Below, in pieces: positions 1-56,508 of a DNA stretch of 56,508 nt. The notes beneath the pieces were generated by a model. It was not told where the DNA came from, searched no databases, and saw only the letters and a list, made by a program, of their open reading frames with translations. Position numbers and translations under genes: made by a program. The first letter of the stretch is position 1. Each line of letters begins with the position of its first letter. This DNA comes from an uncultured Bacilli bacterium (GTDB taxonomy: Bacteria > Bacillota_I > Bacilli_A > RF39 > UBA660): the NCBI GenBank assembly GCA_947589735.1, contig CANQCR010000011.1:1-56508 (forward strand), given 5' to 3'.

Positions 1-34
1 TATTTATCTTATCATCATAACTTAATTTACTCAT
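1..34 (-). CDS. 5' end of an ORF leaving the window, possibly a transposase OrfA
   Basis: On the minus strand an ATG at 34, preceded by a TGAGGT ribosome site six bases upstream, opens a frame reading MSKLSYDDKIN before the window ends. That opening resembles IS3-type OrfA proteins of Firmicutes, but eleven residues cannot prove it. The hairpin just upstream resembles the one at the other end of the window, which lies next to a likely insertion-sequence end. Confidence 0.35.
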   Translation of the reverse strand, partial: MSKLSYDDKIN

Positions 35-35
35 T

Positions 36-70
36 TAAAAACCTCATTTCTTTGTCCAAGAAATGGGGTT
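36..70 (-). terminator. hairpin terminator downstream of lemA
   Basis: Arms 40-52 and 58-70 form a 13-bp stem with one mismatch and a 5-base loop, followed on the minus strand by a T-run. It ends lemA transcription and separates it from the partial ORF at the edge. The bases just before it (ATATGAACCC on the minus strand) recur before the hairpin at 56476-56508. Confidence 0.6.
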
Positions 71-83
71 CATATCAGATTAG

Positions 84-629
84 TTATTCTTGTTTTAAAC
101 TGTTAATTAAATCAAGGTGATCATCATCTTGAAATAGCTCTTTTTTCTCACAATGTTTTATTTTAGCTACAATAATTGTTGGAAATTTCCCGATTAAATG
201 GTTATATTTGGTAACAACATCATTGTAGTATTTTCGTAAAGCGATAATCTCTGATTCTGAAGCGATTAAACCTATTTCAATATTAGCGTATTCATCATTA
301 CTTTTTAACACTTCATTTTCTAAAGCATAGTTATGAAACTCTTCAATAGCCGTATAAAGCTCTTTGTCTAAAGCTATATTATCCAATTTTTGCGAACGAA
401 TCTTAACGATGGTGTCTAGGATATCATCGTCTTTTTTTGTTACATTACGAATGACATCAATGGCTTTATTTAATAAATCGTAGCGTTTACTAAGTACGCT
501 TTCAATATTTGTTTCAGCTTCATTAACTCTGATTACATATTCCCTTAGATTATCTAAGGTCACAATGAATAGCGCAATCAGTAGACTTAAAACAATAAAC
601 AAAGTAAAAATAATAAACATTGTTATCAT
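84..629 (-). CDS. lemA: LemA family membrane protein
   Basis: This 181-residue protein has an N-terminal membrane segment (about residues 4-25) followed by an all-helical domain. Near residues 133-152 it carries the YN...YN..i..FP pattern typical of LemA proteins, where most of the chain lies outside the first helix. LemA function is poorly defined; in many bacteria it sits beside membrane proteases. The start at 629 has AGGTGA a few bases upstream. It is slightly shorter than many LemA proteins (about 185-200 residues) but complete. It shares the minus strand with gerQ, about 50 bases away. Family assignment is confident; role is not. Confidence 0.85.
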   Translation of the reverse strand: MITMFIIFTLFIVLSLLIALFIVTLDNLREYVIRVNEAETNIESVLSKRYDLLNKAIDVIRNVTKKDDDILDTIVKIRSQKLDNIALDKELYTAIEEFHNYALENEVLKSNDEYANIEIGLIASESEIIALRKYYNDVVTKYNHLIGKFPTIIVAKIKHCEKKELFQDDDHLDLINSLKQE

Positions 630-676
630 TCTATCACCTAGTCATTATTATAACAAATTATTATTCGTTTTACAAT

Positions 677-1021
677 CTACTGACTATTAGGATAGAAGGT
701 ATCACTAGTGTTGATATTTTCATCAAACTTTATGTAGTCAACATAAATAAGGAGCAATAAATACCAATTACCGGTATTAGGATCACTTAAAATAATGTGG
801 TCTTTACCTGATTGCTCGATAATGCCCTTGAAAACGCGATCTTTCCAATCAAGAGAATCAGCAAATGACATATATACTTCAACTTGTTTACCTCGGTTCA
901 ATCTTAAAATGTTTTCAATGTATGATTGCTCACTACTAGGTTCACTATACATTGGTATATTAGCATAGTTATTATTTATAAAAATCATCCTTTCCAGTTT
1001 AAATATATTAAAAAAAGACAT
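677..1021 (-). CDS. gerQ: GerQ-like spore coat protein
   Basis: The central and C-terminal parts match the conserved domain of GerQ (YwdL): SYIENILRLNRGKQVEVYMS followed by W..rvFkGiIEqsGkDHIiLSDP.tG..YLLLLIYVDYIkFDE. In Bacillus GerQ is a spore coat protein cross-linked by transglutaminase and needed for the cortex lytic enzyme CwlJ. The protein is 114 residues, shorter than the roughly 180 of B. subtilis because the variable N-terminal part is nearly absent. The start is uncertain: neither ATG 1021 nor ATG 988 has a well-placed ribosome site. With spoIVA elsewhere in the window it indicates an endospore programme. Confidence 0.88.
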   Translation of the reverse strand: MSFFNIFKLERMIFINNNYANIPMYSEPSSEQSYIENILRLNRGKQVEVYMSFADSLDWKDRVFKGIIEQSGKDHIILSDPNTGNWYLLLLIYVDYIKFDENINTSDTFYPNSQ

Positions 1022-1027
1022 TATTTA

Positions 1028-1036
1028 TGATATAAT
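1028..1036 (+). promoter_or_regulatory. extended -10 promoter of the M23 gene
   Basis: TGATATAAT, an extended -10 element, lies 22 bases before the ATG at 1058. No good -35 is seen. The same nine bases recur before infC, ruvA, rimP, rbfA and the gene at 43303. Confidence 0.55.
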
Positions 1037-1057
1037 AATTGTGATTGTAGGTGTTGT

Positions 1058-2176
1058 ATGAAAAAACGAAATAAAGTAATGTTTTTAATATACTTTCTTT
1101 TAATAGGACTTCTTTTGTTTATAAGCCCTAATGTTACAGATGTAGTAAATGCGCTAGATTATGTAGCCTGCGGTTCGGCAACAGGTATACCTAAACCATT
1201 GCCACAAATAACAACAATTGCTTACACAGTACTTATGGTTGGGGGACCACTAGTACTGGTTATATCTGCTATTATGACTTTAATAAAAGCGTCATCAAGG
1301 AATGATTCCGATGAGATTGAAAAGGCTAAAAATAAATTATTGCGAAAATTTTTATTTGCTGCTCTTTTATTTTTAATCTCTACTATGACACAATTCTTTT
1401 TAGGACGTGTTACTAGCACAAAATCAGATCAAAAAACTATGGCTACATGTATGAAATGCTTTTTATATTTTAATAATAAAGATTGTGTTCCATCCACGTC
1501 TGGTAATGATGTTGAAGAAGGTACATATTCAGAAGCTTATAGCAATGTAGCTAATGCTGGATATCCACCACAAATTTGCGATGGTAATAAAGTCCCAGGA
1601 AAATTAAATAAATCGTTATTCGAACCTAGTGACTATGCTAAAAGTCAAGGACTTGATTTTTGGTGGCCACTTGAAAAGGTAGGCGTTGGATCTTCTTGGT
1701 ATGGGATTCGTAAGCATCCCATTGAGGGTGTATGTAAATTGCATGCTGGTTCTGACTTACCTGCTAGTATGAAAGACGGAAGCTATGCAATGGAAGCTGG
1801 AAAAGTTATCGAGGTATCCTATAGTCGAGCAAATACAGGTTGGGGTACATACGTTAAAATAGAACATAAGAATGGATATTATTCTTTATATGCTCATCAT
1901 GAAAAAATATTCGTTAAAGCTGGCGATAGGGTTGTAAAGGGTCAATTGTTAGGTTGTGTAGGAAGCACTGGAGCTTCAACAGGACCTCATCTTCATTTTG
2001 AAATATATCACCCTAATACGGAAAATGCTTTAAAATATTATAATATTCCAGAAAACTCAACCGCATATAATTATGACAATGATTATTGCGATTATAGATG
2101 TATGCCAACTTCAGCTGTTGTAATATGTTCTGAATCGAAGGGAACATGTTGTTATTCAAAAAATGATAAACATTGA
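1058..2176 (+). CDS. Pilin-like (TrbC/VirB2-type) membrane domain fused to an M23 peptidase
   Basis: The 372-residue protein starts with a signal/TM segment (about 8-30). Two further hydrophobic helices (about 52-73 and 92-113) are separated by a short charged loop, a layout like TrbC/VirB2 pilin-like proteins of Gram-positives. After a Cys-containing linker comes a LytM/M23 metallopeptidase domain with the zinc-site pattern: HAGSD near residue 228, a YAHH stretch, and GPHLHFEI near 308-315. M23 enzymes cut peptidoglycan cross-bridges, and the domain is predicted to lie outside the membrane. Several cysteines (CMKC, CDYRC, CCYS) may form disulfides. The gene stands alone, with an extended -10 upstream and a hairpin downstream. 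The peptidase call is firm; the pilin-like call rests on topology only. Confidence 0.8.
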   Translation: MKKRNKVMFLIYFLLIGLLLFISPNVTDVVNALDYVACGSATGIPKPLPQITTIAYTVLMVGGPLVLVISAIMTLIKASSRNDSDEIEKAKNKLLRKFLFAALLFLISTMTQFFLGRVTSTKSDQKTMATCMKCFLYFNNKDCVPSTSGNDVEEGTYSEAYSNVANAGYPPQICDGNKVPGKLNKSLFEPSDYAKSQGLDFWWPLEKVGVGSSWYGIRKHPIEGVCKLHAGSDLPASMKDGSYAMEAGKVIEVSYSRANTGWGTYVKIEHKNGYYSLYAHHEKIFVKAGDRVVKGQLLGCVGSTGASTGPHLHFEIYHPNTENALKYYNIPENSTAYNYDNDYCDYRCMPTSAVVICSESKGTCCYSKNDKH

Positions 2177-2201
2177 CAAACTTCCCTAGTTGTGATAACA
2201 T
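2173..2201 (+). promoter_or_regulatory. promoter of trhP1-trhP2
   Basis: TTGACA (2173-2178, including the stop codon of the previous gene), a 17-base spacer and TAACAT (2196-2201) with a TGA extension. Transcription would begin in or just before the hairpin at 2205-2225. Confidence 0.5.
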
Positions 2202-2204
2202 TAG

Positions 2205-2230
2205 GACGTCTTCATAGAAGACGTCTTTTT
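2205..2230 (+). terminator. perfect 9-bp hairpin with T-tract
   Basis: Arms 2205-2213 and 2217-2225 pair perfectly around a 3-base loop and are followed by five T. It terminates the M23 gene but also lies at the expected 5' end of the trhP1 transcript. Confidence 0.75.
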
Positions 2231-2244
2231 GTGTAGGAGGGTTT

Positions 2245-3090
2245 ATGGCATTAGTTACAATTCCAAATTCGGTTGATAACATCAATAATTTAGATAGTAT
2301 ATTAATCGGCTTAGAAGGGTATAGCATCAATGTTTTAACAGTTAAAATGAATGAACTAAGAAAAATTGTTCAAGCTAAAAAAAGCGTTTTTGTATCCCTA
2401 AATAAAAATTTTACAAATAGTGAATTAGACGCCTTAACTGATGTCATTAAAATGTTATCTAAGCTTAAAATTGCTGGCATTTTTTATTATGATGTAGCGG
2501 TTTTAAACATTGTCAATAAACTAAAAATTGATATAAAGTTAATTTGGGCAGCTGAGCATCTTACAACTAATTACTATACAATCAATTATTGGCACCGTCA
2601 CGGTGCTTGGGGAACCTTTCTTTCTTCAGAGATTACTTTTGAAGAAATTAAAGAGATTGTTCAAAACACCGATAGCAATTTATTTATTCAATTATTTGGT
2701 TATATTCCAATGTATGCCTCACGCCGTCATGCTGTTAAAAACTACCTAAGAAACTTTAATCTTAATGATAATAGTACTAACTACACAATTTCAAAAGAGG
2801 GAAAAGAATACGCCATTTTAGATAATTCTGAAGGGACACAAATATACTCATCATTTATACTAAATGGCCTAAGGGAGTATTTACAATTACGCGACATAGT
2901 TCCTTATATTGTAATCAATGGCTATGGTCTTGACAGTGAGCAGTTATTAAAAGTAATAGGCTTGTTTAATAGTGCAAATAGTAATAATATTGAAAAATCA
3001 ATTACAACTTTACAGCAGATGTTTGATAATTTAGAAAGTGGTTTCTTACACGAAGAAACAATATATCAGGTGAAGAAAAATGCGAGTTAA
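2245..3090 (+). CDS. trhP1: U32-family protein, YrrN/TrhP1-like
   Basis: A 281-residue protein that looks like the shorter, divergent member of the U32 pair found in Bacilli (YrrN beside YrrO). That pair takes part in prephenate-dependent formation of 5-hydroxyuridine at tRNA position 34. It lacks the full U32 signature and cysteine cluster of its partner, as YrrN does. Its reading frame overlaps the next gene by 11 bases, pointing to translational coupling. The ribosome site TAGGAGGG at 2233-2240 fits the ATG. Assignment rests mainly on order (yrrN-yrrO-udk-greA in Bacillus) plus weak similarity. Confidence 0.72.
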   Translation: MALVTIPNSVDNINNLDSILIGLEGYSINVLTVKMNELRKIVQAKKSVFVSLNKNFTNSELDALTDVIKMLSKLKIAGIFYYDVAVLNIVNKLKIDIKLIWAAEHLTTNYYTINYWHRHGAWGTFLSSEITFEEIKEIVQNTDSNLFIQLFGYIPMYASRRHAVKNYLRNFNLNDNSTNYTISKEGKEYAILDNSEGTQIYSSFILNGLREYLQLRDIVPYIVINGYGLDSEQLLKVIGLFNSANSNNIEKSITTLQQMFDNLESGFLHEETIYQVKKNAS

Positions 3091-4300
3091 ACCGGAGTTA
3101 TTAGCGCCAGCTGGAGATCTTGAAAGGCTTAAGATAGCTCTTTTATATGGAGCCGATGCCGTTTATTGTGGTGGGCCAGGATTTGGTTTGAGAGCTAATG
3201 CTGTTAATTTTACTTTTAATGAATTAGAAGAGGGTATTGCTTTTGCGCATAACCTAGGTAAAAAAGTCTATGTTACTGTTAATATTGTTCTACATAACAA
3301 GGAAGCCAGAAAATTAAAAGAATATTTAATCAAACTAGATTCTCTTCATCCGGATGCGATAATTGTAAGCGATCCATATGTCATGGAAGTAGCCAAAGAA
3401 AATACTAGCTTAGATATCCATTTATCGACGCAACAATCAACCTTAAATTATGAAAGTTGTGAGTTTTTCTATCAAGAAGGAGTAAAAAGGATTGTCTTAG
3501 CCCGGGAATGCACTAAAGAAGATATCAAGGAAATCATTCAAAAGGTTCCCGTTGAAATTGAAGTCTTTATCCATGGGGCGATGTGTGCGGGTTATAGTGG
3601 ACGATGTGTGTTATCTAATTTCTTAACCAAACGTGACGCTAATCGCGGTGGCTGTAGTCAAATATGCCGTTGGGATTTTAAACTAAAGGGTGATGGCAAG
3701 GAAATTAATGGAGGAAAAGACTTTACTTTATGTAGCAAAGATTTATCTTTACTAAAGTATTTGCCTGAGATGATTGATATGGGGATTACCTCGTTTAAAA
3801 TTGAAGGACGGATGCGTTCTATTTACTATATTGCGACCGTTGTATCAATTTATCGTAAAGCAATTGATGAATATTGGAACAATCCTAAAAAATATGAATA
3901 TAATAAGGAGTATGAAAGAATATTAAGGCGTTGCGCTAACCGTGATTCCGTGGCTCAATTCTTTAATGGCATTAACGATGAAACTTGTAGTTATTATAAC
4001 GGCCGGGAGGAAGTTTCCAATCAAGATTTTTTAGGACAGATTATGACCTATGATGATGAAACGCATATGGCGACAATCGAACAACGAAATTATTTTAAAA
4101 AGGGTGACGTCGTTGAAATATTTGGACCAAATCATGAAACTTATACTCTTAAAATAGGTGAAATATTTGATGAAAATGGGGATAAAATTGATATTGTAAG
4201 ACATCCAAAGCAAATCATTAAAATGTATGTCGAACCTCAATTATATCCGTTTGATTTAATGCGTCAGAGTGTTGTTGACAATGACGTAAAAAAGTGGTAA
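3080..4300 (+). CDS. trhP2: U32-family tRNA hydroxylation protein TrhP2 (YrrO)
   Basis: A 406-residue protein of the U32 family. It opens with KPELLAPAGDLERLKIALLY and contains the U32 signature EVFIHGAMCAGYSGRCVLSN, followed by a further Cys pair (GGCSQICRW) expected to hold an iron-sulfur cluster. The family was first named peptidase, but this subgroup acts in prephenate-dependent tRNA 5-hydroxyuridine (ho5U34) formation. It overlaps trhP1 and is followed after 34 bases by greA, as in Bacillus apart from udk. The length is normal for the family. Confidence 0.88.
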   Translation: MRVKPELLAPAGDLERLKIALLYGADAVYCGGPGFGLRANAVNFTFNELEEGIAFAHNLGKKVYVTVNIVLHNKEARKLKEYLIKLDSLHPDAIIVSDPYVMEVAKENTSLDIHLSTQQSTLNYESCEFFYQEGVKRIVLARECTKEDIKEIIQKVPVEIEVFIHGAMCAGYSGRCVLSNFLTKRDANRGGCSQICRWDFKLKGDGKEINGGKDFTLCSKDLSLLKYLPEMIDMGITSFKIEGRMRSIYYIATVVSIYRKAIDEYWNNPKKYEYNKEYERILRRCANRDSVAQFFNGINDETCSYYNGREEVSNQDFLGQIMTYDDETHMATIEQRNYFKKGDVVEIFGPNHETYTLKIGEIFDENGDKIDIVRHPKQIIKMYVEPQLYPFDLMRQSVVDNDVKKW

Positions 4301-4334
4301 GATTTTATACAAATTTAGAAAGTTTAGGTGAATT

Positions 4335-4808
4335 ATGATGAAAAGTGAAAAAGCTATTTATTTAACAGAAGAAGGATTAGAAGAAATCAAAAAAGAGCTA
4401 AATATTCTAAAATTAGAGAAAAGACCGGAAATAATCCAAGCTTTAAAAGATGCTAGAGCTTTAGGTGATTTAAGTGAAAATGCTGAATACGATGCTGCTC
4501 GTAATGAGCAAGCTGTTGTGGAAGCTCGCATTAAAGAACTAGAAATGATGATTGAAAAAGCGACGATTATTAAAGATATAAATACTGATGTTGTTTCTTT
4601 AGGAACAAAAGTAACTATTGAATACGTGGAAGATCATGAACAAGAAGAATATTCTATCGTTGGAAGTAAGGAAGCTGATCCTTTTACTAATAAAATTTCT
4701 AACGAATCACCAATTGCGAAAGCTATTATGGGTTCTAAAGTCGGAAATATTGTCAGTGTTGAAAGCCCAAATGGTACTTATGACGTTAAAATAGTCGCTA
4801 TAGCATAG
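4335..4808 (+). CDS. greA: Transcription elongation factor GreA
   Basis: 157 residues, the usual GreA length. The N-terminal coiled coil carries the GDLSENAEYDAARNEQ signature near residues 47-62, and the C-terminal FKBP-like domain ends with the typical pattern (SPIAKAIMG.KvGd.v). GreA binds the secondary channel of RNA polymerase and stimulates cleavage of backtracked RNA. AGGTGA lies upstream; either of two adjacent ATGs could start. The stop codon lies inside the terminator stem. Confidence 0.96.
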   Translation: MMKSEKAIYLTEEGLEEIKKELNILKLEKRPEIIQALKDARALGDLSENAEYDAARNEQAVVEARIKELEMMIEKATIIKDINTDVVSLGTKVTIEYVEDHEQEEYSIVGSKEADPFTNKISNESPIAKAIMGSKVGNIVSVESPNGTYDVKIVAIA

Positions 4809-4827
4809 TTAATCTATGCTTTTTTTA
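4802..4827 (+). terminator. greA terminator
   Basis: Arms 4802-4808 and 4814-4820 form a 7-bp stem around TTAAT, followed by seven T. The greA stop codon is part of the left arm. Confidence 0.85.
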
Positions 4828-4850
4828 TATACATAATTTTTATGCACAAG

Positions 4851-4877
4851 AAAAAGGGAAACTAATTCCCTTTTTTT
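4851..4877 (-). terminator. clpP terminator, works on both strands
   Basis: A-rich arm 4851-4860 pairs with 4866-4875 around a 5-base loop; T-runs occur in both readings. It lies between the convergent genes greA and clpP. Confidence 0.75.
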
Positions 4878-5440
4878 AGTATCTTATCAATTATCCCATA
4901 ATTTAGGGATTCATCCGCGCTCATATAGTTATCTCGGTCAGTATCTTTTTCAATTATATTGATATCTTTTCCAGTATTAAAAGCTAAGAGTTTATTTAAT
5001 TTATCTTTTAATTTAAGAATGTGTTCGGCAACAATTTTAATTTCCGTTGCCTGACCTTCAACCCCACCTAGAGGTTGATGAATCATAATCTCACTATTTG
5101 GCAGGCTATATCTTTTACCTTTCGTCCCACTAGAAAGAAGAAATGCCCCCATACTAGCCGCCATGCCGATACAAATTGTCGATACATCACTTTTAATAAA
5201 ATTGATAGTATCATATATAGCCATCCCGTCTGTAACACTCCCCCCAGGGGAATTGATATAAAGACTGATATCTTGATGATTAATAGAATCCAAATATAAA
5301 AGTTCACTAATAATGATATTAGCGCTAGCGCTTGTAATTTCCCCACCTAAAATGATAATTCGATCTTCTAAAAGTCTTGAATATAAATCGTAGACACGTT
5401 CACTATTATGTTTCTTTTCGATAATATTTGGAATAATCAA
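4862..5440 (-). CDS. clpP: ATP-dependent Clp protease proteolytic subunit ClpP
   Basis: The open frame extends farther upstream, but homology begins at [24 protein letters not shown] at 5440 preceded by AGGAGA at proper distance is the best start, giving 192 residues, normal for ClpP. The catalytic triad is visible: Ser in GMAASMGAF, His in IMIHQPLGG, Asp in [11 protein letters not shown]. ClpP forms a 14-subunit chamber fed by Clp ATPases. The clpB-type ATPase of this window is not its partner, since ClpB lacks the ClpP-binding loop. No CIRCE or CtsR-like operator was seen in its upstream region. Confidence 0.95.
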
Positions 5441-5488
5441 AGTATCATCTCCTATAATTATAATAGGCAATGATTTATTAAATATGCA

Positions 5489-5525
5489 AAAAGATAATGA
5501 CAAAACTATCTTTTTTTGGTAAAAT
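5489..5525 (+). promoter_or_regulatory. promoter of the nucleoside kinase, embedded in a hairpin with T-tract
   Basis: ATGACA (5497-5502), 17 bases, TAAAAT (5520-5525). The -35 lies in the loop of a hairpin (AAAGATA paired with TATCTTT), and the T-tract of that hairpin makes up the spacer. No upstream plus-strand gene needs a terminator here. Confidence 0.55.
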
Positions 5526-5551
5526 TGATATGAGAATAGAGGGCGTTTGCT

Positions 5552-7222
5552 ATGGATAAAAAAGTTACCATTACATATAAAAATAGCCAAGAAACAATTG
5601 TTCCCTTAGGAATGACCTTAAAAGAGTTAAGTACGCACTTTAAAGCTGATTTGAAGTACGATATTTTAATAGCTAAAGTTGACAATGATTTGGCTGAACT
5701 AAGCGATACGATTACAAGAAAATGTAATGTGCAGTTTTTTGATCGCTCTACGACTTTAGGTCGGTGTGTTTATGCTGCTAGTGCTAATTTTATTTTGGTG
5801 GCAGCTGTTAAGAATGTCTTAGGTGAAGATGCTAGAGTTATTGTCCACCATTCCCTTGATAATGGTGTTTATTGCCACATTGAAAATGCAATGGTCACTA
5901 AAAAGACTATTCAACAACTAGAAGAAGAAATGTGGCGGTTAGTCAAAGCAGATATACCATTTGAAAAAATTAGTGTATCTAGAACAGACGCTATTAAATA
6001 TTTTAAAAATCATCATCATTTAGATAAGGTTGATGTCTTAAAGTATGTGTCTAACTCTTATGTTAGTTTATATCGCTTAGAAAATTTATATGACTATTTT
6101 TATATTCGTTTATGTTATAGTACTGGTCAAATTAATGATTTTAAACTTACTTACGTTGGTGGGGTTGAAGGAACGGGCTTCGTCTTATCAATACCAAGTC
6201 TTGAAGACCCTAGTACAACGCATGATTATGTTGAAAGAGAAAAATTATCTGATGCTTTTGTCGATTTAGAAACAATTCTAACTTCTTGGGGTATTGAACA
6301 CGTATCTGATATTAATAGAGTTGTATCTAATGCGGCATCAACGGATTTAATTGTTAACTCAGAAGCTTACTATGATTCACAGCTTCATCGGGCTGCTGAT
6401 GATATATTTATGCATAAAGATGTCAGAATGGTCTTAATTGCAGGGCCTTCTAGTAGTGGTAAAACGACGACAGCTAAAAAACTTACAGCTTATTTAAAAA
6501 GCCGGGGTAAAGGTGTTTTACAAATATCTACTGATGATTATTTTGTTAACAAAGTAGACACGCCTAAAGCACCTGATGGCAGTTATGATTTTGAATCTTT
6601 ATATGCTGTTGATCTTAAACTTTTTAATGATCACTTGAAGCGTTTAATGGCTGGTGAAGAAGTTGAAAGACCAACTTATAACTTTGTAACGGGTAAAAGA
6701 GAATATAATAAAGACTTTATTAAGCTTAAAGATAATGATATAATGGTTATAGAGGGTATTCATTCATTGAACTCTGAATTGACGAATAAGATTGATGCTA
6801 AATATAAGTATCATATCTATATTAGCCCCTTAATTCCTCTTAATATTGATAATCATAGTCATATTCATACAACTGATGTTCGTAAACTCCGCCGTATTGT
6901 TAGAGATAGTAGAACAAGAGGTAGAGGTGCTTTAGATACATTGAATATGTGGTCATCAATCCGTAAGGGTGAGGAAAGAAACATTTACCCTTATCAACAT
7001 CGGGCTGATTTTGTTATCAATTCGACTTTAATATATGAAATAGGTGTTTTAAAGACTTATGCTGAACCACTCCTTTTCTGTGTTAGAGAAGATGATGAAG
7101 TTTATCCTGAAGCATTACGGTTAATTAATTTCCTACGTAATTTTGTAGCGATACCAAGTGATGCTGTACCAATCGATTCTGTTTTAAGAGAGTTTATTGG
7201 TGGTAGTTGTTTTGAAGATTAG
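5552..7222 (+). CDS. Nucleoside (uridine) kinase with N-terminal TGS/tRNA-synthetase-like domains
   Basis: 556 residues in three parts: an N-terminal ubiquitin-like TGS domain (about 1-60), a threonyl-tRNA-synthetase-like second additional domain (about 60-260), and a uridine-kinase-type P-loop domain from about 285. The Walker A stretch is [15 protein letters not shown] near residue 297, followed by STDDYFVNK and IEGIHSLN. It is much longer than Bacillus Udk (about 210) but matches the long Firmicute nucleoside kinases. Predicted reaction: phosphorylation of uridine or a related nucleoside. It follows the Bacillus order udk near greA, with clpP inverted between. Substrate is not certain. Confidence 0.85.
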
Positions 7223-7236
7223 AAAGAAGGAAAAAA

Positions 7237-8244
7237 ATGACAAGAATTGCAATTAATGGATTTGGAAGAATTGGAAGACTAGCTTTTAGACAAATGTTTA
7301 ATAACCCTGATTTTGAAGTTGTGGCTATTAATGATTTAACAAGCCCTGAGATGTTAGCCCACTTACTAAAGTATGATTCAGCTCAAAAAAGATATGAATT
7401 AGCTGATAAAGTTACTTATGAAGAAGGAGCTTTAATTGTTGATGGTAAAAGAATACCTGTCTATGCTAACGCTAACCCTGAAGAGTTACCTTGGGGTGAA
7501 TTAAATGTTGATGTTGTTATGGAATGTACGGGTTTCTTCTGCTCTAAAGAAAAATCAATGGCCCACATTAGAGCCGGTGCTAAAAAAGTTATTATTTCTG
7601 CACCAGCTGGCAATGACCTTCCAACGGTTGTTTATGGCGTTAATGAGAGTATTTTAAAACCTGAAGATACAATTATTTCCGCAGCTAGTTGTACGACAAA
7701 CTGTTTAGCGCCAATGGCTAATGCCTTAAATAATTATGTTAAAATTACATCTGGTATTATGACAACGGTTCATGCTTATACAGGCGATCAAATGATTCTT
7801 GATGGACCACATCGTAAGGGTGATTTAAGAAGAGCACGTGCCGGAGCTATCAACATTGTTCCAAACTCAACAGGTGCTGCTAAAGCTATCGGCTTAGTTA
7901 TTCCTGAACTTGATGGCAAATTGATTGGTGGAGCGCAAAGAGTACCTGTACCTGATGGATCATTAACGATACTTGATGCTGTTGTTGAAAGAGAAGTTAC
8001 CAAAGATGAAATTAATGCGATGATGAAATCATGTGTTAGTCCATCATATGGCTATACGGATGAACCAATTGTATCAACCGATATTATTGGTGATACGCAT
8101 GGATCTGTCTTTGATGCTACGCAAACTAAGGTTATCAATTTAGGCGATGGTAAGTCTTTAGTTCAAGTTGTATCATGGTATGATAATGAAAACTCATACA
8201 CGAGCCAAATGGTTAGAACAGCAAGTTATATTGCTAATATGTAA
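7237..8244 (+). CDS. gapA: Glyceraldehyde-3-phosphate dehydrogenase, type I
   Basis: 335 residues, standard length. The N-terminal NAD-binding fold starts [14 protein letters not shown]. The catalytic cysteine is in [13 protein letters not shown] (near residue 152), and the C-terminal [14 protein letters not shown] is typical. It oxidises glyceraldehyde 3-phosphate in glycolysis. It lies 15 bases after the kinase gene with AGAAAGAAGG as ribosome site, so the two are probably co-transcribed. A poor hairpin with a long T-tract follows. Confidence 0.97.
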
Positions 8245-8252
8245 ACTAATTT

Positions 8253-8300
8253 TAAAAAGAGGGAAGCTTTATTGTCTTTTCTTTTTTTTTTTGCTACAAT
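8253..8300 (+). promoter_or_regulatory. weak terminator running into an extended -10 promoter
   Basis: GGGAAG (8261-8266) can pair with CTTTTC, followed by eleven T (8282-8292). TTGTCT (8272-8277), 17 bases and TACAAT (8295-8300) with a TGC extension form a promoter for the PrsW-like gene; the T-tract is the spacer. Confidence 0.5.
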
Positions 8301-8324
8301 TTTCTATGGAATAGAGGTTGTGAA

Positions 8325-9170
8325 ATGGTTATTATTTTACTAATTTTATCTACTTTGCCAGTCTATATCTTTGGACGTATTGTCTATAAGAACGATTTTG
8401 ATAAGGAACCTAAAAGCATTCTTACGAAGCTTTTCTTTTGCGGTATTGGCGCTACTATTTTGACAACTTTCATAACGATGGCTCTATCTTATTTTATTCC
8501 TTTTTTTAGTAGTGAAGAGGGGTTAAATGTAATTGAGCTTATTCCTTATACTTTCATTGGTATTGCTTTAATTGAAGAGTTTTCTAAATGGATTTTCGTC
8601 TATAATTTAGAATATAATGATAATGAGTTTAATCATTTGTATGATGGTATTGTCTATGCTGGCTTTGTAGCTTTAGGCTTTGCTTGTATTGAAAATGTTT
8701 TATATGTCATTCAAGCAGATATTCAAACGGCCATTTTTAGAGCCTTTTTAGCTATCCCTGGTCATTTATGCGATGGGGTAATGATGGGATATTATCTATC
8801 ATTAGCAAAACTTGCGCTTATCAATAATAATCCAAAATTATCTAAGAAAAATAAGATTCTTAGCTTACTAGTACCTGTTATGACTCACGGCATTTATGAT
8901 TATTTATTATATGCGGCTAGTGCGACAGAGAACGCTATATTTACCTTTGCTTTCTTATTGTTTATTGTGTTTTTCTTTAATTATTGTTATGGCAAGGCGA
9001 TGCAATTTGCTAAAAACTATTATAATTTAAATCCTAAATATATATCGGAACATCAACGAAAAGAACAACTTGGACAGTTAAATAAAGAAGATGTGGTGAT
9101 TGCTTGTCCTAAATGTGGTATGAAAACGAGTGACCATTTTTGTAGTAATTGTGGTTATCACATAAAATAA
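8325..9170 (+). CDS. PrsW-type intramembrane metalloprotease with C-terminal zinc ribbon
   Basis: 281 residues with about seven to eight hydrophobic helices. The PrsW motifs are present: EEFSKW near residue 84, FACIENVLY in the next helices, GHLCDGVMMG and a later MTHGIYDY. PrsW cleaves anti-sigma factors within the membrane in Bacillus; its substrate here is unknown. The C-terminus adds a zinc ribbon with two CxxC pairs (CPKCGMKTSDHFCSNCGY), a tail that recurs in the unrelated TIM44-like proteins of this window. The ATG has GAGG upstream. Confidence 0.8.
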   Translation: MVIILLILSTLPVYIFGRIVYKNDFDKEPKSILTKLFFCGIGATILTTFITMALSYFIPFFSSEEGLNVIELIPYTFIGIALIEEFSKWIFVYNLEYNDNEFNHLYDGIVYAGFVALGFACIENVLYVIQADIQTAIFRAFLAIPGHLCDGVMMGYYLSLAKLALINNNPKLSKKNKILSLLVPVMTHGIYDYLLYAASATENAIFTFAFLLFIVFFFNYCYGKAMQFAKNYYNLNPKYISEHQRKEQLGQLNKEDVVIACPKCGMKTSDHFCSNCGYHIK

Positions 9171-9181
9171 AGAAATTATAC

Positions 9182-9209
9182 TTGACAATCATTAAAAATG
9201 TGATATAAT
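9182..9209 (+). promoter_or_regulatory. promoter of infC-rpmI-rplT
   Basis: TTGACA (9182-9187), 16-base spacer, TATAAT (9204-9209) with TGA extension. One of the best promoters of the window; transcription should start near 9216. Confidence 0.8.
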
Positions 9210-9215
9210 CTAATA

Positions 9216-9363
9216 CGTAGTGAAAAAAAGGAAAGCGATGTGTCCACATCCACCTGATTGCTTAAGCAATAGGTTTAAAGCCATAAAATATATATTTGGT
9301 TTTAAAGTGGATACTCTGTATGCACTTTTTTCATGGTATAAGATGAATGGGGAGGTGTTTGTT
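9216..9363 (+). promoter_or_regulatory. Attenuator leader of the infC operon (L20-leader-like)
   Basis: About 148 transcribed bases precede IF-3. AGTGGATAC pairs with GTATGCACT (one central mismatch) to form a terminator hairpin ending in TTTTTT (9326-9331). The same left arm can instead pair with TGTCCAC near 9240, and the early GTGAAAAAAAG can pair with the T-rich stretch, so two exclusive folds exist. A short hairpin with GCTTAAGC lies inside. Firmicutes control this operon through L20 binding to such leaders; class membership is inferred from position and folding. Confidence 0.65.
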
Positions 9364-9894
9364 ATCGCAAACAAAGATAAGGGTTTGTTCATTAATGAGC
9401 AAATACGTGCTAAAGAGGTAATGGTTATTGGTCCTAAAGGAGAACAATTAGGAATTAAAACAACCCAAGACGCCCTTACTTTAGCTACTTATGCTGGCTT
9501 TGATCTTGTTCTTATTAATCCAAATGGTAATCCACCTGTTTGCAAAATTATGGATTACAATAAGTATAAATATGAGAATAAGAAAAGACAAAAGGAAAAC
9601 TTAAAGAAGCAAAGAGAGGCAAACCTTGAGATGAAAGAATATCGCTTGAGTGTTGCTATTGATGTTCATGATTTTGATACGCGTGTTAAACAAGCTGCGA
9701 AGTATTTAGAAAAAGGACATCGTGTTAAGGGATCAATTCGTTTTAGAGGTCGTGAGATGGCTCATACGGATTTAGGTAAGCAAGTTTTACTTCGCTTTGC
9801 CGATGCTTTAGAGGAATATGCGCTAGTTGATCAAAAGCCAACGTTAGATGGCCGTAATATGACCATGATACTTATACCAAAGAAAGACAAATAG
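9364..9894 (+). CDS. infC: Translation initiation factor IF-3
   Basis: Homology begins ANKDKGLFINEQIRAKEVMVIGP, and no ATG fits that position. GGGGAGGTG at 9350-9358 is followed by ATC at 9364, the kind of non-AUG start (AUU/AUC/AUA) by which infC is self-controlled in bacteria. This gives 176 residues, the normal length. The earlier GTG at 9220 belongs to the leader. Both IF-3 domains and the linker rich in Lys are present. IF-3 binds the 30S subunit and discriminates against wrong start codons. First gene of infC-rpmI-rplT. Confidence 0.92.
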   Translation: MANKDKGLFINEQIRAKEVMVIGPKGEQLGIKTTQDALTLATYAGFDLVLINPNGNPPVCKIMDYNKYKYENKKRQKENLKKQREANLEMKEYRLSVAIDVHDFDTRVKQAAKYLEKGHRVKGSIRFRGREMAHTDLGKQVLLRFADALEEYALVDQKPTLDGRNMTMILIPKKDK

Positions 9895-9904
9895 GAGGGA
9901 AATT

Positions 9905-10102
9905 ATGCCAAAAAATAAATTAAAAACACACAAGGGAACAAAGAAAGTTCTAAATGTTCGTGATAGTGGCTCTATTAAAATTGGTCACCCAGGAACAAGA
10001 CATAACACAGGAAAGAAAAATACGGCTTCAAATAGAAGTGGAAGAATGCAATCTCCATTATCTAAAGCTGATGCCAACAGAATGAAAAAAGTTATTATTT
10101 AG
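9905..10102 (+). CDS. rpmI: 50S ribosomal protein L35
   Basis: 65 residues, highly basic, of usual L35 length. It starts [20 protein letters not shown] and has the typical central [16 protein letters not shown]. It lies ten bases after infC with GGAGGG before the ATG. Part of the infC-rpmI-rplT operon controlled at the leader. Confidence 0.95.
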
Positions 10103-10122
10103 TTTTTAGAAGGAGGAATAAT

Positions 10123-10671
10123 ATGGCAAGAGTAAAAGGAAGTAACATTCATGCAGCAAGAAGAAAAAAGATTTTAAAAAGAGCTCGTGGATATTTTGGA
10201 AGTAAACATAAATTATATAAGACAGCTAAAGAACAAGTTATGCACTCTTTAAAATATGCATATCGTGATCGCCGTCAAACAAAAAGAAATATGAGAAAGT
10301 TATGGATAACTCGTATTAATGCTGCTTGTAGAATGAACGATATTAGTTATTCTAAGTTTATTGATGGTTTAAATAAAGCTGATATCGCTATCAATCGTAA
10401 GATGTTGAGCGCTATCGCTATTGAAGATCCAAAGGCTTTTACAGATTTAGTTAAGGTAGCTCAGGATGCTTTAAATGGCAAGGTTAACAAAGGACCTATT
10501 GAAGTTTCTGTTAAAGAGACGAAAGAAGAAAAAGCTCCAGCGAAAGCTAAAGAAGAAAGTGCTGATTTATCTAAATTAACTGTAGCTGAATTAAAAGCTA
10601 TGGCTAAAGAAAAAGGCGTTGAAAATTACACTACGATGAAAAAAGCTGAATTATTAGAAGCTTTAAAGTAA
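10123..10671 (+). CDS. rplT: 50S ribosomal protein L20 with a C-terminal SAP/Rho-N-like extension
   Basis: Residues 1-118 are a normal L20 ([40 protein letters not shown]). The protein then continues to 182 residues through a charged linker ([15 protein letters not shown]) into [20 protein letters not shown] and [10 protein letters not shown], which looks like the small helical SAP or Rho N-terminal nucleic-acid-binding motif. Typical L20 ends near residue 118. L20 is an early assembly protein on 23S rRNA and in Firmicutes represses its own operon through the leader RNA. The extension may add RNA contacts; that is inference. Confidence 0.95.
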
Positions 10672-10696
10672 GAGATGCATAGCATTTCTTTTTTTT
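10671..10696 (+). terminator. rplT terminator
   Basis: Arms 10671-10678 and 10682-10689 form an 8-bp stem with a 3-base loop and one G-T pair, followed by seven T. Confidence 0.85.
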
Positions 10697-10704
10697 ATTC
10701 TATT

Positions 10705-10745
10705 TTAGCACTCTAACTTGACAAGTGCTAAAATACGTGTATAAT
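10705..10745 (+). promoter_or_regulatory. CIRCE operator overlapping the clpB promoter
   Basis: TTAGCACTC (10705-10713), nine bases, AAGTGCTAA (10723-10731) matches the HrcA operator CIRCE with one changed base in the right arm. TTGACA (10718-10723), 16 bases and TATAAT (10740-10745) form the promoter, whose -35 lies within the operator. HrcA should repress clpB until heat or unfolded proteins titrate GroEL. Confidence 0.9.
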
Positions 10746-10787
10746 GATAAATGATGAGTTATTATTCATCAGAAAGAGGGGGATATT

Positions 10788-12896
10788 ATGAATATGCAAA
10801 ATCCTTATGAAGAAAATTTAGAAAATGTTTTAGAGAAATATGGTCGAGATATCGTTGCTTCCGTTCGTAATGGTAAAACCGATCCCGTTATTGGTCGTGA
10901 TGAAGAGATTCGTAATGTAACACGTATTTTGTCACGAAAAAGTAAAAATAATCCCGTTTTAATTGGTGAACCCGGTGTCGGTAAAACGGCTATTGTGGAG
11001 GGATTAGCGCAACGTATTGTTAAAGGTGATGTTCCTAATAGTTTAAAAAATAAAACGATTTGGGAGCTAGATTTAGGTGCTTTAATAGCCGGTGCAAAAT
11101 ATCGTGGTGAGTTTGAAGATCGTCTTAAAGCTGTTTTAAAAGAAATTCAAGCATCTGATGGTGACATTATTATGTTTATCGATGAAATTCATATGATAGT
11201 TGGCGCTGGAGCTGAAGGCGCTATGGACGCTGGCAATCTGTTAAAGCCACTTTTAGCTCGTGGTGAGATTCATGTCATCGGTGCTACAACTTTAAATGAA
11301 TATCGTAAATATATTGAAAAAGATGGAGCCTTAGAGCGAAGATTTCAAAAGGTCAAGGTATCAGAACCCAATGTTTTAGATACCATTACGATTTTACGAG
11401 GTCTAAAATCAAGGTTTGAGGTTTTTCACAGTGTTAGTATCAAAGATAAGGCCTTAGTAGCTGCGGCAACTTTATCAGATCGTTATATAACGGATCGTTA
11501 CTTACCTGATAAAGCGATTGATCTTGTTGATGAAGCGTGTGCGACGATCAAGGTTCAAATGGATTCGGTTCCAACGGAATTAGATACTTTAACACGTAAT
11601 ATTATGCGCTTGGAAATTGAACTTCAAGCATTGAAAAAAGAAAAAGATGATTTTTCTAAAAAACGAGTTGAAGAGATAAAAGAAAAACTAACTGGCCTAA
11701 AAGCCAAAGAAAAAGATTTACGTGATAAATGGAATGAAGAAAAGAACATTTTAGCTAAAATTAATAGTAAAAAGGAAGAAATTGAAAAGAAAACTTTTGA
11801 ATTAGAACAAGCTGAAAACAATTATGATCTTGAAGTGGCCGCTCGCTTGCGCCATGGGGTTATACCTAATCTACAAAAAGAACTTGATGAATTAAAAAGT
11901 AGTAGTAAGTCAAGTATATTAAGCGATGAAGTGACAGAGGAAGATATTGCGGCCATTATCTCACGTTGGACGAATATTCCAATTACAAAGTTAGTTAGTG
12001 GTGAGAAAGAAAAGCTCCTTCATCTTGAGGATAACCTATCTAAAAGGGTTAAAGGCCAAGATACGGCCTTAAAGCTTGTTAGTGAATCTATCATTAGAGC
12101 CCGTTCGGGTATTAAAAATCCTAATCGTCCGATTGGTTCATTTATCTTTTTAGGTCCAACTGGTGTCGGTAAAACGGAAGTTGCCAGAACGCTTGCCTAT
12201 GAATTATTTGATGATGAACGTCATATGATTAGAATTGATATGAGTGAATATATGGAAGCTCATAGTGTATCAAGACTTGTAGGTGCGCCTCCTGGATATG
12301 TTGGTTACGATGAAGGTGGTCAATTAACCGAGGCGGTTCGTAGAAATCCTTATAGTATTGTTTTATTTGATGAAATTGAAAAAGCTCACAAAGATGTCTT
12401 TAATATTTTACTTCAGATACTAGATGATGGTCGTATTACAGACTCGCAAGGAAGAACAGTCGATTTTAAAAATACAATTATCATTATGACATCTAACTTA
12501 GGTAGCGAATATATCTTAAATAAAGATAAAAATAGTGACGAATTAGTTATGAAAGAACTACATCGCACCTTTAGACCAGAGTTTATCAACCGGATTGATG
12601 AGATTATTATCTTTAATTCCTTAACTAAAGATGTTGTATATCAAATTTTAGATAACATTATAAAGGAAATTGAAGAACGCTTAGTAGATAAGAAACTTAA
12701 ACTTAATTTGTCACAAGAAGCTAAAGATTTTATCATTAATGAATCGTTTGATCCAGACTTTGGTGCTCGTCCTATTAAAAGATATGTATCAAGAAATCTA
12801 GAGACGATGCTTGCTAAAGCCATTATCAATGATGAAATTAAGTTCAATTCAACAATAAATATTGATGTTTATAATAATGAATTAGTCATTAAATAG
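10788..12896 (+). CDS. clpB: ClpB disaggregase lacking the N-terminal domain
   Basis: 702 residues with two AAA+ modules. NBD1 has Walker A GEPGVGKT near 61 and a DEIH Walker B. A long coiled-coil middle domain (about 275-400) begins [20 protein letters not shown], the ClpB pattern. NBD2 has Walker A GPTGVGKT near 456. There is no IGF/LGF ClpP-docking loop visible, which fits ClpB rather than ClpC. The N-domain of about 150 residues is missing, as in short ClpB forms and in Mycoplasma. With DnaK it dissolves protein aggregates. GAGGGGG precedes the ATG. Confidence 0.92.
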
Positions 12897-12933
12897 AAAA
12901 TGTATCCAACATTTTCTATTTTTTTGCTATAAT
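12893..12933 (+). terminator. clpB terminator running into the next promoter
   Basis: A perfect 10-bp stem (12893-12902 with 12910-12919), then six T (12920-12925). Two bases later TATAAT (12928-12933) begins; the last T and following GC make it a TGC-extended -10 for the TIM44-like array. Confidence 0.85.
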
Positions 12934-12959
12934 AGATATAGTAAATAGGAGAGTATACT

Positions 12960-13973
12960 ATGCGTAGTAAAAATGTTTTATTAATAACATTGTCTATTAT
13001 ATTTTTAGGTGTCTTAGCCTACAATTATGTAACTGATTATTCATCATTAACAACTGATTCAGGATTTGATTCTAGTTATGATAGTGGATCTAGTGGTGGT
13101 TCATTTGGAGGATCAGATAGTGGTTATAGTAGTTCAAGTGGTAGTTATCATAGTCATAGAAATACCATTAGTAGGAGTGATTCGGTTGAAAACTATACCC
13201 CTAATGAAATGCGTCTTTTTATGTTGATATTTATGATTCTTATTTTTCCAGCAACATATCTTTATATTTTGTTAATGAAAAAGCCATGGAAAGATAAGAA
13301 AAAATATATGCTTAAATCTCTACCTTTTCTAATTATATGGTCATTTTGGGGATTTTTAATTCCTAATCCTTTATCACCATCTCTTGCTATATTATCATCG
13401 ATTATCTTTTTAATTGTTATTGCCGCTAAACGTAACCCTAAAAATCTTCCTAGTGCAAATAAGCAACAATATCCGGCTTTGAGCGCTGAAGAGAAATTGT
13501 TGGTTGATGAGTGCTATCAGGTCTTTTTAGATGTTCAAGTCGCTTGGATGGAGTTTGATTATGATAAAATGCGGGAACTTGTAACGGATGAATTATTTAA
13601 TCAATATCAAAACCAATTAAAACAATTGGAACTTAAAGGTGAAAAAAATATTATGAGCGATTTTGCTTATTTAGGAGCTAAAATTGTCCGTAATGTTATA
13701 GAAAATGGTAAGCGTGTTTTGGAGCTTGTTATGAGCGTTGAGTTTTACGATTATATTATCGATAAAGATAAAAAAGTTGTCAGGGGAAGAGATAACTCTA
13801 AAATTACGATGACTTATGAATTAACTTATATCGCTGATGAAAAGGCTAGTAATATTTGCCCAAATTGTGCGGCTAAACTAGAAGATGGTATGACGAAATG
13901 CCCATATTGTAAGTCAACGATTCATAGTACTAGAAGTACTTTGAAGTTAGCAAGTAAAAAAGCAATAAACTAA
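12960..13973 (+). CDS. TIM44-like/zinc-ribbon membrane protein, copy 1
   Basis: 337 residues: N-terminal membrane helix (6-24), the conserved outside motif TDYSSLTTDSGFD, a Ser/Gly-rich linker, three more helices (about 88-160), a TIM44-like alpha/beta domain (about 185-290) and a C-terminal zinc ribbon (CPNC...CPYC) with a basic tail. By the positive-inside rule the TIM44-like domain and ribbon lie in the cytoplasm. TIM44-like domains in bacteria are of unknown role. First of six tandem genes. The domain assignment is from the pattern DECYqvF.DVQvAWMeFDYd and overall layout. Confidence 0.75.
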   Translation: MRSKNVLLITLSIIFLGVLAYNYVTDYSSLTTDSGFDSSYDSGSSGGSFGGSDSGYSSSSGSYHSHRNTISRSDSVENYTPNEMRLFMLIFMILIFPATYLYILLMKKPWKDKKKYMLKSLPFLIIWSFWGFLIPNPLSPSLAILSSIIFLIVIAAKRNPKNLPSANKQQYPALSAEEKLLVDECYQVFLDVQVAWMEFDYDKMRELVTDELFNQYQNQLKQLELKGEKNIMSDFAYLGAKIVRNVIENGKRVLELVMSVEFYDYIIDKDKKVVRGRDNSKITMTYELTYIADEKASNICPNCAAKLEDGMTKCPYCKSTIHSTRSTLKLASKKAIN

Positions 13974-14032
13974 TATATGGTATATTAGAATGTAAGAAGA
14001 ATATATGATATTATTCGAAAGGAAATATATTT

Positions 14033-15022
14033 ATGAAAAAAGGTGTGTTGTTAAGTATTTTATCTGTTATTTTTCTATGTGTATTATGTTATAACTATGT
14101 AATAGACTATTCATCATTAACAACTGATTCTGGTTTTGATACAAATTATAGTAGTGGATCTAGCGGTGGATATAATGATTGGTCACCCAGTAGAGATACG
14201 AGTACTGATCGTCGTAGTAATAAAAATAAAGATGACCACAAAAGTTATACATATACACCGTCGGCAATGCGCCAGGAGATGGTTTTTTATACCATTGGCA
14301 TTTTCTTTATAATAGATTTATATATCTTATTTTTAAAAACATCTTGGACGAATAAAAGTAAATATTTACTTAGAACATTACCTTTTGTAGTGATATGGTT
14401 GTTTAGTGGTTTAATTATAACTAACCCTCTCTCACCACTTATTGCTTTTATAGCATCTATGATCGGTTTGTTTATATATGCTTTTAAAAATCAAAATAAA
14501 AAAATAGTATCAAAACCGAAACATAAACTAAGTGCGAAAGATAAATCCTTAGTTGATGAATGCTATAAAGTTTTCTGTGATGTCCAAGTGGCTTGGATGG
14601 AGTTTGATTATGATAAAATGCGAGAACTAGTAACGGATGAATTATTTAATCAATATAAAAATCAATTAAAGCAACTAGAAATAAAAGGCGAAAAAAATAT
14701 AATGAAAGGCTTTAAATATTTAGATGCTAGTATTGTTCGCAATGTTAATGAAAATGGTAAGCGCATTGTTAATATTATCATGACGGTGGCGTTTTATGAC
14801 TATATTGCCAATCAGGATGGTAAAGTTGTTAGAGGTCAAAAATATCATAAAGTTAAAATGACCTATAAATTAACTTATATAGCTGATGAAAAGGCTATTA
14901 CTATTTGCCCAAATTGTGCGGCTAAATTAGAAGATGGTATGACGAAATGCCCATATTGTAAGTCAACGATTCATAGTACACGAAAAAACCTTAAATTATC
15001 AAGTAAACATGCTATTAATTAA
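14033..15022 (+). CDS. TIM44-like/zinc-ribbon membrane protein, copy 2
   Basis: 329 residues, same architecture as the preceding gene: N-terminal helix, DYSSLTTDSGFDTNYSSGSS, polar linker, two to three helices, TIM44-like domain with DVQVAWMEFDYDKMRELVTD, zinc ribbon CPNCAAKLEDGMTKCPYC. Ribbon and mid-domain are almost identical to copy 1 while the linker and membrane segments differ strongly. Starts 59 bases after copy 1 with GAAAGGA upstream of the ATG. A weak promoter may lie in the gap (TATGATATTATT), so separate expression is possible. Confidence 0.72.
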   Translation: MKKGVLLSILSVIFLCVLCYNYVIDYSSLTTDSGFDTNYSSGSSGGYNDWSPSRDTSTDRRSNKNKDDHKSYTYTPSAMRQEMVFYTIGIFFIIDLYILFLKTSWTNKSKYLLRTLPFVVIWLFSGLIITNPLSPLIAFIASMIGLFIYAFKNQNKKIVSKPKHKLSAKDKSLVDECYKVFCDVQVAWMEFDYDKMRELVTDELFNQYKNQLKQLEIKGEKNIMKGFKYLDASIVRNVNENGKRIVNIIMTVAFYDYIANQDGKVVRGQKYHKVKMTYKLTYIADEKAITICPNCAAKLEDGMTKCPYCKSTIHSTRKNLKLSSKHAIN

Positions 15023-15039
15023 TAGACGGGAGGAATTAT

Positions 15040-15801
15040 ATGAAACAGACTTCAGATCCTGTAAAAAGCACTCAAATGGTTTTAAGTTTATTTGGAGCCC
15101 TTTTAGTTGTTTGCGGTATTTTCCCGTTTGTTGCCATATTAGTTTTTGCTTTCTACTTCATTTTTTTAGGATTTTTCTTTGCTGATGGTGATACTATACC
15201 AGAAATATTTATGATGGTTCCTTTTGCAATTATAGGTTTAATCTATTTATTTGTTATTTATAAATATATCAAAATCATAAAAAAACATAATAGTAGTTCT
15301 TTAGATGAGGCCTATTTGGATGAAAAGGATATTATTAATAGGTGTTTTGATGTCTTAGTATTATGTCAGAAGGCGTGGATTAATAATGATAATGCTAAAT
15401 TAAAAGAACTGGTTAACAAAGATGTGTTTAATGATTATCAAACCAAGACTGATGAAGAAAAAAATGAAGGTGTAGAACATTATTTTAAATTAAAAGATGC
15501 TAAAATTCTTAGTCGTGAGGGTAAAAAAGAAGATGCCTACGAAACTATAAAAATGCGAATGGAAGTTATAGAGTATTTTGAAGATTATGTTGTTAATAGT
15601 AATTCCGAAGTTAGTAAAGCTACAGCTATTCGTATGAAAAAATATAATTTAGAGTTTATGATTTATCATAATGATACTATTAATTGTCCAAATTGTGCGG
15701 CGCCTATTCCTAAAGGGGCGACGGTGTGTGAGTATTGTAAATCACCTGTTGAAATTATGGCCGGAAAAATTGTTATGATTAAAAAAGAAATGATTAAATA
15801 G
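15040..15801 (+). CDS. TIM44-like/zinc-ribbon membrane protein, copy 3 (short form)
   Basis: 253 residues. It lacks the N-terminal helix with the DYSSLTTDSGFD motif; instead two adjacent hydrophobic hairpins (about 12-50 and 56-78) precede a divergent TIM44-like region (CFDVLVLCQKAWINNDNAKLKELVNKDVFNDYQ) and a zinc ribbon CPNCAAPIPKGATVCEYC. Lies 17 bases after copy 2 with GGGAGGA as ribosome site, so it is co-transcribed. Same family, earlier diverged. Confidence 0.7.
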   Translation: MKQTSDPVKSTQMVLSLFGALLVVCGIFPFVAILVFAFYFIFLGFFFADGDTIPEIFMMVPFAIIGLIYLFVIYKYIKIIKKHNSSSLDEAYLDEKDIINRCFDVLVLCQKAWINNDNAKLKELVNKDVFNDYQTKTDEEKNEGVEHYFKLKDAKILSREGKKEDAYETIKMRMEVIEYFEDYVVNSNSEVSKATAIRMKKYNLEFMIYHNDTINCPNCAAPIPKGATVCEYCKSPVEIMAGKIVMIKKEMIK

Positions 15802-15811
15802 GAGCGATTTT

Positions 15812-16351
15812 ATGTTAGATGAATTAAAAAAGTTAGAACCCGATTTTAATGAAAGTGTTTTTATCTCTAAAGTTAATAATATTTTTGTAGCGATGTTAAA
15901 TAGTATTATGTTTCAAGATGCTAGTATGTCAGTTACTTCTTTAGGTTCTGAGTTAAAAGAAGAAATAGCTAGAAGAATTGATGCTTTAAAGAGTAAGAAT
16001 GTTATTCAAATGTATGGTGAGATGAATGTTCATGATACAAAAATTATTGATGTTCAAATATTGGATGATAAATACGTTATTAAAGTTCAAATTATGTCTC
16101 GCTATCTTGATTATTTAATGGATATGGTAAGTAAAAAGAAAATTAGTGGCGATGATTATACGCGTGTTGAACGAGCCAATTATCTTCTTTTTGAAGAAAA
16201 ACGCAATCATAAAAAGTTAGGTAATGTTACGGAATGCCCTTTTTGTGGCGCTAATATCGATTATAATTACAAAGGTATATGTGAGTACTGTAAAAAAGAA
16301 CTTCCTAAAGAAGATTATGATTGGATTTTAACACATTGGGAGGAAGTGTAA
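15812..16351 (+). CDS. Soluble TIM44-like/zinc-ribbon protein, copy 4
   Basis: 179 residues, no membrane segment. The core (LEPDFNESVFISKVNNIFVAML ... KVQIMSRYLDYLMD) resembles the TIM44-like domain of its neighbours without the membrane part. The C-terminus is a zinc ribbon CPFCGANIDYNYKGICEYC followed by KKELPKEDYDWILTHW. The ribbon and final Trp-containing tail are typical of TIM44-like proteins of Firmicutes. Ten bases separate it from copy 3. It may act with the membrane-bound paralogues; that is inference. Confidence 0.7.
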   Translation: MLDELKKLEPDFNESVFISKVNNIFVAMLNSIMFQDASMSVTSLGSELKEEIARRIDALKSKNVIQMYGEMNVHDTKIIDVQILDDKYVIKVQIMSRYLDYLMDMVSKKKISGDDYTRVERANYLLFEEKRNHKKLGNVTECPFCGANIDYNYKGICEYCKKELPKEDYDWILTHWEEV

Positions 16352-16353
16352 GA

Positions 16354-17316
16354 TTGAATAAAAAAGGGTTATTACTAATTGGCTTAGCCATTATTTTCTT
16401 AGGGGTTTTGTGCTACAGTTGTGCCACTGATTATTCATCACTGACAACTGATTCTGGCTTTGATACAGGTTATAGTGGTGGATCAAGCGGCGGTGGTAGC
16501 TATAGTAGTTCTGGTGGTAGTGGCGGCGGGTCAATATCTATAGAAGGGTTCATTTACATTTTTGGAATGATGATTATCCTTGCTTTAGTTACAGACCGGG
16601 TTGGTAAAAGCGTCAAATATCATAAATATAAAAATATGGTAGAGTTAACCATGATTTGCCTTATCATAGGTTTACCTATGATAACCGTAAACATTATCCC
16701 TATTCTTGTTGTCTTTATCGTCCTTGCCTTTTTATTTCGCTATTTTGAAGGGATGTCAAAAAAAGTCAATACTCGTCTTCGTAATGAATGCTATGCTAAA
16801 TTAACGCCTGATGAAAAAGCATTATTGGATGAATGTTATAAGATATTTTGTGATGTCCAAATCGCTTGGATGGATTTTGATTATGATAAGATGCGGGAGC
16901 TTGTCACGGATGAGTTATTTAATCAATATCAAAATCAGTTAAAACAATTAGAACTTAAAGGCGAAAAAAACATAATGGAGGATTTTGAATTAATTGAAGC
17001 TGAAATATCTCCTAGCAAAATAGAAGCCGGTCATGAAGAGATTGATGTCAAAATGACGGTGACGTTTTATGATTATATCGCTAATAACAAAAACCGCATC
17101 GTCAGGGGTAATGGAAATGTCAAAGTTAGGATGATATATGCATTAACTTTTATTAGAGATACCAAAGCTATTCATAATTGTCCAAATTGTAACGCTGAAC
17201 TTAAAGAAGGCCAAAGTGTATGTGAGTATTGTCATGCCCATATTCAGTCCGTTACAAGCAAGTTAAAATTGGCTAAGAAAAAAGCTCTAGGCTTAAATGA
17301 TGAGAAAGAGAGTTAG
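16354..17316 (+). CDS. TIM44-like/zinc-ribbon membrane protein, copy 5
   Basis: The best start is TTG at 16354, with GGGAGGAAG ending seven bases before it and the paralogue-like sequence NKKGLLLIGLAIIFLGVL beginning there; 320 residues. It repeats the layout of copy 1: helix, TDYSSLTTDSGFDTGY, a Gly/Ser linker, two helices, TIM44-like domain (DVQIAWMDFDYDKMRELVTD) and zinc ribbon CPNCNAELKEGQSVCEYC. Two bases after copy 4. The ribbon pairs with copy 6 rather than with copies 1 and 2. Confidence 0.73.
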   Translation: MNKKGLLLIGLAIIFLGVLCYSCATDYSSLTTDSGFDTGYSGGSSGGGSYSSSGGSGGGSISIEGFIYIFGMMIILALVTDRVGKSVKYHKYKNMVELTMICLIIGLPMITVNIIPILVVFIVLAFLFRYFEGMSKKVNTRLRNECYAKLTPDEKALLDECYKIFCDVQIAWMDFDYDKMRELVTDELFNQYQNQLKQLELKGEKNIMEDFELIEAEISPSKIEAGHEEIDVKMTVTFYDYIANNKNRIVRGNGNVKVRMIYALTFIRDTKAIHNCPNCNAELKEGQSVCEYCHAHIQSVTSKLKLAKKKALGLNDEKES

Positions 17317-17318
17317 TT

Positions 17319-18263
17319 ATGAAAAAGGGGACTTTATTAATTACGTTATCTATTATATTTTTAGGTGTCTTAGCCTATAATTATGTAACCGATTATTCAT
17401 CATTAACAACTGATTCCGGGTTTGATTCTAGTTATGATGGTGGCTCTAGCTTTGATAGTGACTCTTTTGATTTTGATTACGACTATGATAGTGGTTATAG
17501 TTCATCATCGAGCGGTAGTTCATCTGGATCATCTTTAATATCAGTTATTATTGTTATTGCTACGGTTATTACCATTATTAATCTTATTACTAGTATGAAA
17601 CATTCTATTGGTAGGGGTACAGGTAATAAACGTCTTATCATATCTTCTGGATTTTTCTTGATTATAGGCTTTTTAATTATTGGACCATATTTGACCATTT
17701 TAATTTTTCTTTTCGGTCTACCATTTATATTGTCGAAAAAGCCATCAAATACTATGCCTACGGATTTAGGTGAAGATAGCGAAATTGTTAAGGAATGTTA
17801 CCAGGTCTTTTGTGATGTTCAAACGGCTTGGATGAATTTTGATTATGATAAAATGCGCGATCTTGTAACGGATGAGTTATTTAATCAATATCAAAATCAG
17901 TTAAAGCAACTAGAACTTAAAGGCGAAAAAAATATTATGGAAGAATTTGAGTATGTTGGTGCTCGAGTTTTAAGCCATAATACGGAAAATGAAGTAGAAA
18001 AAATAGAGATGGAAATGTCTGTTGCTTTCTACGATTATATTGTTGATGATAAAAACAAAATTGTTCGTGGTAATAAGAGTAGAAAACTTATCATGACATA
18101 TAATTTAACATATTTAAGAAGTGTTAAACAATTAACCAATTGTCCAAATTGTAATGCTGAATTAAGTGAGGGACAAACTGTTTGTGAATATTGTCATACG
18201 CATATTCAGTCAGTTACAAGCAAATTGAAACTAGCTAGTAAAAAGGCTTTACGGCAACAATAA
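17319..18263 (+). CDS. TIM44-like/zinc-ribbon membrane protein, copy 6
   Basis: 314 residues, last of the array. The N-terminus (TLSIIFLGVLAYNYVTDYSS) is nearly that of copy 1, while the zinc ribbon (CPNCNAELSEGQTVCEYCHTHIQSVTSKLKLA) matches copy 5, so the gene looks like a mosaic. The linker is rich in Asp and Ser (SFDSDSFDFDYDYDSGYSS). Two to three central helices precede the TIM44-like domain with DVQTAWMNFDYDKMRDLVTD. Starts two bases after copy 5. Confidence 0.74.
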   Translation: MKKGTLLITLSIIFLGVLAYNYVTDYSSLTTDSGFDSSYDGGSSFDSDSFDFDYDYDSGYSSSSSGSSSGSSLISVIIVIATVITIINLITSMKHSIGRGTGNKRLIISSGFFLIIGFLIIGPYLTILIFLFGLPFILSKKPSNTMPTDLGEDSEIVKECYQVFCDVQTAWMNFDYDKMRDLVTDELFNQYQNQLKQLELKGEKNIMEEFEYVGARVLSHNTENEVEKIEMEMSVAFYDYIVDDKNKIVRGNKSRKLIMTYNLTYLRSVKQLTNCPNCNAELSEGQTVCEYCHTHIQSVTSKLKLASKKALRQQ

Positions 18264-18321
18264 AACGGCTTGTAACAAAAGTCTTTTTGTGATAAAATTC
18301 TAGAGTAAGGAAAGTGATAGT

Positions 18322-18627
18322 ATGGATGCATTTATTGTACTTTTACTAGTAATAATTATTATATGTTGGGCTTGCTATCGTCGTAAGCTTTCAAAAGCTG
18401 CTTACGGAATAGCGGCTTTAGATATCTTTTTACGAATCGTTTGCTGGATAGCCCAACAATTTAAAGGTGGCGCTGTTGATGTCTTTTTAACACGTTTTCC
18501 TAATAGCTTACTAGGTGTAGCCGGTAAATATACTGATGGCATAATTTATCTAATTATTGCCTGGGCATTTATCATCTTGATGTGTTACTTCTTATTTATG
18601 ACTTTAAGTATTTTCTTTAAGAAATAA
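18322..18627 (+). CDS. Small membrane protein of unknown function
   Basis: 101 residues with three hydrophobic segments (about 4-18, 28-46 and 72-98) and a basic patch YRRKLSK after the first. No family was recognised. GGAAAGTG lies before the ATG, and TGTGATAAAAT about 30 bases upstream is a possible -10. It follows the TIM44-like array by 58 bases and is the last intact gene before the decayed insertion sequence. Confidence 0.6.
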   Translation: MDAFIVLLLVIIIICWACYRRKLSKAAYGIAALDIFLRIVCWIAQQFKGGAVDVFLTRFPNSLLGVAGKYTDGIIYLIIAWAFIILMCYFLFMTLSIFFKK

Positions 18628-18900
18628 ATGTTCTTTGTCAAATAGTGTTGGCGGGCAATAAATTTGATAAATGAATCTAGTTATAGAGGATGATGAAAAT
18701 CATCAGATTGTTGACAACGCAACATCGCAAATTTTTAGACTAAATGCAGGTTTATAAAAATTTGTTTAATTTATTAGACTTATTTCAGGTTTAAAACCAA
18801 GAAACGGAAATAAGTCTTTTAATTTTGATTAATAAATGAGAAATTTTTATATGCTAAAATAACAGAGTTATCTCTGCTTTTTCAACTTATTTCTGCTTTT
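18628..18900. other. non-coding stretch with a strong hairpin
   Basis: No gene seen. At 18777-18820 a 10-bp perfect stem (18777-18786 with 18807-18816) encloses a second small stem and is followed by TTTT on the plus strand, a possible terminator. The stretch is probably flank or further debris of the adjacent insertion element. Confidence 0.45.
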
Positions 18901-18918
18901 ATAATGTTTCTTCGCCAA

Positions 18919-18948
18919 TAAATTGTTTTAGCTAGCTAAAACAATTTA
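18919..18948. repeat. perfect 30-bp palindrome
   Basis: Fifteen bases on each side of the centre at 18933/18934 (GCTAGC core) are exactly complementary. It overlaps the end of the transposase remnant and probably served as its transcription terminator. Confidence 0.8.
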
Positions 18949-19366
18949 CTAAATAATTCTTCATCAAACACATTTATAAATGCTTCTTTTGAGGTAAAAC
19001 TATCTAATGATTTTAATGGTCGATCAAGTAATGTTTTATTAATATTTTTAATATCTTTTTTATCGTATGTGTCTATTGTGCTTTCTTTTGCACTTTAATT
19101 GCATCGTATTTGTACTTTGTAAAAACACATTGATTATTATATTTTTTGTTACATCCAGTACAAACATAAGGCCATCTATTAGTTTTCTTACAATTAGTAA
19201 TATTTTTCCCTATAGTAATAGATTCTCTGTTCCTTTTTACTTCTTTAAAAATACTAGTTGGATAATATCCTAAGGCTTCGGCTATTTCTTTAACCTTATA
19301 CTTGTGTGAGATTCCATTGGCTATAACTTTTCTTTGTTCAAATGTTAAATGTTTCTAGTCTTTCAT
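18936..19366 (-). pseudogene. IS30-type transposase pseudogene
   Basis: Reading the minus strand from ATG 19366: MKD, a stop, then KHLTFEQRKVIANGISHKYK and VKEIAEALGYYPTSIFKEVK, the N-terminal helix-turn-helix of IS30-family transposases, with a CxxC motif farther on. After about 90 codons another stop and a frame change lead to DRPLKSLDSFTSKEAFINVF, the C-terminal end, closing at 18936. The DDE catalytic core between is missing. A ribosome site GGAGGAA remains before the ATG. Confidence 0.75.
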
Positions 19367-19495
19367 TTCAATTCCTCCTTCTTGGCAAAGAAACATTTAA
19401 CTTATTATACTCTAATCAGGGTTATTGCAGTTTTTTTATTAAAAACGGAATTCCCAATGAAAATTAACGTAGCATATATTTTAGGAAAAAGTTAC

Positions 19496-19524
19496 TTGTT
19501 TTTTTTTTTTTTTTGCGATATACT
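19496..19524 (+). promoter_or_regulatory. promoter whose spacer is a 16-T run (possible phase switch)
   Basis: TTGTTT (19496-19501), 17 bases, TATACT (19519-19524). An uninterrupted run of 16 T (19499-19514) fills nearly all of the spacer. Such a run is prone to slippage, and one-base changes would alter -35/-10 spacing. GGGAGGG and ATG follow at 19531-19547. Confidence 0.55.
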
Positions 19525-19544
19525 CTTGGTGGGAGGGTAAAATT

Positions 19545-20969
19545 ATGAATTTCAATCAATTAATTAATGAAATAAGAAAACGAAATCCTGGTGTTGAAAT
19601 TAGAGTTGGTGATCCACAATTCGATTCACTTGCTGATAGTAGAATTTTTAGCTCCAAACCAATGAGACAATTAAGATTGCCACAAGGTTATTATGCAACT
19701 GGAAAAAATGGTATTACTAATAGACAATATAATACTGAAACTGGGCTATATACAAGTATATCAGTAGAAAGTTTAGATGATATGGTAGTAGGTTCAACTT
19801 TTCCAGCAGTAGATGTTAGTAAGCCATTAGAAACTACTGACATAAGGGAGATTGCTATTGCTATACAAAGATTAAATCCGGGTGTCGAGGTTAGATTGGC
19901 AAATCCAAGTTTTGATCCACAGGCTGATTCAAAAATTTTTTGTAGCGTTCCAATGAGTGAATTAGCATTACCCACACCATTTTATTATAATGAAAAAAAT
20001 GGTATTACTAATAAACATAATTCAATTAATGGTTTATATACTTCTATTGACGTAGAAGATATAAGTAAAGCTAACCCAGCAATATTAATGTCAACTGGAT
20101 ATAATCTTCAAGAAGAAAAAAAACAACAATATGATATTGATATTAAAAGAAAGGAACAAGTTAATTTACGTAGTTTAGAATATAGAACAGAATTAAATCA
20201 ATATTATATAGATCAACTACAAAAAAGAATTATGGAAATTATACATCAATATCCAGGTTTACCTAGTACTATGCCAAGAGAAATAAGAAAAGAACATATA
20301 CTTACATTAGAAATGAAGCATCTACTTGATATGGGCATTAAATCAGCAATATCAAAGCCAGAAATGACAAAAGACGGATTAGTAATAGATTTATCTACAA
20401 AGGAAAAATATGAGAAATGTAGTGAAGCATTATCAGCAATTCAAAAACAAAATGGAATTAATATTGACAAACACCCTAAAACTGTTGAAGAAAAAGAACA
20501 ACAACAAAATCAACAACAAACTGGATTAACAACTGAATTGCCAACTTTAAAAACTGAGCCACAACAAGAATTAGCACAAATAGGAAGAGAAAAAAGAAAA
20601 TTTACTATTTTACAAAGAGAAAGAGCTATTAGTGACGCTCAAAAAGCAAAAAATCGTTCAGCTATAATGGCTGGGCTTTGTATTCTTGGTGCAACTGTTG
20701 CAGTATATTTTAATGAACAAGATATTAATACAATTTTACAACACGAACTAAACGCAATTTATTCTTGGGAAGCATTAGGACAATATTTACAAGATTTAGG
20801 CCCATTAACTACTCTACTAGCAGCAGGTGCAGGTGGATTTATTGCTAAATATTTCAAAAATTCAAAGAAACTTAAACAAGCTCAAAATGAATTTATTGAT
20901 TTTAATAATTCTTTGGAAAAAACTAATGTTGAAGAATTAGGAGGAAATGAAAATGCTAAATCAAGGTGA
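19545..20969 (+). CDS. Unknown protein with a duplicated N-terminal module and C-terminal membrane hairpin
   Basis: 474 residues, family not recognised. Two modules of about 70 residues repeat: NPGVEIRVGDPQFDSLADSR ... KNGITN ... GLYTSISVE (about 14-76) and NPGVEVRLANPSFDPQADSK ... KNGITN ... GLYTSIDVE (about 110-174). A helical, Lys/Gln-rich middle contains a QQQNQQQ stretch. Two membrane helices (about 379-396 and 424-443) are followed by a charged tail. Arginine is mostly AGA, unlike neighbours that use CGT freely, so recent transfer is likely. Sits just after an insertion-sequence remnant and behind the poly-T promoter. Confidence 0.6.
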   Translation: MNFNQLINEIRKRNPGVEIRVGDPQFDSLADSRIFSSKPMRQLRLPQGYYATGKNGITNRQYNTETGLYTSISVESLDDMVVGSTFPAVDVSKPLETTDIREIAIAIQRLNPGVEVRLANPSFDPQADSKIFCSVPMSELALPTPFYYNEKNGITNKHNSINGLYTSIDVEDISKANPAILMSTGYNLQEEKKQQYDIDIKRKEQVNLRSLEYRTELNQYYIDQLQKRIMEIIHQYPGLPSTMPREIRKEHILTLEMKHLLDMGIKSAISKPEMTKDGLVIDLSTKEKYEKCSEALSAIQKQNGINIDKHPKTVEEKEQQQNQQQTGLTTELPTLKTEPQQELAQIGREKRKFTILQRERAISDAQKAKNRSAIMAGLCILGATVAVYFNEQDINTILQHELNAIYSWEALGQYLQDLGPLTTLLAAGAGGFIAKYFKNSKKLKQAQNEFIDFNNSLEKTNVEELGGNENAKSR

Positions 20970-21168
20970 GATTTTAACTTTAAATGATAATAAAAAATAT
21001 TCAGTAGTATTTACAACAAGTTTTAACAATAAAAATTATGTTTATTTAATAGAACAAGATGATTATACAAATACAATGTTCTGTGAATACGATAATAACA
21101 ATGGACTTGAAGAAGTATCTAATCCAACTATAATTGAAGAATTATTGAAATTATTTACTCAATCATAA
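20953..21168 (+). CDS. Small DUF1292-like protein, partner of the preceding gene
   Basis: 71 residues from ATG 20953, which has GGAGG eight bases upstream; it overlaps the previous gene by 17 bases. The sequence (GEILTLNDNKKYSVVFTTSF, NNKNYVYLIEQDDYTNTMFCEY) looks like the small beta-rich proteins of the DUF1292 type, whose role is unknown. Tight coupling to the duplicated-module protein suggests that they work together. Bounded downstream by a terminator. Confidence 0.55.
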   Translation: MLNQGEILTLNDNKKYSVVFTTSFNNKNYVYLIEQDDYTNTMFCEYDNNNGLEEVSNPTIIEELLKLFTQS

Positions 21169-21251
21169 AACGATTAATAATACTAATAATGAATAAGTAA
21201 AGGAACTTAAAATAAATAAACCTTATATTAAATCTGATGTAATTAAGAAAT

Positions 21252-21276
21252 AAAATGACTAAATTGTCATTTTTTC
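21252..21276 (+). terminator. terminator of the accessory two-gene unit
   Basis: Eight-base stem (21252-21259 with 21266-21273) around a 6-base loop, ending in a T-run. Confidence 0.75.
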
Positions 21277-21306
21277 TTATAATTATGTCCAAAACATTTG
21301 TTTGTG

Positions 21307-21315
21307 TGATATAAT
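21307..21315 (+). promoter_or_regulatory. extended -10 promoter of ruvAB
   Basis: TGATATAAT, identical to the elements before infC, rimP and rbfA, 17 bases before the ruvA start. No convincing -35. Confidence 0.6.
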
Positions 21316-21331
21316 TAAATAGGTGATGTAT

Positions 21332-21883
21332 ATGTACGAATATATAATCGGTAAAGTAACGATGATTGAAAGTAATCATATCGTTTTAGAAAATAATGGA
21401 ATCGGATATCTTATCTATGTTGGCAATCCATATGCCTATCACTTTAATGACGAAATTAAAGTCTATGTTTATGAACATATAAGAGAAGACGAAAATACAC
21501 TATATGGATTTAAAACAATGGAAGAAAAAGAGATGTTTTTACGCCTTATTGATGTCAAAGGTTTAGGGTGTAAGATGGCTTTACCAATGCTTGCTAGTGG
21601 TAGTGTTAGTGATTTATGGGAAGCTATTGAAAATGAAAATATTCATTATTTAAAGAAATTTCCAAAAATTGGCGATAAAGTAGCGCGCCAAATTATTCTT
21701 GATTTACGTGGTAAATTGTCTAATGACACTAGTAAAGATAAGCAAAATTATGAAGAATTAATTGAAGTTTTAAAAGGCTTAGGTTATAAACAGGCGGATA
21801 TAAAGGCTATTTTAGATAAAGTCGATATCAAATTGCCAATTGAAAAACAAGTTAAGGAAGCTTTAAAATTATTACTTAAATAA
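21332..21883 (+). CDS. ruvA: Holliday junction branch migration protein RuvA
   Basis: 183 residues from ATG 21332 (AGGTG six bases upstream); upstream in-frame starts fall within the ribosome site. The OB-fold domain begins [20 protein letters not shown], followed by the helix-hairpin-helix region with [14 protein letters not shown] and [20 protein letters not shown]. The C-terminal UBA-like domain ([15 protein letters not shown]) binds RuvB. Slightly shorter than Bacillus RuvA. RuvA tetramers hold the four-way junction for RuvB. Confidence 0.95.
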
Positions 21884-21894
21884 GGAGGTCTAAT

Positions 21895-22896
21895 ATGGAT
21901 GAACGAATAACAAGTGGTGTAAAAAAAGAAGAAGATAGTTTTGAGCTGACGATTCGTCCAACAACATTAGATGAATATGTTGGGCAAACGGAAGTTAAAG
22001 AAAACCTAGAAATATTCATCAAAGCGGCTAAAATGCGTGGGGAACCTTTAGATCATGTTTTATTATATGGTCCTCCCGGTTTAGGAAAGACGACACTAGC
22101 TAATATCATTGCTAATGAATTAGGTTCTAATATTAAAACAACAAGTGGTCCAGCCATTGAGAAGACCGGGGACTTAGCTGCTATTTTATCAAGTTTAGAA
22201 GAAGGCGATGTCTTATTTATTGATGAGATTCATCGTATTCCTCGTTTTATTGAAGAGATACTATATTCAGCGATGGAAGATTTTTCTTTAGAACTTATTG
22301 TTGGTAATGATAATAGTAGTAGGAGTATTCATATTGATCTTCCACCTTTTACGCTTGTTGGAGCAACGACGAGAGCGGGCGATTTAACAGGACCTCTTCG
22401 GGATCGCTTTGGAATCGTCAATAAGTTAAACTTTTATACCGAAGAAGAATTAAAGGATATAGCTTTAAGGACTAGTCGTGTCCTTGATACGGAAATTGAT
22501 GAGGATGCTGCTTATGAATTAGCAAGGAGAAGTCGGGGAACGCCTCGTATTACCAATCGTTTGTTCCGTCGCGTACGTGATTTTGCCCTTGTTATGGGGG
22601 ATGGGAATATTAATCTTGATATTGCAAAATTATCCCTTGATCGCTTGAAAGTTGACCGGTTGGGACTTGATGATACCGATTATAATTTACTTAAATCAAT
22701 TATAGATAAGTTTAATGGGGGACCAGTAGGAATTGAAGCGATTGCTTCATCAATTGGTGAAGAACAGACAACCATCGAAGATGTTTATGAGCCATATCTT
22801 CTTCAAACAGGCCTTTTAAAAAGGACTTCCAGAGGAAGAATGGTTACAGAAAAAGCTTATCAACATCTAGGTATTCCATATAAACCAAAGAAGTAG
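21895..22896 (+). CDS. ruvB: Holliday junction helicase RuvB
   Basis: 333 residues. AAA+ ATPase with Walker [13 protein letters not shown] near 62, Walker [10 protein letters not shown], sensor [19 protein letters not shown] and a C-terminal winged helix ([22 protein letters not shown]). It drives branch migration as hexameric rings beside RuvA. Eleven bases after ruvA with AAGGAGG. No ruvC is nearby, as usual in Firmicutes where RecU resolves junctions. Confidence 0.97.
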
Positions 22897-22940
22897 GAAA
22901 CTACTTCTTATTTTGTTTTTGACCCTAACTATGGTATAAT
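22888..22940 (+). terminator. ruvB terminator followed by the pssA promoter
   Basis: Stem 22888-22896 with 22901-22909 around a GAAA tetraloop, then T-rich sequence to 22920. TTGTTT (22913-22918), 16 bases and TATAAT (22935-22940, TGG-extended) form the next promoter. Confidence 0.8.
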
Positions 22941-22972
22941 ATAAAAAGAATTATAGAAATTGAGGTTTGTTT

Positions 22973-23623
22973 ATGTTTATTGGGAAGTATAATAAATCAG
23001 TTATCGTTACTTATCTAGGAGTTTTATCAACTATTATTGGTATATATCTTCTTTTAGGTACGGATAAAGTCCATATTACACTTGCGACTATTTGCCTTAT
23101 GATATCTGGTATTTGTGATATGTTTGATGGTAAGGTTGCTAGAATGTGTAAAAATAGAACTGATGAAGATATCGATTATGGAATCCAAATTGATTCTTTA
23201 ACGGATATGATTTCCTTTATTGCCTTTCCAATGCTTATTTTATATGGTATTTGTAGAGCTTTCAGTGTTAGTTTATGCCCTTATGTAGCGGTACCTATTT
23301 TAACGCTTTTTACCATTGCTGGTATTAGCCGTTTAGCGTTTTTTAATGTTAATGCGGCCCTAGAAGATGGACCAGTTAAATATTATACAGGTTTACCAGT
23401 TACAACGACCGCGATTGTTTTCCCTCTTTTGTATCTACTTCGTTATGTTTTGGATGCTAATATTTTTGTTAGTATCTATTTAGCTACCTTTGCGGTTATG
23501 GCCTTTTTAATGGTTTTCAAATTTCATTTGAAAAAACCTAAAGCAAATGCCTGGTATATCACTTGTTCTATCTTAGCCGTTATTATGTCAGCTATCTTAA
23601 TTTATTTGAGGTTGCATAAGTAA
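22973..23623 (+). CDS. pssA: CDP-diacylglycerol-serine O-phosphatidyltransferase
   Basis: 216 residues from ATG 22973 (TGAGG seven bases before). The CDP-alcohol phosphatidyltransferase signature DG..AR........G...D...D is present as DGKVARMCKN...YGIQIDSLTD (about 56-83). Six or so membrane helices. It makes phosphatidylserine from CDP-diacylglycerol and serine. The stop codon overlaps the start of psd by one base, so the two enzymes of phosphatidylethanolamine synthesis are coupled, which supports serine as substrate. Confidence 0.92.
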   Translation: MFIGKYNKSVIVTYLGVLSTIIGIYLLLGTDKVHITLATICLMISGICDMFDGKVARMCKNRTDEDIDYGIQIDSLTDMISFIAFPMLILYGICRAFSVSLCPYVAVPILTLFTIAGISRLAFFNVNAALEDGPVKYYTGLPVTTTAIVFPLLYLLRYVLDANIFVSIYLATFAVMAFLMVFKFHLKKPKANAWYITCSILAVIMSAILIYLRLHK

Positions 23624-24486
23624 TGATTGTTAATAGAATGACAGGAAAGTGTTACGAAGAAAAAGAATCACGTCTTGTAATATGGCTTTATAAGCATTTT
23701 TTAGGACGATGCCTTTTAAAAATTTTAACTTGTAAGTTTGTTTCTAATTTAGGGGGGATGTATATGCGCTCCCCTTTATCAAAGTTAAAAATAAAAAAGT
23801 TTATTCGGAAAAATAACATTAATATGGATGAATATATTCCCACTAAATATCATAATTTTGATGCGTTTTTTACGCGCCAAATCAAACCAGAATTACGTCC
23901 AATGGCCGGTAATAAGCATATTTTAGTTTCGCCTAGTGACGCTAAATTACTAGCTTATAAAGTTGATGATAATTCTAAAATATATATAAAAGGTCGTTAC
24001 TATACTTTAGCAGATTTATTAAAAGATGAAAAAACAGCTAAGAAGTATGAAGGTGGAATGTGTCTTGTCTTTCGTCTTTGCGTTGATGATTATCATCACT
24101 ATGCCTATATTGATGATGGCAAAGTTTTATCATCCAAAAAAATTAAAGGTCGCCTTCATACGGTAAGACCGATTGCTTTTTCTTATTATCCTGTTTTTAA
24201 AGAAAACAAAAGAGAATATGCTCTCCTTAGAACGAAACATTATGGCGATATCGTTCAAATGGAAGTGGGAGCGATGATGGTAGGCCGTATTTGTAATCAC
24301 CCTAAAGATGTATTTAAAAGGGGAGATGAACGGGGTTATTTTCGCTTTGGAGGTTCTACAATTGTCCTTTTATTTGAAAAAGATCAAGTTAAACTTGATC
24401 AAAATATTTTAGAAAATAGTGCGAAAGACATTGAAACGGAAGTTAAAATGTTTGAAAGCATTGGAAGGAAGATGGATGATGTATAA
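23623..24486 (+). CDS. psd: Phosphatidylserine decarboxylase proenzyme
   Basis: 287 residues. The self-cleavage site is FRFGGSTIVLLFEK near 240-253, where the Ser of GST becomes the pyruvoyl group. The DDYHHYAYIDDG stretch holds the conserved His. It converts phosphatidylserine to phosphatidylethanolamine. One-base overlap with pssA; the end overlaps the next gene's start. Length fits the longer type II-like enzymes of Firmicutes and Clostridia. Confidence 0.93.
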   Translation: MIVNRMTGKCYEEKESRLVIWLYKHFLGRCLLKILTCKFVSNLGGMYMRSPLSKLKIKKFIRKNNINMDEYIPTKYHNFDAFFTRQIKPELRPMAGNKHILVSPSDAKLLAYKVDDNSKIYIKGRYYTLADLLKDEKTAKKYEGGMCLVFRLCVDDYHHYAYIDDGKVLSSKKIKGRLHTVRPIAFSYYPVFKENKREYALLRTKHYGDIVQMEVGAMMVGRICNHPKDVFKRGDERGYFRFGGSTIVLLFEKDQVKLDQNILENSAKDIETEVKMFESIGRKMDDV

Positions 24487-25201
24487 ATATCGTAAGGCTG
24501 TTTTAATTATTCATGGTTTTGCTGGTGGGACATATGATGAAGAACCACTATTCTTTTATTTACAACCTAAGCTAGAGTTCGATGTCTACAATTTTACTTT
24601 ATCTGGTCATTCAACTAACTTATCAACTGGCGTAACCTATCTTGATTGGATAAAAGATGTTGATGAGCGTATTAACCGGTTAAAAGAGATGGGGTATAAG
24701 ACCATCTATGTAATCGGCCATAGTATGGGTGGTGTTTTAGCGACGCATGCGGCTATTAAACATATTGAAGTTAAAAAGGTTGTTTTAGTAGCGCCAGCTT
24801 TTAAGTACTTAACAATGGAAAATGAAAATAATTTTAAAAAAGCTCTTAAAAGTGGACCGGATATTATAAAGACGTATCATGCTAAAGAATTAATTGGTCG
24901 GGCTTTAAAGGTATCAACACAACAAATTAAAGAGTTTATCAAATTAGTTGAGTTATCCCAAGCTAACCCTGGAATGTTAAATAGTAAGGTCTTAATTATT
25001 CAAGGCTTAGATGATGGCATTGTCCCACCTGAAAGTTCTGTTAATATCTATAATGAAATGCATTGCCCTAAGTGGCTTATTGAAGTGGCTGGGGTAAATC
25101 ATGATGTTTTTAGAGGCATTAAAGTCAATGAAATTAATGAAGAGATATGTACTTTCTTAAAAAAGCGAAATTATCGTGCAGAAAGTAGAAGAAAGTGGTA
25201 A
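24479..25201 (+). CDS. Alpha/beta hydrolase (carboxylesterase/monoacylglycerol-lipase type)
   Basis: 240 residues from ATG 24479, overlapping the end of psd, with GGAAGGA upstream. Motifs: oxyanion region LIIHGFAGG, nucleophile elbow GHSMGG (Ser near residue 84), acid in GLDDGIVP and His in GVNHDVF near the end. The size and order resemble Est30-type esterases. Likely substrates are short or medium acyl esters or monoglycerides. Coupling to pssA-psd suggests a part in lipid turnover; this is inference. Confidence 0.85.
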   Translation: MYKYRKAVLIIHGFAGGTYDEEPLFFYLQPKLEFDVYNFTLSGHSTNLSTGVTYLDWIKDVDERINRLKEMGYKTIYVIGHSMGGVLATHAAIKHIEVKKVVLVAPAFKYLTMENENNFKKALKSGPDIIKTYHAKELIGRALKVSTQQIKEFIKLVELSQANPGMLNSKVLIIQGLDDGIVPPESSVNIYNEMHCPKWLIEVAGVNHDVFRGIKVNEINEEICTFLKKRNYRAESRRKW

Positions 25202-25237
25202 AATAGTATTTGTTACTTTGTAGCAAATACTATTTTT
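25200..25237 (+). terminator. long hairpin between the hydrolase gene and queA
   Basis: Twelve-base perfect stem (25201-25212 with 25224-25235) with extra pairs in the loop, ending in TTTTT. It starts at the hydrolase stop codon. No clear promoter follows before queA, so termination may be partial. Confidence 0.65.
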
Positions 25238-25249
25238 ATGAGGTGAAGT

Positions 25250-26272
25250 ATGCGAACCGATGATTTTGATTTTTATTTACCAGAAAAATTAATTGCTCAA
25301 ACCCCTTTAGCGAAACGTGATAGTTCTAGAATGCTTGTTTTAGATAAAAAAACGGGGGCGATTGAACATAAACATTTTTCGGATCTTTTAGATCTTCTTA
25401 CCCCAAATGATGTTTTAGTATTAAATGATACGAAAGTTATTCCGGCTCGTCTTTATGGCGTGAAGGAAGAAACGGGCGCTGTTATTGAATGCTTGATGTT
25501 AAAAGATTTAGGAAGTAATACGTGGGAGTGTTTAACACGTCCTGCAAAAAGGATTAAAGAGGGAACAATAATTAAGTTTTCTGATAAACTAAGCGCTAAA
25601 TGTCTTCGGGTTCGGGATGAAGGTATTAGAGAATTAGAACTTATCTATGATGGCATTTTATATGAAATATTAGATGAGTTAGGCGAGATGCCCCTTCCAC
25701 CTTATATTCATGAAAAATTAAAAGATAAAGATCGTTATCAAACGGTTTATGCTAAAAATATTGGTAGTGCGGCCGCACCAACCGCCGGCTTACATTTCAC
25801 GGAAGAACTATTGAAAGAGTTAAATGCTAAAGGTGTGGAAACTCTATATGTAACATTACACGTCGGTCTTGGAACTTTTAGACCCGTTAATGTCGAAGAT
25901 GTAACGAAACATAAGATGCATAGTGAATATTATGAAATGAGTAAGGAAGTTGCTGATAAATTAAATGAAGCCAAGAAACAGGGAAAAAGAATTATTAGTG
26001 TGGGAACAACATCAACTAGAACACTAGAGACCATTATGTCTTTATATGGTGAGTTTAAAGCCTGTTCTGGAAATACAGAAATCTTTATCTACCCCGGGTT
26101 TGAGTTTAAAGCGATTGATGCTTTAATTACTAATTTTCATTTACCAAAGTCAACTCTTATTATGCTTGTTAGTGCTTTAGCTGGTAAAGAAAATATTATG
26201 CACGCTTATGAAGAGGCTGTTAGAGAGGAATATCGCTTTTTCTCGTTTGGCGATAGTATGTTTATAAAATGA
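25250..26272 (+). CDS. queA: S-adenosylmethionine:tRNA ribosyltransferase-isomerase QueA
   Basis: 340 residues, usual length. It starts [20 protein letters not shown] and carries [12 protein letters not shown], the [15 protein letters not shown] stretch and [14 protein letters not shown], all typical of QueA. It transfers the ribosyl group of SAM to 7-aminomethyl-7-deazaguanine in tRNA (queuosine pathway). GAGGTGAAG precedes the ATG. The stop codon overlaps the start of the following HExxH gene, and miaA, another tRNA-modifying enzyme, ends the same unit. Confidence 0.96.
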
Positions 26273-27273
26273 TGAGTCCTAAGACTAAAGAAAAATATGA
26301 TCGCTTAAATCGGGTTTTAGAAAACTTCATCAGTGGGAGTGCTTTTGATGATGAAAACTTCTTTTATGAAGATGAAGATTTTCAATTTGATCTTATGCTA
26401 TCCCAGTTAATTATGGATATTAAAAGTCCTTTATGTAATTCCCGGTATCATGGTAGAATGCGTCTTCAACAGTCGCTTAATCATAGTTTAGCTTTTTTAG
26501 GCACCTTAAAAAAAGACTATGCTGATGCTTTGTCTTTAGCAGTAGATACGGGTAAGGTTTATCTTGTTAGTCAAAAGTTATATCCTAATGCCGAATCTTT
26601 AGTTACGATAACTGATGGAGAAAAAAGAATCTATTTGGCGACAACAGATACGATTGAAGATGCTTATACGATAACCCACGAGGCGATGCACTACATTAAT
26701 TTTGATGAGGCCGCTGCTAGTGAAAATTGGCATTTGATGACGGAAACTTTTTCGATTGTGGCCGAAACATTAGAACGCAAGTACTTTGCTAATTTGCCCG
26801 TAAGACCTCAAGATTATCAAATTAATGAAAAAAATGTCTTATATGCTCTAAAGGTTAAGGCAGTTAAATTAGACTTCTTAATTCGCTTAATTTTGTCATA
26901 TAATCGGCATCGTTATATCAATCAATATCGGTTGATGGAATTACTCCAAGATCAAAATGAGTTTTATGTTTATTATGCTACGATGGAAGCTAGGGAGATA
27001 ATGCATAATGGTCGCCTTAATTATGGCGTTTTGTTACGTTATGTTATTGGGGGATGTTTATCATCTTATATGTTAGATCGTATTGATACTAATTCAAAAT
27101 ATTTAGATGAGTTTAGGTATTTGAATGACCATGCTAAAGAAATGAGTTTTATTGATACTCTTACATATTTAGGATTAGATGTTTTAGAAGAATATCCAAT
27201 TGTTTTGTCTAATCAAAGTTTAAAAGATATAAAAGGGGCTTATGTAAAACGCGTTAAAAATATTTCGCAGTAG
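26269..27273 (+). CDS. Unknown HExxH protein, first of two
   Basis: 334 residues, family not recognised. [14 protein letters not shown] near 138-151 gives an HExxH zinc motif, and [11 protein letters not shown] some 15 residues later supplies a possible third Glu ligand, the spacing of gluzincins such as M3 peptidases. The rest is mostly helical, with no signal peptide or membrane helix, so it is probably cytoplasmic. Overlaps queA by four bases (ATGA) and is followed after eight bases by a second HExxH gene. Activity is inferred from the motif only. Confidence 0.6.
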
Positions 27274-27281
27274 GGGGACAC

Positions 27282-28472
27282 ATGGGGGAAATGGTTGAAA
27301 TCCGTCACCAAACGAGTTTTGATGACGATGTTGATGCGTGGATGCTTTTTAATCCGCTAAATGATGATTATTATGATGATTATGACTCTGAAGAAGAATA
27401 TGTCTTTGATGATGAAGATTTTGGTGATTGTGACGAAGACGATGACGATTATGATGAGGAAGACATATCAAAAGAAGAAATCATTGCTGATTATATGAAT
27501 GCAGTTTATAAATATATGCCACATTTAATTGATTACTTGGATTTAAGTAATACCTATGGATCTTATATGGAACAAATTAGGGGTATCAATAATATTGATG
27601 AACCCCCAAACCACGATTATATGCATTTAGACTTTTTAAGTGTCTTAGAGATATGTTCTGAAATACTAGATTCACTTGATCCGGCATTAAAAGACATCTT
27701 GAATAAGAAAATTAATGATGGTACGATTGTTATGGGTTCTCAACCGCAAAGTAAGTCTAGAGCGGGAACTATTAATGGTGTGCCGATTATAACGATTGGT
27801 CGCTTTTATAATATTTTTGATGTGGGAAGTATTATTCATGAACTATTCCATATGATTCATTTAGATCATTTTATGAATGATACCGCCAATGATGTTTGGT
27901 ATGCGACAACCGAAGCTATCGCTATGACAGGAGAAATATATGCCTATATGTATATGTATAAAAATGACCTTGTTCAAGATGATAGTAAGGCTGCTTTAAG
28001 AGAATATTTTTGGCAAATATTCATTGAAGCGGATATTACTTTTTGTAATGGCATTATTTTAGATATTTATGATAAGGCCCAAAAGATAAATAGTAAACTA
28101 GTCGCTACTTATAACGCCGCTAAAGGTATTATTAGTGCCTATGATGATGTTTTTGATAGTAAAAATATTGCTAAAGAACTTCTTTATCATGAAAAGTCAA
28201 CTTATACGATGGGCTTTCCGATAGCTTTATTTTTAGCTTTAAAAATGTTAGATAATGATTATTATATAAAACTTTTCTTTAAACAGTTATCAATGATAGA
28301 ATGTCATACGCCCAAAAGTTTTCTTGCTCCTTTTGGTTTAGATGGTATGATGGATGATGAAGATTTTATTATTCAAGCTTTTACATATATAAATGACCTA
28401 ATGGACAAATTATATAATAAAGATGAAGTTAATTTAACTCCTTATAAACCTTATATGATTGAGATGGTGTAG
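27282..28472 (+). CDS. Unknown HExxH protein, second of two, with a very acidic N-terminus
   Basis: 396 residues. Residues 10-66 are extremely rich in Asp and Glu (DDDYDEEDISKEE and similar). IIHELFHMIHLDHF near 188-201 gives HExxH, with TTEAIAMTGEIYAY behind it carrying candidate third ligands. No signal peptide or membrane helix. It resembles the preceding protein in layout and was probably formed by an old duplication. GGGGGA lies before the ATG. It abuts miaA directly. Confidence 0.6.
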   Translation: MGEMVEIRHQTSFDDDVDAWMLFNPLNDDYYDDYDSEEEYVFDDEDFGDCDEDDDDYDEEDISKEEIIADYMNAVYKYMPHLIDYLDLSNTYGSYMEQIRGINNIDEPPNHDYMHLDFLSVLEICSEILDSLDPALKDILNKKINDGTIVMGSQPQSKSRAGTINGVPIITIGRFYNIFDVGSIIHELFHMIHLDHFMNDTANDVWYATTEAIAMTGEIYAYMYMYKNDLVQDDSKAALREYFWQIFIEADITFCNGIILDIYDKAQKINSKLVATYNAAKGIISAYDDVFDSKNIAKELLYHEKSTYTMGFPIALFLALKMLDNDYYIKLFFKQLSMIECHTPKSFLAPFGLDGMMDDEDFIIQAFTYINDLMDKLYNKDEVNLTPYKPYMIEMV

Positions 28473-29339
28473 ATGATTATTGTTATAGTAGGTCCAACTG
28501 GTGTTGGTAAGACAAAACTTAGTGTCGCTTTAGCGCATATTCTTGATGGTGAGATTATTAATGCTGATAGTACCCAAATATATCGGGGGATGAATATCGG
28601 TACGGCTAAAGTAACAGAAGAAGAAAAAGAAGGGGTGCCTCATCACTTATTTGATATTCGTGATGTCACGGATGAATATACGGTTTATGACTATCAAAAA
28701 GATGCTAGAAAGGTGATTGATGACATTTTAGCCCGTCATAAAACACCGATTATGGTTGGCGGATCAGGCCTTTATATAAAGGCTGCTTTATATGATTACA
28801 ATTTTGAAGAAGAACATCATAGTTATGATTATAGCCATCTATCTAATGAAGAACTATATGATAAACTAAAAAAAATAGACCCTAATACGTCAATTCATAT
28901 CAATAATCGTAAAAGAATGGAACGGGCTTTAACTAAATACGCTAATACAGGTTCTATTAATAGCGATGTTACATCTAAGCCTTTATATGACGCTATTTTT
29001 ATTGGTTTAACAACTGATCGGGAAAGGCTATATGACCGGATTAACAAAAGAGTCGATAAAATGGTCAAAGATGGCCTTATTGATGAAACTAAATCTTTTT
29101 ATGATAAAGGGTTACGAACAAAAGCTTTGATGACTCCCATTTGTTATAAAGAGCTATATTCTTATTTTGATGGCACAATTACCCTAGATGAAGCTTTAGA
29201 TTTAATCCGTAAGCGTAGCCGCAATTATGCTAAAAGACAGTATACATGGTTTCGTCATCAATTACCAGTTAAATGGGTTGATGTTGACTTTAATAATTTT
29301 GATGAAACAATTAGTCAAGTTCAAACTATTGTTTCTTAA
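28473..29339 (+). CDS. miaA: tRNA dimethylallyltransferase MiaA
   Basis: 288 residues, somewhat shorter than Bacillus MiaA (314). P-loop [15 protein letters not shown] at 6-20, the DSTQIYRGMNIGTAKVT substrate motif, DYQKDAR, GGSGLYIKA, and RNYAKRQYTWFRHQ near the C-terminus. It adds an isopentenyl group to adenosine 37 of tRNAs reading UNN codons. Starts directly after the second HExxH gene. Followed by a terminator. Confidence 0.95.
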   Translation: MIIVIVGPTGVGKTKLSVALAHILDGEIINADSTQIYRGMNIGTAKVTEEEKEGVPHHLFDIRDVTDEYTVYDYQKDARKVIDDILARHKTPIMVGGSGLYIKAALYDYNFEEEHHSYDYSHLSNEELYDKLKKIDPNTSIHINNRKRMERALTKYANTGSINSDVTSKPLYDAIFIGLTTDRERLYDRINKRVDKMVKDGLIDETKSFYDKGLRTKALMTPICYKELYSYFDGTITLDEALDLIRKRSRNYAKRQYTWFRHQLPVKWVDVDFNNFDETISQVQTIVS

Positions 29340-29346
29340 TATAACT

Positions 29347-29384
29347 AAAGAAGTATTGAATTACTTCTTTTTTTGTGAGATAAT
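29347..29384 (+). terminator. miaA terminator running into the next promoter
   Basis: Nine-base stem (29347-29355 with 29362-29370), T-tract to 29374, then GATAAT (29379-29384) with TGA before it, a likely extended -10 for the following small gene. Confidence 0.75.
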
Positions 29385-29414
29385 GTTGTTATAGTATAAG
29401 ATAGGAGGATATTA

Positions 29415-29576
29415 ATGTTAGAAATAAAAGATGATGGAAAAAGCAAAAGCACTAAACAACTAGAACAAATACTATCATTAAGCCAAGCCGAATTGGAAGA
29501 AATATTTTCCCAACTATCTCTTAAAGAGATAACGGATATTTTAGATGCATTAAAGGAGGCTGATAATAATGAGTAA
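29415..29576 (+). CDS. Small protein (53 residues) of unknown function
   Basis: ATG 29415 has AGGAGG seven bases upstream. The frame encodes a charged helical peptide (MLEIKDDGKSKSTKQLEQIL and LSQAELEEIFSQLSLKEITD) ending at 29576. Its last eight bases overlap the start of the coiled-coil gene, the usual sign of translational coupling. No family was recognised. Good ribosome site and coupling make it a real gene. Confidence 0.7.
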   Translation: MLEIKDDGKSKSTKQLEQILSLSQAELEEIFSQLSLKEITDILDALKEADNNE

Positions 29577-31260
29577 GGATGAATTTAAAGAATATTTTCA
29601 TAATGTTATTCGGGCCTTAACAGCTCAACAAGATAATTTAAAAAAAGAACTTGAGTTTTATGAATCATTAGAAAAAGTCGGTTCCGGTGATACCAAAAGA
29701 AGAAATGAGATAAAAGCTCAAATTGAACAAATTTCTAAACTTATCAAATTATTGGAAAAGAGAATAGAATATCCAGCATATGCTAGAATTCGTTATATGT
29801 CTGATGAAGAAATCGAAGCATATCGTAGTGAGCTAATAGCTAGTAAGCGAGAGAAATTAGATGGCGTATTGGCATCTGAAGAGAGGAAAAAGACTGAATA
29901 TGGCGATTTGAAAAAAGAGTTTGACTCAATAATGGAACAACATAAACAATCATCTGATGAAACTGAAAAAGCGGAACTTGTAGCTAAGGCAGCTGAATTG
30001 TTAAAAAAGATTAAAGAGTATCAGGCAGATTATCAGGAACGAAAACATTCACTTGTAGAAATTGATGATCCTGATAAAGAAGTTGCTGCTTTAGAACAAG
30101 AGATTGCTGCTTTAGAAAGTGAAACAGTTGAACAAATACGTACGCGACTTTTTCGTGAACATTTTGCTTCTTTGAAAAATGATGAAACTTTGGAATCGGT
30201 TGAAGAATCATTTGCCATTGATGGCCCTAGCACTAGTGCGGAAACACCATATTATTTAAGACGATTTACAGAAAGGACATATCCTTCATTAGTTGCTTTA
30301 GCTGATGATGAAGTTGTTGATGGGAAATCCGATGCCATAGAATTAGCTGCTTTACTTAGAAGTATTGACGAATTGCGTAAAAAGAAAGCTGATATAAGAC
30401 TTCGTCTTGATTTAAGTGGTCTTACTTTACCTAAATGGATCAAAGATATACTATGTGATTCTGAGTATGCTAAAATGGCTTTGACAGCAGATAAATATAT
30501 AGATGTTAATGCCGATAAAACAGAAGGTATTAAAGCCCAATTAGATGAAATTGAAGCTTTTCTTAGAGAAAATGATTATTTGTTCCAGCTGGATAAGGCT
30601 CAAGCGTTAACGCCATTACAGAGCAGATTAGATAAGGCTCCAGATTATGATATTTCATTTTTTCAAAGATTTGGTGGAATTGTTCCAAGTGGACCATTAG
30701 AACGTTTAGAACAACTTGCTCAAAAATATTATCGCCTTACTGATAAAAGATTTAAGACGGGAGCAACGAAAGAAAAAATTGACGAAGTATTAGAAGAGTA
30801 TAAGCAACTATATAGAAAATTGTTTCTTATGATAATTGATAAATATAATTCCGTTATTGAAAGCCTTGAAAAATTATATGGCACCAGAATGCGTGACGGG
30901 TTTGGCAATTATTTGCATTTATCCGCCGATCGTTTTCCTTATTATGATAACACTAAACCATCAAATTATAATGAATCCGTTATATATCAGGTAGCTAGAT
31001 ATATGTCTGAAATGAAAAAATTAATTTCGGAAATACGTTCTCGTTTATCTGATTTATCATCACGATTAAGCTACCAGTCACGTCCGCTAGATGAAGAAAT
31101 AGATATGTTGACTAAAAATGTTGAACAAATAATGGGAAAAGATGCTAGCAAAGTATCCATTGAAGATGCCGATACATTACTAGATATTGCAGCTGAAACT
31201 GAAGCTAGCGAAATAATGCGTGATACTGATGAAAAAGCACAGGGTGGTAAAAGTTTATAA
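29569..31260 (+). CDS. Large coiled-coil protein of unknown function
   Basis: 563 residues, without signal peptide or membrane helix. Residues 10-190 and 480-530 are strongly helical with heptad-like Leu and Glu/Lys patterning (LKKEIKEYQADYQERK, EVAALEQEIAALESETVEQI). The middle (about 300-460) is more globular. Family not recognised. Coupled to the small upstream ORF by overlap, with AAAGGAGG before the ATG. The pair forms its own transcription unit. A structural or scaffold role is only a guess. Confidence 0.6.
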   Translation: MSKDEFKEYFHNVIRALTAQQDNLKKELEFYESLEKVGSGDTKRRNEIKAQIEQISKLIKLLEKRIEYPAYARIRYMSDEEIEAYRSELIASKREKLDGVLASEERKKTEYGDLKKEFDSIMEQHKQSSDETEKAELVAKAAELLKKIKEYQADYQERKHSLVEIDDPDKEVAALEQEIAALESETVEQIRTRLFREHFASLKNDETLESVEESFAIDGPSTSAETPYYLRRFTERTYPSLVALADDEVVDGKSDAIELAALLRSIDELRKKKADIRLRLDLSGLTLPKWIKDILCDSEYAKMALTADKYIDVNADKTEGIKAQLDEIEAFLRENDYLFQLDKAQALTPLQSRLDKAPDYDISFFQRFGGIVPSGPLERLEQLAQKYYRLTDKRFKTGATKEKIDEVLEEYKQLYRKLFLMIIDKYNSVIESLEKLYGTRMRDGFGNYLHLSADRFPYYDNTKPSNYNESVIYQVARYMSEMKKLISEIRSRLSDLSSRLSYQSRPLDEEIDMLTKNVEQIMGKDASKVSIEDADTLLDIAAETEASEIMRDTDEKAQGGKSL

Positions 31261-31261
31261 A

Positions 31262-31294
31262 AAATAAGCATATTGCTACAAGCAATATGCTTTT
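31262..31294 (+). terminator. bidirectional terminator between convergent genes
   Basis: Perfect 11-bp stem (31266-31276 with 31282-31292) and a 5-base loop. T-runs occur on both strands, serving the coiled-coil gene and the CPBP gene. Confidence 0.85.
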
Positions 31295-31988
31295 ATATTA
31301 CTAAGAATGATGCTACCATCTGTAAGACGAGAGCAAAAGTATTATGAATCATATGAAGACTAACAGGTACAAAGATATTTTTAGATTTAACTAAAGTATA
31401 AGCAAATATGCATCCCGGAATACTATAAGGAATTAAGTATAACCAGTCCATTAAAGTTGTGCTTGCTCCGATAATATGCATTGAACCAAAGATTAAACCT
31501 GATAAAAGGATGAAAAGATAATCATTAGAAATAATTTTTCTAATTCCTAACCTGAAAACCAATTCTTCGGTGATCGGCGCTATTAAGGCTGCTAGAATAA
31601 AAGTAAGAAGAGGATTAACTTCAAATAAAGCTCTAACTTGTTCTTCGTTCTGAGCAATCGCATTGCCATTTATTGTAATAATAATAAAATTAGAAGCATA
31701 CATAAGTAAAAGAGCAATAAACCAGTATTTGATATAGTGTGATAAATAATATTTAATCTTACCTTTATAATCCTTAAAGTTTTCTACGACCGTTGCTTTT
31801 AAAATCCATGCGATAATAAAAAGGGTCAATAGTTCATAACCAATATTAAAGATATACTTAGCGGTAATGGACCACTTAGCAAAATTGATTGGTAAAATAG
31901 CAACCACAATATTACCAATACTACCTAAAGTAAAGAAAGCTCCAACAGCAATCAGTCCCATTAAGATATCTTTTCTTCGTTTATTCAT
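31293..31988 (-). CDS. CPBP-family intramembrane metalloprotease
   Basis: 231 residues with about seven membrane helices. The three CPBP (CAAX protease and bacteriocin-processing) motifs are present: EELVFR near 141, FGSMH near 166, and HMIHN near 214. Such proteins are site-II-type membrane proteases with diverse roles, including bacteriocin self-protection. Substrate unknown. It is the only minus-strand gene between miaA and rbfA. Confidence 0.85.
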   Translation of the reverse strand: MNKRRKDILMGLIAVGAFFTLGSIGNIVVAILPINFAKWSITAKYIFNIGYELLTLFIIAWILKATVVENFKDYKGKIKYYLSHYIKYWFIALLLMYASNFIIITINGNAIAQNEEQVRALFEVNPLLTFILAALIAPITEELVFRLGIRKIISNDYLFILLSGLIFGSMHIIGASTTLMDWLYLIPYSIPGCIFAYTLVKSKNIFVPVSLHMIHNTFALVLQMVASFLVI

Positions 31989-32066
31989 TTTACCACATCC
32001 TACACTATTAATTATAACAAAAAAAGAAGAAAAAATTATAAAAATATAGGAAATTTAAAAAAAGTA

Positions 32067-32114
32067 TGATATAATATGGTCAGTTTGCAAGAAAGAGTGG
32101 TCTAACCACTCTTT
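32067..32114 (+). promoter_or_regulatory. promoter and leader hairpin of the rimP-nusA-infB operon
   Basis: TGATATAAT (32067-32075) is an extended -10. The leader then forms a perfect 9-bp hairpin (32092-32100 with 32106-32114, loop TCTAA). Only three T follow, so it is more likely a leader element than a full terminator. GGAGGG stands before the rimP ATG. Confidence 0.6.
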
Positions 32115-32134
32115 AATGTTAGTATGGAGGGTCT

Positions 32135-32389
32135 ATGGATATTGTAAAAGAAGTCACCAAGCTAATTCAAAAACCAGTTAATGAGGCTGGCTATGAAATT
32201 GATGAAGTCTTATTCGTCAAAGAAGATGGTAATCAATTTTTACGGGTTGTTATTACGAAAAATGGCATTATTGATGTTGAAGATTGTGTAAATGCTAGTA
32301 ATATTATTAACCCATTATTAGATGAAGCTGATTTAATTGATGAAACTTACATTTTAGATGTTTGTTCAAAAGAGAAGGGATGTGAATAA
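32135..32389 (+). CDS. rimP: Ribosome maturation factor RimP, N-terminal domain only
   Basis: 84 residues. The sequence matches the N-terminal alpha/beta domain of RimP (VNEAGYEIDEVLFVKEDGNQ, IDVEDCVNASNIINPLLDEA, YILDVCS) but stops where the C-terminal SH3-like domain would begin; normal RimP is about 150 residues. The frame ends cleanly two bases before nusA, so this is a genuine short form, not a sequencing break. RimP helps 30S assembly. Position before nusA supports the identity. Confidence 0.88.
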   Translation: MDIVKEVTKLIQKPVNEAGYEIDEVLFVKEDGNQFLRVVITKNGIIDVEDCVNASNIINPLLDEADLIDETYILDVCSKEKGCE

Positions 32390-32390
32390 A

Positions 32391-33581
32391 ATGAATAGTA
32401 AGGAGTTTAAGAAAGCTTTAGATGCTTTAGTAGCTGAAAAGGATATTCCACTTGATTATGTTGTTGATGCGATGACGTTAGCCTTAACAAGTGCTTATAA
32501 GAAAAATTATCATTCATTATCTAACGTAAGAGTAGATATCAATAGTGATACAGGAGAAATTAAAGTATATTCTTTCAGAACAGTCGTTTTAGATAAGGAA
32601 CACAAGACTTCTTTAGATGAAAATGAAGATGTTGATGATTCATTAGAAGGAATTACTTCTTTTGCTGATTTGGAAAATATGGAGTTTGACGATGAGGAAG
32701 AAGAAAAGTATGAACCATTTGTCTATGATGAACGTATTCATATAACCTTAGATGAGGCAAGAAAGATTGTCCCAAATATTGAAGTTGGGGAGACGATTGA
32801 AGAAGAAGTTACTCCAAAAGATTTTGGCCGTGTTGCTGCTGCAACGGCTAAACAAGTAATTGTTCAAAAGATTAGAGAGGCTGAACGTAATAACATTGCG
32901 CAAGAGTTTGAAGAAAAAGAAAATGAAATGATTACCGGTACCGTTGAGATGGAAGATGAGAATAACTATTTTATCAATTTAGGAAAGACTCAAGGGTTAC
33001 TTCCTAAAAGTGAAATCATCCCCGGTGAGACTATTAAGATGGGTTCTAATATTAAGGCTTATATCAGCAAGGTTAGTATTAATTCGAAGGGGGCTTTAAT
33101 CTTATTAACACGTAAACATTTTGGTTTTGTTAAAAGACTATTCGAATTAGAAATACCGGAGATTAATGAAGGTATTGTTCTAATCTATAGTGTTGCAAGA
33201 GATCCTGGTAATAGAACGAAGATAGCTGTTTACTCTGAAAACCCTAATGTCGATCCAATCGGCGCTTGTATTGGTGAAAGAGGAAGCCGCATTAATGCCA
33301 TTATTAAAGAACTAAATGGTGAGAAGATTGATGTTATTGCTTATAACAAAAATCAAGATGAGTTTATTGCTAATGCTCTAAGCCCAGCTAAAAACTTAAG
33401 AGTATTTATTGTCGATGAGAAAAATAAAGAAGCTTTAGTTGTTGTCGATAATGAAAATCTTTCTTTGGCGATTGGTAAAAAAGGTTTAAATGTTCGCTTA
33501 GCTTCAAGATTAACCCACTATAAACTAGATGTTAAAACCTTAGAACAAGTTAAAGAAGCGGGTATTAATATCCTAGAATAG
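32391..33581 (+). CDS. nusA: Transcription termination/antitermination factor NusA
   Basis: 396 residues from ATG 32391; GAAGGGATG lies upstream. The N-terminal RNA-polymerase-binding domain is followed by S1 (ITGTVEMEDENNYFINLGKTQGLLP) and two KH domains (CIGERGSRINAIIKEL, AIGKKGLNVRLASRLT). Unusually, about 35 acidic residues (around 70-115, SLDENEDVDDSLEG and EFDDEEEEKYEP) are inserted in the N-terminal domain. No C-terminal acidic repeats, as in Bacillus. Part of rimP-nusA-rnpM-infB. Confidence 0.95.
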   Translation: MNSKEFKKALDALVAEKDIPLDYVVDAMTLALTSAYKKNYHSLSNVRVDINSDTGEIKVYSFRTVVLDKEHKTSLDENEDVDDSLEGITSFADLENMEFDDEEEEKYEPFVYDERIHITLDEARKIVPNIEVGETIEEEVTPKDFGRVAAATAKQVIVQKIREAERNNIAQEFEEKENEMITGTVEMEDENNYFINLGKTQGLLPKSEIIPGETIKMGSNIKAYISKVSINSKGALILLTRKHFGFVKRLFELEIPEINEGIVLIYSVARDPGNRTKIAVYSENPNVDPIGACIGERGSRINAIIKELNGEKIDVIAYNKNQDEFIANALSPAKNLRVFIVDEKNKEALVVVDNENLSLAIGKKGLNVRLASRLTHYKLDVKTLEQVKEAGINILE

Positions 33582-33592
33582 GAGCGATATAA

Positions 33593-33844
33593 ATGCGAAA
33601 AATACCGATGCGGACATGCATCATCAGTAAGGAAAAATGTCCTAAACAAGAATTAATTCGAATTGTAAGAACACCTGAAGGAAGCGTTGTCGTTGATGTA
33701 TCAGGTAAGATGAATGGACATGGCGCTTATGTAAAAAAAGATATAGACGTTATTAAAAAAGCTAGGAAGACAAAATTACTTGACCGGGCTTTAGAAGTTA
33801 ATATAAGTGAGGAAATATACGATGAATTAGAAAAAATGTGTTAG
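33593..33844 (+). CDS. rnpM: YlxR-family RNA-binding protein RnpM
   Basis: 83 residues. It starts [20 protein letters not shown] and has the family core [10 protein letters not shown]...[16 protein letters not shown]. YlxR (RnpM) binds RNase P RNA and modulates its activity. Located between nusA and infB, as in most Firmicutes; the L7Ae-type gene usually found next is absent here. Confidence 0.93.
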
Positions 33845-33864
33845 AAGAAAGAAGGTGCGTGCAA

Positions 33865-35970
33865 ATGATGAGTGTGCAAGAATATGCTTTAGATGTTGAT
33901 AAAACAGTTGAAGAAATATTAAAAATATGTAAGGAATTAAATATTGCCGCAACAAGTGAAGATGATGAATTAGATGAGGAAGCTATTACGGAACTTGATA
34001 ATGCTATCGCTACCGAAGACGATAATTTAGAAGACGTAATGGATGAAATTGAAGATGAAATCATCGAAAAAGAAAAAGAAAAAATTGATGACTTAGTTAA
34101 TGGTGGTAAGGCTAAAAAACAGATGACAAATAAGCCTAATAAAAATACGAAAAAAGAATTAGCTAAGAAGAAAAAAGAAATGTACAAGAGCAAAGAAAAA
34201 TTGATTAGTAATGCTCCTGTTGAAAATAAAGGTGATGTCATTTATAAAGATGGCATGACGATTGGTCATTTAGCTAAGGAGTTAGGTGTTGAAGCTGCTG
34301 ACTTAATTAAAAAGTTGTTTACGTTAGGTACTTTAGCGACAATTAATAATGTAATTGATTTTGATAATGCTGCTCTTTTAGCTATGGACTATGGTAAAGA
34401 ATTAAAAAGAGAAGAAAAACATGATGAAGCTAAGTTTGAAGACTTCGTTATTGTCGATGATGAAAAAGACCTTGTTAAAAGACCACCGGTCGTAACGATT
34501 ATGGGTCACGTTGACCATGGTAAGACAACTTTACTAGATACCATTCGTAAGACCAATGTTGCTTTAGGTGAAGCGGGGGGAATTACCCAAGCTATCAGTG
34601 CTTATCAGGTAGATTATAAGGGTGAGACGATTACCTTCATCGATACTCCAGGCCATGCCGCATTTACGGAAATGCGGGCAAGGGGCGCAAGTATTACTGA
34701 TATTGTTATCATCATTGTCGCTGCCGATGATGGTGTTATGCCCCAAACTAAAGAGGCTATCGACCATGCAAAAGCGGCTGGTGTACCTATTTTAGTTGCT
34801 ATTAATAAAATTGATAAGCCGGGTGCTAATGTTGAAAAAGTTATGAGTGAATTAGCGGAATATGGTCTAACGCCAGATACTTGGGGTGGCGACACTATTT
34901 TTACAAGTATTTCAGCTAAACAAGGAACGGGAATTGATACCTTATTAGAAAATATCCTTTTAGTAGCGGAAATGGAAGGATATAAAGCTAATCCAAATCG
35001 TTATGCAAGTGGTAGTGTTGTTGAATCTAAATTAGATAAGCAAGTAGGACCGGTTGTAACTTTATTGATTCAAAATGGTACTTTAAGAATTGGCGATCCT
35101 ATCGTTGTCGGTAGTGCTTATGGTAAGATTAGAACTTTAAAGAATGATAAAAATGAAGAGATTACTAGCGCTTATCCATCTCAACCAGTTGAGATAACCG
35201 GTCTTAATAAAACACCAAAAGCGGGCGATAAGTTTATGGCTTTTGAAAGTGAAAAACAAGCTCGCAGTATTGGTGAAGCTAGAGAGACGGAAGAAAGATT
35301 AAATCAAAATAAGACGACGAGCCTTTCTTTAGAGGATGTCTTTGCTAAAATCCAAGATGGTATTAAAGAGATTAATGTAGTCATTAAAGCTGACGTTAAT
35401 GGTAGCGCTGAAGCTGTTAAATCATCATTAGAAAAGATTGAGGTTGCTGGCGTTCGTGTTAAAGTTATTCGCAGTAGTGTTGGCGCTATTACGGAAAGTG
35501 ATATTGTCCTTTGTAGTGCTAGCAATGCTATCATTATTGGCTTTAATATCAGACCTAATAATGCTATTAAGGAATATGCCAAAGAACAAGGTGTTGAAAT
35601 AAGACTTTATGATATTATCTATAAAGCCGTTGAAGATATGGAAGCAGCGATGAAAGGTATGCTCGATCCAGAATATGAGGAAAGCGTTTTAGGTGAAGCT
35701 GAAGTAAGACAATTATTTAAGTTTTCTAAAGTTGGAACTATCGCTGGTTCTTATGTAACGGATGGCGTTATTAAAAATGGTGCTAAAGCTAGAGTTATTC
35801 GTGATAGCGCTGTTATCTATGATGGTGCCATTGGTTCTATTCAAAGAGAGAAAGACGCCGTTAAAGAAGTTAAGAAAGGCCTAGAATGTGGCATTACCAT
35901 TGATAACTTTAATGATCTTAAAGAGGGCGATGTCATCGAGGCTTATGAAATGGTAGAAAAGGCTAGATAA
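33865..35970 (+). CDS. infB: Translation initiation factor IF-2
   Basis: 701 residues from ATG 33865 (AAGGTG seven bases upstream). The N-terminal part (about 1-120) is short, acidic then Lys-rich. The IF2_N domain ([20 protein letters not shown]) precedes the GTPase with G1 [14 protein letters not shown]3 DTPGHAAF and G4 NKID, then domains II to IV. IF-2 brings initiator tRNA to the ribosome. The C-terminal C2 domain is complete. Fourth gene of the operon; a terminator follows. Confidence 0.97.
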
Positions 35971-35990
35971 TAGCCTTTTTGTGATATAAT
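35957..35990 (+). terminator. infB terminator running into the rbfA promoter
   Basis: Stem 35957-35965 with 35971-35979 overlaps the infB stop codon and ends in TTTTT. TGATATAAT (35982-35990) follows at once and is the extended -10 for rbfA. Confidence 0.85.
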
Positions 35991-36007
35991 AAGATTGAGG
36001 TGATTTA

Positions 36008-36361
36008 ATGAACCTAAAAATTGAACGTTTAAATAATACGCTAATGCGGGAAATTAGTATGATTTTACAAACAGAGATTAAAGATAATGACATTAAGTTT
36101 GTAACTTTAACAGCTGTTAAGACAACTTCCGATTTAAGTTACTCCAAGGTATATGTAACTTGTCTTGATGATGAAAATCGTTCTAAGATAATGAAAGCTT
36201 TGAATAACGCGAGTGGTTTTATCCGCAAAATCTTAGCTGACCGGGTTGAAGTAAGACATATTCCTAAATTAGAGTTTGTCTTTGATGAATCTATTTCTTA
36301 TGGTCAAAAGATTGAAGAGAAGATTAAAGAAATTCATTTAGAAGAAGAAAAAAAAGGGTAA
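36008..36361 (+). CDS. rbfA: Ribosome-binding factor A
   Basis: 117 residues, normal length. KH-type fold: IERLNNTLMREISMILQTEI, VTLTAVKTTSDLSYSKVYVT, and VRHIPKLEFVFDESISYGQK near the end, all typical of RbfA. It matures the 30S subunit and its 16S rRNA 5' end. Separated from infB by the terminator-promoter junction, so it can be made independently. Confidence 0.95.
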   Translation: MNLKIERLNNTLMREISMILQTEIKDNDIKFVTLTAVKTTSDLSYSKVYVTCLDDENRSKIMKALNNASGFIRKILADRVEVRHIPKLEFVFDESISYGQKIEEKIKEIHLEEEKKG

Positions 36362-36377
36362 TTAATTATCCTTTTTT
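36348..36377. terminator. bidirectional terminator between rbfA and the DinG-like gene
   Basis: An almost perfect palindrome (A-run and GGG on one side, CC and T-run on the other, with one wobble pair) overlaps both stop codons of the convergent genes. Confidence 0.75.
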
Positions 36378-37681
36378 GTATACTCTTTAACTAATGTTTT
36401 AGGAATGTCATCCAAGCCACACTCACTAGTTATTTTTCTATATTCATTATCCTCACCAGCAATATTGCTACCGATGAAGGCAACACTACAATTAAGTTTA
36501 GCAAGAACAGGCTTGATAATATCTTTAACACTATTAGGGTAATAGATAATGTTAAATCTATTTAAAATGTCATTATTACCAAGAATAGGTTCAAAGTAGT
36601 AACTATATTTTGGTTCAGGATTTATCATATCCATAAAAATATCTGTTACATCTTTTAGGTGTTTTAAAATAATTGTGTTATCTTCATCATCATTAATTCC
36701 TAGTTGAAGTAAATCACTTTGAAGTTCAAGAAGAAAGTAAATTAGAATCTCTATTTTTACTTTTGTTTGATAAGTTATATGAAAAGGCCCTTTTTCAAAC
36801 TCTTCAGATAAAGCTCCAAAAACGTCTCTTAATAGTAATATTTTATGATCATCAAAAGCTTGTCCTTTTTTAAGTAAATAGCTTTTAGCACAACCGATAT
36901 AACTTGTTATTAGTGAGACATTTAGCGCTTTTTCACATTTTCTTTTGACAGCTTTTACTAAATCTTGAGCTGATTCAATGACTATGAAATTAGTTTTAGG
37001 ATTAATACTATTGAAGCCATCATGGTCACTAACAAAATCACGGTGTCTAATAATGGTACAACCATCTTTATGGATATCTTGGTATTGTAAAGCGTAAGCA
37101 CAACGACTAAAAAATTCACAGGTATTTGCGTGGCAATGATGAACTTGGATTTTATGCCATTTTTTAGCCGTTAAGTTCCAATAATTTCGTCTTCCCTTAT
37201 CCTTTTTTCTTAGACACTCTTCATATATTTTACGATAATCAGAGCCTTTACCTCTTGATCTTTTTTGCAAACGTTCTAGACATAGAAAGGCTTCTTCTGG
37301 TTCTAGATAGTGGATATCGATATTTAAATGGAGTTCTTTAGCAATTTCATCGATAGCTCTTTTAAACTTACTTATTTTGGTTTCATCTTGGACAACCACG
37401 ACAAAATGTTTAAAAGATGGCGCCATCTTATAAGCTGCTAAAAGGGGGACTAAATATGATGCGTGACATATTCTTTGATTATCAAAAAGAAGAATCTCCT
37501 CATCTAAAAGAGCATCAGCAATATCATATAATAATAATTCATAAGGCATCATTTCTTGACGATTATTTTTCCTACCAACCCGTTCAACTGTTGGAAGATA
37601 ACCATTTTGCGACCTTAATTCTTCTTTTATTTTGTCATTACCTGATGTGATAGCCATTTCATAAAATACCGGTGCATCCAT
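36362..37681 (-). CDS. DinG/XPD-helicase-like protein with lost ATPase motifs and no second motor domain
   Basis: 439 residues. The order follows the first half of DinG: a Q-motif-like NRQEMM near 39, then ILLFDNQRICHASYLVPLLA where DinG has the Walker A (GTGTGKS). FLC, then CHANTCEFFSRC give a Cys and C-x4-C-x5-C, the spacing of the DinG iron-sulfur cluster. FIVIESAQDL stands where the DEAH box should be. A SVAFIGSNIA stretch matches the TSATL region, after which the protein ends, so motor domain 2 is missing. Probably an iron-sulfur nucleic-acid-binding protein without helicase activity. GGGGGA lies 5' of the ATG. Homology is by eye. Confidence 0.6.
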   Translation of the reverse strand: MDAPVFYEMAITSGNDKIKEELRSQNGYLPTVERVGRKNNRQEMMPYELLLYDIADALLDEEILLFDNQRICHASYLVPLLAAYKMAPSFKHFVVVVQDETKISKFKRAIDEIAKELHLNIDIHYLEPEEAFLCLERLQKRSRGKGSDYRKIYEECLRKKDKGRRNYWNLTAKKWHKIQVHHCHANTCEFFSRCAYALQYQDIHKDGCTIIRHRDFVSDHDGFNSINPKTNFIVIESAQDLVKAVKRKCEKALNVSLITSYIGCAKSYLLKKGQAFDDHKILLLRDVFGALSEEFEKGPFHITYQTKVKIEILIYFLLELQSDLLQLGINDDEDNTIILKHLKDVTDIFMDMINPEPKYSYYFEPILGNNDILNRFNIIYYPNSVKDIIKPVLAKLNCSVAFIGSNIAGEDNEYRKITSECGLDDIPKTLVKEYTKKDN

Positions 37682-37697
37682 ATAATCCGTCCCCCTT

Positions 37698-37740
37698 AAA
37701 AAAACGCGCTTATTATAGCACGTTTTTATTAAATAGACAA
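37698..37740 (-). terminator. rodA terminator containing the promoter of the DinG-like gene
   Basis: On the minus strand a 9-bp stem (37718-37726 with 37701-37709) with one G-T pair ends in seven T. The loop holds TATAAT (37712-37717), exactly 17 bases after TTGTCT (37735-37740), giving a promoter nested in the terminator. Confidence 0.7.
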
Positions 37741-38880
37741 ATCATTGATAATGGTTGGTGGTGTTTTTTTATCTCTAGTAATATTTAGGATAACACCAAC
37801 AATAAGCATATAACTAAGTAAAGATGAACCACCATAACTAATAAAAGGAAGGGTAATACCCGTTATCGGTAAAAGACCAAAGGTCATTCCAATATTTTGA
37901 ACCTGTTGATAGATAAGCATTGCGACACAGCCACTAATAATATATTTATTAATATTGCTGTTAGCTTTAAGGGCAATAATAATTAATTTTAAATCTAAAA
38001 TGACTAGTAATAGTAATAAAGCGATAGACCCTACATAACCAAAGTTCGATGCATAAACGGCAAAGATAAAGTCAGTTTGGGGTTCAGGAAAATAAATAGG
38101 GGTGTTATTCGCACCAAATCCTAGAAGACCCCCAGAACCAATTGCTGTTATACCATTTTCAAGTTGATAACCACTACCATTTGACCAATCGAGTAAGCGG
38201 TCAACTCTTAAAAAGAAACTAGTTCCAAAGATATTAACAAATAAATCTTTACTCATAAAGTAGATGATGACAACGGATGCAATCGCTAAAGAAATAACCG
38301 TTCCAACTGCGATAAACCAACGATATCTAATTCCCGATATAAATAGCATAATAAATGTTATTAGTAAATAGATGATAACGACACCAGTATCCGGTTGTAA
38401 AAAAGTTAAAAGACTAGGTATACCAACAATAATACCTACTTTAATAAGAAAGAAAAACTCATTTTTAACACTAGGACGTTCATATTTTTTATGAAAAGCA
38501 TCAATCATGGAACTTAAATATAAAATTAAAATTATCTTCATAAACTCGCTCGGTTGGAAAGCTCCAATATGCGGTATTTCAAACCAACATTTAGCGTTAT
38601 TGATGGGTTCACCAAAGATAAGTAGTAAAATAAGACTGGCAACCCCACCGATATATAGAAGACGTGAATATTTTAAGATTCGCTCATTACCCACAATAAG
38701 AGTTGCAATAATGACGATAAATCCAATGCCATACCAAACGGCTTGTTTAATAGTATAATTATCAGCCCGGCTACCTAGTAAGGCTTCCGCACTTGTAATG
38801 CTGACTAAACTGATTAAGGCTAAAACGATAATTAATAGTAACAAAAAGATATCTATGTGAGCCTTTTTCTTGGTATACAT
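37729..38880 (-). CDS. rodA: FtsW/RodA/SpoVE-family glycosyltransferase, RodA-like
   Basis: 383 residues, about ten membrane helices. SEDS-family motifs: QPSEFMKIILILYLSSMI, FLQPDTGVVIIYLL, FPEPQTDFIFAV and the C-terminal GLLPITGITLPFISYGGSSLL. SEDS proteins polymerise lipid II into glycan strands with a partner class B PBP. The FLQPDxG and PITGI...LPFISYGGSS pattern plus length favours RodA over FtsW, though SpoVE cannot be ruled out in a spore former. GAGGTGATT lies before the ATG. No PBP is adjacent. Confidence 0.88.
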   Translation of the reverse strand: MYTKKKAHIDIFLLLLIIVLALISLVSITSAEALLGSRADNYTIKQAVWYGIGFIVIIATLIVGNERILKYSRLLYIGGVASLILLLIFGEPINNAKCWFEIPHIGAFQPSEFMKIILILYLSSMIDAFHKKYERPSVKNEFFFLIKVGIIVGIPSLLTFLQPDTGVVIIYLLITFIMLFISGIRYRWFIAVGTVISLAIASVVIIYFMSKDLFVNIFGTSFFLRVDRLLDWSNGSGYQLENGITAIGSGGLLGFGANNTPIYFPEPQTDFIFAVYASNFGYVGSIALLLLLVILDLKLIIIALKANSNINKYIISGCVAMLIYQQVQNIGMTFGLLPITGITLPFISYGGSSLLSYMLIVGVILNITRDKKTPPTIINDLSI

Positions 38881-39016
38881 CGAATCACCTCAAGCTTATA
38901 TATTACAACAATTATCCCAATTATACAACGATTATTTTAAAAAATATTGTCGAACGCATAGGAAGATGAATATTTATTTTTTACTAATTTTATAGTATAA
39001 TGATAGTGGTGATTTT

Positions 39017-39340
39017 ATGGAACACATCGTTCGCTATATAATTATAGCAGTTGTTTTAATCATTATTGCAATAGCTATTGCGAAAACGAAGAAAAGAGAT
39101 TTTCGCCTTGAAGCTAACAAATTAGTTGAATTATTGGGTGGTAAAGATAATATCGTCAGTTATGAAGCTAATAAATCCCGTTTTGTAGTGGAACTTAAAG
39201 ATGTCAGTTTAGCTAATAAAGAGGGCATTCAAAAAATGGGAGCGCAGGGGATTGTTGAAATTGATAATCAACTAAAAATTATTTTAGGTGAAAATGCTAA
39301 GCAAATAAAGAAATGTATTAATGACTTAGGTGATCGTTAG
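39017..39340 (+). CDS. Membrane-anchored PTS EIIB-like domain lacking the active cysteine
   Basis: 107 residues: one N-terminal membrane helix (5-22) and a soluble domain resembling glucose-type EIIB: LVELLGGKDNIVSYEANKSRFVVELKD, then IQKMGAQGIVEIDNQLKIIL. In EIIB the phosphorylated Cys lies in a CxTRLR stretch; here it reads NKSRFVV, so the Cys is gone and sugar phosphorylation is not possible. No EIIA or EIIC is near. A sensory or structural role is possible. Monocistronic with a strong terminator. Confidence 0.72.
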   Translation: MEHIVRYIIIAVVLIIIAIAIAKTKKRDFRLEANKLVELLGGKDNIVSYEANKSRFVVELKDVSLANKEGIQKMGAQGIVEIDNQLKIILGENAKQIKKCINDLGDR

Positions 39341-39355
39341 ATCATCTTTTTTTTT
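39329..39355 (+). terminator. terminator after the EIIB-like gene
   Basis: Seven-base stem (39329-39335 with 39340-39346) around GTTA, followed by nine T. The stop codon is in the stem-loop. Confidence 0.85.
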
Positions 39356-39404
39356 CGACAACTTTCGACGGCAAAATTCGCTATAATTAGCCTAGGTGAT
39401 ATGG

Positions 39405-40571
39405 ATGAATATGTTTGATGAGTTAATTATGAGCATTGTTTTACTATTATTTCCTCTTTTTTGCTATTTGTTTTATATTGTCGCAAATAAAAACGTTGAT
39501 GATAAACATCGCGATTTAGCTTTAGGCTTTGCACTTATTAGCATTGTCTATTTTATTAGTAAGTATCCTCTTAATGACTTTTATTTAATCCTCTTATTAT
39601 CAATTCCTATTTTTTTAACTTGTAAAAGGAGATTTTTATGGCTTATGCATATCCTTTTTTTAGTTGTAATTATTATTCAGTATGACAATATTTATGTAAG
39701 TTTAATCATTATTAATGCTTTAATATCATTGTTTATTAATCGTAAGCAAGATTTTTTTCAGTATCTTATCTTTTTCAGTCTAACATCCTTAGTAGCCATT
39801 ATTATTTTAGAACCAGGCGAATTAAGCTACTATTTATTAATGATTATGGCTTATATAGCGCTCGCCAACTTGGTATATTTTACCATTACCAAAGGGGAAG
39901 AAATAATTAATTATCATATTGAGTTTAAAAATATGAAAAAGGAATATGAAATTAGACATTCTTTATTTAAAATTACCCACGAAATAAAAAATCCTTTAGC
40001 TGTTTGTAAAGCTTATATTGATATGTTTGATTATAATAATCCTGCGTGCGCTAAAAAATATATTCCGATTATATCGGGTGAGATTGATAAACTTCTTTTG
40101 CTTCTTCAGGACTTCCTTTTAGTAAATAAAGATAATATCCAATTTGATATTATGGATGTTAATGTTTTACTTGAAGATATTGTGGAATCGATGAGTGAGT
40201 TAAGACGCTTTAAAATTAATTTAGAGACATTAGATGATGAAATCTTTATCAGTGGAGACTATAATCGTTTAACGCAAGTACTTACTAATTTAATCAAGAA
40301 TAGCATTGAGGCTAATGCTGATCTTGTAACTATTAAATTATCACTAATGACGAATGACGTGTTAATCGAAGTTATTGACAATGGTGATGGCATTGCTGAT
40401 GACATTAAAAATAATATCTATGTTCCTTTTTATACAACGAAAAAAGATGGAACGGGTTTAGGGGTATCCCTTTCCAAAGAAATAATTGAAGCTCATAATG
40501 GTATTTTGGAATATGAAAGTTCTTCCTTAGGAACGACGGCAAAAATTTTTTTGCCTCTTTATAGTCTATAG
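39405..40571 (+). CDS. Orphan sensor histidine kinase, KinB-like
   Basis: 388 residues from ATG 39405 (AGGTG upstream). Six or seven N-terminal membrane helices without a large outside domain, then the DHp box ITHEIKNPLAVCKAYIDM with His near 191, N-box LIKNSIEANAD, G1 DNGDGIAD, and G2 GTGLGVSLSKEIIEAHNG. No response regulator is nearby. Multi-helix orphan kinases with this H-box (HEIKNPLA) feed the Spo0F/Spo0A phosphorelay in Bacillus (KinB). With gerQ and spoIVA here, a sporulation kinase is plausible but not proven. Confidence 0.8.
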   Translation: MNMFDELIMSIVLLLFPLFCYLFYIVANKNVDDKHRDLALGFALISIVYFISKYPLNDFYLILLLSIPIFLTCKRRFLWLMHILFLVVIIIQYDNIYVSLIIINALISLFINRKQDFFQYLIFFSLTSLVAIIILEPGELSYYLLMIMAYIALANLVYFTITKGEEIINYHIEFKNMKKEYEIRHSLFKITHEIKNPLAVCKAYIDMFDYNNPACAKKYIPIISGEIDKLLLLLQDFLLVNKDNIQFDIMDVNVLLEDIVESMSELRRFKINLETLDDEIFISGDYNRLTQVLTNLIKNSIEANADLVTIKLSLMTNDVLIEVIDNGDGIADDIKNNIYVPFYTTKKDGTGLGVSLSKEIIEAHNGILEYESSSLGTTAKIFLPLYSL

Positions 40572-40613
40572 ATATTCTTGTAAAAAAATGATAAAATGTT
40601 AGTGGGTGATATA

Positions 40614-42113
40614 ATGAAACCATTAGTATTATGTATAATGGATGGTGTTGGTGAAAGAGAAGAGACACATGGTAATGCTGTTAAGGCTGCTCATACACCA
40701 AACCTAGATAAATTAAAAGAGAAATATGGATATAGTTTATTAGAGGCCAGTGGTACTAGTGTAGGTCTTCCCGAGGGACAAATGGGTAATAGTGAGGTTG
40801 GCCATATGACTATTGGTTCTGGCCGTATTATCTATCAGCCATTAGAACTTATTAATAAGGAGATTGCTGATGGTACTTTCTTTAAAAATGCTGAAATTTT
40901 AAAGGCGATGGATCACGTTAAAAAATATAATTCTAAGCTTCATATTATGGGTTTAACAAGTGATGGGGGAGTCCATTCACATATTAACCATCTTCTTGCT
41001 TTACTTGACATGTGTAAACAAAATGGTATAGACCGTGTCTATTTACATTTGTGCACCGATGGAAGGGATGTTGATCCCAAAAGTGCCTATACCTATATTG
41101 CCAAAGTTGAAGATAAGCTAAAAGAAGTAGGAGGATGCATCGCTACTATTGCTGGCCGTTATTATACAATGGACCGTGATAACAATTATGATCGTTTGAA
41201 AAAAGGCTATGATGCAATTGTCTATGCAAATGGTCCCCATGCTACGTCTTGTCAAGCGTTTATTCAAAATAGCTATGATGCGGACGTCACGGATGAGTTT
41301 TTAGTTCCGACTGTTTTCACTGATGAGGGAACCGTTGATGATAACGATGCGTTTATAACCTTTAATTTTCGTAAAGATCGTTTAAGAGAACTATTTACCG
41401 CCTTAACTAATCCGGATTTCCACGATATGGAAACAAAGCAAATTAACAATTTATATGCCTTGACGATGATGCCGGTAGTAGAATCAGTTATTGCGCCTCA
41501 TGCTTATGATGATGCTAACCCTAAAAATATTTTAGGTGATGTTTTAGAACGTCATCAATTATCACAACTACGAATTGCGGAAACAGAAAAGTATGCGCAC
41601 GTAACGTTCTTCTTTGATGGTGGTAAAGAAGTTGAATATGCGAATGAAAAGAAGATTTTAATTCCATCTCCTAAAGTTGCTACATATGACTTAAAACCTG
41701 AAATGAGTGCTTATGAAGTAACCGATAATCTTATTAAGGAACTTCCAAATGTCGATGTCGTTATCTTAAATTATGCCAATGGTGATATGGTGGGTCATAC
41801 TGGTGTATTTGATGCTGCCGTTAAGGCCGTTGAAGTTGTCGATGAAGGAATTGGCAGAATCTATGATAAAGTTATGGAATTAGGTGGCGTCATGATGATT
41901 ATTGCCGATCATGGTAATAGTGATTATATGCTTGATGATAATGATAACATTATTACAAGCCATTCAACTAGTCTTGTTCCTTGTATCATTACTAAAGATA
42001 ATATTAGGTTAAAAAATGGTAAGCTTGGTGATGTTGCGCCAACGATTCTTCATTTACTTGAAATAGAAATACCAGATGAGATGACAGGGGAAGTTTTAAT
42101 AACTAGTGAGTAA
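40614..42113 (+). CDS. gpmI: Phosphoglycerate mutase, cofactor-independent
   Basis: 499 residues from ATG 40614 with GGGTGAT upstream. It belongs to the alkaline-phosphatase superfamily: CIMDGVGE metal site, catalytic Ser in QMGNSEVGHMTIGSGR, SDGGVHSH, CTDGRDVDP, GRYYTMDRDNNYDR, FNFRKDR, NGDMVGHTG and IADHGNSD all present. It interconverts 3- and 2-phosphoglycerate using manganese. Intact here, in contrast to the degenerate paralogue at 43303. Thirty to forty bases after the sensor kinase gene. Confidence 0.97.
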   Translation: MKPLVLCIMDGVGEREETHGNAVKAAHTPNLDKLKEKYGYSLLEASGTSVGLPEGQMGNSEVGHMTIGSGRIIYQPLELINKEIADGTFFKNAEILKAMDHVKKYNSKLHIMGLTSDGGVHSHINHLLALLDMCKQNGIDRVYLHLCTDGRDVDPKSAYTYIAKVEDKLKEVGGCIATIAGRYYTMDRDNNYDRLKKGYDAIVYANGPHATSCQAFIQNSYDADVTDEFLVPTVFTDEGTVDDNDAFITFNFRKDRLRELFTALTNPDFHDMETKQINNLYALTMMPVVESVIAPHAYDDANPKNILGDVLERHQLSQLRIAETEKYAHVTFFFDGGKEVEYANEKKILIPSPKVATYDLKPEMSAYEVTDNLIKELPNVDVVILNYANGDMVGHTGVFDAAVKAVEVVDEGIGRIYDKVMELGGVMMIIADHGNSDYMLDDNDNIITSHSTSLVPCIITKDNIRLKNGKLGDVAPTILHLLEIEIPDEMTGEVLITSE

Positions 42114-42123
42114 ATAAGCCCTT

Positions 42124-42152
42124 TTGACAACCCTTTTGATAAATGGTATACT
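42124..42152 (+). promoter_or_regulatory. promoter of engB
   Basis: TTGACA (42124-42129), 17-base spacer, TATACT (42147-42152) with TGG extension. Confidence 0.75.
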
Positions 42153-42179
42153 AGGTAAAACTTTTAGGAAGTGAGAAAC

Positions 42180-42761
42180 TTGAAAATTAATAGTGTTAAT
42201 CTCGTTATCAGCGCCGTTCGAAGAAGTCAATATCCAACAGATGAGAAACCCGAGTATTTACTTGTTGGTCGCTCAAATGTTGGTAAAAGTAGTTTTATTA
42301 ATACGTTAATTAATCGTAAAAACTATGCTCGTACTTCAGCTACGCCAGGTAAAACGCAAACAATCAATTTTTACCTTGTCAATGATGAGTTTTATCTTGT
42401 TGATGCTCCTGGTTATGGCTTTGCTGCTTTAAGTAAAGCTAAGCAAAAGAAATTTGGTTTAATGATGGAAGATTATCTCCAAAATAGATCTAATTTAAAG
42501 CAAGTGTTTATGTTAGTTGATTTTCGTCATAAACCAACTAAAGATGATATTATGATGTATAATTTCTTAAAACATTATAAAATACCCGTCACCATCGTAG
42601 CGACGAAAACTGACAAAGTTGGTATTTCCCTTCATCAAAAACAACGCAATAACATTTTAAACGATTTAGATATGGTTGTTGGTGATGACTTCGTAATGTT
42701 TTCAAATGTTACCAAGGTTGGTAAACCTGAGATATGTCAAAAGATAGAAATGACTAAATAG
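42180..42761 (+). CDS. engB: Ribosome biogenesis GTPase YsxC/EngB
   Basis: The family begins MKIN, matching a TTG start at 42180 with AGGAAG eight bases upstream; 193 residues. GTPase motifs: G1 GRSNVGKSSFINTL, G2 TPGKTQTINFY, G3 DAPGYGFA, G4 TKTDK. It acts in late 50S subunit assembly and is essential in B. subtilis. The terminator overlaps its 3' end. Confidence 0.95.
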   Translation: MKINSVNLVISAVRRSQYPTDEKPEYLLVGRSNVGKSSFINTLINRKNYARTSATPGKTQTINFYLVNDEFYLVDAPGYGFAALSKAKQKKFGLMMEDYLQNRSNLKQVFMLVDFRHKPTKDDIMMYNFLKHYKIPVTIVATKTDKVGISLHQKQRNNILNDLDMVVGDDFVMFSNVTKVGKPEICQKIEMTK

Positions 42762-42788
42762 TACTTTCTATCTTTTTTTTCATACAAT
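42741..42788 (+). terminator. engB terminator running into the next promoter
   Basis: Ten-base perfect stem (42741-42750 with 42765-42774) within the end of engB, then T-tract to 42780 and TACAAT at 42783-42788 as -10 for the next gene. Confidence 0.8.
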
Positions 42789-42803
42789 ATAAGTGGTGGT
42801 AAT

Positions 42804-43241
42804 GTGCGAGTTAAATGTTTAGATGATAAATTGATAGTTTACCAAAAAGGCGCTACAACATCTAACTTAGAGGAATTGTGTCGAAACATTATCAATAAAC
42901 TAAAAAAGTACTATAACATTGACTTAAAGGGCTTTTATAATGTCAATATCTTTGAAGACATAGATTATGGGGTAGTTATTGAGTTCATTTTAGAAGATAT
43001 TGACTTCTATTATGATTATAGTAAAGTTGATTTGCACATAATAAAAAAGGAAGCCAATTTTCTTTATCGCATTCCTGATCTTTTAGATTTAAACGCCAAC
43101 TATGGCTATTATTATCATAATCAATACTATGTAAAAGTTAAAGAAATGAAATTACCTAATTGGGATTTCGGCGAACTTATCTACCAGAATACAAATGAAA
43201 TAATTACAAATGGCAAACTAATCAAGTGTAAATTTGCATAA
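42804..43241 (+). CDS. Protein of unknown function (145 residues)
   Basis: Starts at GTG 42804 with GTGGTGG close before it. Soluble, mixed alpha/beta, rich in Tyr and Asp (FYNVNIFEDIDYGVVIEFILED, FYYDYSKVDLHII, YGYYYHNQYYVKV). No motif or family was recognised. It forms a single-gene unit between two terminators, after engB and before the pseudo-phosphoglycerate mutase. Confidence 0.6.
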   Translation: MRVKCLDDKLIVYQKGATTSNLEELCRNIINKLKKYYNIDLKGFYNVNIFEDIDYGVVIEFILEDIDFYYDYSKVDLHIIKKEANFLYRIPDLLDLNANYGYYYHNQYYVKVKEMKLPNWDFGELIYQNTNEIITNGKLIKCKFA

Positions 43242-43276
43242 AAAGTCTATCAATTTATAGATTTTTTTGATATAAT
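43241..43276 (+). terminator. terminator running into the promoter of the T7SS-linked pseudoenzyme
   Basis: Nine-base stem (43242-43250 with 43257-43265), T-tract to 43268, then GA and TATAAT (43271-43276). The last T and GA make it a TGA-extended -10. Confidence 0.8.
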
Positions 43277-43302
43277 TTTATTGAGTAAAATAGGGTGATA
43301 TT

Positions 43303-44904
43303 ATGAATGAAAAGAAAACAGTATTATTTTTGATGAATGGTCTTGGCGTTCAAACAGCAAAATCTTTTGAAGTTTACTCTAAAGAACTTATGCCAACATT
43401 CGATACTTTAATGAATAATTATCCTTTTAAATTATTATATTCTAATGGCGAGTTTATTGGTGCTAACAAAGGCGAAGTATCAAACTTTAAATCAGGATAC
43501 TACAATTTTGCTTCTTTTGGACATCCCAAAAAGAAAGAGGATGTTTTAAATAGTAAGATAGCCTCTAATGAGTTTGCAACAAACCCTGTTGTTAATAATA
43601 GTATTGAGATTGCTGTTCGTAATAGCAGTAATTTACATATAATGTTTACTTTAGGTGATAAAGTCAGTAATGATCGCTATGAACATTTGAAAGCGTATTT
43701 AGCTTTGGCTTATCAAAAAGGTGTAAAACAAATTTTCGTTCATCTTATTTTAGGTGATAGTAGTACTCGTGGTCAAAAAATTGCCGATAGTTGCTTAAGT
43801 GACTTTAAAAATCGGGTTTTACGTTATTATCCAGATGTTAAAATAGCATCTGTTTGTGGCCGGATGTATGTTAAAAATGGTACTGTTAGTGCAATTGCCG
43901 ATTTTTACCGGATGATGGTTAGTGCTGTAGGCGAAGTATGGAATGATTATGAAGCCACGATTCATAAGAAGTACGAACATGGTATGAATGATGATAATAT
44001 GACGGGCTTCATTACTATCTATGACCGGCTTTTATGTGAAGGCGATAGTATTTTGATGTTCAACTATAGTAATAACATCGCTAAGCAATTATTTGAAATT
44101 ATTCTAAATCCTAAAAAATACTTTCCAACCAGTAGTGCGCCAGAAAATATTTCAATTAATGCTATGTTTACGATTAACAATATGCCACAAATACCTAGAG
44201 CTTTTCCAGATGCTGTACCAGATACGTGTCTATTAGATAAAATACCAGCTGATAAGAAAGTTTTAATTATCGCTAGTAAAGATCGAATTCCACATATTAG
44301 TAAAACTTTAAATGGATTTAAGCCAAGTTTTAATCCTAATGTCAGTGTATGGCCTATTGAGGATCAAAAGAATCGTTTTGAAAGCTTAAGTCAGTATTTA
44401 GCAGCTTATATTAATCAAGACGTGTATGATTTAATTATTGCTGATTGTCAATTATATAATCCTAAAGTGGATGAAAGAACGATTGATCAGTTAAAGAAAA
44501 ATATGACTGATTTAGACAAATGCTTAAATATTACATATAACCAAGTTTTAGCTAAAAATTATCGCTTAATTGCAACATCACTATATGGCTTAAGACAGGC
44601 ATTTAAGTTAACTGTTACAATGGAGACGGTTGATTTTTCTCAAAAAGTTCCTTTTTTACTTATTGATAAAGAAATTAGACGTGTCGATATCGTCTTTAAA
44701 CCCGAACCAACTATTATTGATGTTGCAAGAATAATTGCAATTAGTTTTGGTTGCCCAATGGCTAACGACTTGATTGTTATTGAGACACCAAAGGATAAAA
44801 AGAAGAAGAATCGTAAAAAAGCATTGCTTCTAATTATACCAATTCTTATACTTCTTATCATTGTCGTCGTTTGGGCTTATATGTACGGATTAATTAATTT
44901 CTAG
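43303..44904 (+). CDS. Tail-anchored pseudo-phosphoglycerate mutase (GpmI-like, catalytic residues lost)
   Basis: 533 residues. Residues 1-490 follow GpmI step by step, but each active motif is altered: the DGxG metal site reads MNGLG, the catalytic NSEVGH region reads VSNFKSGYYN, DGRD reads LGDSSTR, GRYYTMDRD reads GRMYVKNGT, FNFRKDR reads FNYSNNI, and ADHGN reads TSLYG. A basic patch (KDKKKKNRKK) and one hydrophobic helix (about 507-528) end the chain, so the body should face the cytoplasm, anchored by its tail. It directly precedes the T7SS genes without a visible terminator. Probably a structural or regulatory pseudoenzyme of that locus; function is inference. Confidence 0.72.
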   Translation: MNEKKTVLFLMNGLGVQTAKSFEVYSKELMPTFDTLMNNYPFKLLYSNGEFIGANKGEVSNFKSGYYNFASFGHPKKKEDVLNSKIASNEFATNPVVNNSIEIAVRNSSNLHIMFTLGDKVSNDRYEHLKAYLALAYQKGVKQIFVHLILGDSSTRGQKIADSCLSDFKNRVLRYYPDVKIASVCGRMYVKNGTVSAIADFYRMMVSAVGEVWNDYEATIHKKYEHGMNDDNMTGFITIYDRLLCEGDSILMFNYSNNIAKQLFEIILNPKKYFPTSSAPENISINAMFTINNMPQIPRAFPDAVPDTCLLDKIPADKKVLIIASKDRIPHISKTLNGFKPSFNPNVSVWPIEDQKNRFESLSQYLAAYINQDVYDLIIADCQLYNPKVDERTIDQLKKNMTDLDKCLNITYNQVLAKNYRLIATSLYGLRQAFKLTVTMETVDFSQKVPFLLIDKEIRRVDIVFKPEPTIIDVARIIAISFGCPMANDLIVIETPKDKKKKNRKKALLLIIPILILLIIVVVWAYMYGLINF

Positions 44905-44996
44905 ATATATCAGCAATTGTGCTTTAAATTATCGAGGGATTATGTTATCATTATATCGTACTGTAAATAAATAAAAGAATATTAGAGGGTGATTGT

Positions 44997-45248
44997 ATGA
45001 ATAAAGTTCTTGTTTATGTCTATGTCCCATTAATAGAACAAGAATACAATCTATTTATTCCAATTAATCGTAAAATTGGTTTAATTAAAAAAATTATTGT
45101 TAATTCTATTATTGAATTATCTGATGGTAATTACAAAGTGGATACAAGCTTTAATCTGTATAATAAAATAACTAATCGTGTTTATGACGATGATGCTTAT
45201 GTTATCAATACCGATATTCGTAATGGAACCAAACTTATTTTACTATAG
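44997..45248 (+). CDS. esaB: EsaB/YukD-like ubiquitin-fold protein of the T7SS
   Basis: 83 residues of beta-grasp type: VLVYVYVPLIEQEYNLFIPI, hydrophobic helix IGLIKKIIVNSIIEL, and the closing NTDIRNGTKLILL. This pattern and size match YukD/EsaB, a small cytoplasmic component of Firmicute type VII secretion. AGGGTGA lies before the ATG. Its position before WXG100-like genes and essC supports the call. Name given by context and fold rather than strong identity. Confidence 0.75.
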   Translation: MNKVLVYVYVPLIEQEYNLFIPINRKIGLIKKIIVNSIIELSDGNYKVDTSFNLYNKITNRVYDDDAYVINTDIRNGTKLILL

Positions 45249-45258
45249 TAGGTGAGAT

Positions 45259-45537
45259 ATGTACATCGATTATGAACAGAGTAGTATTTTAGGACATAAA
45301 ATTCAAATGGAAGCTGATGAATTACAAGTTTTAATTCAACAAGTTAAAGAAATTCAGGATAAGCTAGAACCAATCTTAACGGCTAAAGAGGATATTGAAT
45401 ATTTACAAGCTTTTATTAATCAAACGCAAATCATTGCTAAATTAGCTGAAACAATCGGCGCGACAGGTACTTTTTTAGTTAATGTTTCTAATGCCTATAG
45501 TAATCAAGCCGAAGAGAATTGTGGAATGATGGGATAA
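45259..45537 (+). CDS. WXG100-like small helical protein (T7SS)
   Basis: 92 residues, two amphipathic helices (about 10-45 and 48-85) as in ESAT-6/WXG100 proteins, though no WxG is present at the turn. YEQSSILGHKIQMEADELQV starts the first helix. Such proteins are secreted by, or form dimers for, the EssC machine. Ten bases after esaB and overlapping or abutting the next WXG100-like gene, with which it may form a heterodimer. Confidence 0.65.
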   Translation: MYIDYEQSSILGHKIQMEADELQVLIQQVKEIQDKLEPILTAKEDIEYLQAFINQTQIIAKLAETIGATGTFLVNVSNAYSNQAEENCGMMG

Positions 45538-45539
45538 AT

Positions 45540-45797
45540 ATGCAAACAATAGATAATTTAGATTTTGAATCACTAGCCCTTTCTTTAAAAAGTATATCTT
45601 CTAAAGTCGAAAATATACTTGATATAATTAAAGAAGAAGATTATGTTAAAATTGGCAGTGATGGTGATATTTGGAATGGTGAGGCGGCTAATATGGCTCG
45701 TGAAACTTTTGATGAGTTATTAGCGCGTTTTCCTGAATTTATGGAAATTATAGATAATTATGCAGATTATTTAACGAATAATCTGGCTAAGAGATAA
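45540..45797 (+). CDS. WXG100-family protein (WNG variant)
   Basis: 85 residues from ATG 45540, three bases after the preceding stop. Helix, turn with IWNGEAANMARETFDEL (WNG in place of WxG with matching neighbours), second helix to the end (EFMEIIDNYADYLTNNLAKR). The pattern after the turn fits WXG100 substrates, including the Y..D/Y..A near the C-terminus that resembles the secretion motif YxxxD. The ribosome site is weak (GGGAT), as expected for a coupled gene. Confidence 0.75.
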   Translation: MQTIDNLDFESLALSLKSISSKVENILDIIKEEDYVKIGSDGDIWNGEAANMARETFDELLARFPEFMEIIDNYADYLTNNLAKR

Positions 45798-45817
45798 AAA
45801 GGGTAGGAGGTTATATT

Positions 45818-47398
45818 ATGAATAGTGAGATAGGTGAAAAGTTTTTACCAATCGGTACTGTCGTAATGTTAAAAGGTGGTACAAAAAGAGCAATGATTAC
45901 AGGCTTTTGCTCAGTATCTCAAGAAGAAGAGACGAAGATGTATGATTATTGCGGATGTATCTATCCCGAAGGATATGTTTCATCTGGACAGGTATGCCTT
46001 TTTGATCACGATCAAATTGAAAAGGTTTATTATAGCGGCTTTGTTGATGATGAAGAAGTCTCTTTTAAGAGTAAGTTAAAGACATTACTAGAACAAGTTG
46101 ATGTTGATGCTTTATTATCAGGACAAGCTGTAACACCAGCCGATTTACCTAATGTTAGTTTGATGCCAGCTCCACCAGTTGAAGAAAATAATGATGATAC
46201 TAAAGATATTGCGGATGGCGCACCAAGTACAGATACTTCTAATGAAGAAATTAAAACTGATAATGTAAATTCTGAAGGCGCTGATACTAATGAGATAGTT
46301 GATAATAATGACGCTAACGCTACTGATGAAGAGGTAGCCCCTACTTTAGAAGAAGCACCAGCGGATGATTTAACTACGGTAGAGCCAATAGAAGATGTGG
46401 CTCCTTCTGAGGTAGAAGATATAGTATCAGGCCCAATTGATATAACTGAAATGATTACCGATGATGCACCAGAGGTAACTGAGGTAGCAGATGCTAATGC
46501 TGCGTCAGATGTTCAAGATGCTACACCAAGTGATTTAAGTACTGATAATTATGCACCAATTCCGGATGATACATCAGATGTTCCGGATGCTACATCAGAT
46601 ATTCCGGATGCTACATCAGATGTTCCGGATGCTACATCAGATGTTTCGGATGCTACACCAAGTGATTTGAATGCCGATAATTATGCACCAATTCCAGAAG
46701 GTGTTGATACTAATGAACCTGCTAATTACAGTAATAATATAAGTCCTACAAGCGAAGTTGCTCCTACTTTAGATACTATTCCGGCTGATCCTTTAATTAC
46801 ACCGGTACCAAGTGAAGGAGGTACTCCTCTTGCGACACCAGAGATGGTACCTGAAGCCGTTTATACACCAGAATCAGTAAATGCTACAAATGTTTTTGGA
46901 GTAGAAGTTCCAACAGAAAATAACTATCAAGTTGAAGTTGCACCTACTATGGTTCAACCAGTTCCTAGTCAAACGCCAATCGATTATGAGCCTTATTATG
47001 AAGAGGAACCAACATATCAGCCTGTTTATGATGGATTAGAGGATAATGATTATGATATGCCAACACCTACTCCTACTATTCCTATCGCTCCAGAAATGCC
47101 TTATAATGATCAAGTAGCTCCATATCCAACCAATGATGTCGCACCAGCGCCATATCAGCCTGATGCTTATCAACAACCAGCTCCCGCTTATATTCCAGAA
47201 ATTCAAGTCGGAAGTATACCAGTTGGCGTTGAACCAGCCGCACCGGAACCAGTTGTTCAGACAGAAGAGAATACAATGCCTGAACTTATGCCTGTTCCTG
47301 AAGTAGAACCAACGCCAGCCCCAGCTATGCCAAATATGGCAGCTGATCCTTTAGCAGGTATGGTTGCTCCTGATCAATCGGTTCCTAATAATATGTAG
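45818..47398 (+). CDS. DUF4176 protein with a long acidic, proline-rich disordered tail
   Basis: 526 residues. Residues 1-95 are a DUF4176-type domain (FLPIGTVVMLKGGTKRAMIT, YDYCGCIYPEGYVSSGQVCL, FDHDQIEKVYYSGFVDDEE), a domain found in Firmicute T7SS loci. The remaining about 430 residues are low-complexity, rich in Pro, Asp, Glu, Ala and Thr, including four copies of TSDVPDA and a longer flanking repeat. It has no signal peptide or membrane helix. AGGAGG precedes the ATG, 20 bases after the WXG gene. Probably a cytoplasmic T7SS accessory; the tail may bind partners. Confidence 0.75.
   Translation: MNSEIGEKFLPIGTVVMLKGGTKRAMITGFCSVSQEEETKMYDYCGCIYPEGYVSSGQVCLFDHDQIEKVYYSGFVDDEEVSFKSKLKTLLEQVDVDALLSGQAVTPADLPNVSLMPAPPVEENNDDTKDIADGAPSTDTSNEEIKTDNVNSEGADTNEIVDNNDANATDEEVAPTLEEAPADDLTTVEPIEDVAPSEVEDIVSGPIDITEMITDDAPEVTEVADANAASDVQDATPSDLSTDNYAPIPDDTSDVPDATSDIPDATSDVPDATSDVSDATPSDLNADNYAPIPEGVDTNEPANYSNNISPTSEVAPTLDTIPADPLITPVPSEGGTPLATPEMVPEAVYTPESVNATNVFGVEVPTENNYQVEVAPTMVQPVPSQTPIDYEPYYEEEPTYQPVYDGLEDNDYDMPTPTPTIPIAPEMPYNDQVAPYPTNDVAPAPYQPDAYQQPAPAYIPEIQVGSIPVGVEPAAPEPVVQTEENTMPELMPVPEVEPTPAPAMPNMAADPLAGMVAPDQSVPNNM
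46517..46695 (+). repeat. minisatellite in the DUF4176 gene
   Basis: Four in-frame 21-base units (46571-46654; ACATCAGATGTTCCGGATGC core) encode TSDVPDA. They lie between two longer direct copies (46517-46565 and 46649-46695) starting GATGCTACACCAAGTGATTT. Confidence 0.85.
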
Positions 47399-47415
47399 AA
47401 ACTTACGATAATTAG

Positions 47416-47454
47416 AAAATAAGTATTTATAAATACTTATTTTTTTGTTATAAT
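47416..47454 (+). terminator. terminator running into the essC promoter
   Basis: Twelve-base stem (47416-47427 with 47432-47443), T-tract to 47446, then GT and TATAAT (47449-47454), a TGT-extended -10. essC can be expressed apart from the small T7SS genes. Confidence 0.8.
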
Positions 47455-47495
47455 TGATATAGTGTATAGTAATAAAAGAATAAGGATGGGATAAT

Positions 47496-50400
47496 ATGTT
47501 AGTTTCATTGATTAAGGGCAAAAAAATAAATACCATAACATTACCTAATAGGGTTGTAGGTAGTTATTGGGTAACGGATTATGACGATAACAACAATGAG
47601 CAAAACTTAATTAGTATTGAGGCTATTGATGGGCAATGGCGACTTATCAGTAATGATGATATTTGTGTTGTTGAAAACAATTCAGAAAAGGACTATGTCA
47701 ATTTAAGAGAGTATACTTTTTATCTTTTAAAGATAAGAGAAGATAAGTCCTACCTATTACTATATGTCTCACCAGTTTATGATGAAACTAATCATCGCTA
47801 CTATATCGATGCCAATCAAGAACTAACAATTGGAAATGATTCACATAATGATATTTTTTATGACAACTCTGGTGTGGATAGTGTTCACGCCAAATTATCC
47901 TATTTCTCAGGTAGTTTTGTTGTAACCGATAATAATAGTCGTTTAGGCGTTTATGTTAATAATGAACGGATTGCTAAACAGACTAAACTAGATAACGGAG
48001 ATATTATTTTTATTGCTGGTCTTAAAATCATTACTTTAATTGAAGAGGGAATACCAGTTATTATTGTTAATAATCCTGATCATTTAGTTGAGTGTAAGGG
48101 ACCTTATTTAAAAGAACAGGCTTTGAAAAAAATAAGCAATCCTACAGAATTATTGGATACAACCTTAGATCCTGATGATGTATTAGATACGACTTTATAT
48201 AAAGAAGACGATATTTTCCATAAAAAGCCTCGCTTTAGATCTAATATCAAAACATTGGATATTCAAATTGATGCTCCTCCAAGCCGAGAAAAAGAAGATG
48301 ATATGCCAATCATTTTAACCCTTGGCCCAATGCTTACAATGGGTGTATCATCAATTGTTATGGGACTTACAGCGGTAGCTAATGTTTTATCGGAAAATAG
48401 TACTTGGATGCAATCAATGCCAAGTATCGCTATTTGTGTAGCAATGCTAGGAAGTTTAGTCTTGTGGCCTTCTATAACTCGTCGATACGAAAAGAAAAGA
48501 CGCGATAAAAAAGAGCAGATAAGACAATTTAAGTATAGTCAATATATTGAATCTAAAAGACAAACCATTGTTGATACAATAAGAGCGCAACGGCAAATAT
48601 TAGCAGAAAATAACTTGTCTTTGGAAGAGTGTCAGCAAATTATTTTAAAGCGCAAACTTAACTTATGGGAACGTAAGTTTGGTGATGAAGACTTTTTAAC
48701 GATTAATCTTGGTTCCGGTGTTTTGCCAATGGATATCAATATTCATTATCCAGAAGAGCATTTCTCTTTAGAGGATGATAATTTAAGAGAAATGGTTACT
48801 AAACTTGGTAGTGAACCTAAAAATCTAGCTGATGTACCTTTAACAATGTCACTATATGAAAAAAACATTTTAGCGCTTATTGGTACGAAAAAATTAAATA
48901 AATCATATATGGATCGTTTGATTCTTCAACTTGTTACTTTCCATAGTTATGATGAATTAAAACTAGTTATTTTTACTTCTAAAAATAATGAAAAAGATTG
49001 GGATTATTTAAAAATATTACCACATTGTTGGAGTAATGATAAGTCTATTCGTTTCTTTGGTACTAGCAATAATGAAATTAAAGAAATTTGTTATCATTTA
49101 GACCGTGAGCTCGCTCTTCGCCGCGATAAAGAAACAGAGACAACGAACTGCCCATATTATTTAATTATCACAGATTCGATTAAGGCTATTAGAGGTTTTG
49201 ATGCTGTAAAAGAAATTTTAACTTTACAGGATAACCTTGGTTTTGGCTTATTAATTATGAACGATCGTGTATCTAATTTACCAACCGAATGTAAGGCTTT
49301 TATTAATGTATCTGAAAAAACGTCTAACTTATTTGAAAACGTTTTAAATACTAATAATCTTAATTTTAGGATTGATTTTGATACAAAGATTGATATGTAT
49401 GAATGTGCCAAAGTTTTGGCTAACGTTCCAATCGAGATTGAGGATAGTAGTGAAGACTTACCAACGAAATATGGTTTCCTTGAAATGTATAATGTCGGAC
49501 GTGTTGAACAACTAAACTCTTTAAATAGATGGCAAAAAAACAATCCGATATTAACTCTTCAAGCTCAAGTTGGTATTGGTAAGAATGGTGAGAAAATAAA
49601 CCTTGACTTACACGAAAAGTTCCATGGACCTCATGGTTTAATCGCTGGTTCAACAGGTTCTGGTAAGTCTGAGTTTATCATTACCTATATTCTATCAATG
49701 GCTGTTAACTATCATCCTTACGAAGTTCAATTTATTTTAATTGATTATAAGGGTGGCGGTTTAGCTGGAGCCTTTGAAAATAAGGAATTAGGTATTAAAT
49801 TACCCCATCTAGCAGGTACAATTACTAACCTTGATGCTAATGAGATTAAAAGATCGCTAGCATCTATTGAGTCTGAACTAAAAAGACGTCAAAGAGCTTT
49901 CAATTTAGCTCGCGAGAAATCTGGCGAAAGTACGATTGATATTTATAAATATCAAAAATTATATCGTAGTGGTATTGTTAATGAACCAATTTCTCACTTA
50001 TTTATCATAAGTGATGAGTTCGCTGAACTTAAAAGTCAACAGCCAGAGTTTATGCAACAATTAATTAGTACAGCCCGAATTGGTCGATCTTTAGGTGTGC
50101 ATTTAATTTTGGCAACCCAAAAGCCAGCCGGCGTTGTAGATAATCAAATTTGGAGTAATACACGTTTCCGTGTTTGCTTAAGAGTTCAAGAAAAAAGTGA
50201 TAGTAACGATGTCATTAAGTGCCCTGATGCCGCTTTAATAAAACAGACAGGTCGTTTCTATTTACAAGTTGGTTACAATGAAATATTTGTTTTAGGACAA
50301 TCAGCTTGGTGCGGTGGTAAATATTATCCTGCTGAAAAATTAAAGAAAACAGTTAATACTTCTTTGGATTTTGTTGATAACATTGGTTTTGTTATTAAAA

Positions 50401-52133
50401 ATGCTGAAAAGCATAAAGGACCAGATAGTGATAAGGCTCATGGTGAAGAACTAAACAATGTTGTCGCATATCTATCTAAAATAGCCGAAGATGAAGGTAT
50501 TGAAGTTGATCAATTATGGCTTGATCGTATTCCTAACTATATTACAGTAGCTGCTTTAATGCGTAAATATAACATTAAACATAAAGAAAATGTTATTGCG
50601 CCAATTGTCGGTGAATATGATGATCCATCTAATCAAAGACAAGGTATTTTACGGGTTCCATTTATCAGTGATGGCAATGGTATTGTCTATGGTGTAGCTG
50701 GAAGTGGTAAAGATACCTTCATCAGTTCAATGGTTTTCTCATCAATGTATTTATATACTCCAGAGGAGCTTAACTATTATATTTTAGATTTTGGTTCGGA
50801 AGCATTAAAAGTTTTTGAGGCTTCTCCACTAGTAGGTGACGTTTTAATATCATCTGATAAAGATAAAATTGTTAACCTATTTAAAATGTTAATAAATAAG
50901 ATTGAAGAACGGAAAAAGTTATTTACATCTTTTGGTGGAAGCTATGATTATTATCTTAGCCATAGTGATAAAAAATTACCAGCTATCGTAGTAATCATCA
51001 ACAATTTTGAAGTTTATGCCGATAGTTATTTAGCCTATGAAGAGTTACTATTATCCTTAACTCGTGAAGGATCTAAGTATGGTATATATTTCTTTATTAC
51101 AGTTAATACGCCAAATGGTGTCCGGGTTAAAATGCGTCAAAACTTTAATCAAGAGTTTGTTCTTCAACAAAATAATGAAAATGATTATACGGCCATTTTA
51201 GGTAATGTTAAACGTAATTATCCAACCAAGATTAAGGGCCGGGGAATTGTTAAGTATAATGATGAAACATATGAATTCCAAACAGCTTATCCTGCTCCTA
51301 AAAATAAAGATAATTTTGCCTTTATCAAAGAGCAATGTGAAGAATGCGCTAAAGAGTTTAAAGTTATGGCGCCACCAGTTCCAACATTACCAGATCACAT
51401 AACATTTAAAGACGTTAAACATGAATTAGGTAAATCTGATGCTATGATTATTGGTTATAATAAAGAGACGCTAGAACTTGTTCGTTATGACTTTATCGAT
51501 AAACCAGTTACTCTTGTTTCAGCTTTAGACCTTGGTTCTATTCCACGCTTTATTCAACCTTTAATTAAGCAATATGCTTCTTTAAATAAGTCTGATGTAT
51601 TAGTTATTGATGCGGAAGAATTAGGCATTGGTCGGGGCATTAGTAATCTAAAGTATGCTAATAATAATTTTGATGATACTTTTAATAGTATTGCTAATTT
51701 TATTGAGGATTGTTACAAACGTTATTTAGCTAGTAACTATGACCGCCATATCTTTGATGGTGAGAAGAAAGCTACGGTATTTATTTGTGGATTAGATAGT
51801 TTTAGAACTAAATTAGGTATTGAAAATAAAAATCGTTTTGGTTCAATTATGGAAAAAGTTAAAGATTTAGGTATTATGAATATTATTATTGCTGATGGTG
51901 TTGATAAACTTAAGAAAGCTGAATCAGAGGCTTGGTATAAATCAGTTGTTAATAGTACTAATGGTATTTGGGTCGGTAATGGTATAGCTGAACAATTTAC
52001 TTTGAAACTTACTAAGGTAACAAAAGAAATCCGAGAGGATATCCCAGATAATTTCTGCTACATCATTTTACGTGGCAAACCAATTTTAACCCAGTTCATT
52101 GAAATATTTGATCACAACGGAAAAGATAGCTAA
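47496..52133 (+). CDS. essC: EssC/YukB-type FtsK/SpoIIIE ATPase of the type VII secretion system
   Basis: 1545 residues. Two N-terminal FHA-like domains; the second (about 105-190) keeps GND and DSVHAKL. Two membrane helices (about 268-320) precede a basic coiled region. ATPase domain 1 has Walker A AGSTGSGKSEF near 717 with ILIDYKGGGLAGAFE, domain 2 has GVAGSGKDTF near 1066 with LDFGSEALKVFE, and domain 3 near 1330 is degenerate (LVSALDLGSIPRF). This is the EssC layout, the motor and substrate-recognition platform of Firmicute T7SS. It follows the small T7SS genes but has its own promoter. The C-terminal domain, which sets substrate range in Staphylococcus, is intact. Confidence 0.95.
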   Translation: MLVSLIKGKKINTITLPNRVVGSYWVTDYDDNNNEQNLISIEAIDGQWRLISNDDICVVENNSEKDYVNLREYTFYLLKIREDKSYLLLYVSPVYDETNHRYYIDANQELTIGNDSHNDIFYDNSGVDSVHAKLSYFSGSFVVTDNNSRLGVYVNNERIAKQTKLDNGDIIFIAGLKIITLIEEGIPVIIVNNPDHLVECKGPYLKEQALKKISNPTELLDTTLDPDDVLDTTLYKEDDIFHKKPRFRSNIKTLDIQIDAPPSREKEDDMPIILTLGPMLTMGVSSIVMGLTAVANVLSENSTWMQSMPSIAICVAMLGSLVLWPSITRRYEKKRRDKKEQIRQFKYSQYIESKRQTIVDTIRAQRQILAENNLSLEECQQIILKRKLNLWERKFGDEDFLTINLGSGVLPMDINIHYPEEHFSLEDDNLREMVTKLGSEPKNLADVPLTMSLYEKNILALIGTKKLNKSYMDRLILQLVTFHSYDELKLVIFTSKNNEKDWDYLKILPHCWSNDKSIRFFGTSNNEIKEICYHLDRELALRRDKETETTNCPYYLIITDSIKAIRGFDAVKEILTLQDNLGFGLLIMNDRVSNLPTECKAFINVSEKTSNLFENVLNTNNLNFRIDFDTKIDMYECAKVLANVPIEIEDSSEDLPTKYGFLEMYNVGRVEQLNSLNRWQKNNPILTLQAQVGIGKNGEKINLDLHEKFHGPHGLIAGSTGSGKSEFIITYILSMAVNYHPYEVQFILIDYKGGGLAGAFENKELGIKLPHLAGTITNLDANEIKRSLASIESELKRRQRAFNLAREKSGESTIDIYKYQKLYRSGIVNEPISHLFIISDEFAELKSQQPEFMQQLISTARIGRSLGVHLILATQKPAGVVDNQIWSNTRFRVCLRVQEKSDSNDVIKCPDAALIKQTGRFYLQVGYNEIFVLGQSAWCGGKYYPAEKLKKTVNTSLDFVDNIGFVIKNAEKHKGPDSDKAHGEELNNVVAYLSKIAEDEGIEVDQLWLDRIPNYITVAALMRKYNIKHKENVIAPIVGEYDDPSNQRQGILRVPFISDGNGIVYGVAGSGKDTFISSMVFSSMYLYTPEELNYYILDFGSEALKVFEASPLVGDVLISSDKDKIVNLFKMLINKIEERKKLFTSFGGSYDYYLSHSDKKLPAIVVIINNFEVYADSYLAYEELLLSLTREGSKYGIYFFITVNTPNGVRVKMRQNFNQEFVLQQNNENDYTAILGNVKRNYPTKIKGRGIVKYNDETYEFQTAYPAPKNKDNFAFIKEQCEECAKEFKVMAPPVPTLPDHITFKDVKHELGKSDAMIIGYNKETLELVRYDFIDKPVTLVSALDLGSIPRFIQPLIKQYASLNKSDVLVIDAEELGIGRGISNLKYANNNFDDTFNSIANFIEDCYKRYLASNYDRHIFDGEKKATVFICGLDSFRTKLGIENKNRFGSIMEKVKDLGIMNIIIADGVDKLKKAESEAWYKSVVNSTNGIWVGNGIAEQFTLKLTKVTKEIREDIPDNFCYIILRGKPILTQFIEIFDHNGKDS

Positions 52134-52147
52134 GTAAAGTTTAAGAT

Positions 52148-52183
52148 AAAAGTATACACAAAAAAGTGTATGCTTTTATTTTT
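52148..52183 (+). terminator. essC terminator
   Basis: Twelve-base stem (52148-52159 with 52166-52177, one G-T pair), A-rich loop, then a T-run. Confidence 0.85.
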
Positions 52184-52188
52184 GGCAC

Positions 52189-52561
52189 AAAAAAATAACT
52201 ATTCCTGATAAAAATAGTTATTCTAGTTTAAGAAAGAATTGCTCATCGTTGGTGGATTGCCACCAACTTTAGCTAGGTATTATCAGTACCTACTGCAATT
52301 TCTTAATCTTAGGGTTTTCTTTCCCTAAAACAATTGTTTTACTTAAGGGATTTAAGATATACTTTCATCCAAGACAGAAGATAAATATTTCAACAAATAA
52401 TATGACATATTATATATAGATTAATATATATATAACGCCTAAAACTAAATACATTTCTAATACTACACTATTGTTCACAGACATAATACGAGAATATATG
52501 ATAAACATATAAATATCTAGCTATTTGTGTTAAGAAAAGATATCTACTATCTATCTTAAGC
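52189..52561 (-). ncRNA. candidate structured non-coding RNA of about 370 nt
   Basis: The 480 bases between essC and spoIVA hold no convincing ORF, but on the minus strand there is a good promoter at 52568-52596 and a strong terminator (52194-52203 with 52213-52222, followed by seven T on that strand). The 3' part folds into a closed multi-branch: TTAAGAAATTGC pairs with GCAATTCTTTCTTAA and encloses two perfect hairpins, GTTGGTGG/CCACCAAC and TAGGTA/TACCTA. The 5' end AATTGCT can also pair with the 3' AGCAATT. No match to tmRNA, RNase P or SRP core sequences was seen. Confidence 0.5.
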
Positions 52562-52567
52562 AATTTC

Positions 52568-52596
52568 ATTATAACATAAGCCATGTAAAAAGGCAA
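52568..52596 (-). promoter_or_regulatory. promoter of the candidate RNA
   Basis: On the minus strand TTGCCT (52591-52596), 17 bases, TATAAT (52568-52573) with TGT extension. It lies just past the spoIVA stop codon and reads away into the non-coding stretch. Confidence 0.7.
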
Positions 52597-52612
52597 ATGG
52601 GGTAGTTAAGCA

Positions 52613-54076
52613 TTAAATAACGATAGCAAATAAATTACCGGATCCTTTGTTGACTAATTTACCAATTGTTTGTTGTAATTTAAAACGAGCGCCTTCCGGC
52701 ATTAAAGATAATTTGGCTTGAATACCTTCTTGGACGATGACATCTAAACTACGGCCGAAGATCTCACTTTTCCAAACGTTTGATTTATCTTTCATTAAAT
52801 AATCAATTAATTCTTTGCTTTGTACTTCTGAACCAATAATAGGTTCAAAGGTTGATTCAACATCGACTCTAATCATATGGATAGAAGGAGCAACAGCTTT
52901 AAGTTTAACGCCATATCGATTTCCTTGTTTAATTATTTCTGGATCAGATAATTTCATATCTTCTAAAGTGGGATTAGCGACACCATACCCCGTTTTCTTA
53001 ACCATTTGAAGAGCGCCTTTGATTTGATCATAAGCCACTTTTGCTTCATTATATTCTTGAAATAGATTGATAATATCAGCTCTACTAGTAACACTAACAC
53101 CAACAATATCTTTTAAGACTTGACTATATAAATCATCTTTAGCTGATAGATTGATGGTGACAGTTCCACTTGAAGCATTGACTTCAGATATATAGGCTTT
53201 TTCTATTTGCTCACAATCTTCAAAATGTTTAGTAATAGTATCAATATCACGAAGTTTATCCACTTCAATGACACTTTCTTTTATTTTATTAATGTATATC
53301 TCTTTTAACCAATGCTTTGGTTTTAAACAAGCAATCCAATCTGGCATATTAACTTCAACTTCTAAAACAGGGAACTCATACAAAGCTTCTTTTAAAATAC
53401 TATAGACATCTTTTTCTTGCATATTTTGAACATTAATTGGAATGACAGGAACATCGTATTCTTCTCTCAAACTACCAGCTAAATTATCTGTTTCCGGTAA
53501 CATTGGATGAGCGGAGTTTAATAAAACGATAAAGGGCTTACCAATGCTTTTTAATTCACTAATAACTCTTTCTTCGGCTTCAATATAAGCATCTCTTTTT
53601 ATCTCACCAAAAGATCCATCCGTTGTGACGACAATGCCAATACTTGAATGATCTTTAATGACTTTTGATGTCCCTATTTCGGCCGCTTCAATGAAGGGGA
53701 TTTCTTCGTCATACCATGGCGTTCGAACCATCCTAGGACCGTTTTCATCTTCATATCCCTTAGCGCCTTCAATTACATATCCAACACAATCAACCATTCT
53801 AACGCTTGTCTTAAAACCATCTATTTGAATGTTAGCTGCCGTACTTGGTACAAACTTGGGTTCTGTTGTCATAATTGTTCGTCCTTGCGCTGATTGGGGG
53901 ATTTCGTCTAAGCATCTTTTACGTTCATATTCATCTTCGATATTGGGAACGACGAGGTTTTCAATAAATTTCTTAATAAATGTACTTTTACCCGTTCGAA
54001 CAGCGCCAACAACACCTAAATATATCTCACCACCGGTTCTTTCGGTGATATTTTTAATTATATCTACTTTTTCCAT
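52613..54076 (-). CDS. spoIVA: Stage IV sporulation protein A
   Basis: 487 residues from the ATG at 54076 (TAGGGA upstream), where homology begins MEKVDIIKNITERTGGEIYL. The N-terminal TRAFAC-type ATPase has Walker A GAVRTGKSTFIKKF. The C-terminal end, QAKLSLMPEGARFKLQQTIG and KGSGNLFAIVI, matches the part that anchors to SpoVM. SpoIVA hydrolyses ATP to polymerise into the basement layer of the spore coat. Its length equals that of B. subtilis (492). Clear evidence for endospore formation. Preceded by a terminator, so it has its own promoter, probably sigma-E type, not resolved here. Confidence 0.97.
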   Translation of the reverse strand: MEKVDIIKNITERTGGEIYLGVVGAVRTGKSTFIKKFIENLVVPNIEDEYERKRCLDEIPQSAQGRTIMTTEPKFVPSTAANIQIDGFKTSVRMVDCVGYVIEGAKGYEDENGPRMVRTPWYDEEIPFIEAAEIGTSKVIKDHSSIGIVVTTDGSFGEIKRDAYIEAEERVISELKSIGKPFIVLLNSAHPMLPETDNLAGSLREEYDVPVIPINVQNMQEKDVYSILKEALYEFPVLEVEVNMPDWIACLKPKHWLKEIYINKIKESVIEVDKLRDIDTITKHFEDCEQIEKAYISEVNASSGTVTINLSAKDDLYSQVLKDIVGVSVTSRADIINLFQEYNEAKVAYDQIKGALQMVKKTGYGVANPTLEDMKLSDPEIIKQGNRYGVKLKAVAPSIHMIRVDVESTFEPIIGSEVQSKELIDYLMKDKSNVWKSEIFGRSLDVIVQEGIQAKLSLMPEGARFKLQQTIGKLVNKGSGNLFAIVI

Positions 54077-54127
54077 TTTTTCCCTACTTTCTTTATACAA
54101 ATATATGAAGTAAAAAAATAAATATGC

Positions 54128-54170
54128 TTATATAAAAATAAAAATAGAATAAGTCAAATTATTCTATTTC
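54128..54170 (-). terminator. terminator upstream of spoIVA
   Basis: On the minus strand an 11-bp stem (54142-54152 with 54159-54169) overlaps the end of the 244-residue gene and is followed by T-rich sequence. It separates that gene from spoIVA. Confidence 0.75.
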
Positions 54171-54898
54171 TGCTTATCAGGTGTGTCTTCTTGTTCGTTA
54201 ACATACTTTTGCCATTCAAAGACACGAATCTCTTCTTTAATCGTTGGTCTACCTTTTCTTCGCATTCTTATGGTTTGGTCTTTTTTATCAAGTTCTCTTT
54301 TCTTGTTTAGCAATAATGCTATAATTTTATCTTGAAGGTTATCTTCATGAAGAAGGCGGTCTACATTTTGATTAAATACATTGATTCTTTCGTTTTTAGG
54401 GATGCCTAAGTCTAAGCCAACATAAGTAATGTCGTAGTAAATTGTTCTTCTTTTTTCATCCTCATTACCATTCTCACCAGCTAGAATTTTTTCATATGGT
54501 GTGTCTAAAATTGGGTTATCATCAAAAGCTTCAGGGTCATCTATTAGTCTTTCGATATCATTCATCGCTAGCCGTGTTTTATAGAGTTTAATTTTTTTAT
54601 CTTTTAATTTAACAGCTGTCATATGTTTCGTTAGTGCCCAATTAATTTTAGATGCAAGGGGACTAATTTCGGGACTATGCCTAATTCTAGGATAATCTAT
54701 GATGGTAACGCTTTCATCACCTATTTCAATAACGATATCATTAGGTCGATTTTTTCTAAAGTAAACATCAGTGAATTTTTGGTTTAAAAGGATATCTGTA
54801 AAATGGCTTGTATTAATGCGATTAAGGGTTGCTTTTTTATGTTCCCCTTGAATGTAAAGGCCGTACTCCATTCCTTCTTTTTGTAATATTAAGTTCAT
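54164..54898 (-). CDS. Unknown cytoplasmic protein (244 residues)
   Basis: No family was recognised. Soluble, highly charged, with the C-terminal third basic (KKRELDKKDQTIRMRRKGRP). The N-terminal part looks like beta-strand-rich sequence (YGLYIQGEHKKATLNRINTS). AAGGTGA lies before the ATG. It is 28 bases downstream of the signal-anchored gene on the same strand, so the two are probably one transcript. Position among T7SS-related small genes and spoIVA does not decide which process it serves. Confidence 0.55.
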   Translation of the reverse strand: MNLILQKEGMEYGLYIQGEHKKATLNRINTSHFTDILLNQKFTDVYFRKNRPNDIVIEIGDESVTIIDYPRIRHSPEISPLASKINWALTKHMTAVKLKDKKIKLYKTRLAMNDIERLIDDPEAFDDNPILDTPYEKILAGENGNEDEKRRTIYYDITYVGLDLGIPKNERINVFNQNVDRLLHEDNLQDKIIALLLNKKRELDKKDQTIRMRRKGRPTIKEEIRVFEWQKYVNEQEDTPDKQK

Positions 54899-54926
54899 TA
54901 AATCACCTTTATTCTATATTAGTTCT

Positions 54927-55772
54927 TTATGCGACGGGTTCTGCGCTTGTAAGATAATAACCACTATATGGAAAAAAAGTAAATGTGATTTTATTTTGTT
55001 TAAACGCATCAGCATTTTCTATAACTTTTTGATCAATATATTCTTGTCCCTTTTCTATTTCTTTGATTGATAATGAAAAAACAATCGTCCCATTTTTTCC
55101 ATAAAAGTCATATTTTGAAGGTGATTCTAAAGCATTATTAACTTCATTAGAATCCCAACTATATTCTGCTTCATATAATTCAATAGTGTCGTTGCCCCTT
55201 TTAACGTTTACAAGCGTATATCCTTTTTCAAATATTTCTCCAGCTGAATAATTCTTTCCTTGAAAACGATATTGGCCTACACTATATTCAATTGTTCCAA
55301 TGTTTGATTCATCATAACAAAAGAAAGAATCGGGAATATTGATATCACCAAAGATTCTCATATTGGCATAGGCAAAATCATCTTTAGTAATAGTTTCATA
55401 ATCCTTTAGCACTGAATATACCATACTCATTCGATAATTATATGATAAATCACTCACTCTAACCAGTCTATTTGAAAATAGTCCTTCTGATAATCCAGAC
55501 AAATTACCATTTTGATCAACTGTTAAAAAGAAATGAGCAGGATATACATAAGAATATAATAATTTTATATCAGCATCATTAATGGTTAATGTACCTTGGG
55601 TTAAGTCTTTACCAACATAATCATTAAGTTTATTTTCTTTTAAATTATTATTTTGATAATTGGTGGTATCAGAATTTTCTTGATTCGTGGTCATATTAAG
55701 CAATAGAAAAATAATTGCAATAATAATAGTAATGCATAAAAGAATTAAAATAACTTTATTTTCCTTTTTCAT
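54927..55772 (-). CDS. Unknown signal-anchored extracytoplasmic protein
   Basis: 281 residues: N-terminal anchor KVILILLCITIIIAIIFLLL (6-25), a polar Asn/Thr-rich linker, then a predicted beta-rich outside domain (about 60-280) with YSYVYPAHFFLTVDQNGNLS and VGQYRFQGKNYSAGEIFEKG. No lipobox. No family was recognised. Divergent from the WXG-like gene at 55922, with about 150 bases between; first gene of a probable pair with the 244-residue protein. Confidence 0.6.
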   Translation of the reverse strand: MKKENKVILILLCITIIIAIIFLLLNMTTNQENSDTTNYQNNNLKENKLNDYVGKDLTQGTLTINDADIKLLYSYVYPAHFFLTVDQNGNLSGLSEGLFSNRLVRVSDLSYNYRMSMVYSVLKDYETITKDDFAYANMRIFGDINIPDSFFCYDESNIGTIEYSVGQYRFQGKNYSAGEIFEKGYTLVNVKRGNDTIELYEAEYSWDSNEVNNALESPSKYDFYGKNGTIVFSLSIKEIEKGQEYIDQKVIENADAFKQNKITFTFFPYSGYYLTSAEPVA

Positions 55773-55856
55773 AAATCACCAACACTATCATCTAAATCAA
55801 TTATAACATAATCAAAGAAAATTTAGTATCATATCGGCAATATTTTTATATTTTAA

Positions 55857-55886
55857 TTGACTTTAATACATTAAAATTGGTATAAT
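55857..55886 (+). promoter_or_regulatory. promoter of the second WXG-like gene pair
   Basis: TTGACT (55857-55862), 18 bases, TATAAT (55881-55886) with TGG extension, 36 bases before the ATG; AGGAGG follows. Confidence 0.75.
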
Positions 55887-55921
55887 TAAAATGTAGAATA
55901 GATAATAACATAGGAGGACTT

Positions 55922-56134
55922 ATGAATAATATTAGTGATATGTTGAAGAACTTGTCTGCCCACATAGATAATTTTGGTCCGATGGTGAGCAGTTTAAAGG
56001 AGCATTTTGTTGGCCCTGGTAAAGACAAGTTTATAGGTGATTTGGTTCATTGTTGCGAAAATGAGAATAACGCTTTAGATGAATACATTCAAAAAAATCC
56101 TGTTCCTGTACCTAGTGCCAGTAAAAGCAGATAA
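55922..56134 (+). CDS. Small helical protein, WXG100-like
   Basis: 70 residues with two helices and a central break (VSSLKEHFVGPGKDKFIGDLVH) in the position of the WXG turn, where VGPGKDKF replaces WxG. The tail PVPVPSASKSR is short and polar. TAGGAGG stands before the ATG. Followed after 27 bases by another small helical gene. Likely T7SS substrate or chaperone, inferred from size, fold and nearness to essC (4 kb). Confidence 0.55.
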   Translation: MNNISDMLKNLSAHIDNFGPMVSSLKEHFVGPGKDKFIGDLVHCCENENNALDEYIQKNPVPVPSASKSR

Positions 56135-56161
56135 AAAATAATAAATTGAGGAGAGATAAAA

Positions 56162-56428
56162 ATGGTTGAAGGTGGAATTACTGTTGAAGGAGCAGATGAA
56201 TTTGTTTCAGCGTTAAAAGAATATCGTGATAATATTCGTAATTGCATAAATGAAGCTTTAGAAGAAGTTAATGATTCAACAGAGGATGAAGAGTATAATG
56301 AAGCTGCTAAAGAGTATATTCATGGTGTAAGTGTGTTACTAGAAAGTGATCTTATCAAAAGAGTTGATGCAACTATCAACGCTATTGAAAAGGAGCTTGC
56401 TAAATATAAAAAAGAACAAGGTGAATAA
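56162..56428 (+). CDS. Small helical protein, WXG100-superfamily-like
   Basis: 88 residues, almost entirely helical (VEGADEFVSALKEYRDNIRN, then LLESDLIKRVDATINAIEKE), rich in Glu, with a central charged break but no WxG. GAGGAGA precedes the ATG. Paired with the 70-residue gene, as heterodimeric WXG100 partners often are. Assignment is by size, helix pattern and context. Confidence 0.5.
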   Translation: MVEGGITVEGADEFVSALKEYRDNIRNCINEALEEVNDSTEDEEYNEAAKEYIHGVSVLLESDLIKRVDATINAIEKELAKYKKEQGE

Positions 56429-56432
56429 ATTA

Positions 56433-56508
56433 TGAACTAGTCAACAAAAAGTAGACACAAAAAGAGAATTATATGAACCCTAATTCAGTTCTGTACTGAA
56501 TTGGGGTT
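56433..56508 (+). mobile_element. left end of an IS3-type insertion element, cut by the window edge
   Basis: TGAACTAGTCAACAAAAAG and the following TAGACAC resemble terminal repeats of IS3/IS150-group elements of Firmicutes. A 14-bp hairpin follows (56476-56489 with 56495-56508), of the kind that shields an element from outside transcription. The transposase would start beyond the window. Confidence 0.5.

Follow-up and report, generated by a model that had tools for sequence, protein, structure and literature searches.

Phase variation driven by homopolymers in promoters is known chiefly from pathogens, and the locus studied here raises the question of whether an uncultured Bacilli bacterium carries a promoter of this kind. 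In the window (the whole stretch of 56,508 nucleotides that was analyzed), an uninterrupted run of 16 T's precedes a pair of genes (Table 1), and a first-pass annotation had read this run as most of the spacer of a slippage-prone promoter, with TTGTTT and TATACT 17 bases apart. The sequence confirms this spacing, the 17 nt being made up of 13 T's plus GCGA, and the start codon of gene 1 lies 30 nt after the end of the tract. The homopolymer thus sits between hexamers of unequal quality: TATACT is a good -10 (5/6 positions) and TTGTTT a poor -35 (3/6 relative to TTGACA), for a total of 8/12. Because the -35-like hexamer agrees at only three positions, the site does not appear in the list from a consensus promoter scan of the window, and the two hexamers by themselves prove nothing, because the scan finds about as many sites in shuffled sequence (26 in the window vs. 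23.5 in shuffles, about the chance level). What raises the window site above chance is its recurrence.

Table 1. Features of the poly-T locus and of the repeats upstream of vWA paralogs (positions refer to the window unless a locus is named)
Feature	Position	Strand	Basis or remark
Insertion of 2.6 kb between a 101-aa gene (18322-18627) and ruvA (21323)	18617..21257		Empty arrangement in relatives
Degenerate insertion sequence, IS30-like	18903..19397	-	19-bp terminal inverted repeats (89%), HTH_38 transposase fragment, stops
Conserved upstream box TATYT-NN-SRAAAA-NR-TTACTTG (here TATTTTAGGAAAAAGTTACTTG)	19477..19498	+	Fixed-spacing conservation, 14 unrelated downstream-gene groups
Putative -35, TTGTTT	19496..19501	+	Sequence; overlaps upstream box and start of T tract
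T16 homopolymer, proposed slippage site	19499..19514	+	Sequence
Putative -10, TATACT	19519..19524	+	Sequence, cassette comparison; GCGA directly before
Predicted transcription start	19530..19532	+	Predicted from spacing, 6-8 nt past the -10
Shine-Dalgarno stretch GGGAGGG	19531-19537	+	Predicted start immediately before it or at its first base
Gene 1, P0001, 474 aa	19545..20969	+	Twofold repeat seen by eye at the N-terminus; C-terminal segment weakly hydrophobic
Gene 2, P0002, 73 aa	20947..21168	+	Start overlaps the end of gene 1; resembles phrog_9372 weakly (function unknown)
Inverton-like repeats	L171:1313-1463, L167:1174-1339, L172:1286-1454, L176:2122-2274		Upstream of giant vWA paralogs

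The genome (1.44 Mb in 26 contigs) is one in which such tracts are scarce. Under a first-order Markov model, about 0.23 T or A runs of at least 16 are expected in the genome, and the T16 tract is beyond what composition would produce by chance; for runs of at least 11, about 31 are expected and 4 were found. Just three runs reach 14, namely, the T16 in the window, a second T16 at C5:55324, and a T19 at C22:4702, and all three share the flanks AAAAAGTTACTTG-T(n)-G(CG/TT)GATATA. Directly upstream of GTTACTTG, the window and C22 copies are identical over 17 bp, and they are again identical over 17 bp downstream from the tract, with little similarity beyond; they precede unrelated genes, P0001 in the former and a zinc-ribbon membrane protein in the latter. 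The C5 copy lies upstream of a giant vWA surface protein with an open frame of 2548 aa. The sole other T run of at least 11 in the genome, at window positions 8282-8292, is without the TTACTTG flank and falls in the gap before a gene at 8325.

Using TTACTTG followed by at least nine T's as a seed, we found 11 sites in the genus, spread over five of 12 genomes, and none when the seed was read backwards in the same 12 genomes. Seven further MAGs held between 2 and 12 sites each (50 in total), with zero sites for the backward seed. Judging by RuvB, these MAGs belong to the same family as this genome: identity to its RuvB is 77-81%, in the range of other genera of the family (71-80%), with other families at 67% or less. 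Scanning the genomes of 84,980 species returned 38 stretches, and the cassette-like ones were in MAGs of uncultured Bacilli and Firmicutes, one MAG being labeled just "bacterium". The distribution is patchy, because 145 genomes sampled from across the family held no T11 or longer cassette outside this genome's own genus; a class-wide scan (0/395) used a pattern that excludes even this genome's own sites, and so is weakly informative. We found no description of this cassette in a literature search.

The general form of the cassette is TATYT-NN-SRAAAA-NR-TTACTTG, T(n), GA-TATAAT. Weighted over the 14 downstream-gene groups, the positions before TTACTTG read TATYT at -15 to -11, C/G at -8, A/G at -7, and AAAA at -6 to -3, and the T run is usually followed by 4 nt ending in GA and then by a -10 of the TA...T form. 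Because TTACTTG with its T run was the search seed and the TA...T form the matching rule, the independent evidence consists of the remaining cassette positions only. Among 36 clean sites, tracts range from T7 to T22, and the distance from TTGTTT to the -10 ranges from 8 to 23 nt, being 17 or 18 nt at 16 sites and 16-18 nt at 19, a distribution that fits a putative working optimum with candidate off-length alleles around it. Tract length also differs between two species, at the whiA-vWA promoter (the C5 copy), where this genome (G000) has T16 and the ortholog in its closest relative, G004, has T15 (protein 99% identical), a difference that is within assembly error; the 1.1-kb alignment of this promoter region contains two gaps on the scale of one base, including T15/T16, plus 24 mismatches.

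The cassette stands before some 13 genes that are unrelated to one another and whose products are mostly secreted or anchored in the membrane, and a strongly hydrophobic N-terminal segment is present in 32 of 34 downstream proteins vs. 15 of 45 genes in the window (p = 2.7e-8); the count by family, 11/13, is the fairer one, because many of the downstream proteins are paralogs. Among the cargo are giant vWA proteins, a LamG protein, one protein with weak resemblance to LPXTG surface proteins, a DUF6273 family of 14 members, and a seven-member family combining prepilin-N_methyl with BspA-LRR (two members scanned in each of these two families). In MAG G185, the genes at L119, L125, and L146-L149 encode fusions of a prepilin N-terminus (N_methyl) with BspA-type leucine-rich repeats, and a T-tract cassette precedes each. 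The same promoter arrangement is found before several surface-protein genes, the window's own gene being an exception. Taken together, the multi-locus cassette, the spacer peak at 17-18 nt, the T16/T15 ortholog pair, and the mostly surface cargo give good support to the promoter-spacer reading with which the analysis began.

P0001 is an atypical cargo and not a typical surface protein. It has no match in Pfam, PHROGs, or PADLOC, nothing significant in NCBIfam, and no relative among viral contigs, and a single-sequence AlphaFold run gave no usable model (pLDDT 38.6). It had been called membrane-associated, a description that the sequence bears out poorly: its C-terminal hydrophobic segment is weak and it has no signal peptide. 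The description of the pair as accessory, and its place in an insertion, are borne out, in that the insertion is bounded by a 14- to 15-bp direct repeat, TTAAGAAATAAATG (18617-18630) and TTAAGAAATAAAATG (21243-21257), and the 101-aa gene and ruvA adjoin each other, without insertion, in G003 (L151) and G006 (L153). A P0001-like gene with a small gene after it also occurs in G031 and G014 (L002:636-1941 and L003:1215-1878), which belong to other genera of the family, and the two genes thus make up a conserved unit of unknown function. The copy in G031 is not preceded by a T tract, so the cassette seems to have been added to the pair in this genome.

We consider it probable that the locus is a slippage-switched promoter with a homopolymer spacer, of the Mycoplasma vlp type, occurring in a new lineage and as a cassette shared by unrelated genes. 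The window site would be one of several copies of a promoter cassette that is portable and consists of a 22-bp box with TTACTTG at its end, the T tract, and GA-TATAAT; slipped-strand errors during replication would add or remove T's and so alter the distance from the -35 or upstream box to the -10. RNA polymerase would initiate well at a spacer of ~16-18 nt and poorly at others, and in single cells the downstream gene would thereby switch between ON and OFF, reversibly and at random. The model predicts ON for the window copy (T16, spacer 17) and for the vWA copy on C5 (T16, spacer 18), and OFF or weak for the zinc-ribbon copy on C22 (T19, spacer 20). Apart from these tracts, the genome has fewer long homopolymers than expected, which supports a switch, as do the inverton-like repeats of vWA paralogs without the tract. 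Against it stand the poor -35 match and the atypical nature of P0001; the predicted leader of P0001, ~13-15 nt, would also put the Shine-Dalgarno stretch at the extreme 5' end of the transcript, and the length of the conserved box, greater than that of a -35, points to an additional factor. The existence of a conserved cassette in up to 12 copies per genome, before unrelated and mostly surface-gene families of uncultured gut Bacilli, provides a simple signature with which to find variable surface genes in metagenomes.

Because the 22-bp box exceeds a -35 hexamer, what the T tract determines may be how far away a regulator site lies, instead of or besides the -35/-10 spacing. In the stricter form of this idea, a putative regulator-binding site (the box) and an extended -10 are separated by the tract, which acts as a slippery spacer, with NadR at nadA as a parallel. 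We regard this as possible but doubtful, and it is the main live alternative; it predicts phase variation, as does the -35/-10 model. The box is conserved over its whole length with fixed internal spacing, beyond what a -35 needs, TTGTTT matches a -35 poorly, an extended -10 (TGA ahead of the hexamer) is found in many copies, some copies have T7 to T11 and would be dead under the -35/-10 model, and a precedent of regulator sites spaced by repeats is given for nadA (PMC2791445). However, spacer lengths peak where -35/-10 pairs work best, and the window and C22 copies have CGA rather than TGA. A broader and equally tentative reading is a lineage-specific slippage regulon, in which one dedicated factor would read the TATYT..AAAA..TTACTTG box and each member gene would have its own T-tract switch. 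Under this one promoter type, the adhesins, prepilin-LRR proteins, and accessory genes expressed would be combined at random, while paralogs of these adhesins would have invertible promoters.

Explanations that dispense with switching fare worse. If the tract were a fixed, AT-rich or curved promoter spacer, the commonest lengths giving a good spacer and the lack of any direct sign of variation in this genome would be accounted for, but not the wide variation between copies or the presence of such tracts in a genome otherwise poor in long homopolymers, and we think this unlikely. P0001 could instead be transcribed from an outward promoter, TTGGCA-18-TATACT (19382-19411), located where the IS remnant ends, which would leave the T tract merely in the leader. 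This has in its favor a 10/12 match to consensus, overlap with the remnant's terminal repeat, and orientation toward P0001; such matches occur at the chance rate in the window, however, and the recurrence of the T cassette at other genes would go unexplained, which makes this proposal very improbable. It is just as hard to credit that the element is an intrinsic terminator, with a stem-loop closed by TTACTTG, a U tract, and an incidental -10 match. A facing CAAGT arm is present upstream in 25 of 61 sites (vs. 1.7 in shuffles), folding energies of the whiA-vWA copies are -16.0 and -10.8 kcal/mol, and plain TTACTTG-T7 terminators are present in the genus, but the arm is missing from the window and C22 copies (-4.0 and -2.2 kcal/mol), conservation is better on the loop side than in the left arm, 16-19 T's are more than U tracts need, and a -10-like hexamer and start codon come after the tract. 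For the window copy, whose fold is weak and whose nearest plus-strand gene ends at 18627, 870 nt upstream of the tract, with no close codirectional gene, we rejected a terminator. The stem-loop is confined to a subset of copies such as that at whiA, where termination is possible as a second role. At L040:1501 and L050:1501, a palindromic AACAAGTAA..TTACTTGTT followed by T7, terminator-like, lies just before pseudopilin-like genes whose products start MRRNGFSL and MSKKGFT.

Several known systems resemble parts of this arrangement. The vlp genes of Mycoplasma hyorhinis also have a promoter homopolymer common to a set of surface-protein genes, and are turned ON and OFF through insertion or deletion in the tract (reviewed in PMC10502178); those tracts are A's before one lipoprotein family in a mollicute, whereas here coding-strand T's and a 22-bp box precede unrelated families in uncultured gut Bacilli as a proposed switch. 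The adhesin gene sabA of Helicobacter pylori has a promoter poly-T of similar length (13-19 T's), with mixed lengths within one strain, but in a Gram-negative organism and at a single locus for which no shared cassette is described (PMC2715451). In Streptococcus pyogenes, a species of class Bacilli, a T tract between Spy1336/R28 and Spy1337 tunes a surface-protein gene, although it has 8-13 T's, lies between divergent genes, and is one locus; the authors' model invokes the regulator Spy1337 and the spacing of its sites (PMC7098570).

T-tract loci break short-read assemblies, because contigs end in the tract or turn into smeared sequence. Contigs L106, L108, L126, L130-L132, L135, and L136 of G180 and G185 end inside a T tract, which is T18 for L106 and T49-T62 for the rest, and other contigs of the seven MAGs run on into smeared sequence past it. 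Such breaks and smearing are expected from sequencing stutter and from mixed lengths alike, and tract lengths above ~20 are untrustworthy, because the two are indistinguishable in assemblies. The cassette gives a testable reason for the breaks at these loci.

Invertons likewise switch surface genes at random, but through DNA inversion between inverted repeats and not through slippage, and Bacillus-like Firmicutes have few of them (a median of 0 per genome in the community that was examined; PMC11892184). We rejected an inverton at the window site: no inverted repeats flank the T tract in the window, and those that the window has belong to the IS remnant. Four vWA paralogs without a T tract, in G003, G004, and G000, have inverted repeats of 18-23 bp just upstream, 96-100% complementary and 107-133 bp apart (Table 1), and one adhesin family (vWA) appears to use two switch types in this genus. 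Contig G000:C21 (L168) starts inside such an inverton-like repeat.
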